This document shows positions 1 to 38,631 of a stretch of DNA of 38,631 nucleotides, piece by piece. Position 1 is the stretch's first letter; each line of letters opens with the position of its first letter. The stretch comes from Candidatus Saccharimonadota bacterium. Its GTDB lineage: Bacteria; Patescibacteriota; Saccharimonadia; Saccharimonadales; Saccharimonadaceae. The position numbers and the translations under genes are program-made. The stretch covers positions 1-38,631 of the forward strand of contig JACPYF010000027.1 in assembly GCA_016196195.1 (NCBI GenBank), given 5' to 3'. The notes under the pieces were generated by a model. That model made no database searches. It was not told where the DNA came from and saw nothing but the letters and a program-made list of their open reading frames with translations.

Positions 1-1105
1 AATAAGAGTTATACTTTTCATCATCAAAATCTACATGCTCCTCTTCGTCCACTTTCGGTTGCATCAACCAAAGCGCAATTCTTCGAGCATGTTCGACATT
101 ACTCGTCTCAATAATTAGAGAAACAAGCTTAGAATATTGCGGTTGAGCGACAATCGTCTCAACAACCGAACTATCCAAATCCATACTTTTAAATTCTTCG
201 CGATATTCGTTAGGTAATTTGGGAAGTTCGCTTTTTGCGTTGTCGACCTGTTCGGGGGTCAAGACAATTGGCGGCAAATCTGGATCGGGCATGTAGCGAT
301 AATCCGGTGCGTTTTCTTTGCTACGCTGTGTAAAGGTTTTTTGCTTGGCGTCGTCCCAGCCACGGGTTTCTTGCTCGACTGTTTTGCCACTCTCTAGAAT
401 ATCAATTTGTCGTTTGGTCTCAAACTCGACAACTTTTTCTACAGCCTTAAAGGAGTTTAGGTTTTTTACCTCAGCACGTTTACCTAGCTCGCTAGCGCCT
501 TCGTGTGCGACAGAGATGTTAACGTCAAAACGCATATTGCCGTGATACAAATCACCATGCGTTGCGCCGACGTATGTCATCAACAAATATAGTTCTTGGG
601 CGTAAGCCTTGGCTTGCTTGGCGCTGTGAATATCAGGCTCGGACACTATTTCGATCAGCGGCGTACCTACGCGGTTCAAATCAACCAAACTGTGGTCGCC
701 GTGATGAGTTAGTTTACCAGCATCGGCTTCTAGATGAGCGTGATGTATACGTACATCAAAACTTTCGCCGTCTAGCGGAACGCTAACATTGCCAGCCAGA
801 ATAATTGGCTCGTAAAGTTGGGTAATCTGGTAGCCATTTGGTAAATCAGGGTAGAAATAATGTTTTCGGTCAAAACGACTAGTCATAGCGATCTCACTAC
901 CCAACGCCAATCCAGCCTTGATAGCTAGTTCAACTGCGCCGTGGTTTAAAACCGGTAACATGCCAGGCAGGCCGTAGTCGATTGGTGAAACAACACTGTT
1001 TGGGGCTTCGTCACGGGCGTCGTTATTGGCACCGCTGAACAGCTTGGTTTTGGTAGCTAGCTGTACGTGGCATTCTATACCAATGGTCGGGACAAACTTG
1101 GTCAT
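1..1105 (-). CDS. gatB: Aspartyl/glutamyl-tRNA(Asn/Gln) amidotransferase subunit B, 3' end outside window
   Basis: Minus-strand translation from ATG at 1105 begins MTKFVPTIGIECHVQLATKTKLFSGANND and contains NRVGTPLIEIVSEPD, typical of GatB; open to window edge, so absent from ORF track. ATGA overlap with the upstream ORF. Confidence 0.95.
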   Translation of the reverse strand, partial: MTKFVPTIGIECHVQLATKTKLFSGANNDARDEAPNSVVSPIDYGLPGMLPVLNHGAVELAIKAGLALGSEIAMTSRFDRKHYFYPDLPNGYQITQLYEPIILAGNVSVPLDGESFDVRIHHAHLEADAGKLTHHGDHSLVDLNRVGTPLIEIVSEPDIHSAKQAKAYAQELYLLMTYVGATHGDLYHGNMRFDVNISVAHEGASELGKRAEVKNLNSFKAVEKVVEFETKRQIDILESGKTVEQETRGWDDAKQKTFTQRSKENAPDYRYMPDPDLPPIVLTPEQVDNAKSELPKLPNEYREEFKSMDLDSSVVETIVAQPQYSKLVSLIIETSNVEHARRIALWLMQPKVDEEEHVDFDDEKYNSY

Positions 1106-1518
1106 AGGGCACCCAAATCTTTCAAGCCTTTTTTGAAAGCTTTTAGTGCGTACCTAGCCGTCTTTGGCTTTATGGAAACATCTGGTTCATGAGCAATTTG
1201 GTTACGTAGCTTGTGCGCAGCCCAAACGGCGTTGTTGTTTGTAAATATAGTGCGTGCACTCTTCATACGCTCACCCATAGTTTCACCAGATAATCCACGA
1301 GCTTTTAAAGCTGCGTCCAGTAACTTGTCAGCGTTTAGTATAGCCAAGTGGCCCGATGCCTCGTCGTCGATCATACTTCCTTCTATCTTCAGCCATTTAC
1401 AGCGAAATTCTTCTACGTCTAGACCCGGAACTCTTTTGCGAGTAGCAGCCATGACAGCGAGCATAATAAACCCAACAATAATAATACCGATAACCATGAT
1501 GATGACAACGCTATTCAT
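1102..1518 (-). CDS. Small protein with N-terminal TM helix and HEPN-like RNxxAH motif
   Basis: 138 aa; hydrophobic N-terminus; C-terminal KLRNQIAHEPD (R-X4-H). Overlaps gatA stop and gatB start, so translationally coupled. Confidence 0.75.
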   Translation of the reverse strand: MNSVVIIMVIGIIIVGFIMLAVMAATRKRVPGLDVEEFRCKWLKIEGSMIDDEASGHLAILNADKLLDAALKARGLSGETMGERMKSARTIFTNNNAVWAAHKLRNQIAHEPDVSIKPKTARYALKAFKKGLKDLGAL

Positions 1519-2917
1519 TATTCGCCTCCATTGAGCGCGCTAGAGCGAGCAGGGCAGCATCAGACTTTAACTGGCCTATCAGCTGTACGCCGACTGGCAG
1601 ACCTTCAGCCGTTTCACCTGCAGGTACACTGATCGCCGGAACGCCGGCTAGATTAGCTGGGGTAGTCATGACATCTGTCATATACATCTTTAGAGGATCG
1701 TCAGTGTTCTCGCCAAGCTTGAATGCAACTGTTGGAGTAACGGGACCGATCAAGACATCGTACTTTTCAAACAATCCATTGAACTGCTGGATCAGTAGCG
1801 TGCGAGCGCGAGCGGCTTGGTTGTAGTAGGCGTCATAGTAACCACTAGACAGCACATAGCTACCAATCAGAATACGCCGTTTGTTTTCTGGCTCAAACCC
1901 CTGATCACGACTCTTGCCATATAATTCCCCTAGGTCTTTTGCACCCGCCCGAACTCCGTACCGTATACCATCGTAACGTGCTAGGTTTGAACTGACTTCG
2001 GCAGGGACTATTATGTAATACATAGCTAGGCACATTGGTGCTAATGGCAGGCTGACTTCTTCTACCGAATGTCCGGCCGTACGCAATTTTTCTATATAGT
2101 CATTTGTGATTTTTAACACTTCTGGCTCTACGCCATCACTCATGAGCTCTTTTACTATTCCGACCTTTTGCTTTTTAACCTGTTCGGTTTGAGGTTTGAA
2201 AAAGTCAGGTAAGGTTGTTGCGTCGTAATCGTCTTTACCGGCCAGTACATCCATCACTAGCTCGGCATCGGCAATGTTTTTTGTAATTGGGCCGATCACG
2301 TCGGTACTGCTAGCCATGGCAACAACACCAAAGCGACTGACAGTTCCATAGGTAGGCTTGACGCCGACTACACCGTTAAAACTAGCTGGCTGACGGATAG
2401 AACCGCCTGTGTCGCTACCTAGTGTGAATGGTACGATATCTAGCGCTACAGCAACGGCAGATCCGCCAGATGAGCCGCCAGCGACTCGTGCTGTATCGAC
2501 AGCATTTTTGGTTGGACCGTAAGCCGAGTTTTCGGTACTACCACCATGGGCAAATGCGTCTAGGTTGGCTTTGCCTATACAGATTGCGCCCTCGGCCTCT
2601 AACTTCTCGACCGCAGTGGCCTGAATTGGAGCCTCGAAATTACCTAAAATCTTACTTGCAGCAGTAGTTGGTGAACCAAATGTCAAAAAGTTGTCCTTTG
2701 CGACAAAGGGAACACCTGCTAATCGGCCGGCGTTTTCGCCCTTTTTTATGCGAGAATCAATTTCATCGGCACGTTTTAGCGCTCTTTCATTTGTTAAGCT
2801 CAGAATCGCGTTGAAATCCTTTTTGTCATTAGCACGTTTTAGCGCCTCTTCAACTTGAGCTTTTGCACTAGACGAACCTGAAGCAACTGCGTCGACGATG
2901 TTTTGAATGTTAGACAT
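1511..2917 (-). CDS. gatA: Asp/Glu-tRNA amidotransferase subunit A (amidase)
   Basis: Amidase signature GGSSGGSAVAVALDIVPFTLGSDTGGSIRQPASFNGVVGVKPTYG. Confidence 0.97.
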   Translation of the reverse strand: MSNIQNIVDAVASGSSSAKAQVEEALKRANDKKDFNAILSLTNERALKRADEIDSRIKKGENAGRLAGVPFVAKDNFLTFGSPTTAASKILGNFEAPIQATAVEKLEAEGAICIGKANLDAFAHGGSTENSAYGPTKNAVDTARVAGGSSGGSAVAVALDIVPFTLGSDTGGSIRQPASFNGVVGVKPTYGTVSRFGVVAMASSTDVIGPITKNIADAELVMDVLAGKDDYDATTLPDFFKPQTEQVKKQKVGIVKELMSDGVEPEVLKITNDYIEKLRTAGHSVEEVSLPLAPMCLAMYYIIVPAEVSSNLARYDGIRYGVRAGAKDLGELYGKSRDQGFEPENKRRILIGSYVLSSGYYDAYYNQAARARTLLIQQFNGLFEKYDVLIGPVTPTVAFKLGENTDDPLKMYMTDVMTTPANLAGVPAISVPAGETAEGLPVGVQLIGQLKSDAALLALARSMEANNE

Positions 2918-3207
2918 TAGATAACCTTTGGTACCTTGATTTGATGTTCCGATTGCTCGGGCGCTGTGGCTAGTAATTGCTCGCGACTAACACCATAATC
3001 TATCACTTCGTCCGCACGATCAATATTTTCAAGGCCATTAACTTGATATGTCGGGTCAACACCGGTTGTATCTAACGTGCTAAGTTGACTAACGTAATTT
3101 AGGATGTTTTCTAGATCAGCCTGCATAGACACGACTTCGTCGTCGGTCAGAGTAATGTTACTGAGGGATGCTAAATGCACAACCTCGTCTTTTGAGATGC
3201 TCGCCAT
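2917..3207 (-). CDS. gatC: Asp/Glu-tRNA amidotransferase subunit C
   Basis: 96 aa, VVHLASLSNITLTDDEV...ILNYVSQLSTLDTTGVDPT; directly upstream of gatA. Confidence 0.93.
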   Translation of the reverse strand: MASISKDEVVHLASLSNITLTDDEVVSMQADLENILNYVSQLSTLDTTGVDPTYQVNGLENIDRADEVIDYGVSREQLLATAPEQSEHQIKVPKVI

Positions 3208-3246
3208 TGATGATCATTATACCAAAGATTACCGAGGTGTAACTAC

Positions 3247-3275
3247 TTGACAAATATGATTTATATTGCTATATT
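3247..3275 (+). promoter_or_regulatory. Sigma-70-type promoter
   Basis: TTGACA (3247-3252), 17-nt spacer, TATATT (3270-3275), upstream of the 3324 CDS. Confidence 0.7.
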
Positions 3276-3323
3276 ATGGTTACTCTTCATACTTTTTGAA
3301 ATCTATAGAAAGGTGGTGTGGAG

Positions 3324-3668
3324 ATGCAAGGGTTTACACCAAAATGGGTACTTACTGCCTTCGTAGTTCTTACTGCATTAACAGCAATTGGATTTTCACT
3401 TGCCGCTAACGCCAACAAGAACAAGCCCGACACGAAGACAGAGCTGCAAAACATGGGATTCGTATTCGTGGAGCTAGAGAATGATCGCTATGCCCACGTC
3501 GTCGTTCCCGGTGTCACGGGCACATGTCGTATCGACGTCTTCAAGGACTACGATGTGTGGACGCTATACAAGCCCACTCTCAACGACGAGAAGCCCGTTA
3601 TCACAAGCGCAAAGCAAGCGAAGACACTTCCGGTAGTCAAGCAGTGGTGCGGACTACCGAAACAGTAG
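3324..3668 (+). CDS. Uncharacterised small exported/membrane-anchored protein with two Cys
   Basis: ORF track starts at GTG 3318; ATG 3324 is better spaced from SD AGGTGG (3311-3316). N-terminal hydrophobic segment WVLTAFVVLTALTAIGFSLAANA; own promoter and terminator. Confidence 0.75.
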   Translation: MQGFTPKWVLTAFVVLTALTAIGFSLAANANKNKPDTKTELQNMGFVFVELENDRYAHVVVPGVTGTCRIDVFKDYDVWTLYKPTLNDEKPVITSAKQAKTLPVVKQWCGLPKQ

Positions 3669-3688
3669 TAGAGCGATCTACTACACCC

Positions 3689-3726
3689 GTCCCGGCGGCC
3701 AATATGGCTGTCGGGACTTTTCTTTT
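3689..3726 (+). terminator. Rho-independent terminator
   Basis: GTCCCGGCGGCCA-ATA-TGGCTGTCGGGAC followed by TTTTCTTTT. Confidence 0.9.
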
Positions 3727-5689
3727 ACATTTTTGCTTTTATTTCATTAATCGAATCGCGCAGTTCGGCAGCTTTTTCAAATTCTAGGTTGGCGCTGGCG
3801 AGCTCCATTTGCCCGGTTAGCTCTTTCAGTAGATGCGGGTACTCGTCCTTTGGTATCTTGCTGAGTTTGAGAGTTGGACCTTTGTCTTTTTCGGGTATGA
3901 TGGCGCGCAAGCCTTCGCTAATTTCTTTGGCAATGCTTTCTGGTGTGATGTTATGCTGCGTATTGTAATCTTCCTGGATCTTGCGACGACGATTTGTCTC
4001 GCCAATGGCCTTTTTCATAGAATCAGTTTCGTGGTCGGCGTACATTATGACTTTGCCGTCAAGGTGCCTGGCCGCGCGACCAACGGTTTGTATCAATGCA
4101 CTGGCGCTACGTAGGAAGCCTTCTTTGTCAGCATCTATAATCGCCACTAGGCTAACTTCTGGCAAGTCTAGTCCTTCACGAAGCAAGTTAATGCCGACTA
4201 GTACATCGAATTCACCTAGACGTAGTGATTTCAAGATATCGCCGCGCTCTAATGTGTCGATATCACTGTGGATGTAGGCTACCTTAATACCGAGCTCTTC
4301 TAAGTGAGTAGTTAGATCTTCTGCCATGCGTTTTGTTAACGTAGTTACCAACACACGCTGATGGCTGGCTGTACGGTCTCGGATCTCGGCTATCAAATCA
4401 TCGACTTGCCCTTCGGACGGTCGAATGTCTATCACAGGATCTAACAAACCTGTCGGCCGAATCACCTGTTGGGCTGGCGGCGGTGAATGTTCTAGTTCGT
4501 AGTCTGCAGGTGTGGCAGATACATAGATCGCCTGATTGATATGATCGTTAAATTCATCAAAACGCAGTGGGCGGTTGTCGAGTGCGCTGGGCATGCGAAA
4601 TCCATGTTCAACCAATGTTTCCTTGCGAGCACGATCACCGTTGTACATACCACGGACTTGCGGCAAACTCATGTGTGATTCGTCGACTAGTAACAGCCAA
4701 TCGTCAGGAAAGTAATCTATTAACGTTGCAGGTTGTGCACCCGGTTCGCGGTCGGTTAAATAACGTGAATAGTTTTCGATGCCTTTTACAAAACCTGTTT
4801 CTTCTAACATTTCAATATCGTATTTTGTCCGCTGGGTTAGTCGCTGAGCTTCTAGGAACTTACCTGCTTTCTCAAAGAACCCTACACGCTGTTCGAATTC
4901 TTTTTTGATACCTGTGATGGCGTGCTGTAACTTTTCTTTTGGCGTAACATAGTGAGAACTTGGGAAAATATGAACTTCATGCGGCTTTCGTAATATCTCC
5001 CCAGTTAGAGGGTTGATTTCGCTGATATTTTCGACATCATCACCAAAAAATTCTATACGGTAGGCGTTGTCGCCACCAGCTGGAAAGACATCGATGATAT
5101 CGCCACGTTGACGAAATGTACCTCGGTGAAAATCAACGTCATTACGTTGGTATTGAATGTCTGTTAGGTGTCGCACAAATTTATCTAATGAACGTTTTTC
5201 ACCTTTTTTTACAACTACCGACATTTGGTTATAGGCCTCTGGCGAACCTATGCCGTAGATACAACTAACGCTGGCTACGATGATAACATCGCGGCGAGTT
5301 AGAAGCGCAGAGGTTGCGGCGTGGCGAAGCTTGTCGATCTCTTCGTTGATCTTGCTGTCTTTTTCTATGTAGACATCGCGGCTAGCTATGTAAGCTTCGG
5401 GCTGATAGTAGTCAAAGTAACTAACAAAGTAATGCACTTCGTTCTCTGGGAAATATGCCTTGAACTCGCTATACAGCTGCGCTGCCAAGGTTTTGTTGTG
5501 CGCCAGGACCAAAGTAGGTACTTGACGGTTTGCAATGATGTTTGCCATCGTAAAGGTCTTGCCACTGCCTGTTACACCTAGTAGGGTTTGTTCGCGCTCG
5601 ACCTTTTCTAAACCATCGATCAACTGAGCAATAGCCGTTGGCTGATCGCCCGTTGGCTGGTAGTTGGTCTTGAGCTTGAACCTTGTCAT
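3725..5689 (-). CDS. uvrB: Excinuclease ABC subunit B
   Basis: 654 aa; [49 protein letters not shown]-terminal UVR motif. Confidence 0.98.
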
Positions 5690-5721
5690 CCCTCTATTGT
5701 ATCAACAATCAGGATTTGTTA

Positions 5722-6324
5722 TTAGCCAGCTGATTTTTTCTTTGGCCTCTCTTCTAGAGATTTGAGCATGTCTTTGAAATCAACGTATTTTTTGTCTAGC
5801 TCTTTTACAACACGATCAACCAAACGAGCAGGATCTGTGTCGTATATGATGTCTTTGCTATTTGGAGTCGGGATTTTCTCTACTAGGTGCGGCAAAAAGT
5901 CCGCCAGACCGCCACTACCTAGCAGCACCGCGCAGACCTTGTGACTCTCGACGGCGGTAGAAAATTCGTGCAAACTACCCATTCGCCCACCAACAGTTAT
6001 AACGGCGTCGGAACTACGCACCAAATATACATCACGACCGACATAATCCATGCTGGTGAAATTGATGTAGTCGAATTCTTCTACGGGCAAACGATAAGAT
6101 TTTAGGTGCTCGCGAATACTAGCAGCTGGGCTAAAACCAATCGACAAGCCGCCATTTTCTTTAGCTCCACGTGCTGCGTACTGCGGCAAGCCAATAGTTG
6201 CACCAGTGGTTAGGGTATGGCCTTGCTTGGCTATTTCAGCACCCAATTGATACGCCAAATGATGAGCAGAATTTACAGTTTCACCCGCCGCCGCTCCGCT
6301 AACACATATCTGATATTTACTCAT
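5722..6324 (-). CDS. LOG/TIGR00725-like Rossmann nucleotide-binding protein
   Basis: SGAAAGETVNSAHHLAYQLGAEIAKQGHTLTTGATIGLPQYAARGA... ITVGGRMGSLHEFSTAVE. Confidence 0.7.
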   Translation of the reverse strand: MSKYQICVSGAAAGETVNSAHHLAYQLGAEIAKQGHTLTTGATIGLPQYAARGAKENGGLSIGFSPAASIREHLKSYRLPVEEFDYINFTSMDYVGRDVYLVRSSDAVITVGGRMGSLHEFSTAVESHKVCAVLLGSGGLADFLPHLVEKIPTPNSKDIIYDTDPARLVDRVVKELDKKYVDFKDMLKSLEERPKKKSAG

Positions 6325-6325
6325 A

Positions 6326-7576
6326 CTAGACTTTTCCTGCCTTTAGCTTTTCTGGTGCTATCATATCATTGTCTAGCTGACGTAGTATCTGGTGCTCGAG
6401 GTTTGGCATGCCCATATACCTGGCAAACAATTCGTTCCATAGGCTTTCGCGAAAGTGATAGACGTAACGATCTTCGTAACTGATTTCATTTGAATAGCTA
6501 AGGGCAACGTCAACAAAATTTAGAGTCACCGGTTTGCCGTCAAAATTCATACCAACCCAATCGCGATCTTTCCAAAACTCCATTTCCGGATCTATTTCAT
6601 ATAACAAATGCTCTGCCCGTCGCCAGTGGAGGTCTTCGGGCTGAACATGTGGCTCGAATGCCTCTAGATGTGACTCGTCTTTAAGCTTGCCAAAATATCG
6701 CTGAATGACGCGCCAGTGAACGTGCTGGCCGGCCATTTGCGCAGCTTTGCCCGGATCTGCGATCAACGTCTCCATTACAGTTTCCCCAAAATGTTTCGAA
6801 GTCTTGGACTTTAACTTAAAGAAAGTAGAGTACAATTTAACTTCGTTTAGATAGTGGAATAACAGAGGTAGAGTCTTGAGCGTTAGTCCTTTGATACGTT
6901 CGGCTTTCATAGGAACAACCACAATGACACCAAGCTCTTTGGTATGGGTTACGTTGTGTAGTTTTTTTTGTACGAAATGTTCGGCTAGATCAACGTATTT
7001 GTCGTGGTCCATGACGACTATTTCGATATCACGCTCTTCGTAATCCTCGGCAGTCACGGTTTTGAATAGTTCGTCATATTCATTTAACCATTCTGGCCCT
7101 TCAGAAAAACGCAGTGCTGTGTACATCTCAGAAAAGTTCTCGCCCTTGAAGAGATCTTCGATATTGCCATAGCCCAAACGCTCCATTAGCTTTTGTGGCG
7201 GCATTTGCCGAAGTAGATCTTTGGCTTTGGAGTGTTTGAGAACAAAGACTTTGCGATTGAATTTTACCTTATTTGCGGCGGCGACCAAGTATGGAACGAT
7301 ATGCCGCACATCATCAGAGTCTTTGCCGCCAACTATACGAGTAACCCGTTCGTTGTCTGTTGCAATGCGAGCTAGCAGAGCCTGGTATAGCTCTTTGCCC
7401 GTGGTATTTTTGTGATCTAGGGCAAGCTGCCTAGTCGCCAGGTGGGTTTCGGCGGTAATATCAGCAATCAGCTTTACGTCGACACTCTGGTGTCCGCTAG
7501 CTTTTTCGAGATCACGAAGGCTCAGGCTAAAAAGCGGTTCTTCGGCATCTAGTAGGTCCCGTAGGAACTTTGACAT
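6326..7576 (-). CDS. Conserved-looking protein of unknown function
   Basis: Long ORF in operon; ATG at 7576 (MSKFLRDLLDAEEP) with SD-like GGTGGAG is likelier than the 7624 start in the track. Confidence 0.8.
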   Translation of the reverse strand: MSKFLRDLLDAEEPLFSLSLRDLEKASGHQSVDVKLIADITAETHLATRQLALDHKNTTGKELYQALLARIATDNERVTRIVGGKDSDDVRHIVPYLVAAANKVKFNRKVFVLKHSKAKDLLRQMPPQKLMERLGYGNIEDLFKGENFSEMYTALRFSEGPEWLNEYDELFKTVTAEDYEERDIEIVVMDHDKYVDLAEHFVQKKLHNVTHTKELGVIVVVPMKAERIKGLTLKTLPLLFHYLNEVKLYSTFFKLKSKTSKHFGETVMETLIADPGKAAQMAGQHVHWRVIQRYFGKLKDESHLEAFEPHVQPEDLHWRRAEHLLYEIDPEMEFWKDRDWVGMNFDGKPVTLNFVDVALSYSNEISYEDRYVYHFRESLWNELFARYMGMPNLEHQILRQLDNDMIAPEKLKAGKV

Positions 7577-7620
7577 TTTTTCTATTTCTCCACCATGTTT
7601 ATGCTTTAAATTATACCAGA

Positions 7621-8610
7621 TCAAAAGGGCTTTGTATCTATAGGCATATGATGTAATTTCACGTTTTTGTGTAATATTCCGTCTTTTGCGCCAATTTTTG
7701 TAACAACAGAGGTGGAATTGGCACTAGCAAATATGATCGACTCGCTCAGACTTTTGCCTTGCGCCCACTGGCTCAAAAAGCCTGATCCAAAGGCGTCTCC
7801 GGCTCCTGTGCGATCAACAACGGGGACATCTTCGTACATACCGGCCCTGACGATTTCTTTGCTGTCCGTGGCGACTACGCCCTTCGGGCCGTCCGAAACG
7901 ATCACGACCGGACAATAATTAGTTGCATGGCGGACTAACTCTTCTAGGCTTTCGCCACTAACTAGCTTTTTTGCCTCTTCTTTGTTTACTGCCAATATTT
8001 CGACGTCCTCTAGCAGGCTTTTTAGTTTTACTTTTTCTTGTAGCTCCGTACCGGCGGGGTTGAGCATGACTTTTGTACCATATCGGGCTGCTAGGGTGAT
8101 GATCTTTGCTAGTAATTTGATATCGCCAAGCGATGATAGATACACCCAATCTGCAGCTTCAATTGCGGTTAGGTCTAGAGGATGTCCATCGCTGGCTAGT
8201 TTGGTTCCGTGAAAATTCAAGATCGTACGCTCGCCGTTGTTAGCCAACAAAATAGTCGAGTAGCTAGCTCGATATTTCTCGTCCTGCACAACGCCAGAAG
8301 TCTCGACTCCTTCTTTGTCCAGATCATTTAATATTGCTTCGGAGGCTAGTTCCGTGCCCAAAGCCCATATATACTTGCTGTTGAGATTTTGCCTGGCAAA
8401 AGTTACCGCCGCGTTTGTCACATTACCACCGGTCGAAAACACGACATCATCTAGCTCTAGCTTGTTGCCCAGAGGCAATTGCTCATATTTATCACCACCG
8501 TAACCATGAGCTGCAAAGTTTTTCTCGCTGAGCAAAAAGACGTCTTGAGTGGCCTTGCCAATACTCAGAATTGTCACTGTTTTAGACAACAGCTTTTCCT
8601 TCAGAGCCAA
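7621..8610 (-). CDS. PfkB/ribokinase-family carbohydrate kinase
   Basis: TGGNVTNAAVTFARQ near the N-terminus and VDRTGAGDAFGSGFLSQWAQG near the C-terminus (PfkB signatures). Start overlaps fba end by 29 nt and is uncertain. Confidence 0.9.
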   Translation of the reverse strand: MALKEKLLSKTVTILSIGKATQDVFLLSEKNFAAHGYGGDKYEQLPLGNKLELDDVVFSTGGNVTNAAVTFARQNLNSKYIWALGTELASEAILNDLDKEGVETSGVVQDEKYRASYSTILLANNGERTILNFHGTKLASDGHPLDLTAIEAADWVYLSSLGDIKLLAKIITLAARYGTKVMLNPAGTELQEKVKLKSLLEDVEILAVNKEEAKKLVSGESLEELVRHATNYCPVVIVSDGPKGVVATDSKEIVRAGMYEDVPVVDRTGAGDAFGSGFLSQWAQGKSLSESIIFASANSTSVVTKIGAKDGILHKNVKLHHMPIDTKPF

Positions 8611-9493
8611 AGGCTTTTATTTTTTCCTCAACAACTACCTCAACAGCCTCATAGACCTTTGGCATTAACTTTACAATTGCAAATTCTTTGGGGTTATCGG
8701 CTAATACTTTTTCTAGCGTTTCACGAAATGCGACGCGCATGTCACTGTTGATATTAATTTTGCTAACACCAATCTGCGCAGCACGTTCAAAGAAATTCAA
8801 TGGCGTGCCTGAGCCGCCATGCAGTGAAATCTGACATTCGATACTGTCACGAATCTGTTGCAAAAGCTCGAGATCGAGAACTTTCGGTACTGGGTATTTA
8901 CCATGCAAGTTACCGATTGCGGCTGCAAAGGTATCAATACCTGTAGCTTCTACAAACGATTTCGTACCCTCTGGTGTCGAGAATGTTTTTTTGATTTCTT
9001 CGTAATCAATTTCCTCTTCGTGTACATTCGAGCTCCCGCCAAAGTAGTGCGGCTCGCTCTCAACCAGTGCTCCCGTGAATTTAGCATATTCGACAACTTC
9101 TTTTGTTGCGGCAATTATTTCATCGGTAGTAGCTTCGTGGTTAGCTTGGGAAACGTCGATATGTATAAACTCGAAACCAGCATCAATAGCACGTTTGCAA
9201 GCCTCGACGGTCGGTGCGTGGTCGAGGTTGATATACATCTCGATGCCATATTCTGCGCGGTAGTTGTCTACCATATCGCGAATGTTATCTAGGCCGAGAG
9301 CCTTGACCTCGCCATCGCTGACTTCAACCATAACAGGAGAATTTAACTTTTGAGCTGCACGTGAAACGGCAATCAACGTTTCTTGGTTATCGATATTAAA
9401 GGCGCCGACTGCAAACTTTTGCTGACGCGAGCGTTGCATCAAGTGCCTGGCCCTAGTAGTTCTATCTCGAATTTCGCTGATTGATAGTGACAT
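8582..9493 (-). CDS. fba: Class II fructose-bisphosphate aldolase family
   Basis: AVGAFNIDNQETLIAVSRAAQ, INLDHAPTVEACKRAIDAGFEFIHIDVS, ISLHGGSGTPLNFF. Confidence 0.93.
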   Translation of the reverse strand: MSLSISEIRDRTTRARHLMQRSRQQKFAVGAFNIDNQETLIAVSRAAQKLNSPVMVEVSDGEVKALGLDNIRDMVDNYRAEYGIEMYINLDHAPTVEACKRAIDAGFEFIHIDVSQANHEATTDEIIAATKEVVEYAKFTGALVESEPHYFGGSSNVHEEEIDYEEIKKTFSTPEGTKSFVEATGIDTFAAAIGNLHGKYPVPKVLDLELLQQIRDSIECQISLHGGSGTPLNFFERAAQIGVSKININSDMRVAFRETLEKVLADNPKEFAIVKLMPKVYEAVEVVVEEKIKAFGSEGKAVV

Positions 9494-9501
9494 ATTTCCT
9501 C

Positions 9502-10500
9502 CTAAAATCCTTGTCTGTATTGCGGTATACTGTGCACAAATGTGCGAGCTTTATAGACAATACTGTCGCTAGTTAGTTCAAATTTTTGTAGCAGCTCATT
9601 TGGATCACCACTTTCGCCGAAACGGTCTCTCATGCCGATGCGCTTTAGTGGCATTGGTAGTTTCGAACTCAGTAGTTCAGACACTGCTCCGCCAAAACCA
9701 CCACTTCTCTGGGCTTCTTCGGCTGTTAAGGCTCGGCCGGTCTTTCGCAGTGACACCAATATAGTATCGCCGTCTAGCGGCTTGATGGTTGGAACATGGA
9801 CAACCTCTGCTTCTATGCCTTCACTAGCCAAGATATCCGCAGCTACCAGCAGTTGATATGTCATGGTTCCAGTGCCTAGTAGGGTTATGTCTCGACCTTC
9901 TCGCAGCACATAGGCTTTGCCTATCTCGAAAGGCGATTCGTTTGTGCTAAAGATTGGGGTTTTTTCGCGAGCCAAGCGTAAATACGCAGGTCGGCTGTCG
10001 CTAGCCAGTGCCAAAGTCGCTTTTTCGGCCTCGATAGAGTCGCCGGGTGCGAGCACCACCATATTGGGCATGACACGCATCAGTGCAATGTCTTCTAGCA
10101 TTTGGTGGGTTGCGCCGTCTGGGCCTACAGAAACACCCGCATGAGAGCCGACTATCCTAACTGGCTGATTATTTAGTGCTACGGTTGTACGTATTTGCTC
10201 CCAGTTACGACCGGGGCTAAATGCTGCATAACTAGATGTAAAAGGGATCTTGCCCATGGCAGCCATACCGCTAGCGACGGTTACCAGATTTTGTTCGGCC
10301 ACACCGATTTCAACGAAACGATCGGGAAAAGCATCGCGAAAATGATTCATCTGAGTAGAATCTGTCAGATCAGCGCACAGTGCAACGATTTGCTCGTTTT
10401 GTTCACCCGCAGTTTTGAGACCACGACCAAACCCGGCACGGATTGGCTCTTGCTCGACGTCCTGAGCGTGTAGTTTTGGGTTCAATGGAAAGTGACTCAT
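9502..10500 (-). CDS. Transketolase C-terminal subunit
   Basis: IGVAEQNLVTVASGMAAMGKIPFTSSYAAF; HAGVSVGPDGATHQMLEDIALMR. Confidence 0.93.
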   Translation of the reverse strand: MSHFPLNPKLHAQDVEQEPIRAGFGRGLKTAGEQNEQIVALCADLTDSTQMNHFRDAFPDRFVEIGVAEQNLVTVASGMAAMGKIPFTSSYAAFSPGRNWEQIRTTVALNNQPVRIVGSHAGVSVGPDGATHQMLEDIALMRVMPNMVVLAPGDSIEAEKATLALASDSRPAYLRLAREKTPIFSTNESPFEIGKAYVLREGRDITLLGTGTMTYQLLVAADILASEGIEAEVVHVPTIKPLDGDTILVSLRKTGRALTAEEAQRSGGFGGAVSELLSSKLPMPLKRIGMRDRFGESGDPNELLQKFELTSDSIVYKARTFVHSIPQYRQGF

Positions 10501-11357
10501 TCGTGCTCTCCTGTAATCTTGCCGTTGAGGCTACGCAATTTCTGTAAAGCTTCTTTGGCTTGTTCGTGATTTGGCGGCTTACCGTGCCAGGTGTAATCAT
10601 ATTCCATAAAATCAACGCCTTTGCCCGGTACTGTGTGGGCGATGATAACGCTTGGCCGATTTGTAACCGAGCGCGCCATAGCAACGCCGTCGATCACGCT
10701 CTCGATGTTATTGCCGTCAATTTCCTGAACATGCCAGCCAAATGACTCCCATTTGCCTTTGAGGTCTTCTAGCGGCATGACAGTCTCGGTCGGACCATCA
10801 ATCTGTATGTTATTTCGGTCAATGATACCGATCAAGCGAGATAGCTTGTTTTTACCAGCAAACATGGCGGCCTCCCATATATTGCCTTCATCCAGCTCGC
10901 CGTCACCCATAACCACATAGACCCACTGCCCATGAGTTTTGTCGATCTTTTCCATGACATATGCCATTCCAGCTGCCTGCGATAAGCCCGAACCTAGCGG
11001 ACCAGATGTCGTCTCGAGCCCTGGTAGTTTTTCACGCTCTGGGTGTCCTTGCAAACGAGAACCAAGCTTTCGCAAAGTCATCAATTCTTCACGATCAAAG
11101 AAGCCAGCTTCAGCCATGGCGGCATATTGAACAGGGACACAATGCCCATTTGATAGCAGTAAGCGGTCGCGATCTTGCCAGTCTGGGCTTTTGGGATCGA
11201 GGTTTAAAATATCAAAATACAGCGCAGCAAATATATCAGCCAAACCTAACGGACCTGCGCTGTGGCCAGAACCGGCTTCCTCTAGCATAGTGATAATATC
11301 CTCGCGGATAATTTCGGCTTTTTCCTCTAGCTGCTTGGTTGTTAATTTCCCACCCAT
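10497..11357 (-). CDS. Transketolase N-terminal (TPP-binding) subunit
   Basis: GSGHSAGPLGLADIFAALYF; GDGELDEGNIWEAAMFA; IIDRNNIQIDG. Confidence 0.93.
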   Translation of the reverse strand: MGGKLTTKQLEEKAEIIREDIITMLEEAGSGHSAGPLGLADIFAALYFDILNLDPKSPDWQDRDRLLLSNGHCVPVQYAAMAEAGFFDREELMTLRKLGSRLQGHPEREKLPGLETTSGPLGSGLSQAAGMAYVMEKIDKTHGQWVYVVMGDGELDEGNIWEAAMFAGKNKLSRLIGIIDRNNIQIDGPTETVMPLEDLKGKWESFGWHVQEIDGNNIESVIDGVAMARSVTNRPSVIIAHTVPGKGVDFMEYDYTWHGKPPNHEQAKEALQKLRSLNGKITGEHE

Positions 11358-11362
11358 AGCTA

Positions 11363-12034
11363 TTACTCTTTCTCTTCTTTCTTTTTCAACACATCTTTAC
11401 GGTGTACTTCAAAGTCGAATTTGCGATAGACCTCGGCCGGATCATCCACGTCTGCCAAGGCATGCCCTACGTTTATAACATCGATGCCTCCTAGAGCTAG
11501 CGTGTAGGAGTTGTCGACATTCGCACCACCATCCCAGCCAATCTCAACCTCGTCTTTGATCGCGTGGATCAGACGGACTTTCTCCAATTGCAGCATGTTA
11601 GCCTTTCCGCCGTGTTTTCCTAGATCACCGCTAAATATCAATACGTGATCTACCGCCTGAATCAAATCAGCTTTGTCGCTCGGCACAGTAGATCTCATTA
11701 ACGCAACACCAGCTTTAATACCAGCATCCTGCAGGCCCTTAGCAAATGCTAGTAAATCACCTTCGGCTTCGGCATGGAATACTACCAGGCTTGGCTTTGG
11801 ATCTAGAGACGTAATAGCCTCTAGCTGCTCCATTGGCTGCTTGTACATCAAATGCATGTCGACTTCCCAGCCCTCTGCCCAAGATAAGTTACCGAGAGGT
11901 ATTGGTTCACCGGGTGCAAATTGACCATCCATCAAGTCCAGATGTACACGACTAGCAAAGGGCTGCATTCTCAACCATTCAGCATTAATATCTTCGACAC
12001 TTTGTTCAGTTATAGCAGGTACGACTACGCTCAT
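11363..12034 (-). CDS. Ribulose-phosphate 3-epimerase-like TIM-barrel protein
   Basis: VHLDLMDGQF, VDMHLM, IGWDGGANVDN match Rpe motifs; N-terminus divergent. Confidence 0.8.
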   Translation of the reverse strand: MSVVVPAITEQSVEDINAEWLRMQPFASRVHLDLMDGQFAPGEPIPLGNLSWAEGWEVDMHLMYKQPMEQLEAITSLDPKPSLVVFHAEAEGDLLAFAKGLQDAGIKAGVALMRSTVPSDKADLIQAVDHVLIFSGDLGKHGGKANMLQLEKVRLIHAIKDEVEIGWDGGANVDNSYTLALGGIDVINVGHALADVDDPAEVYRKFDFEVHRKDVLKKKEEKE

Positions 12035-12483
12035 CGCAAATTGTCCAATTGGTGATTACGCCGGCGGTAGCGTTCGGCATTTGCAAACGGTGTGTTCAGC
12101 CACGTATCTATTATATTTTTCCACTCGTCAGGGTCGTCATCTAGAACTCTGGAAGGTAGGCATAGCACATTACTGTCGTTGTCATTACGCGTGATCTTGG
12201 CCTCGTTGGCATCCCAAACCACACTGGCACGAATACCGTCAAAGCGGTTGGCAGCCATTCCCATGCCCTGGGCTCCGCCGCACAGTAAAATCGCTCGTGG
12301 GTCTTCGTCTTCGCTACCTAGGACCTTTATTGCGGCTTTTGCGGCAAATTGTGGGAAATCGTCTTCCTTGTCCAAAACTTCGTCACCAACGTCTTCTGTA
12401 TCAATGCCCCGTTTTACTAGGTATGCAAAGACATCCTCTTTAAGATGAAAGCCGTTGTGATCACTGCCCAAATATATCTTCAT
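12031..12483 (-). CDS. rpiB: RpiB/LacA/LacB-family sugar-phosphate isomerase
   Basis: MKIYLGSDHNGFHLKEDVFAYL; ILLCGGAQGMGMAANRFDGIRASVVWD. Confidence 0.92.
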   Translation of the reverse strand: MKIYLGSDHNGFHLKEDVFAYLVKRGIDTEDVGDEVLDKEDDFPQFAAKAAIKVLGSEDEDPRAILLCGGAQGMGMAANRFDGIRASVVWDANEAKITRNDNDSNVLCLPSRVLDDDPDEWKNIIDTWLNTPFANAERYRRRNHQLDNLR

Positions 12484-12512
12484 AATCTACCAATTAGTAT
12501 AAGCGTTTTAGT

Positions 12513-13532
12513 CTAGCTCTGCAACGTCCGGCTGATATCGGCAGTCAACTCAACCAATCGGTTGCTGTAGCCCCATTCGTTGTCGTACCAAGCAACGACT
12601 TTTATCAGGTTGCCGCCCACAACATTCGTCAGGTTCAGATCGACTATCGCACTGTGTGAATTGCCTTTGAAATCGCTCGAGACTAGCTCTTCTTCTGTAA
12701 CAGCCAAAATACCTTGATAAAAAGGCTCTTTGGCGGCTTTTTTGAAGACCTCTTTGATCTCGTCGACGGTAGTCTCGCGTTTCGTGACTACTACAAAGTC
12801 ACTCATGCTAACTACTGGGGTTGGTACACGAACGCTCAAACCGCCGAATATTCCTTCTAGGGCTGGTAGCGCCTTGGCAGCAGCGATAGATGCACCAGTA
12901 GTCGTTGGCACGATGTTTTGGGCTGCGGCACGGGCTTCACGAAGGTCCTTTGCCGGAGCATCCTGCAGCTTTTGGCTAGCAGTGTAGCTATGTACCGTGG
13001 TCATCATAGCCTTTTCGATACCAAAGTTACTCTCGAGAACGGCCATAACAGGGGTTATGCAGTTTGTGGTACAACTAGCGTTAGATACCACATCTGTAGA
13101 AGTAGCGATTTTGTCTTCGTTAACACCCAGCACGATAGTGTCAGCGCCGTCACCCTTAGCAGGGGCTGATATAACAACTTTTTTAGCACCGCCACCGTCT
13201 ATGTGAGCCTGCGCCAGCTCTGGCTTGACGAAGAATCCAGTACATTCGATGACAATTTCTACGCCCAAATCCGCCCATGGTAAACTTGCGGGTTCTTTTT
13301 CTGCTAATATTTTAATCTTCCGACCATCAACAGTTATCGAACTGTCATCAAAACCCACTTCGTGCTCGTATGTCCCGTATGAACTATCGTGCTTTAGCAG
13401 GTGAGCTAACGTTTTTGTATCGGTCAAGTCATTTATTGCTACGATTTCGATATCGCTGCGCTCAAAGGCAATCTTGAAAGCATTGCGGCCAATTCTACCA
13501 AAACCATTAATTGCTACTTTTGTTTTAGACAC
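12513..13532 (-). CDS. gap: Glyceraldehyde-3-phosphate dehydrogenase, type I
   Basis: VAINGFGRIGRNAFK; VSNASCTTNCITPV; WYDNEWGYSNRLVEL. Confidence 0.98.
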   Translation of the reverse strand: MSKTKVAINGFGRIGRNAFKIAFERSDIEIVAINDLTDTKTLAHLLKHDSSYGTYEHEVGFDDSSITVDGRKIKILAEKEPASLPWADLGVEIVIECTGFFVKPELAQAHIDGGGAKKVVISAPAKGDGADTIVLGVNEDKIATSTDVVSNASCTTNCITPVMAVLESNFGIEKAMMTTVHSYTASQKLQDAPAKDLREARAAAQNIVPTTTGASIAAAKALPALEGIFGGLSVRVPTPVVSMSDFVVVTKRETTVDEIKEVFKKAAKEPFYQGILAVTEEELVSSDFKGNSHSAIVDLNLTNVVGGNLIKVVAWYDNEWGYSNRLVELTADISRTLQS

Positions 13533-13598
13533 TACCCACTCCTATAAGCATTAGTATTATTTAAGGATATTGTATCATATACCAATCTATTCCAATAC

Positions 13599-13627
13599 TT
13601 GACAATTGTTTGTATTTGTAGTAATAT
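13599..13627 (+). promoter_or_regulatory. Sigma-70-type promoter
   Basis: TTGACA (13599-13604), 17-nt spacer, TAATAT (13622-13627). Confidence 0.7.
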
Positions 13628-13681
13628 AACACAAGTTCTTGGCAGTTTTGTAAATCACGATTGTTTTAGAAAGGTTGGGCA

Positions 13682-14041
13682 ATGCCCACAGCAACAGAAT
13701 CAGTTTTTGAGCAGAAGGACATGCAGGAGATCGCCGTAGCGGCACTTCTGAGCAAGCCATGCGATGCGCCTGTTGTCGAGCTGCATCTCGACGGAAAGTT
13801 GTACGTCGGCGAGTACTACAAGCACCGATGCAAAGCGAATTCGATTCCGGGCATCCTTGTTTTGAGGTGCCGTCTGGTATCAGAACTTCCAGCCAGCCCG
13901 CACCTCTATCTGGGCGTTGTCATCAAGTCAGACAACACCTGGCACATCCCCAACGAAGAGGGCATTTCATGGGCGGAAAGTACGGGAGAGCCAAGCATTG
14001 ACTCACTTCTACACCGAGGCATAATCGGGCCTCAAGACTGA
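13682..14041 (+). CDS. Uncharacterised small protein
   Basis: 119-aa ORF with leader AGAAAGGTTGGGCA, own promoter and strong terminator. Confidence 0.72.
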   Translation: MPTATESVFEQKDMQEIAVAALLSKPCDAPVVELHLDGKLYVGEYYKHRCKANSIPGILVLRCRLVSELPASPHLYLGVVIKSDNTWHIPNEEGISWAESTGEPSIDSLLHRGIIGPQD

Positions 14042-14046
14042 ACTAC

Positions 14047-14092
14047 AAGAGCGGTAGCGGGGCTTCGGCCCCGCGACATCCGCTCTTTTTTC
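14047..14092 (+). terminator. Rho-independent terminator with cUUCGg tetraloop
   Basis: AGAGCGG...GCGGGGCTTCGGCCCCGC...CCGCTCT then T-tract. Confidence 0.95.
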
Positions 14093-14117
14093 ATGTCCTT
14101 GGCGTATAATAAAGGTT

Positions 14118-15686
14118 ATGAAAAAGCGAGATGTTCTAAAAAACGCCGAGCCACACTACGACAAAAATGAAGTGTTAGAGCTAGAGTTGGCAATAGACAC
14201 CGCAACACAGGCGCATAGTGGTCAAAAACGTCTCAGCGGCGAGCAGTACATCATACACCCGCTAAATGTAGCCAGTACTCTGATTGAATGGGGTATGGAC
14301 ATCGACACGGTTATTGCTGGTGTTCTACATGACACAGTCGAAGACACCGAACTAACTCTCGATAAAATTGAAAATGACTTTGGCCACGATGTGGCTTTTT
14401 TGGTCGACGGCGTGACAAAAGTCGGCCAAGCTAGGGCCGGTATGCGTGACATTGGCAGTTATTTGCCTGGCACCCGCGATAATCTTTCGAAACTTTTGAT
14501 TGCGATTGGTCAAGATATCCGTGTGATCATCATTAAACTGGCTGATCGCCTGCACAACTTGCAAACCCTCGAACATATGCCACGCGACAAACAGTTAAAG
14601 ATAGCCCGCGAATCACTAGAAGTATTCGCACCGATGGCCGACCGTTTGGGTATGGGACGAGTCCGCATGCAAATGGAAGAGCTGGCTTTTAGTTTTTTGG
14701 AGCCAAAAGAGTTCAAACGATTGCGAAAGCTAATGAAAGACCGTCTAGGTAAATCCCACCGCAAGCTGGCAGTTGTACGCAAAGAATTTTCCGAAGAACT
14801 AACCAAACAAGGCATCAAGCACGACATGGACGGGCGCGTAAAAAGCATATATAGCTTAAAGAAAAAACTGGAAAAAGTCGATAATAATATCGATGATATT
14901 TACGATTTGATCGCACTGCGTATCATTGTCGATGACCAAGAGACTTGCTATAGAATTTTAGGACTTTTGCATACTTTATACCAGCCAATGCTGGGTCGTA
15001 TAAAAGATTACATCGCCGCGCCCAAGCCAAATGGTTATCAGAGTCTGCACACTACAGTTATTACACCTACAAAGCAAGTTGTTGAGTTTCAGGTTCGAAC
15101 CCGTGAAATGCACGAATACGCCGAACGTGGTTTGGCCGCTAGCTTCCATTATCATGAACAAAAAGAGGACAAAAACTACCGTAGAAAACGCGGCACTAGT
15201 ACACTACCTGCCCAAATGCAGTGGATTTCACAAATGCAAGAGGTTGCTGATAAATTAAGTGAAGGTGATGAAGTCGCCTTTGACGAGCTAAAGGTCGACC
15301 TGTTTGACCAACGAATATTTGTTTATTCGCCAAAGGGTGATATTTATAACCTACCACAAGGTGCATTGCCGCTAGATTTTGCATATTTAGTTCACAGCGA
15401 CATCGGCAAACATGCCTATAGCTTCCGGATAAACGGCAATATTGCGCCGTTCGACCGCAAGCTACATAACGGTGACGTAATAGAAGTTGTCACGCGCAAG
15501 TTGTCCCACCCTCGCCAAGCCTGGATGGATCTGGTGACTACCGTACATGCCCGCAACAAACTGCGTGCTCAGTTAAAGCAATTGGGTATTATCGAAACAC
15601 TAACCAGTGCTAGTGCAATTATTCGTGACAAAGCAGTTCGAAAAGCGAAAAAAGGCCTTAAGCCTGATTCTTCCAACGCTCGATAG
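14118..15686 (+). CDS. RelA/SpoT family (p)ppGpp synthetase/hydrolase, no ACT domain
   Basis: HD region (VIAGVLHDTVEDTELT), synthetase region (YDLIALRIIVDD; KDYIAAPKPNGYQSLHT), TGS region (FVYSPKGDIYNLPQGALPLDFAYLVH); ends soon after TGS. Confidence 0.95.
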   Translation: MKKRDVLKNAEPHYDKNEVLELELAIDTATQAHSGQKRLSGEQYIIHPLNVASTLIEWGMDIDTVIAGVLHDTVEDTELTLDKIENDFGHDVAFLVDGVTKVGQARAGMRDIGSYLPGTRDNLSKLLIAIGQDIRVIIIKLADRLHNLQTLEHMPRDKQLKIARESLEVFAPMADRLGMGRVRMQMEELAFSFLEPKEFKRLRKLMKDRLGKSHRKLAVVRKEFSEELTKQGIKHDMDGRVKSIYSLKKKLEKVDNNIDDIYDLIALRIIVDDQETCYRILGLLHTLYQPMLGRIKDYIAAPKPNGYQSLHTTVITPTKQVVEFQVRTREMHEYAERGLAASFHYHEQKEDKNYRRKRGTSTLPAQMQWISQMQEVADKLSEGDEVAFDELKVDLFDQRIFVYSPKGDIYNLPQGALPLDFAYLVHSDIGKHAYSFRINGNIAPFDRKLHNGDVIEVVTRKLSHPRQAWMDLVTTVHARNKLRAQLKQLGIIETLTSASAIIRDKAVRKAKKGLKPDSSNAR

Positions 15687-16191
15687 AAGCTTTTATAACA
15701 GATTGAGCTTCCTGCGCTCCACCCCAACCCTGGACTTTGGTGCTGCCAGGTTTCTTTAGGTCTTTGTAGTGGTTAAAGTGGTGTTCGACTTTTTGCTTCC
15801 ACTGCTCGTGTATATCATCGATTGATTTGATTTCATCGCCAGTGTTACGGTCGTCAACCGGTACAACAATTATTTTGTCGTCGACTTCGCCGTCGTCAAC
15901 AAAATGCATCACACCGATGACACGGCCTTTTAGATAAACGCCCGTTGGAATTGGGTCGTTTGTGAGGATGAGCGTGTCTAGCTCGTCGCCATCTTCGTCC
16001 AATGTCTGGGGTATAAAACCATAGTTAACAGGCTTTGCAAAAATACTCGGCTCGACTCGGTCTAGCTCAAATACTCCTAGCTGACGGTTCCATTCGATCT
16101 TTAGTGTTGACCACTTTGGAATCTCTACAACTGTATTTATGATACCGGCCTCTACGTCGCCTGCATCGAGTATTTGGTTAAAATCTGCCAT
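15658..16191 (-). CDS. ppa: Inorganic pyrophosphatase
   Basis: VVEIPKWSTLKIEWNRQLG; YGFIPQTLDEDGDELDTLIL. Confidence 0.95.
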   Translation of the reverse strand: MADFNQILDAGDVEAGIINTVVEIPKWSTLKIEWNRQLGVFELDRVEPSIFAKPVNYGFIPQTLDEDGDELDTLILTNDPIPTGVYLKGRVIGVMHFVDDGEVDDKIIVVPVDDRNTGDEIKSIDDIHEQWKQKVEHHFNHYKDLKKPGSTKVQGWGGAQEAQSVIKASIERWKNQA

Positions 16192-16234
16192 TTTGTTTCT
16201 CCTGGTGCGTTATAATATATATCAGTATTTTACC

Positions 16235-17212
16235 ATGAAACTCCTCACAACATCAGACTATATAGCCGACGCCTCAAAGGCAATTGCCCGCAGTAAAAAG
16301 CGAGTTATTGTGATGACTTTGTGTATTTCGCGTGAGGCAGAAACAAAGTTGTTTATGGATAGTTTGGAAAACGCAGCCAAAAGAGGTGTCGATGTCAAAA
16401 TAGCCGCAGATACTTTCACATTTAGCGCATTTGGGGGCTACTTTTCGCCTTTCAAGCGCTTACACCGTAATAGTAGAGCTGCCAAAAAACTAGCCAACAA
16501 GCTATGGTCTAGAGGGGCCGAGTTTCGCTGGTTGGGTGGCAATTGGCGAATCAACCCGTTTGCAGGAGTGACACATGTCAAATGGACGATTGTTGACGAT
16601 GTGGTTTATTGTTTTGGTGGTGTCAACTTGTACGGAAAAGGGGCGAGAAATATCGATTACATGTTCAAAATCGATGACAAAAAGCTAGCTGATTTATTAA
16701 CGAAAGAACATGAAAAAATCGTACAGACCGATCGCGACCCGACAGATTATTCTGGCTTTTACAAGCAGCTAGACTACGGCAACCTACTAATTGATAGCGG
16801 GCAAAAGAACGATTCTATGATATATGAGCGTGCTGTCGAGCTAGCCGAGCAATCAGAGTCTATTTTATTCGTATCACAATACTGCCCAACTGGCAGATTA
16901 GCAAAAGTACTACACCGTAAAAAAGCCGCAGTCTACTATAACCAGCCAAAAAGCACTCATCGCTGGACTAAACTAATGCTACGCTACGCTCGACTGACTA
17001 GCGGCATAAAGACGCGATATAAAAAGACAACCTACCTACATGGAAAATTTATAATTTTTACAATGCAGGATGGATCAAAAGTCGCGCTGACAGGTAGTCA
17101 TAACTTTAGCTACAGCGGCGTGCGTTTTGGCACGCGTGAAGTCGAGCTAGAGACACACGACCAAAAGACCATAGCCCAACTTGAAGATTTTTTCGTAAAG
17201 TTTGTTTCTTGA
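16235..17212 (+). CDS. Phospholipase D-like / cardiolipin synthase-like protein
   Basis: Two HKD-like motifs: HVKWTIVDDVVYCFGGVN and HGKFIIFTMQDGSKVALTGSHNFS. ATG 16235 lies downstream of TATAAT (16211). Confidence 0.82.
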   Translation: MKLLTTSDYIADASKAIARSKKRVIVMTLCISREAETKLFMDSLENAAKRGVDVKIAADTFTFSAFGGYFSPFKRLHRNSRAAKKLANKLWSRGAEFRWLGGNWRINPFAGVTHVKWTIVDDVVYCFGGVNLYGKGARNIDYMFKIDDKKLADLLTKEHEKIVQTDRDPTDYSGFYKQLDYGNLLIDSGQKNDSMIYERAVELAEQSESILFVSQYCPTGRLAKVLHRKKAAVYYNQPKSTHRWTKLMLRYARLTSGIKTRYKKTTYLHGKFIIFTMQDGSKVALTGSHNFSYSGVRFGTREVELETHDQKTIAQLEDFFVKFVS

Positions 17213-17217
17213 TCAAA

Positions 17218-18141
17218 TTACTTTTCTAGATACTCGCGAATATTTAGGGCTGCTGTAGCACCTTCGCCGACTGCACTAGCAATTTGCATAGTTGCGCCTG
17301 ATCGGACATCACCACTGGCAAATACTCCGGGCATAGTGGTTTGTAATTTACCGTCGGTCTTTATAAAGCCTTGTTCATCTAGCTCGATTTTTGAGTCGGC
17401 CAAGAATTGTGTATTTGGCAGTAGACCGACAAAGACGAATACGCCATCAGTTTCGATCTCAGTCTTTTCGCCGTCTTTTGTAGCCAATACTTTGTTGACT
17501 ACATTGTCAGTAGCGACTATTTCGTCGGTTGTGGTATTTAGATGAACGGTGATTTTGCCGTCGCTCACAGCTTTGTCCAAATCATGCTGCAAAACTTCGC
17601 TGGCTTTGATAGTTGATCGCACCAACAAATCAATATGGGATGTAAATCGCGTCAGATACAAAGCCTCCTGGATAGCAGAGTTACCACCACCAACAACAAC
17701 CAATTTTTTATCACGATAAAACGGACCGTCGCATGTCGCACAGTAGTGAACGCCACGCCCGAAATATTCGGCTTCGCCTGGAACACCGATTTTTTTGTAG
17801 TCACTACCAGTTGCAATCAGCACTACTTTGGCCAAAACGTCATTACCATCTATTTTTAGAATCTTGTGGTCACCTGCGTCGGTGATGCTTTGCACGTCAC
17901 CAAACTCGATCTTGGCACCGAAGCGCTCGGCTTGTGCTTGCAGCTGTTCGGCCAGTTTCAAGCCTTCGATGCCTTCGGCAAAGCCAGGGTAGTTATCTAC
18001 CTGGTCAGTTATCGCTGCCAGGCCGCCAATCACGCCCTTTTCATACAATGTTGTGTCGATGTCTTCACGACAAGTATATACAGCGGCTGCCAAGGCAGAT
18101 GGCCCGGCACCAACAATAACCAAAGGGTTAATGTCCGACAT
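17218..18141 (-). CDS. trxB: Thioredoxin-disulfide reductase
   Basis: GAGPSALAAAVY; HYCATCDGPFYRDKKLVVVGGGNSAIQEAL; GVFASGDVR. Confidence 0.96.
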   Translation of the reverse strand: MSDINPLVIVGAGPSALAAAVYTCREDIDTTLYEKGVIGGLAAITDQVDNYPGFAEGIEGLKLAEQLQAQAERFGAKIEFGDVQSITDAGDHKILKIDGNDVLAKVVLIATGSDYKKIGVPGEAEYFGRGVHYCATCDGPFYRDKKLVVVGGGNSAIQEALYLTRFTSHIDLLVRSTIKASEVLQHDLDKAVSDGKITVHLNTTTDEIVATDNVVNKVLATKDGEKTEIETDGVFVFVGLLPNTQFLADSKIELDEQGFIKTDGKLQTTMPGVFASGDVRSGATMQIASAVGEGATAALNIREYLEK

Positions 18142-18392
18142 TAGGCCGCTAGTGCCGCCGATAATTTATTAGGGTTCCAGCCTACGGTAACTGATGGTTC
18201 GGCATTTTCAGTCTCGATTACAGTTACTGGTACTGATTTTACACCGCTAATCGCCTCTACCTTCTCGCGTTGATCGGGCTGTTCATCTAGATTGATAACA
18301 TTATAGCTTTGGCCTTTGCTGTCTAGGTATTTTTTGACCATCATGCAGTAGGCGCAGGCGTTGGTTGTATAGACGGTGATGTTTTTTGACAT
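18141..18392 (-). CDS. Glutaredoxin/NrdH-like redoxin
   Basis: ITVYTTNACAYCMMVKKYLDSKGQSYNVINLDEQ; ATG 18392 preceded by GGAGATAAA. Confidence 0.88.
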   Translation of the reverse strand: MSKNITVYTTNACAYCMMVKKYLDSKGQSYNVINLDEQPDQREKVEAISGVKSVPVTVIETENAEPSVTVGWNPNKLSAALAA

Positions 18393-18485
18393 TTTATCTC
18401 CTATGTCTGTTTTTGTAATAGCTTTGTTATCATTATATATAGCGCTTGTGTTTGTGGTCAAGACGCTACATGTTGTAGTTTTGTA

Positions 18486-19055
18486 CTATTTTACGGATTT
18501 TAGCTCAACAATGAAAACCAGCGGTTCATTTGGACCAATACCGGCTTGGGGCGCTCCATTTGCACCGTAGGCCTTAGCACCAGGGATAGTCAGTTTGACT
18601 ACACTGCCTTCCTTTACGCCATTTAGACCTTCTGTCCAGCCTGATATGACTTGGTTGAGCGGAAAGCTTACTGGAGTTGCCACGCCGTCTTTTTTGCTAC
18701 TATCGAATATCTTTCCATCGCTGGTCCAGCCAAAGTAGTTCGCTGATACTGTAGACGTTTTGCTAGCAGCCTTGCCTTCGCCTGCCTTTAGTGTTTCGAC
18801 TTTTAGTTCTGTGACAGCCGCCTTGTCAAATGCTTCTGCGCTGTATCCGTCTAATGGTTCTTTCACTTTTTTAGCCTCCTCTGCTTGTTGTTGCTGGGCA
18901 GCTTTTTGTAGCTCTGTTTGCTTTGCTGCATCCCTTTTTTGGTTATCGTTTGCGATGATGACTACAAAATAAGCCCCGATAGAGCCGATGGTCATGGCTA
19001 TGATGATAAACCAGATTATAATTTTTTGCGTTGTACTAGTTGATGACTTATCCAT
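18486..19055 (-). CDS. FKBP-type peptidyl-prolyl isomerase, membrane-anchored
   Basis: VSANYFGWTSDGKIFDSSKKDG...VISGWTEGLNGVKEGSVVKLTIPGAKAYG; N-terminal TM. Confidence 0.92.
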   Translation of the reverse strand: MDKSSTSTTQKIIIWFIIIAMTIGSIGAYFVVIIANDNQKRDAAKQTELQKAAQQQQAEEAKKVKEPLDGYSAEAFDKAAVTELKVETLKAGEGKAASKTSTVSANYFGWTSDGKIFDSSKKDGVATPVSFPLNQVISGWTEGLNGVKEGSVVKLTIPGAKAYGANGAPQAGIGPNEPLVFIVELKSVK

Positions 19056-19115
19056 TTACCCCTCTTCGTTAGATTTTCAGTATGGGTCTTATTGTATCAT
19101 CTTTGAAAACATTGA

Positions 19116-20171
19116 TTAGACTGCAAGTTCTTGAGCTTTTGCGAGTAACTGCTTTTCGGTCGGACCTTTTTCCAATATTCTCTTTAGGGATTTTTTGGCC
19201 TTCTTGATTAGACTCCTCGTCTGGTTGATAGTTAGATCCATATGATCCGCTATATCAGGTATTGACATGGGTTCAACGCCAAGCGCAAGTCCAAACCGAA
19301 GCGTTAGAACCTGCCTTTCTTCCGAATCCATCAAACTTAGAGCTTCGTAAAGCCTCTCGTTATCTAGTTTGCTTGAAACTTGCTCAAACGTGTCGTGACC
19401 TTGGGCAGAAACAAATGCACCGAATTCTGTATCACTATCAGATCCAACTGGAGCTTCAAGCGAAATAGTATTTGTATCATTCTTCCTTATTTGCGCTTCC
19501 TTAACTTTTTTAACATCTAGGTCCATCCTTTGGGCTATTTCTTCTAATGTTGGCTCTTTGCCTAGCTCTGCTGTTAATTGACGTTGTGCTTTGTCCATAG
19601 CCCTAATTCTTTCATGCATGTAGCCAGATCTGTGAATTGTGTGGCCCTTTTCTGAAACAGCTTTCGACATTGACTCACGAATCCACCAAGCTGCATATGT
19701 AGAAAACCTGAAGCCCCTTCTCCAATCAAACTTATCGACTGCTTTCATTAGCCCCAGGTTACCTTCGCTAATTAGATCCAGCAAGCCTAGACCTTGGTTT
19801 TGGTAATTTTTAGCAAAACTTACTACTAATAAAAGGTTAGCCTCTATCATATGTTTGCGGGCGGCTTCGTCACCTTCTTCAATTCTTTTCGCAAGATCCA
19901 CTTCTTCTTTAGCATCAAGCAGCGGTGTAACTTCGGCCTGTCTAAGATATAGTGCCACTAGATCCGTGCCGGTTGACTTACCCGGAGTCATATCAATCTC
20001 ATGATTTTTTGGAATTCCGTCTTTATCTACACTTAACGCAACGGTTTTTGAAAACTTTCCACGGCCAATCGGAATAACATTATCAACCGGACCATCACTG
20101 GAGTGTTGGTCTAAACTTTCATCAACTGGTAACTGACGAGCAAGGCTCTGCGAGGCTTCAAAATTAGTCAT
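19116..20171 (-). CDS. RNA polymerase sigma factor, sigma-70 family (RpoD/SigA-like)
   Basis: DLISEGNLGLMKAVDKFDWRRGFRFSTYAAWWIRESMSKAV; region 4 ERQVLTLRFGL. Confidence 0.95.
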   Translation of the reverse strand: MTNFEASQSLARQLPVDESLDQHSSDGPVDNVIPIGRGKFSKTVALSVDKDGIPKNHEIDMTPGKSTGTDLVALYLRQAEVTPLLDAKEEVDLAKRIEEGDEAARKHMIEANLLLVVSFAKNYQNQGLGLLDLISEGNLGLMKAVDKFDWRRGFRFSTYAAWWIRESMSKAVSEKGHTIHRSGYMHERIRAMDKAQRQLTAELGKEPTLEEIAQRMDLDVKKVKEAQIRKNDTNTISLEAPVGSDSDTEFGAFVSAQGHDTFEQVSSKLDNERLYEALSLMDSEERQVLTLRFGLALGVEPMSIPDIADHMDLTINQTRSLIKKAKKSLKRILEKGPTEKQLLAKAQELAV

Positions 20172-20205
20172 TAGACACTATTGTAACACTTTTTAGCGAA
20201 TATGT

Positions 20206-22728
20206 CTACACTATTTTAGCACTTAGCTTTTTTTTGAGAGCTTGCCCGATTTTGTCGACAATCTTGCTGGCTGCGTCTCGTGTAATTGTTTTTTCATGAT
20301 CAGTCAGATAAATACGGAAGGTCATATTTTTGACCCTTGAGTCGTGTGGGTGATACACACCTATCGGCTCAAGCCCCCATTCCAGCTCAACTCCCTTTAG
20401 AACTTCGTCGTACATGGCGTTCCACACCTGAGCAAAGCTAGCCTGCTGCTTGACTTGTACGGTGATGTCCTGAGTAGTCCCTGGGTATTTGCTTAGTGGC
20501 CTATAGCTTGTACCTTTCGTTAAGTTAACGGCTTTTAGAATATCTTCGGTTCCAAGCTCGCAGCCTGCTACTGTATTTGGTAGTTTCAAGTTTTTTATAA
20601 CCTGTTGACGATATTCGCCAACAATACCGATAAATACCCCAGAGTTCTTTTCAGTTATATACGCGCTGCGCTGATAATCAAAAGGAGCAGTCACTGGATA
20701 GTCGGGTTTCTTATCTATTGCTGTGTACTCAAATAATAGACCGAGGCACTTAGCCAAGAAATCTAGTTGACTTCTGACGTTGTAAAAAGCTGAGCTTTTA
20801 GATGATTTTTTGTTTGCATATACCAGTGCGGTCATTTCTAACTCGCCGGGCAGACCTTCATCGTCTTTTCCGTGCACTTTGTTGTGAGTCTTGTTGATTT
20901 CGAACAAACTAAACTCGCCATAGCCGGCTTTGATATTAGGATGAACAAGTTCTAGCAGGCTCGGCGTTAGCGTTTGGCGATAATATTGGAGTTTCGGACT
21001 AATAGCATTTGTGATAGCAAACGAGTTAGTAGTTTTTTGGCCTACAGCCTCTAGGAGGTTACCGTGCACAAAACTGTAGCTCAATATGTCGTTAGCTCCA
21101 GCACGGGCTAATATGCTACGAATATTTTGCTGCAAACTCTCTAGATCAGACGGACCCGTAGCTACAAATGACCGGCTTGGCAGGCTAGGGCTGATTTCAT
21201 CGTAGCCGTTTATACGACCAATTTCCTCTGAAATGTCTTCGGGAATTTTGATATCTGCTCGCCAATATGGAGCTACTATGTCCAGTTCGCCATCATCAGT
21301 TTTTGTTTTGCCTTTGCCGCAAAACATTTCAACTATAAACTCGGCATTTTTTAATGTTTCGTACATGTCCTCAATAGTTAGATTTGTGCCGAGGATCTGG
21401 TTGATTTTTTCTGCCTTTACTTTGATCTTTGAACTTTTTTGCTTGCCCGGATACTCTTCAACGACAGCGCTGGCGACTTCTGCGTCTGTCAAATCTGCCA
21501 GCATAGCTACGGCTTGTGACAAAACTGGCGCTGTTTGCTCGGGTGACTGGCCTTTGGTAAAGCGCGTGATGGCGTCAGTGAAAATACCGTGGCGCATCTG
21601 AGTGCCGCGCAGATTGTACAAGTTAAAGCTAGCGCTCTCTAGTAAAATATTCTTTGTGTTGTCGTCTATAGCCGTTGATGAGCCGCCCATGGCGCCGGCA
21701 AGGGCAACTGGCGTCGCACCGTTGGCGATAATGATGTCTTCTTCAGCTAATATGACATCTCTGCCGTCTAGCAATTTTAGTTTTTCGCCCTTTTTAGCTG
21801 CACGTACAATGACCTCGGCCTTACCGCCGTTTAACTTGGTAAATTTGTCGTAATCAAATGCATGCAGTGGTTGACCAGTTAACGCCATCAAGTAATTTGT
21901 AACGTCCACGATAGGGCTGATCGGCTTTATGCCTACTCGTGCCAGCCAGCTCTGGATTTGAATTGGCGTTTCGGCTATTGCACGGTCAGTACTGAGCACG
22001 ACCGCCTGGTAACGACTGGAAAGGTCAGGGGCTTTGATACTGACTTTCAGTGGTGAAGCAGAAGAAGGCGTGCGCTTGATGTTGGTTTTTGTATCGAGCA
22101 GCCAGTCTGGAGTTTTGAACTGTTGGTTAGTTATTGCAGCGATTTCACGAGCTAGTCCGATGATACCAAAACAATCTGGTCGATGAGTCAGCGATTTGTT
22201 CTCGATATCTAACAGGTAATCGTTTAGTTTGTATGCTTCGGCAAAGTCATCGCCAGGCTTGGCGTTTACATCTATTTCTAATATACCTTCGTGGCTGTCG
22301 CCGATAGCAAGTTCCTTTGCGCTGGCCAGCATACCGTTGCTGATAACTCCGCGCAGTTCACGCGCACCTAATACAAATGGCTCGTCATCGTCAAAGCTAG
22401 TAGGCACAGTAGACTTTGGCGGTAACCAGGCAACCAGCAGGCCCTTGCGAACATTCGGTGCACCACACACAACCTGGACTAGTCCATCACTATCACGCTT
22501 GACGCCCTTTGCTTTACCACCGTCATCTACCTTGCAGACATGCAACTTGTCAGCATTTGGGTGATTCTCGACAGAAACGACTTTGGCAACAATTATCCCC
22601 TGGTACTTTTTACCTAGATCTATAACTCCTTCTATTTCAACTAGTCGAGCGCCCACCAAAGTAGCAAGCTCATCGACCGGAAGGTTGATCTTTGTGTATT
22701 GCTTTAGCCAATTTACAGATACTATCAT
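20206..22728 (-). CDS. pheT: Phenylalanine-tRNA ligase beta subunit
   Basis: 840 aa; MIVSVNWLKQYTKINLPVDEL; tRNA-binding, B3/B4 and FDX-ACB-like regions; next to pheS. Confidence 0.97.
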   Translation of the reverse strand: MIVSVNWLKQYTKINLPVDELATLVGARLVEIEGVIDLGKKYQGIIVAKVVSVENHPNADKLHVCKVDDGGKAKGVKRDSDGLVQVVCGAPNVRKGLLVAWLPPKSTVPTSFDDDEPFVLGARELRGVISNGMLASAKELAIGDSHEGILEIDVNAKPGDDFAEAYKLNDYLLDIENKSLTHRPDCFGIIGLAREIAAITNQQFKTPDWLLDTKTNIKRTPSSASPLKVSIKAPDLSSRYQAVVLSTDRAIAETPIQIQSWLARVGIKPISPIVDVTNYLMALTGQPLHAFDYDKFTKLNGGKAEVIVRAAKKGEKLKLLDGRDVILAEEDIIIANGATPVALAGAMGGSSTAIDDNTKNILLESASFNLYNLRGTQMRHGIFTDAITRFTKGQSPEQTAPVLSQAVAMLADLTDAEVASAVVEEYPGKQKSSKIKVKAEKINQILGTNLTIEDMYETLKNAEFIVEMFCGKGKTKTDDGELDIVAPYWRADIKIPEDISEEIGRINGYDEISPSLPSRSFVATGPSDLESLQQNIRSILARAGANDILSYSFVHGNLLEAVGQKTTNSFAITNAISPKLQYYRQTLTPSLLELVHPNIKAGYGEFSLFEINKTHNKVHGKDDEGLPGELEMTALVYANKKSSKSSAFYNVRSQLDFLAKCLGLLFEYTAIDKKPDYPVTAPFDYQRSAYITEKNSGVFIGIVGEYRQQVIKNLKLPNTVAGCELGTEDILKAVNLTKGTSYRPLSKYPGTTQDITVQVKQQASFAQVWNAMYDEVLKGVELEWGLEPIGVYHPHDSRVKNMTFRIYLTDHEKTITRDAASKIVDKIGQALKKKLSAKIV

Positions 22729-23735
22729 GCGAACTTCCTCAAAAATGCCAATTTACCCGACTCGAAATGGCGTAGGTCCTCGATATTGTATTTGAGCATG
22801 ACTAGACGTTCAACTCCACCACCCCAAGCAAAACCACGATATTTTGCGGGGTCGATACCAGCTTCCTTCAGCACGTTAGGGTGTATCATGCCGCAACCTA
22901 ACATCTCGAGCCATTCGCCAGGCTTGCCGCCTAATGCTGCCGGTTTTTCGATTGCAAATTCTAAGCCAGGCTCAACAAATGGAAAATAGGCAGGTTGAGT
23001 CTTGGTTTTTAATTTTTGTCCGTAATACGTTTCAAAAAAGCTGCGCAGTGTACCGAGCATTTGGCTCATGTTGGCGTCGCTAGAAACAAATACACCTTCA
23101 ACCTGGTGAAATGTATGTTCATGAGTTGCATCAACGTCTTCGTTACGAAATACTCGGCCATAACTAATAGCAGCAATCTGGCCGCCATTTTCTAGCTCAT
23201 TTTTACCAGCCTTTAGTATGCGGTTTTGCATCGTGCTGGTATGCGCAGGAGGAACCAGCCCCTCGGACGTGCGAAAAGTATCATAACCATCACGAGCCGG
23301 ATGGTTCTCGGGGAAATTCAAACTAGTGAACATATGATAATCATCGTCTAGCTGTCGTGACTGTACGGCGTTAAAGCCCATGCGGGTGAAAATATCGACT
23401 ATGCGAGCTATCTCGGTGTTTAGCGGGTGGATTGTGCCCTGCTGGGTATGTAGCAGATCAGGTAGCGGTGAGTTAACATCGAACGGCGCGGTGACATCTA
23501 TCGGTTCTAGATTAGCTTGGGCTAAAGCTTCTTCTCGCTCGGCAACAGCTTCTTCTAGGTTCTTTTTCAGGGCATTGATCTTTTGACCATAGGCGGATCG
23601 TTCGCCTGCCGGCAATTTGGGTAGCTGGCCATATAGTTTTTTTAGATCACTTGATCTCAAGACTTCCCGTGGTGAAGTTGACCCGATAATCAACTGAGTC
23701 AGTTTCTTTTGAACATTTTCGACAGAATCACTCAT
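22725..23735 (-). CDS. pheS: Phenylalanine-tRNA ligase alpha subunit
   Basis: HTSTMQNRILK; FHQVEGVFVSSDANMSQML; WLEMLGCGMIHPNVLKEAGIDP. Confidence 0.97.
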   Translation of the reverse strand: MSDSVENVQKKLTQLIIGSTSPREVLRSSDLKKLYGQLPKLPAGERSAYGQKINALKKNLEEAVAEREEALAQANLEPIDVTAPFDVNSPLPDLLHTQQGTIHPLNTEIARIVDIFTRMGFNAVQSRQLDDDYHMFTSLNFPENHPARDGYDTFRTSEGLVPPAHTSTMQNRILKAGKNELENGGQIAAISYGRVFRNEDVDATHEHTFHQVEGVFVSSDANMSQMLGTLRSFFETYYGQKLKTKTQPAYFPFVEPGLEFAIEKPAALGGKPGEWLEMLGCGMIHPNVLKEAGIDPAKYRGFAWGGGVERLVMLKYNIEDLRHFESGKLAFLRKFA

Positions 23736-23753
23736 ATACTGCTAGCTAGTATA

Positions 23754-24644
23754 TCAGTTTGACAGTTTAGATTCGAGTGTTTTTTGAGTAGCGAGTAACT
23801 CTTGGTACGTAGGCTTAAATAATCTGATGTATTCTTTGTCCGTTACCAGCAACAGCGCCTTGTCATTTTGAGCCTTTAACTCTAACTGAACCGCATTGAC
23901 AGTAGCCTTGTCGCCAGCTTCAACGGCTGTAGCCCACTTTTTGTATGCGCTTGCTCTGTCGCTGAAGGTCTTGGCCAAGCTCTGCTGTAATGCAGCGATT
24001 TGATCAGGTGCATCCATTTTCTCGATTTGATCAGCAAAATTTTGATAACTGCCACCAACCGAACGAATGCTCAATGTATCGCTAGGGTTTATCCTGGCTA
24101 TCAAGGCCGGTTCTTGTAGCATAATCGCAGCCACATCATCATCAAATTTGATCAGTTGGCCTAGTTGTACCGTGTAGTTGTCTAGGGATTTATAGTAAGA
24201 TTTAACGATTTTTTGTGATTTGTCTGCATCGACGTATTTTGCGTTCAGACTACCGACGAATAAGGTGTTTTCCAGCGAGGGCTGAGCTTGCTCACTGATG
24301 TAAATAGTACTGAGAGACGAATCTATGTTGCGGTTATTGAGGACTGTGCTAGGCTCTAACGTTTCAAGTGGCTTATCGAGCTTTTTGATCTGTGCATATG
24401 CCAAGCCACGATAGTTGTCGGCCAGTCCTCCGGCCGATCCAATAATCGCCGCCACAAAAACAGCGATCAATACAAGAATACCCAGCACCGTCATTGCTAC
24501 TGTCACCCAGATCGTTTTTTTGCTAGGTGGTTCTTTGGGCTCGGGCTTAACAACAAAAATATCGTCACCAGAAGGCGTGGTATTTGATTGACTGCCGATT
24601 GGAGGCGTGTTGTTATCAACTTTCTGTGGGTCCATGTTGTTCAA
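23754..24644 (-). CDS. Hypothetical membrane-anchored protein
   Basis: 296-aa ORF with one N-proximal TM segment. Confidence 0.7.
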   Translation of the reverse strand: MNNMDPQKVDNNTPPIGSQSNTTPSGDDIFVVKPEPKEPPSKKTIWVTVAMTVLGILVLIAVFVAAIIGSAGGLADNYRGLAYAQIKKLDKPLETLEPSTVLNNRNIDSSLSTIYISEQAQPSLENTLFVGSLNAKYVDADKSQKIVKSYYKSLDNYTVQLGQLIKFDDDVAAIMLQEPALIARINPSDTLSIRSVGGSYQNFADQIEKMDAPDQIAALQQSLAKTFSDRASAYKKWATAVEAGDKATVNAVQLELKAQNDKALLLVTDKEYIRLFKPTYQELLATQKTLESKLSN

Positions 24645-24667
24645 ACTGCTTATGTCTTGTAGTCAGT

Positions 24668-24898
24668 TTAGCCGATTCTGAACATTACGACAACAGTCGC
24701 AATGACCGACAAGATCAATAGAATTGCTATTATCAGACCTGCTGGTCGAGTTTGATGCGCGTCCTCATACATAGTGGATTCAACTTCCTCTGCGCGGATA
24801 TCCTGAGTTTTGAGCTTTCCCTTTAGGTCGGCAGCTATCTTTTCCTGATACTGCGATCTACGTTCGTCTCGGTTTACAAATAATGCCATTACCCCCAT
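24668..24898 (-). CDS. Small hypothetical protein with C-terminal TM
   Basis: 76 aa, AGLIIAILLILSVIATVVVMFRIG. Confidence 0.6.
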   Translation of the reverse strand: MGVMALFVNRDERRSQYQEKIAADLKGKLKTQDIRAEEVESTMYEDAHQTRPAGLIIAILLILSVIATVVVMFRIG

Positions 24899-24904
24899 TT
24901 TAGC

Positions 24905-24935
24905 ACGAAAAACCCGCCAGGTTTGGGCGGGTTAA
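24905..24935 (-). terminator. Rho-independent terminator for the aquaporin gene
   Basis: Minus strand AACCCGCC-CAAACCT-GGCGGGTTTTT. Confidence 0.9.
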
Positions 24936-24955
24936 ACGTAAACTATTGGCTAGTT

Positions 24956-25720
24956 CTATTTGCTGTCTACATCACGACGTAGATAGTCGTAGACAAAGAA
25001 TCCGATAGCAGAACCGATCAATGGTGCAATAACTTGTACCAAGACTGCGTACCATAGCGCGTCGCTACCTTTTAGGTTTGTGAAGGCCTGTAGGCCTACT
25101 GCGACAGCTGGGTTCAATATAGCTGTTGAGCCTGCAATGATCAGCCCAAGGAACAAACCACCACCTACAGTGTAGGCTGCAGCGAAACGTTCTTTGGTTT
25201 CACGTAGCGCACTTGCGACTGCAAAACCAAATACTGACATACCTAGGACGCTAGCCCAGAATGCATACCATTCTTTACCACTAGTTACTTGTGTTGCAGC
25301 AAACAATTCAGGTTTTTGAGCCTGGCCGGTTAACTGGTTAGCAACTGGGTTTTGGCCGCCTAGCAGTGCGTTCAGTGCTGCAAATGCTAGCATTGCACCT
25401 AGAACCTGGAAAATGATGTATCCAACTGCTCTTGCAGTAGGAATCTTTTTTGTTGCCCAGGCACCAAATGTGATAGCTGGGTTAACGTGTGCACCTGACA
25501 AGTTACCCACAGTTAGCACTATTGCGGTAAGAGCAAACAATATGAAAATTGGCTGACCTTGCGTAGAAATGACTATTGCTGCTAATAGGAATGTTCCGAT
25601 TAGTTCGCCGAATAGCGCGCCAATTGGTGCATTCATAATCATGTCTGAGCTTGATGAGCTAGCGTTTACACGTTTTGTTACAGTTGTTGTTTTCTTTGTA
25701 CTGGCTTTTTTAGTTGCCAT
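24956..25720 (-). CDS. MIP-family aquaporin/glycerol facilitator-like channel
   Basis: NPA motifs: GAHVNPAITFG and STAILNPAVAVG; ATG 25720 preceded by GGAGGGATT. Confidence 0.93.
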   Translation of the reverse strand: MATKKASTKKTTTVTKRVNASSSSSDMIMNAPIGALFGELIGTFLLAAIVISTQGQPIFILFALTAIVLTVGNLSGAHVNPAITFGAWATKKIPTARAVGYIIFQVLGAMLAFAALNALLGGQNPVANQLTGQAQKPELFAATQVTSGKEWYAFWASVLGMSVFGFAVASALRETKERFAAAYTVGGGLFLGLIIAGSTAILNPAVAVGLQAFTNLKGSDALWYAVLVQVIAPLIGSAIGFFVYDYLRRDVDSK

Positions 25721-25788
25721 AATCCGGTAATCCCTCCGTTTATCTGCTTTATGGAGGTAATTGTACATAAGTGTTGATTGGTTTGTCA

Positions 25789-25819
25789 ATCCGCCTCCGC
25801 CAGCTGGCGGATGGCGGAT
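25789..25819. repeat. GC-rich near-palindrome
   Basis: ATCCGCCTCCGCCAGCTGGCGGATGGCGGAT with perfect core CCGCCAGCTGGCGG. Confidence 0.85.
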
Positions 25820-25871
25820 GTTTGCATAACACCTACAAATAGTTTATGATAATTGTAGAAAAGAGAGATTT

Positions 25872-26351
25872 ATGGACAGCGAACTATTACAACTAGATTC
25901 ACCTTTCGCTAACTTTACCAGGCGAACATTTATTGGCGTTGTACTGACGGCCATTGTTGCTGGTATTGTGACATTGGTCTTGACTATTGCAATCGACAAA
26001 GTCGTTTTGCAGCCCGTTATGTGTAGTGAGGCGGCAAGCTGCACGCAAAGCGCGAATGTTTCATTCCATATAGCCAGTATCATAGCGGCTATACTGGCTG
26101 TCGTCATGTTAGTACAGGCCTCGGTCTATAGACCGCTACTGGTTGGTCTTGCGGTAACTATCAGCTTGTGGAGTATATACGGTGCGTTCCTTAGCAAGGT
26201 CGCCTGGCCTATTCAGCTTTTGCTTTTGACTATCCTCAGTATCCTGGCTTACTTGGCCTTTACTTGGATTTTACGAACTTATAACCTGATCGTGGCACTA
26301 GTTGCAACGGCCTTGCTAGCAGCGCTTGCGCTACTAGTCACCAATCTTTAG
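25872..26351 (+). CDS. Multi-TM hypothetical membrane protein
   Basis: 159-aa ORF with several hydrophobic segments; 3' end overlaps convergent rmuC. Confidence 0.7.
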   Translation: MDSELLQLDSPFANFTRRTFIGVVLTAIVAGIVTLVLTIAIDKVVLQPVMCSEAASCTQSANVSFHIASIIAAILAVVMLVQASVYRPLLVGLAVTISLWSIYGAFLSKVAWPIQLLLLTILSILAYLAFTWILRTYNLIVALVATALLAALALLVTNL

Positions 26352-27401
26352 TTTACCGCCGTCAGATTTGCCGGCTGATAGTTGTGATTTGCTGGATATC
26401 TGGTCAGCTACCTTGGTTAATGTTCTGTGACGAACACCCTCGACTTCATGAAAAGTTTTTTGCGCCGTATCTATCTGAGTACCTAGTCTTTGAACGTGAT
26501 CGCCAAACTTTACGTATTCATCTTGGAACTTTGAGACCAAACCAAAAATCTCTTGTAGATTCTTTTCGTATCCAAAGTTTTTGTAAGCCTGCATGACGAG
26601 TCGCAGTACCGCGGTAAACCCAAACGGACCAGCCAAGATAACTTTGCGCTGATTACAATATTCATTTATCTCTGGTAATTTCTCATAAATAAAACTAAAG
26701 ATCATTTCGTTAGGTATGAACATAACGACGAAATCAAGTGTGTTGTCCTGAGGATTTATATAATCTTTTGATGTGACCTCTTTGACCTTTGTCTTGATTG
26801 AGTCCGAGAACTTCTTTAGTATTTGCTTGCGCTCTTGTGGCGTTTTTGAATTTTGATAGGCAATTAGCTCGTCAAACGGGAACTTGGCGTCAACATTTAG
26901 TTTTGAGCCGTCAGGTAGTAGGATCGTGAAGTCCGGCCGGCCAGCGGCTGTTGTATTTTGTTTTACAAAATTTACCTTTTCAACGAAACCAGCTGCTAGC
27001 AGTAGATCTTCGGCGATCTGCTCCCCCCATTCCCCGCGAAGGCGGTTGTTCGATAATAGGTTCTTTAGCCCATCGGTTGAAACTTGCAGACCCTCAGTAA
27101 TCTTCGCAGTATTAACTAGTTGCTCACGAATCGCTGCGTTTTGTTCTTTCAAACCGCCGACTTCTCGGCGGCTGCTATCTAGTTGTTTTTCTAGATTTTT
27201 AGTTATTTCGGCCAGTAATTTCTGATTATCAGCCAATATACCCTTAACACCAGACTCGATCTCGTCTTTGCTGCCTTTTCGCTTGTCTTCGTTTGCTGTA
27301 GCCAGTTGCAATAGCATTTTTTGTCCTACAAAATATATCGCCGCAACAATGGCAATCACTGCAAAAACAATTAAACCTACGATGATGCCCAAGTTATCCA
27401 T
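26334..27401 (-). CDS. rmuC: RmuC family protein
   Basis: RGEWGEQIAEDLLLAAGF; RPDFTILLPDGSKLNVDAKFPFDEL; VVMFIPNE. Confidence 0.93.
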   Translation of the reverse strand: MDNLGIIVGLIVFAVIAIVAAIYFVGQKMLLQLATANEDKRKGSKDEIESGVKGILADNQKLLAEITKNLEKQLDSSRREVGGLKEQNAAIREQLVNTAKITEGLQVSTDGLKNLLSNNRLRGEWGEQIAEDLLLAAGFVEKVNFVKQNTTAAGRPDFTILLPDGSKLNVDAKFPFDELIAYQNSKTPQERKQILKKFSDSIKTKVKEVTSKDYINPQDNTLDFVVMFIPNEMIFSFIYEKLPEINEYCNQRKVILAGPFGFTAVLRLVMQAYKNFGYEKNLQEIFGLVSKFQDEYVKFGDHVQRLGTQIDTAQKTFHEVEGVRHRTLTKVADQISSKSQLSAGKSDGGKLKIGD

Positions 27402-27425
27402 ATCTCTATTGTAACAAAGTCAAAG

Positions 27426-27905
27426 CTACGTTTTGGCTGTTTTAGTTTTGGTTTTCGTGAGGTACCAAAGTGCTCCAAACGTCGCAAATATAAATCCACC
27501 TGCAACGTCTACGGGTGTATGGACAAGCGCCAGCACTCGGCCAAGCGCAACTATAGCTACTAGAATGAATAGCAAAATAGCAATGTTCTTTTGCTTGGTC
27601 TCGAACCAAACTGCGTAGGCAATTGCAGATGTAAATAACACGTGATCAGAGGGAAAGCCTGCATTGTCCAAATAAGCCGCCTTGGCTGCAACACCCATCT
27701 CGACGAACGGTCGAGCTGCATCGGGCTGCCAAAAACTGGCGACCAATTTAGCTGCCAAGACAGCAGTTAGGCCCGCCATAATTATCCGTGCGTACGCCCG
27801 CTGACGGTTGGAGCCCTTGGGTAGTTTAAATACCAGCACATAGGCGCCTATAGCTGCAATGATCGGCACCAGGCCATCAGCTATAAAGCGAATCATAATA
27901 TCCAT
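27426..27905 (-). CDS. PAP2-superfamily membrane phosphatase
   Basis: AGFPSDHVLFTSAIAYAV and GRVLALVHTPVDVAGGFIF. Confidence 0.82.
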   Translation of the reverse strand: MDIMIRFIADGLVPIIAAIGAYVLVFKLPKGSNRQRAYARIIMAGLTAVLAAKLVASFWQPDAARPFVEMGVAAKAAYLDNAGFPSDHVLFTSAIAYAVWFETKQKNIAILLFILVAIVALGRVLALVHTPVDVAGGFIFATFGALWYLTKTKTKTAKT

Positions 27906-27925
27906 GTACTATTATTTTATGTCTT

Positions 27926-28294
27926 TTAGTTCATTCGCGCTAGCCTAGAATCTATAACTTTCTGGATTTTTTCATCTGACCAACCGCGATTTTTTAGCTC
28001 GTCTTTGATCTTGCCAGCCATTGCTGTGCGAAAATCCTCGCGAGTTTTAAAACCGTGCTTTTTGAGCACTTGGTCAAAATCTGATGTTTTCAACTCTTCT
28101 CGCAGTTGATCAGTCGAAATACCTAGTATACTGGCGTGCAGCTCAAGTTTTCGGTCGTGTCGGCGGGTTACCCGCTCTATCCTAGATTCACTACGCGACC
28201 CCGAACCGCTGGTTGCCGAGGCAAAGCTACTATTACCTATGGTCAAAACCGTCACGATCAGCAAGCTGACTAGTGTTTTGGTTGCTATTTTCAT
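27926..28294 (-). CDS. Small secreted helical protein
   Basis: Signal peptide MKIATKTLVSLLIVTVLTIGNSSFASA plus LGISTDQLREELK-type helices. Confidence 0.65.
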   Translation of the reverse strand: MKIATKTLVSLLIVTVLTIGNSSFASATSGSGSRSESRIERVTRRHDRKLELHASILGISTDQLREELKTSDFDQVLKKHGFKTREDFRTAMAGKIKDELKNRGWSDEKIQKVIDSRLARMN

Positions 28295-28389
28295 ACGTAC
28301 TCCTCTCTTAATTAAATAAGACTGGTGTACATTTAATTATATAGGTGCAAGCTTAAAGAAAGCTTGTGCACTTTGCAAAAAATAGTGTT

Positions 28390-28929
28390 CTATAGAGGGT
28401 TGGTGGAGCTTGGTGGAGCTTGGTCGTCAACCGGTTCGGCTGGTGAATCCTCGACAGGTGCGACTGGGTTAACCATCGGGTCAACTGGCGGTTGAGGTAT
28501 TTCTTCTGCTGGAGCGGCTGGCGGTACGTCTGGCGTAACTGGCAGCGGTGGCAAAGAATTAATAGCTTCATCTACTTTGTTAAAGTCGTCTTGTGGGATT
28601 TGGTCAGCTGAGGCTGAATCAGTTATAGGCTCTGGGGTGTCGGACGTTGCGGGTGGTGTAGATACCTCGTTATTAATAGGTGGCAGTGGTGCGATGTCTT
28701 CGATTGGAGCTGGTGTGTCAACGCTAGGGGCAGGATCAGGTGCGGGCGAGTCCATAGCGGGTGAGCTAGAAAAACTAGATACCGGCGCTGGATCGCTAGC
28801 TGGCGGCACATTTGAGCTTGTGCCCGGCTGCACTATTGGAGCTGGCGTGTCTGACTTTTTGCCACCAAAAAGTTTCGCCCAAAAGCTTTGTTTTTGTTCT
28901 GGTTGGGGTGTTTGTGATGATGAATCCAT
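28390..28929 (-). CDS. Pro/Ala/Asp-rich low-complexity protein
   Basis: 179-aa ORF; composition strongly biased to P, A, S, D. Confidence 0.6.
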   Translation of the reverse strand: MDSSSQTPQPEQKQSFWAKLFGGKKSDTPAPIVQPGTSSNVPPASDPAPVSSFSSSPAMDSPAPDPAPSVDTPAPIEDIAPLPPINNEVSTPPATSDTPEPITDSASADQIPQDDFNKVDEAINSLPPLPVTPDVPPAAPAEEIPQPPVDPMVNPVAPVEDSPAEPVDDQAPPSSTNPL

Positions 28930-29021
28930 AATATTAACAAGATATCAGATATGAAACAAAAGCACAAGCTTTTAACATAATAGTTACCGAACAGCTATAA
29001 AAAGTATAGTAAAATATAAAT

Positions 29022-29321
29022 ATGCACGTAGAGAGCCGAAAAAATAGCATATCGATCGCTTCTGAGATCATCGGGCACAAGTGGACAGCCGAAATATTGT
29101 ATGCGCTGAGCCTTAGTCCGCAACGTTTCTGCCAGATACAACGCTCTGCAGGCGGCGTTAATCCTCGCACATTATCGGCACGTTTGGACGACCTAGAAAA
29201 GGAAAAGATTATTTCTCGTCAGCCCATGCAGGACTGCGCTGGTGATCAATACCAGCTAGAGAAAAAAGGCCTGGACCTACTGCCCGCCATAAGAGCTATG
29301 ACCGATTGGGGTAAAAAGTAA
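29022..29321 (+). CDS. HxlR-family winged-helix regulator
   Basis: IIGHKWTAEILYALSLSPQRFCQIQRSAGGVNPRTLSARLDDLEKEKIISR. Confidence 0.88.
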   Translation: MHVESRKNSISIASEIIGHKWTAEILYALSLSPQRFCQIQRSAGGVNPRTLSARLDDLEKEKIISRQPMQDCAGDQYQLEKKGLDLLPAIRAMTDWGKK

Positions 29322-29322
29322 T

Positions 29323-29952
29323 CTAGCTAAACCTTGTTAGATGTATTCCACACTCCATCTTTTGATCTGGACCTTTTGTTGGATCTGAATAATTCATATT
29401 TTTTGGATAACCAGAAAGTTTAAAAAAATCATCAACTTCTTGTGCTGTGACATCTAACACGGGGTTTATGGCCAAAAATGAACCTCGGCGCTCTATATAT
29501 GACATTGCCTCTCTTTCAACCGTTTGGTCGCGCATTACGCCGAATAGTACTGCCTCTGGCTGATAACGATCAACCACTTCCCTTTGAAATAATTCGACTT
29601 TCCTAGCACGCAAAGCTTCCGCATCATGCACCACCTGGATATGATCACCGTGAACAGCTAAATTCAGATCAAAAACACCTTCATACCATTTGGCTAGCGT
29701 CTTTGTTTTATCGGTTTCGTGGCCCATGCGTACTGTGACCACCTGAATACCAGGGTCAACTTCACTGATAAATTTTAGCATCAGCGGTGAAGTTAGTCCG
29801 AAAGCCGTCGTAGCGATCAAGCCATCGCCAAACCTCTGCCTAGCCCAAGCTATCCTTTCTATTGGATCCATCTGCTCCAGCTCGATATTGAACTGATCTA
29901 AATCATAATCCGTAAACTCGATCTCTGGTTTTGGTAGTGTTTCTGTTGACAT
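29323..29952 (-). CDS. cysH: PAPS reductase-like (CysH family)
   Basis: ATTAFGLTSPLMLKFI PP-loop-like region and C-terminal MECGIHLTRFS; lacks paired-Cys Fe-S motifs of APS reductases. Confidence 0.8.
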   Translation of the reverse strand: MSTETLPKPEIEFTDYDLDQFNIELEQMDPIERIAWARQRFGDGLIATTAFGLTSPLMLKFISEVDPGIQVVTVRMGHETDKTKTLAKWYEGVFDLNLAVHGDHIQVVHDAEALRARKVELFQREVVDRYQPEAVLFGVMRDQTVEREAMSYIERRGSFLAINPVLDVTAQEVDDFFKLSGYPKNMNYSDPTKGPDQKMECGIHLTRFS

Positions 29953-29958
29953 GAAAAT

Positions 29959-29987
29959 ATCCTTTCTCCAACAATCGGAAAAAGGAT
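29959..29987 (-). promoter_or_regulatory. RBS-sequestering hairpin (riboswitch expression platform)
   Basis: Minus strand ATCCTTTTTCC-GATTGTT-GGAGAAAGGAT: 11-bp stem with one wobble enclosing the cysH SD. Confidence 0.75.
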
Positions 29988-30000
29988 CCTGAGGCGACTC

Positions 30001-30103
30001 ATAAAATATCTTTTCCGAAAATCGGAACTAGATTTAGCACCCAACTAAAAGGGTTGCTGGCAGGTCACAGGGCTAGGTCCCTCGCTGCGCTCTTGATATT
30101 AAA
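30001..30103 (-). ncRNA. SAM-I (S-box) riboswitch aptamer
   Basis: Minus strand AATATCAAGAGCGCAGCGAGGGACCTAGCCCTGTGACCTGCCAGCAACCCTTTTAGTTGGGTGCTAAATCTAGTTCCGATTTTCGGAAAAGATATT matches S-box core; P1 AATATC/GATATT, P2 GCAG/CTGC, P3 AACCC/GGGTG, P4 TTCCGA/TCGGAA. Confidence 0.92.
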
Positions 30104-30155
30104 TTGTTAATGTATATTTATATTAACATATTAGCTGAGTATGTTAGTAGCTACC

Positions 30156-30202
30156 GTTTATGTAAATTTGCTTACTGCGTATCTGTTAAAACTTACATAA
30201 AC
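30156..30202. promoter_or_regulatory. Perfect 10-bp inverted repeat before the 30211 CDS
   Basis: GTTTATGTAA (30156-30165) and TTACATAAAC (30193-30202). Confidence 0.55.
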
Positions 30203-30210
30203 TGAGAAAT

Positions 30211-30789
30211 ATGAGTGATGGAGAAAAACCACCCACTGATATTGAAGAGTTTAAAAGGGCAAAAGAAGATGCCGAGCTTGAAATGGAGCCACCGTATGTA
30301 GAGCTATTCGACATATTAATAGAAGATGCACTGTTCTATGACACACAAATCAAAGAGAAATATGCACAAACTAAACCAGAGTTCGACCTTGACTTTGGCA
30401 AAAGAGAAAAAGGCATATACTACATTCTAGTTAGACTGCAACATGATGGTGAGCTTTCGGGTAATTTAAATTGGGTGAACCCCGCCTTAGCCAAAACAGA
30501 GCTCTACTACTTTATTACAAATGCAGGCGAGCTTGTGAGGGAGATCTCTTTATCTACCCATGAAGGAGACAGTCCAAAGAATAAAATGTCGGTAACTACA
30601 GATTTAGGTAAAGAATTAGGTGAAGAATTTGCCAATTATTTATTTTCTGAACCTTGGTCTAATAAAGAAAAAATATTGAAGTTTTGCCAGCTAAGTGACG
30701 ACGAAAAACAGCAGATAGATGAAATTTACAAGCAATTCAAACTCCACCACATAGGCAAAACAGCCATCGATGACTCAGAATTAGACTAG
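30211..30789 (+). CDS. Hypothetical protein
   Basis: 192-aa acidic soluble ORF; no recognised family. Confidence 0.65.
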   Translation: MSDGEKPPTDIEEFKRAKEDAELEMEPPYVELFDILIEDALFYDTQIKEKYAQTKPEFDLDFGKREKGIYYILVRLQHDGELSGNLNWVNPALAKTELYYFITNAGELVREISLSTHEGDSPKNKMSVTTDLGKELGEEFANYLFSEPWSNKEKILKFCQLSDDEKQQIDEIYKQFKLHHIGKTAIDDSELD

Positions 30790-30861
30790 AGTTTTTAGGC
30801 TTTTTCTGACAAAATAGAACATAGTACATCGGGTGGCAACAAGTCAGGAGGAACAATCACA

Positions 30862-31572
30862 ATGAAAGACCCCGAAATCTCAACAAGAATAACCGAGTTA
30901 AAGAATGGGTTTCAGCAAGAAACTGATAAAAAGTTAGCTGAATTTGATAAACATGGCGAGCGCCTAGCAAGGCTAGAGGAAGACTTTGGCTTTGACCTAG
31001 ACATTGCAACAGATATTTACGGCGACAAGCTGTTGGACCCGCTAGATACCGAGAATGTTTTGGAAAAATGGGAGCAGCTACTAGCTAAAATAGCCAAGAA
31101 TCCGGGCGGCGATTTGCTCCTAGTTCGACAGGTAGAGGTATCAACTGGCGTTTACAGCGTTGCTCATAGCTCGAGTATAAAATATAGCGAAAAAGCAGTC
31201 GAAGTAGCCATAGTCAAGAATATACAGCCTGAAAATATAGTCTACGTACCTGCCGACCCTGAAAATAACATACCGGCGCACATAGCTGTATTAGGTGATG
31301 TCTCGGTTAGCTATCCAGCCAGGGAGCCAGGATACTCGAGAGGCCTGATAGAACCACCCGGTTCTCAAAACGGCATAATGTTAGCAGAGCAAACAGAAGG
31401 CATCAGGCTGTTGGATGGTAGCAGCGGCTTAGCATCCTATGATGTCTCATTTATCTACGATCCGACCTCAAAAGAAGCGTACGACTTGATCAATTCCAAG
31501 ATAGAAGACGCATTGCAATTCCCTATTCATATTATCGAACAAATACACGAAAGAAACGAAACAAAATCGTAA
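30862..31572 (+). CDS. Hypothetical protein
   Basis: 236-aa ORF with SD TCAGGAGGA upstream. Confidence 0.75.
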   Translation: MKDPEISTRITELKNGFQQETDKKLAEFDKHGERLARLEEDFGFDLDIATDIYGDKLLDPLDTENVLEKWEQLLAKIAKNPGGDLLLVRQVEVSTGVYSVAHSSSIKYSEKAVEVAIVKNIQPENIVYVPADPENNIPAHIAVLGDVSVSYPAREPGYSRGLIEPPGSQNGIMLAEQTEGIRLLDGSSGLASYDVSFIYDPTSKEAYDLINSKIEDALQFPIHIIEQIHERNETKS

Positions 31573-31662
31573 TAGAAATTTTAACGGTGTAACAGAGCTA
31601 GTTTCTTGATATACTGTTTCATGAAGCTGGAGATTAGTTTTAATATATTTGTCTTGGCCCGA

Positions 31663-31736
31663 TAGGGTGTGGCCAAGCGGTAAGGCAACGGGTTCTGGTC
31701 CCGTGATCGGGGGTTCGAATCCCTCCACCCTAGCCA
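31663..31736 (+). tRNA. tRNA-Gln (anticodon CTG), CCA encoded
   Basis: TAGGGTG...CACCCTA acceptor stem, ACGGG-TTCTGGT-CCCGT anticodon arm, GGGGGTTCGAATCCCTC T-arm, G discriminator and CCA. Confidence 0.96.
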
Positions 31737-31750
31737 AGACAAGCACATTG

Positions 31751-31768
31751 ATCCCTCATCCCCAGCCA
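31751..31768 (+). repeat. Direct repeat copy 1, tRNA-3'-end-like
   Basis: ATCCCTCATCCCCAGCCA, identical to 32642-32659. Confidence 0.9.
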
Positions 31769-31837
31769 GAGGCTACATATAGATCCAGACCCACGGGCCT
31801 CTACAAAATTCAACAAATATAATATGAGGCTTTGATC

Positions 31838-32614
31838 ATGCCAGAGATAGAACTGTCAATTGAGAATCCATACGCAACTCACAACTTGAGGCATAACCGG
31901 GAGCCCACCGCGTTCGCAAGAGCTTTTAGGCACTTGTCACTAGGTCTTAATCCAGGCAAAGTAGTTCCTGTCTTTATGCACATAGATAATGATCACAAGT
32001 TATTTGGCATATTTACATTAAATAAGGGCGGATCTGTATCCTTTTTCCCTGATTTTTATAAATTAAATAATTTTGATCATATAACGCTTAGTAAAGACTT
32101 CATAAAAAACAAAGGTCATTTAACAAAAGTTAGTGAAGCGGGTAAACATTCGAAATCAATCAGCATAGAAGCAAGTCTGCTCAGTAATGGTAACTACCAC
32201 TTAGTTACTTTCGGCATGGAGGACGGTGGCTTGTTAATGGATTCACCTCCCCAAATAGAACTGCCGCCAGTAACCTATAATTCCGAGGAAGAACAAAAAC
32301 GGTACCACGCATGGATTGAACAGGCTGTCGACTGTGGTATTTCTATCCTTTATTTTCCTAAGGAGCTGGGCTTTTACTGCGTTCAAATTATTGTTTCCCC
32401 AAAGGGCCATAGTGGACAAGGTATGTCCGTCGTAACGAACTTCATACAGAGGCTACTTGTTGATAGTGAAGTAATCGATAGTAATCAACGAAATTGTCAG
32501 GTAGTTACTATACCGACAACTGAAAATTGTGACTTTATGCTCCATATACTCACATTTCGCGTCAATAACAAACTAAGTACACCCTTTGGCATTTCGATGG
32601 CGCGAACAATATGA
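31838..32614 (+). CDS. Hypothetical protein
   Basis: Long ORF from ATG 31838 (MPEIELSIENPYATHNLRHN); no family recognised. Confidence 0.75.
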   Translation: MPEIELSIENPYATHNLRHNREPTAFARAFRHLSLGLNPGKVVPVFMHIDNDHKLFGIFTLNKGGSVSFFPDFYKLNNFDHITLSKDFIKNKGHLTKVSEAGKHSKSISIEASLLSNGNYHLVTFGMEDGGLLMDSPPQIELPPVTYNSEEEQKRYHAWIEQAVDCGISILYFPKELGFYCVQIIVSPKGHSGQGMSVVTNFIQRLLVDSEVIDSNQRNCQVVTIPTTENCDFMLHILTFRVNNKLSTPFGISMARTI

Positions 32615-32641
32615 TACCTTGTAGTGTCTTCTAATGAACCA

Positions 32642-32659
32642 ATCCCTCATCCCCAGCCA
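32642..32659 (+). repeat. Direct repeat copy 2, tRNA-3'-end-like
   Basis: ATCCCTCATCCCCAGCCA, identical to 31751-31768. Confidence 0.9.
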
Positions 32660-32668
32660 ATAGAATTT

Positions 32669-33322
32669 TTAAAAGTCGTTTTTGATCTCTTGGGCCAAGG
32701 CGCGTAGCCGTGATTTTTTGTTTTTGCCGTCGCGCTTGACATAGCGTAGCACTAGCAAAGCACCAAATATACCTCCCGCCAGATCGAAAATCATATCGTT
32801 CATAGTGTCAACTAGTGGTGATGCAGTCAGGCTACCCTGCAAATATGTTCCCAAAAATACGTCGGATAGATATTCTATTATTTCCCAAATTGCACCGATA
32901 CCAAGTGCAACCATAACGACTACAAACATCGTAGGCACTAGACTGGCCTTTAATGAACCCGTAGCCTGCATAGTATAGGCAAACATAGCAGCAATAAAAC
33001 CTAGGAAGAATGGCAACATAAAGTGTACCAGCTTGTCGTAGTAAGGCACATGGTCATAAAAATTGAGCGTTTCGCCTATGACCAGCTGCAGAACTACCAT
33101 AATAAATAGTATCAACTCGAACTCTAGCGGCATAGCTTTTATGCGACCACGTGACACAAACGCCGGAAACGAGATAGCTACAAGGGAAAGTAATATTGCC
33201 AAACCAACCAACGGCTCGTTGATAATCTGATATATTCCGGTAACCAGTACGATACCGCGCAGTATAGCCACTATCTTGCGTCGCCTGGCCAAAACATCTT
33301 TCTTGTTACTCATTGAGACCAA
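32669..33322 (-). CDS. DUF2238/YjdF-like membrane protein
   Basis: YYDKLVHFMLPFFLGF; GIGAIWEIIEYLSD; DTMNDMIFDLAGGIFGALL. Confidence 0.72.
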   Translation of the reverse strand: MVSMSNKKDVLARRRKIVAILRGIVLVTGIYQIINEPLVGLAILLSLVAISFPAFVSRGRIKAMPLEFELILFIMVVLQLVIGETLNFYDHVPYYDKLVHFMLPFFLGFIAAMFAYTMQATGSLKASLVPTMFVVVMVALGIGAIWEIIEYLSDVFLGTYLQGSLTASPLVDTMNDMIFDLAGGIFGALLVLRYVKRDGKNKKSRLRALAQEIKNDF

Positions 33323-33390
33323 TATACCACAAAGTGCCTATGGGCCTTTTTTAACTATTAACATGCATTTATTAGCACCTCACGTGGGCG

Positions 33391-33825
33391 TTAGTGCTTG
33401 GTCGACAATTTTGAAAATGTATAGTCCACTAAAGTCACTAAGATTGTCGCGCTAGCAACGACTATCAATATACCGATGAAGCCATGCACATATACATAAT
33501 CACCGAACAGCAAATCTAGTATAACGATAAAAATAAACTTTGATACAAACAGCAAAAACCACACACAAAAGAACATTAGGGCTCTGTATTGCTTGCCATC
33601 TTTGCTCTTTAGCCCCGCAACTATCTTTTTCTTTAGCAACATCACTACGCTGGTTAGGACCTGCAGCACAAATGCCGCCATGAAGATGTACGAAAAACTT
33701 TTTGCCCAAACAATATTGGTATAATCTGCAAAAAAACCGAGAACTAAAACAAAAATCAATGTACCGATAAACATTTCTTTAAAGATCAGCTGCTTTGTAG
33801 TAAGTATAGTTTTACTAGTAGACAT
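33391..33825 (-). CDS. Multi-TM hypothetical membrane protein
   Basis: 144 aa with about four hydrophobic segments. Confidence 0.65.
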   Translation of the reverse strand: MSTSKTILTTKQLIFKEMFIGTLIFVLVLGFFADYTNIVWAKSFSYIFMAAFVLQVLTSVVMLLKKKIVAGLKSKDGKQYRALMFFCVWFLLFVSKFIFIVILDLLFGDYVYVHGFIGILIVVASATILVTLVDYTFSKLSTKH

Positions 33826-33843
33826 ATAGCCTAGTATGAACTA

Positions 33844-33921
33844 CTATTTTGCAGCTTTTTTGAGCTTTTTCTTCAAGAGTCGTTTGCGCGTAGCGCTGTG
33901 CCAGTTTTTGTGCTTTGCCAT
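33844..33921 (-). CDS. 25-aa highly basic microprotein, ribosomal-protein-like
   Basis: Below ORF-track cutoff. MAKHKNWHSATRKRLLKKKLKKAAK, preceded by AGGAAGTAACTATA. Confidence 0.6.
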   Translation of the reverse strand: MAKHKNWHSATRKRLLKKKLKKAAK

Positions 33922-33972
33922 TATAGTTACTTCCTATCTGTTGTATTAGCTATCATTGTACCACGACTTGAG

Positions 33973-34251
33973 TTATTGCTTTTTCGGATTCTTTTTTGCC
34001 CAAGCTACTATAACCTTCGAGCCGTCAACTACGGTACCGTCGTCCAGTACTAGTGTTGGCACATGATGGTTACCTTTTAGTTTAGTCATCTTTTTGCGAC
34101 CTGCAGTATTTGGAAGTGGCTTTGATAGAAAACCTATGCCTTTTACTGCCTCGATTTCTGGTTCATAGCCAGCTTTTATCAAAGATTGGTACGCCTTTGC
34201 ACATGGGTGTTCTTTTGAACCACCAGTAGTAAAACACACGTACAATTTCAT
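33973..34251 (-). CDS. Glutaredoxin/GST-N-like thioredoxin-fold protein
   Basis: MKLYVCFTTGGSKEHPCAKAYQSLIKAGYEPE...HHVPTLVLDDGTVVDGSKVIVAWAKK; start at ATG 34251. Confidence 0.7.
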   Translation of the reverse strand: MKLYVCFTTGGSKEHPCAKAYQSLIKAGYEPEIEAVKGIGFLSKPLPNTAGRKKMTKLKGNHHVPTLVLDDGTVVDGSKVIVAWAKKNPKKQ

Positions 34252-34288
34252 AATACTAGTATACACTTTGTGAAAAACAATGCTGAAT

Positions 34289-34327
34289 ACAAAAAAGCCT
34301 TAGCGGGCTTTACCCTATTAGGTCTTT
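34289..34327. repeat. Imperfect direct repeat A containing terminator-like hairpin
   Basis: ACAAAAAAGCCTTAGCGGGCTTTACCCTATTAGGTCTTT aligns without gaps to 35093-35131. Confidence 0.7.
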
Positions 34328-34433
34328 GCAATGTGTCAGTAAGATTACTAACACAGCTGGTGTTATCTTTTTAACAGACAAAGATCTATATTTTGACTAA
34401 TATTTTCATATAAACCTTAAAAAAGGAGGATAT

Positions 34434-34751
34434 ATGGCAAAAAATATATTAGTAAGTTGGCTAAATGACGCATACGCGATGGAGCAAGCCCAAATAAAGA
34501 TGTTAAATCGTTTTATTAATGATTTTGACGATTATCCACTTATTCAAGAGGTTCTAACGGACCATCTAGAGGAAACCAAGGCTCAAGCCAACTCCATAAA
34601 GGAATGTGTCGAGAATATGGACGAAAATGTGTCCACTACAAAGTCAATTTTAGGAAACATGATGGGGACATTGCAAGGAGCAAGTACGAGCGCATACGAA
34701 GATGAAATAGTAAAAGACATGATCATGATACATGCAGGTGAGCAATTTTAG
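34434..34751 (+). CDS. DUF892/YciF-like ferritin-fold protein, apparently C-terminally truncated
   Basis: LVSWLNDAYAMEQAQIKMLNRF...LTDHLEETKAQANSIKECVE...EIVKDMIMIHAGEQF then stop; SD AGGAGG. Confidence 0.7.
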   Translation: MAKNILVSWLNDAYAMEQAQIKMLNRFINDFDDYPLIQEVLTDHLEETKAQANSIKECVENMDENVSTTKSILGNMMGTLQGASTSAYEDEIVKDMIMIHAGEQF

Positions 34752-34761
34752 AATTATTTAT

Positions 34762-35034
34762 ATGGCAAAAAAATGGTCGCAAAATGTCATACAAAAAAGC
34801 AACGCACTAGATTTAGAAGAAGGTGTATTCACATGGTATTGCCCTAAAAGAATAGCTCAATCTTTGAAAAACTCTGCACTACGTAGCAGCCGGCGAAAAT
34901 CTCCACCCTATCAATCAGCTATGTCTATGCTTAACTTTTATATCAATCGGGCCGGTAAAAATTTGCCACATGAAAGGCTCGTGATATTGAGAGATGCAAA
35001 GACAGAGCTTCGAAAAACCTTCGATTTAGACTAA
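34762..35034 (+). CDS. DUF3175-like protein
   Basis: MAKKWSQNVIQKSNALDLEEGVFTWYCPKRIAQSLKNSA...PYQSAMSMLNFYINRAGKNLP; start at ATG 34762 rather than 34732. Confidence 0.8.
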   Translation: MAKKWSQNVIQKSNALDLEEGVFTWYCPKRIAQSLKNSALRSSRRKSPPYQSAMSMLNFYINRAGKNLPHERLVILRDAKTELRKTFDLD

Positions 35035-35092
35035 TCAATACTATAAGTTATGAATTCTTTGCTTTTCCAAAAAGTTTAAATGCTACGACAAT

Positions 35093-35131
35093 AGAAAAAA
35101 GCCCTTGCGGGCTTTAGTCTATTTGGTTTTA
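35093..35131. repeat. Imperfect direct repeat B; minus-strand terminator of the K+ channel gene
   Basis: AGAAAAAAGCCCTTGCGGGCTTTAGTCTATTTGGTTTTA; minus strand AAAGCCCGCAAGGGCTTTTTT. Confidence 0.75.
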
Positions 35132-35260
35132 TAACTAGGTTATATCCCCAAACATTATCTTGCGATAATGGTCACCTCACAGCGACATATTTATAATACA
35201 CCCGCCCGCTACACATGCGCAAGCTATTTTGTTGTAATAAATATATTAGGCTGTGGAAAA

Positions 35261-35575
35261 CTACTTTTTACGTTTTTCACGACGTTCTTTTGTATTGATC
35301 GCCGCACGTCGTATCAACAAGTTCGCAAACAGCCCGATTATTCCTATACCCATCAATACATAAAATGTCGTAAATATCTTGCCCAACGACGTGTGAGGAG
35401 TGATATCACCATAGCCCACCGTGGTCAGCGTGATGACGCTGAAATAATATGCGTTTAGCCATGATAGTTTCTCTACAAAGTGATAAAAAACCGTTCCTGT
35501 TGCCAGCACACCAAGAGCTAGGGCTGCAACTAAGCCAAAATATGTGTTGACTTGCTTTACTTGTTTATCGTCCAT
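35261..35575 (-). CDS. Two-TM potassium channel
   Basis: Selectivity filter TLTTVGYGDITPHTSLGK. Confidence 0.9.
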   Translation of the reverse strand: MDDKQVKQVNTYFGLVAALALGVLATGTVFYHFVEKLSWLNAYYFSVITLTTVGYGDITPHTSLGKIFTTFYVLMGIGIIGLFANLLIRRAAINTKERREKRKK

Positions 35576-35715
35576 GAGCTAATTATAGCATTTGCGACCA
35601 ATTCCTACAGATGCGCCATATACGGTCTTAGTACTAATGCTAATTACTATCACAAATATATACTATGAGTTAGAATAATAAGGTATTGAGGGGAGATAAA
35701 AAGCCGACATAACAC

Positions 35716-38631
35716 ATGCATAGTAAATGGAGGGAAAAAATCTTACATGCCAAAGGCATTTTAGTGCTAGTTTTTGTCATGTCTGCTTTTTCCTTGGCAG
35801 TTTTCATACCTGCGAATACTAGGGCTACGGGAGGATTCATCACCTATGGCGACAACAAATACGATCTAACTGCCGCAAGCCTAACCCACCAAAAATCAAT
35901 ATCCGCTCAAGCTGCTTTTTCTGCTGACGTTAACTTTAACAATGATGGCTCGAAAATGTACGTGGTAGATACTAATTCACCAAATATTTATGAATACTCT
36001 TTGTCAAACCCTTTTGATATATCTACCGCCTACTACCCCTTCTATTCGGTTGCCTCTCAAGAAGGCACTTCGCAAGATGTAGTTTTTAACCCTACCGGAA
36101 CCAAAATGTACGTCATGGGTGCGAGCTCTGACAAAGTGTGGCAATATACACTTTCGACACCGTTCGATGCAACGACGGCAACCATCAATGCTGGGACGGA
36201 TTTTAAGTCGATAATCTCACAAGACACGACTGCAACAGGCTTTAGGTTTAACGACACCGGTAGCAAGATGTACGTGATAGGCACTACTGCGGATAAAGTG
36301 TGGCAATATACACTTTCTACGCCATATGACGTGACTACGGCAACTATAAATGCTGGGACGGATTTTAAACTAATCAGCGCCCAAGAGACTAATGCTGGCG
36401 GACTGAATTTCAATACAACCGGTACGAAAATGTATGTCATTGGGACAACCAGTGACAAAGTGTGGCAATACACACTCTCGACGCCTTTTGATGTAACGAC
36501 TGCGACTATAAATGCTGGTACAGATTTTAAATCGATAGTAACGCAAGATTCGACATCCAGCGATGTAACATTTAACGATGATGGTACAAAAATGTACGTA
36601 ATCGGCTCTGGCAACGACAAAGTCTGGCAATACACGCTATCTAGTGCTTTTGACGTGACTACGGCAACTATAAATGCCGGGACGGATTTTAAATATATTG
36701 GCACACAAGACCCAGTTGCCACCGGCGTTAAGTTTAACGACGATGGTACAAAAATGTGTATTATTGGTCAAACATCTGACGGCGTAAATGAATTTAGCCT
36801 TTCAACTCCGTACGACGTAACAACCGCAAAGCAACCTGTTTTTTCTGTTTCTTCACAAGATAACATTCCTAACGATATTGTATTTAACTCTGACGGAACA
36901 AATATGTATATTTTGGGTCGCACAAATAGAGTAGTCTACCAATATTCATTATCAACAGCTTACGACATTACTAGTGCAAGTTATACACAAAGTTTTTCTG
37001 TGGCAGCACAAGAAGCTACACCAACAGCCTTAGATTTCAACTCTGACGGCACAAAGATGTTTGTACTAGGCGCATCAGGCGACAGCATATACGAATATGA
37101 TCTTGGTACTGGTTTCGACGTATCAACTGCTGGTTATATACAAAGTTTCCCGATATCCAACGAAGACATAGCAGCAACAGGTATAGCATTTAGTGCCAAT
37201 GGCACAAGGATGTTTATCGTGGGTCAACAAAATCACACTGTATATATGTACAGACTCACAACTGCATTTGATATTTCTACTGCCGCGTATGTAAATAGCT
37301 ATTATATAGGTGGTGAAGAGGCAGCATCTACCGGTCTTGCTTTTAGCAACGACGGTAGCAGTATGTATGTTGTGGGCACAAGCGGCAATAAAGTAAATCA
37401 ATATAGCACAACAGGAACTGCAAGCGGTTTTACAGAAGATGCGTTAAACAATGGTCTTGTAAATGGTCAGCTTGTATTTGAACTAAATGGAGATACATTC
37501 CAAGACAATAATGCCGACGATATTTTGGATATAGGTACCGAGGTGATAGTCAACAATATACCAGCAGGCCTAAACCCGCAAATAGTCCTATCTCAAAATG
37601 ACACAGTAGCCACGATGACTTTTGATGGATCCCCGGCTATAAATCACGAAAATGTAAACGATGTAGCTGACATTACTTTTGAGTTTGACAATAGTGCGTT
37701 CATGGGCGGTGATGCTAGCGCGATAACTGGTGCTACAGGGCCTGCCAGCTCTGGCTTTGGTATAGATTTTAACGATAGGCTTTTTATAGACATTAGCCGA
37801 ATTTCGGTAGATTCAAATGGCGCTGAATCAAATAGCTCTTCAGTAGAACCTTCAGTGAGCAGAGATGGCAGATACACAGCATATGCATCCGATGCAGATA
37901 ACCTGGTTGCAAATGATACTAACGGATCAACCGACGTATTTTTGTATGACAGTGTTAATGAAACAACAACAAGGGTTTCAGTAGATTCAAACGGCAATGA
38001 GGGTAATAACATTTCATATGGTGTAGCTATAAGTAGTGACGGTCGTTATATAACATATTATTCAGATGCTACTAACTTGGTAAGTGGGGACGCTAACGGA
38101 GCGACAGATGTATTTTTATATGACTCGGTTAATGGCACTACAACAAGAGTCTCAGTAGATTCAAACGGCAATGAGGGTAACGGTGCCTCTTTTCAACCAG
38201 CAATTAGCGGCGACGGCAGATATATAACATACACATCATCCGCAAACAATTTAGTTACGGGTGACAATAACGGGGTTGACGATATATTTCGCTATGACAG
38301 AATAGCAGGAACAACAACCAGAATTTCTATAGATTCTAATGGAAATGAAAGTGACAATAATTCCTCCTACCCTAGTATTAGTGGCAACGGTCGTTATATC
38401 GTGTATAACTCGGATGCTACAAACCTAGTATCGGATGACAACAATGGAGCAGCAGACGTATTTTTGTACGACACTGAGAGCGGAACGACTAGCAGGGTTT
38501 CGGTAGATTCTAATGGTAACGAGGGTAATGGCTCGGTGTTTTGGGGTAACCCTTCCATTAGTAGCGACGGTAAGTATGTAGTGTTTTCATCAAATGCTAC
38601 AAACATGGTGAGTGGTGACACAAACGCAAAG
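35716..38631 (+). CDS. Large secreted repeat protein with two beta-propeller-like repeat arrays, truncated by window end
   Basis: Open from ATG 35716 to the edge (972 codons), missing from ORF track. Signal-like ILVLVFVMSAFSLAVFIPANTRA; 54-aa repeats (SKMYVIGTTADKVWQYTLSTPYDVTTATINAGTDFK), then 58-aa repeats (RVSVDSNGNEGN...AISGDGRYITYTSDATNLVSGDANGATDVFLYDS). Confidence 0.88.
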   Translation, partial: MHSKWREKILHAKGILVLVFVMSAFSLAVFIPANTRATGGFITYGDNKYDLTAASLTHQKSISAQAAFSADVNFNNDGSKMYVVDTNSPNIYEYSLSNPFDISTAYYPFYSVASQEGTSQDVVFNPTGTKMYVMGASSDKVWQYTLSTPFDATTATINAGTDFKSIISQDTTATGFRFNDTGSKMYVIGTTADKVWQYTLSTPYDVTTATINAGTDFKLISAQETNAGGLNFNTTGTKMYVIGTTSDKVWQYTLSTPFDVTTATINAGTDFKSIVTQDSTSSDVTFNDDGTKMYVIGSGNDKVWQYTLSSAFDVTTATINAGTDFKYIGTQDPVATGVKFNDDGTKMCIIGQTSDGVNEFSLSTPYDVTTAKQPVFSVSSQDNIPNDIVFNSDGTNMYILGRTNRVVYQYSLSTAYDITSASYTQSFSVAAQEATPTALDFNSDGTKMFVLGASGDSIYEYDLGTGFDVSTAGYIQSFPISNEDIAATGIAFSANGTRMFIVGQQNHTVYMYRLTTAFDISTAAYVNSYYIGGEEAASTGLAFSNDGSSMYVVGTSGNKVNQYSTTGTASGFTEDALNNGLVNGQLVFELNGDTFQDNNADDILDIGTEVIVNNIPAGLNPQIVLSQNDTVATMTFDGSPAINHENVNDVADITFEFDNSAFMGGDASAITGATGPASSGFGIDFNDRLFIDISRISVDSNGAESNSSSVEPSVSRDGRYTAYASDADNLVANDTNGSTDVFLYDSVNETTTRVSVDSNGNEGNNISYGVAISSDGRYITYYSDATNLVSGDANGATDVFLYDSVNGTTTRVSVDSNGNEGNGASFQPAISGDGRYITYTSSANNLVTGDNNGVDDIFRYDRIAGTTTRISIDSNGNESDNNSSYPSISGNGRYIVYNSDATNLVSDDNNGAADVFLYDTESGTTSRVSVDSNGNEGNGSVFWGNPSISSDGKYVVFSSNATNMVSGDTNAK

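Follow-up and report, generated by a model that had tools for sequence, protein, structure and literature searches.

The question raised by the 38,631-nt stretch of Saccharibacteria DNA analyzed here (the window) is what a SAM riboswitch regulates when the gene behind it is a solitary, divergent cysH homologue. To our knowledge, few regulatory mechanisms have been described in Patescibacteria, and no paper on SAM riboswitches in this phylum was found in the literature searched. The riboswitch class and the translational platform described below are ordinary; the novelty lies in the survey presented here and in finding such a leader on a divergent cysH-like gene where the genus has no detected metK. 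It is this target, combined with the missing metK, that is unusual. We consider it likely that the element is a functional SAM-I riboswitch that turns off translation of the CysH-like gene in response to SAM, in a genus lacking detectable metK. It is best read as an OFF switch of the metK type, inherited or captured, that now sits on the cysH-like gene. The initial annotation had likewise placed a translational SAM-I element before a lone cysH-like gene in a compact CPR-type genome, a description borne out for this member of the Saccharibacteria. The genome is tiny, and the organism probably host-dependent.

The aptamer itself lies at 30003-30102 on the minus strand, the strand of all leader features given below. 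Its S-box core and P1-P4 pairings had been recognized from the sequence alone, and a covariance-model search with RF00162, proposed at the same time, gave a significant full-length match (cmscan, 56.4 bits against a gathering threshold of 44.4, E 1.4e-10, model positions 1-108). It is the single SAM-I element in the 585-kb, 41-contig genome. In a fold with P1 enforced (-45.9 kcal/mol), the 5′ strand of this switching helix is AAUAUC (30095-30100), and that fold and the RF00162 alignment agree on GAUAUU (30005-30010) as its 3′ strand. The pseudoknot joining L2 (CUAG, 30073-30076) to J3/4 (CUAG, 30028-30031) is intact. Its pairs covary across the collected loci, given that UGG/CCA (35), UAG/CUA (27) and CGG/CCG (15) all occur as the inner three pairs. 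Directly upstream, a conserved stretch at 30103-30122, TAAATATACATTAACAAT, aligns with the sister species and is a candidate promoter or 5′ end. An aptamer with this fold could in principle sense another ligand, such as a nucleotide made by the CysH-like enzyme, and the unusual target and missing metK lean that way; we regard this as highly improbable, however, as every core element of RF00162 is matched and the off-consensus positions are likewise off-consensus in the metK leaders of relatives.

Downstream of the aptamer, folding predicts two mutually exclusive structures. The sequestor is a hairpin at 29959-29987, supported by folding and a hairpin scan, whose 3′ arm contains the Shine-Dalgarno (SD) sequence GAAAGGAU (29959-29966), ending 6 nt before the ATG; the unpaired probability of its eight bases is 0.00-0.14 in the fold of the window leader. 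A hairpin of 11 bp had been proposed around the cysH SD; the hairpin stands, and its length becomes 13 pairs including G-U. Its 5′ arm, CUUUUUCCGA (29975-29984), is used by both structures, and can alternatively pair over up to 9 bp with the anti-sequestor strand UCGGAAAAG (30010-30018), comprising the 3′ side of P4, J4/1 and the first base of the P1 3′ strand. By computation, the platform thus competes with the 3′ strand of the aptamer, taking P4/J4-1 and the first P1 base. The earlier proposal that the P4/P1 strand pairs with the sequestor was recovered as described, and this anti-sequestor is part of the minimum free energy (MFE) structure (-33.4 kcal/mol) of the nascent transcript that has not yet reached the SD.

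In the full window leader, the anti-sequestor state lies 2.7 kcal/mol above the sequestor state, while the state with P1 formed is at most 0.2 kcal/mol from the MFE. The leader is more stable than 195 of 200 shuffles (z = -2.2). Since the MFE structure of the complete leader hides the SD even without ligand, any switching has to be driven by folding kinetics or by slight differences in energy. The gap in the window and that of 3.0 kcal/mol in the sister species, treated below, could be bridged by kinetics or by ligand.

The same hairpin invites a different mechanism, in which SAM binding makes hairpin 29959-29987, followed by AUAUUUUC, terminate transcription, with occlusion of the SD a secondary effect. 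The hairpin scan classes it as terminator-like, and it stands in a short, U-rich leader. A published scheme also includes a "dual" class with a terminator no more than 10 nt from the start codon and the ribosome-binding site in its 3′ arm (PMC2258182). Against this, G-C pairs make up only 4 of the 13 in the hairpin, and the AUUUUC tail is weak. Moreover, the SD, separated from the ATG by 6 nt, is carried in the very arm at which the transcript would end, and this SD-in-arm design is common to metK leaders of the family. We therefore judge a dual or transcriptional attenuator unlikely. The transcriptional type of SAM-I nevertheless seems present in the phylum, given that related aptamers (AATCAAGAGCGATGGGGAGAG) at two loci, L026 and L044, lead into U-tailed hairpins and then into ORFs other than metK.

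Comparison with related Saccharibacteria places the translational design in a familiar setting. Their metK SAM-I leaders resemble the window leader in aptamer class, pseudoknot and location of the SD in the 3′ arm of a hairpin, and they share the start region GAAAGGAU-AUUUUU-ATGTC. In 23 of 28 readable metK leaders of the family the MFE fold hides the SD in a hairpin, so that translational S-boxes, considered less usual than terminator-type ones in the initial annotation, are in fact the norm here. The same test was positive for 258 of 680 shuffled or random upstream sequences, and therefore supports this design without proving it; more telling than the count are the length and regularity of the stems and the recurrence of the pattern CTCCTTTC/ATCCTTTC...GAAAGGAG/GAAAGGAT. 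Moreover, metK leaders such as L051 and L045 have a start region very similar to that of the window leader (GAAAGGATATTTTCATGTCA), suggesting that the latter originated from metK. Near the locus, the window has no neighbors in common with the metK loci of other genera, and thus nothing there points to metK having been replaced in place. The difference from these relatives thus lies in the gene controlled, which is cysH-like in a genus where metK was not found. SAM-I upstream of a cysH homologue has a precedent in Bacillus, where SAM-I leaders of cysH-sat-cysC operons have been listed for B. methanolicus (PMC4342826). In that case cysH belongs to sulfate assimilation and shares its operon with sat and cysC, and separate SAM-I elements precede metK and other genes; in contrast, the window gene stands alone and is divergent, with neither sat nor sulfite reductase detected.

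The genus of the window is represented in our collection by two genomes, that of the window and G404, the sister species. The latter (1.5 Mb) also has a single SAM-I element (59 bits), located 48 nt upstream of a homologue 61% identical to the window CysH-like protein, and gene order around the riboswitch and the cysH-like gene is the same in both. The two aptamers are 96% identical, with changes confined to loops and joining strands. For the cysH-like gene dS is 1.65 and dN/dS 0.16, while dS in adjacent genes ranges from about 0.8 to saturation; identity of the aptamer at this level while synonymous sites are near saturation argues that the RNA is under strong selection. Judged by its sequence, the CysH-like protein is under purifying selection, and its gene evolves faster than its RmuC, 122-aa protein or aquaporin-like neighbors. 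The 122-aa protein (27926-28294, minus strand) is itself unusually constrained, being 98% identical in the sister despite diverged synonymous sites. An HxlR-type regulator (29022-29321, plus strand) is convergent with the cysH-like gene in both species, and in the sister locus (L093, 12600-13223, plus strand) a flavin-reductase-like gene that is missing from the window lies beside it.

In the sister leader the A run of the anti-sequestor is broken after three A (AAACAG, compared with AAAAG in the window) and the U run of the sequestor is two shorter. The resulting 7-bp anti-sequestor ties with the MFE of the nascent RNA and lies above that of the full leader by the gap given earlier. These changes bear on whether the riboswitch is a relic of a lost metK that no longer regulates usefully and from which the cysH-like gene borrows a promoter and ribosome site. 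Such an origin would agree with the failure to find metK in the genus and with other metK-less genomes of the family that keep SAM-I before unrelated genes. The joint shortening of both runs, the near-identity of the aptamers across near-saturated synonymous divergence and the placement of their differences in loops and joining strands all speak against it, and we hold a relic to be quite improbable.

The regulated ORF (29323-29952, minus strand) encodes a 209-aa divergent CysH-like protein with a C-terminal ECGIH, assigned to PF01507 at 41.3 bits (Pfam threshold 22.5). Like the PAPS reductases CysH of PDB entries 6vpu and 1sur, it has an alignable N-terminal half and a C-terminal ECG(I/L)H, the catalytic motif being retained in both species (ECGIH and ECGLH). 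The window ORF is shorter than these enzymes, and Arg75 replaces the aligned Asp of the DTG-type motif in both species of the genus (R75-M/L-G aligned to D-T-G of 6vpu and 1sur). Furthermore, it falls far under the cut-offs of curated CysH families (TIGR02057, 69.2 against 254.2; NF002537, 60.9 against 154; TIGR00434, 58.2 against 165.1). The initial reading of a lone PAPS-reductase homologue was thus right in that the cysH-like gene is alone but overstated its function, given the missed cut-offs and the altered central motif. Structure prediction from the two sequences gave a mean pLDDT of 50. No such gene was found in the other 293 genomes of the family or in 379 genomes sampled from the phylum, and no relatives of the protein in the phage and viral collections and contigs searched. 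In PHROGs only the sister protein had a match, a single weak one to PAPS reductase. PADLOC returned no credible defense family; a weak match of the sister protein to ZorA (E 0.004) is probably spurious.

Is the gene likely to take part in sulfate assimilation? Gene content was assessed by family searches. The initial annotation had suggested checking the rest of the genome for sat, cysK and metK, among other genes, and searches recovered none of these three from the two genomes of the genus: PF02773 (metK) had no match while 10 control genomes were positive, and ATP sulfurylase, PALP/CysK and sulfite reductase (NIR_SIR) were similarly without match in both genomes, with controls positive. The pathway context expected of CysH (ATP sulfurylase, sulfite reductase and CysK) was thus not recovered from the two metagenome-assembled genomes (MAGs), which makes canonical sulfate assimilation improbable. 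As these MAGs are 84% (window) and 94% complete (G404, with 7% contamination), absence of metK is likely rather than certain, and any gene absence here may be an assembly gap. The further proposal that the riboswitch senses scavenged or host-derived SAM fits the absence of metK and of the sulfur genes, although absence is no proof of it. Absence of metK is not peculiar to this genus, as 73 of 206 good genomes of the family lack it.

Across the phylum, SAM-I is commonly a metK element. It occurs in 84 of 380 genomes, and metK was present in the fetched stretch at 96 of 113 SAM-I loci examined, nearly always directly after the aptamer. Four phylum loci (L027, L029, L049 and L067) have SAM-I-like hits of 41-56 bits with common TCATCGAGAG...GATG ends; small unknown ORFs come next, metK is absent from each locus, and the four may form a variant group. 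In the family, SAM-I is found in 153 of 295 genomes and metK in 172; metK is present in 147 of the 153 genomes with SAM-I (Fisher p 1.6e-48, only indicative given that the genomes are related). The six exceptions, the window genome, G404, G422, G428, G478 and G510, make SAM-I without metK rare but not unique to the genus of the window. The aptamer of G422 is at a contig end, with final bases ATGTCTGC after the SD hairpin that resemble a metK start, while a ClpB-like AAA ORF follows SAM-I in G510. A 2OG-oxygenase-like ORF is downstream of SAM-I in G428, where no metK was found; at this locus (L124), SAM-I (3097-3207, minus strand) with an SD hairpin precedes a 2OG-Fe(II) oxygenase-like ORF (2430-3047, minus strand). 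In G478 a 181-aa ORF is downstream of SAM-I, and its congener G494 has a 59%-identical copy between SAM-I and metK; the gene directly follows SAM-I in both (L125, 3340-4022, and L144, 2254-3891).

Taking these observations together with the preferred reading of a translational OFF switch, the following sequence of events can be proposed. Without SAM, UCGGAAAAG (the 3′ strand of P4/J4-1) would pair with the sequestor 5′ arm, leaving the SD free and allowing the CysH-like protein to be made. With SAM bound in vivo, P1 and P4 would be locked, the 5′ arm released and the 13-bp hairpin closed over GAAAGGAU, so that translation stops; we infer this direction of control from the energetics of the folds and from SAM-I precedent. 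The lineage probably takes SAM from outside, and the SAM level, probably reflecting imported SAM, would decide when a sulfur- or nucleotide-handling enzyme is made, one that would act outside canonical sulfate assimilation. With metK missing and the leader serving a fast-evolving CysH-like gene, the cell would in this way gauge its own SAM level.

More broadly, a common metK switch of the phylum persists in one genus without detected metK, and the locus provides a natural example of a regulatory leader passing from one gene to another. We offer tentatively, as a possibility with somewhat less than even weight, that Saccharibacteria which give up metK and depend on SAM from the host retain the metK leader, and that other genes take it over: the cysH-like gene here, the 2OG-oxygenase-like gene in G428 and, in G478, the 181-aa gene that lies between SAM-I and metK in G494. 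If true, SAM-I in these bacteria reports SAM supplied by the host, not SAM of their own synthesis. If SAM is imported, the RNA would provide an epibiont with a built-in means of sensing a metabolite of its host.

Follow-up and report, generated by a model that had tools for sequence, protein, structure and literature searches.

Displaced tRNA-Gln 3' ends and a one-gene unit in a Saccharimonadaceae contig: a probable layered insertion site in a tRNA gene

The window analysed here, 38,631 nt in length, is an entire contig from a 585-kb assembly that is 84% complete. It contains a tRNA-Gln(CTG) gene followed by two exact, directly repeated copies of an 18-bp sequence, ATCCCTCATCCCCAGCCA, as the first-pass annotation of this DNA had reported. 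The organization of the locus is provided in Table 1. A single ORF of 258 amino acids lies between the two copies and no integrase gene was found inside the unit, both in agreement with that annotation. Two ORFs without confident family matches (30211-30789 and 30862-31572) are located directly upstream of the tRNA and could be extra cargo. In addition, a SAM riboswitch (S box) was found at 30003-30102 on the minus strand, upstream of a PAPS-reductase-like gene (29323-29952).

TABLE 1. Features of the tRNA-Gln locus, in window positions.
Feature	Position	Strand	Basis or remark
Putative outer tRNA-Gln 5' remnant, TGGAGATTAG (cf. TGGGGATTAG in relatives)	31628-31637	+	Sequence match; RNAfold pairing
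Leader/trailer helix, left arm	31642-31658	+	Inverted repeat with 31733-31749 (82%)
Intact inner gene, tRNA-Gln(CTG)	31663-31736	+	ARAGORN; Rfam tRNA, 60.9 bits
Leader/trailer helix, right arm	31733-31749	+	Begins in the GCCA end; ends 1 nt short of copy 1
Copy 1, displaced tRNA-Gln 3' end	31751-31768	+	Exact match to relatives; completes the outer stem of the predicted fold
Orphan ORF (258 aa), read as insertion cargo	31838-32614	+	Homologue searches empty; lowest codon fit
Copy 2, displaced tRNA-Gln 3' end, read as far insertion boundary	32642-32659	+	
DUF2238 gene, convergent	32669-33322		Copy 2 ends 9 bp before it

The 18-mer repeats are correctly observed and are not due to chance. With respect to the 3' end of the window tRNA (31719-31736), the 18-mer shows 3 mismatches (15/18, with a mean of 0.01 matches in shuffles), and 16 of 19 bases are shared when the preceding A is counted, the figure originally given. 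A search for further copies, one of the checks that the first pass had proposed, revealed only these two exact ones in the 585-kb assembly; the tRNA-Gln(TTG) of contig C9 has a two-mismatch version as its own 3' end. In many relatives, however, the tRNA-Gln(CTG) gene itself ends exactly in ATCCCTCATCCCCAGCCA. Its 16-base core was present in 33 of 101 family genomes and constitutes the tRNA-Gln 3' end, mostly of the CTG type, in the majority of the fetched relatives' loci. The window tRNA-Gln has diverged through a compensated change in the acceptor stem (TAGGGTG/CACCCTA), so that the 18-mers are closer to the common family form than to the adjoining tRNA, which supports their origin from older or foreign tRNA-Gln ends. 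These data support both 18-mers as genuine displaced tRNA-Gln 3' ends.

The distribution of such ends supports repeated use of the tRNA-Gln locus for insertion within the family. Sense copies of the 3' end were located at most 1.5 kb downstream in 10 of 75 family tRNA-Gln loci, with none upstream and none antisense in those loci, and, overall, extra copies were found at +15 to +9136 nt downstream of tRNA-Gln in about 12 loci. Three of the units delimited in this way had no integrase: one of 0.95 kb with an Imm5-like ORF (G018), one of 1.85 kb with a MarR gene (G014) and one of 4.1 kb (G097), in which a P-type ATPase and a CsoR-like ORF were named by reading the sequence. They support the view that other genera, too, have cargo without an integrase bounded by tRNA-Gln and a displaced 3' end. 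The tRNA-Gln 3' end coincided with a contig break in G006 C11, G308 C4 and G097 C3, as expected if the site is population-variable or repeated. In L067, L363 and L371, another type of insert, GGTTCGGTGAAGCGC...AAGCGGAAGAG and variants of it, was situated upstream of the displaced tRNA-Gln 3' end; in L363, ATCCCTTC was matched only partially.

Elements that bear recombinases also use this site. The unit of G072, 9.1 kb in length, carries a serine recombinase together with other genes, and in eight fetched loci the distance from tRNA-Gln to a downstream serine recombinase ORF was no more than about 2.4 kb. Such ORFs are convergent with tRNA-Gln in L062, L068, L078, L082, L086, L093, L103 and L109, and three of these reading frames end within the tRNA 3' end. 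Additionally, a 31-kb IMG/VR contig contains the part of tRNA-Gln from the T-arm to the CCA, and a tyrosine integrase gene lies about 1 kb from this part, which is the pattern expected for attP. With this integrase gene and attP-like sequence, IMGVR_UViG_3300045996_000998 (L122/L272) is a candidate temperate phage of Saccharibacteria. Autonomous elements on the same att core were found, namely the tyrosine-integrase contig and the serine-recombinase unit of G072. In the window's own assembly (84% complete), no PF07508 serine recombinase was detected, and its single tyrosine recombinase (PF00589 match) was taken as the housekeeping Xer.

The orphan ORF had no homologues in Pfam, PADLOC, PHROGs, PDB, phages, 200 relatives or GTDB genomes. 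Its codon fit was the lowest among the 21 window ORFs tested. The GC content of the unit was 0.40 vs. 0.445 for the window, a value that is not extreme compared with those of the window's ORFs. An AlphaFold model, obtained without alignment, had a pLDDT of 39 and was not interpretable. The congener G001 showed no match to the orphan ORF nor to its DUF2238 neighbour, the DUF2238 matches of relatives were situated away from their tRNA-Gln, and upstream synteny in genus g36 yielded no clean downstream boundaries. Copy 2 most plausibly marks the distal limit of the insertion that brought in the orphan gene, and this gene would be of foreign origin. A one-gene mobile cassette, as originally proposed, is possible and the unit is a candidate for it.

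The phage-like attP with its integrase, the G072 element at the same site and the recombinase genes that adjoin tRNA-Gln in eight loci are also what would be expected if a larger prophage or integrative element had decayed here, with the orphan as its last gene and the repeats derived from attL and attR. The 891-bp unit, however, retains neither a phage nor a recombinase remnant and gave no PHROG match, and we regard such decay as rather unlikely.

Copy 1 is located 14 nt past the window tRNA-Gln and, by analogy with other loci, most plausibly belongs to an enclosing, older tRNA-Gln as its 3' end. In six other loci (L018, L076, L101, L294, L297, and L299) nesting with clear outer 5' halves was observed: an older tRNA-Gln is split into a 5' part and a 3' end that flank a complete tRNA-Gln, the latter being carried on an extended leader/trailer helix, and the leader/trailer duplexes of these loci had energies of -25 to -35 kcal/mol. 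The reading of copy 1 as part of a nest draws mainly on this analogy, since only about 10 nt of an outer 5' half, with one mismatch, are left in the window. This remnant at 31628 matches the tRNA-Gln 5' end at 8 of 9 specified bases, the best among 60 loci and a level reached in 30 of 5000 shuffles (0.6%), and in RNAfold it pairs with the outer 3' end at 31751-31768. The nested fold of the window had a z-score of -2.8, with equal stability in 1 of 200 shuffles. Its leader/trailer helix has 11 continuous base pairs and -16.8 kcal/mol, against a median of -6.2 kcal/mol in 56 other tRNA-Gln loci (two of them below -20) and a mean of -13.8 kcal/mol in 42 swapped pairs, the best swapped partner being more stable than the true one.

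The close nested arrangement is rare, as exact-pattern searches found it in 5 of 393 genomes of the order and in a few GTDB records. An Rfam scan of the nested regions revealed tRNAs only. Poor cross-pairing of the acceptor stems in the window led us to reject a riboswitch-like switch between the tRNA and copy 1. Long leader/trailer helices were also seen around non-nested tRNA-Gln genes in L118 and L121 (-26.5 and -21.9 kcal/mol, respectively). The titles and abstracts found in searches of the open-licence literature described neither nested tRNAs nor T-loop inserts for Saccharibacteria.

These observations bear on the model of the first-pass annotation, in which the two copies were att-type sites or duplicated tRNA 3' ends that bracket a possible one-gene cassette. 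Spelled out, this model would have a single cassette (31769-32659) flanked by its two att sites, with the integrase supplied in trans and a pre-existing tRNA-3'-like site at 31751. The part that stood is that they are displaced tRNA-Gln ends at a recurrent insertion site; the pairing of the two copies as the ends of one cassette was not supported. It must be noted that one ORF enclosed by exact 18-bp direct repeats, the low codon fit of this ORF and the other integrase-less units of the family all favour a single cassette. The left att site, however, is usually the tRNA itself, while 3 of the 18 repeat positions are mismatched in the window tRNA and copy 1 would have to predate the insertion, which is explained by a nested tRNA and not by a simple tRNA att site. 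At 14 nt past the tRNA, copy 1 fits an older enclosing tRNA-Gln better, and we consider a single cassette with these two ends unlikely. Local duplication of tRNA ends by slippage or gene conversion, unconnected to mobile DNA, would suit the small duplicated 3' ends found 60-125 nt downstream in G220 and G088, but it is very improbable given that copies lie up to 9.1 kb away, in sense and downstream of the tRNA, and enclose genes and a recombinase, and that the copies in the window correspond to the common family tRNA instead of the tRNA next to them.

We consider it probable, therefore, that successive insertions into the tRNA-Gln gene are layered at this locus. An ancestral tRNA-Gln(CTG) with ATCCCTCATCCCCAGCCA as its 3' end would have received at least two entries of DNA into its T-loop/3'-end region, and in each of them an intact tRNA-Gln would have been retained or supplied upstream while the old 3' end was displaced downstream. 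The more distant event would have left copy 2 as its right boundary, with an insertion in which a single orphan gene and no recombinase are now present. The nearer event would have placed the present tRNA-Gln, on its long leader/trailer helix, within the remains of an older tRNA-Gln, of which copy 1 would be the 3' end and the approximately 10 nt at 31628 the 5' end. We infer the order of the events. The enzyme was presumably a tyrosine or serine integrase of an element since lost or located elsewhere.

Integrative DNA classically leaves displaced tRNA ends as its footprint. The locus resembles the genomic islands in tRNA and tmRNA genes defined by Islander (PMC4383910), including those formed by tandem accretion, in its insertion at the tRNA T-arm/3' end, in the intact tRNA on one side with a displaced 3' fragment at the other end, and in having several fragments in a row. 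This fragment is exact with respect to the family tRNA-Gln and 15/18 with respect to the window's own. The locus differs from those islands in that its unit consists of one gene and carries no integrase, its left boundary is not the tRNA itself, and a functional tRNA is probably nested in another tRNA with an extended helix. As in integrase-less satellites (IMEs and phage satellites), the unit would need a recombinase in trans and has an att core common to autonomous elements at the same site, but it is only 0.9 kb in length and has neither known satellite genes nor an identified helper. Integron gene cassettes are likewise single-ORF units, which form arrays and all end in one common short site; in the window, however, the repeat is a tRNA 3' end and not an attC with R and L boxes, the insertion is beside tRNA-Gln, and no IntI was found in the 84% complete assembly. 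In several genera, a functional tRNA was seen to lie within an older copy of its own gene that has been split. This provides a sequence record of repeated tRNA insertion in bacteria with very small genomes and shows a landing site of their mobile DNA.

The loops of older tRNA-Gln copies hold a structured insert of about 100 nt, here named R1, for which a model was built from nine tRNA-Gln loop inserts. Copies of R1 were found in 12 of 380 genomes of the phylum, two of which have ten each. None was found in the window, and the genome to which it belongs has one, beside tRNA-Val (L305:402-501). The partial tRNA copies that bear R1 (loci L018, L069, L076, L078, L080, L083, L294, L297, and L299-L353) are of the Gln, Val, Lys, Leu, Pro, Glu, Gly, His, Arg, and Ser isotypes. 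An intact tRNA on the same strand was present no more than 400 nt from R1 in 41 of 45 copies examined, and in most the flanks of R1 best matched the isotype of the nearby intact tRNA. In the nine-sequence alignment, double changes occurred in 22 of 33 pairs. Among 53 distinct sequences, 94.5% of cells pair vs. 74.4% in shuffles and there were 299 double changes vs. 66.7, in an alignment that was fitted to the model and in this way favours R1. No Rfam family matched R1.

This strong covariation points to R1 as an undescribed structured RNA, and to an RNA family linked to partial tRNA duplication, its members being tied to partial tRNA copies beside intact cognate tRNAs. Both an intron-like RNA and a folded recombination site are possible. 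We tentatively suggest, as a doubtful extension, that Saccharibacteria harbour an undescribed class of tRNA-targeting units, in which R1 inserts with three hairpins occupy the T-loop or anticodon loop, and that the window locus may be a decayed member which gained a gene. In this class, each partial copy would adjoin an intact tRNA of matching isotype, which would sometimes be nested inside the split copy. In most 3'-type R1 loci (e.g., L301, L303, L315, L326, and L340), the tRNA variable region and T-arm are repeated in inverted orientation between the intact tRNA and R1, at a near-constant spacing.
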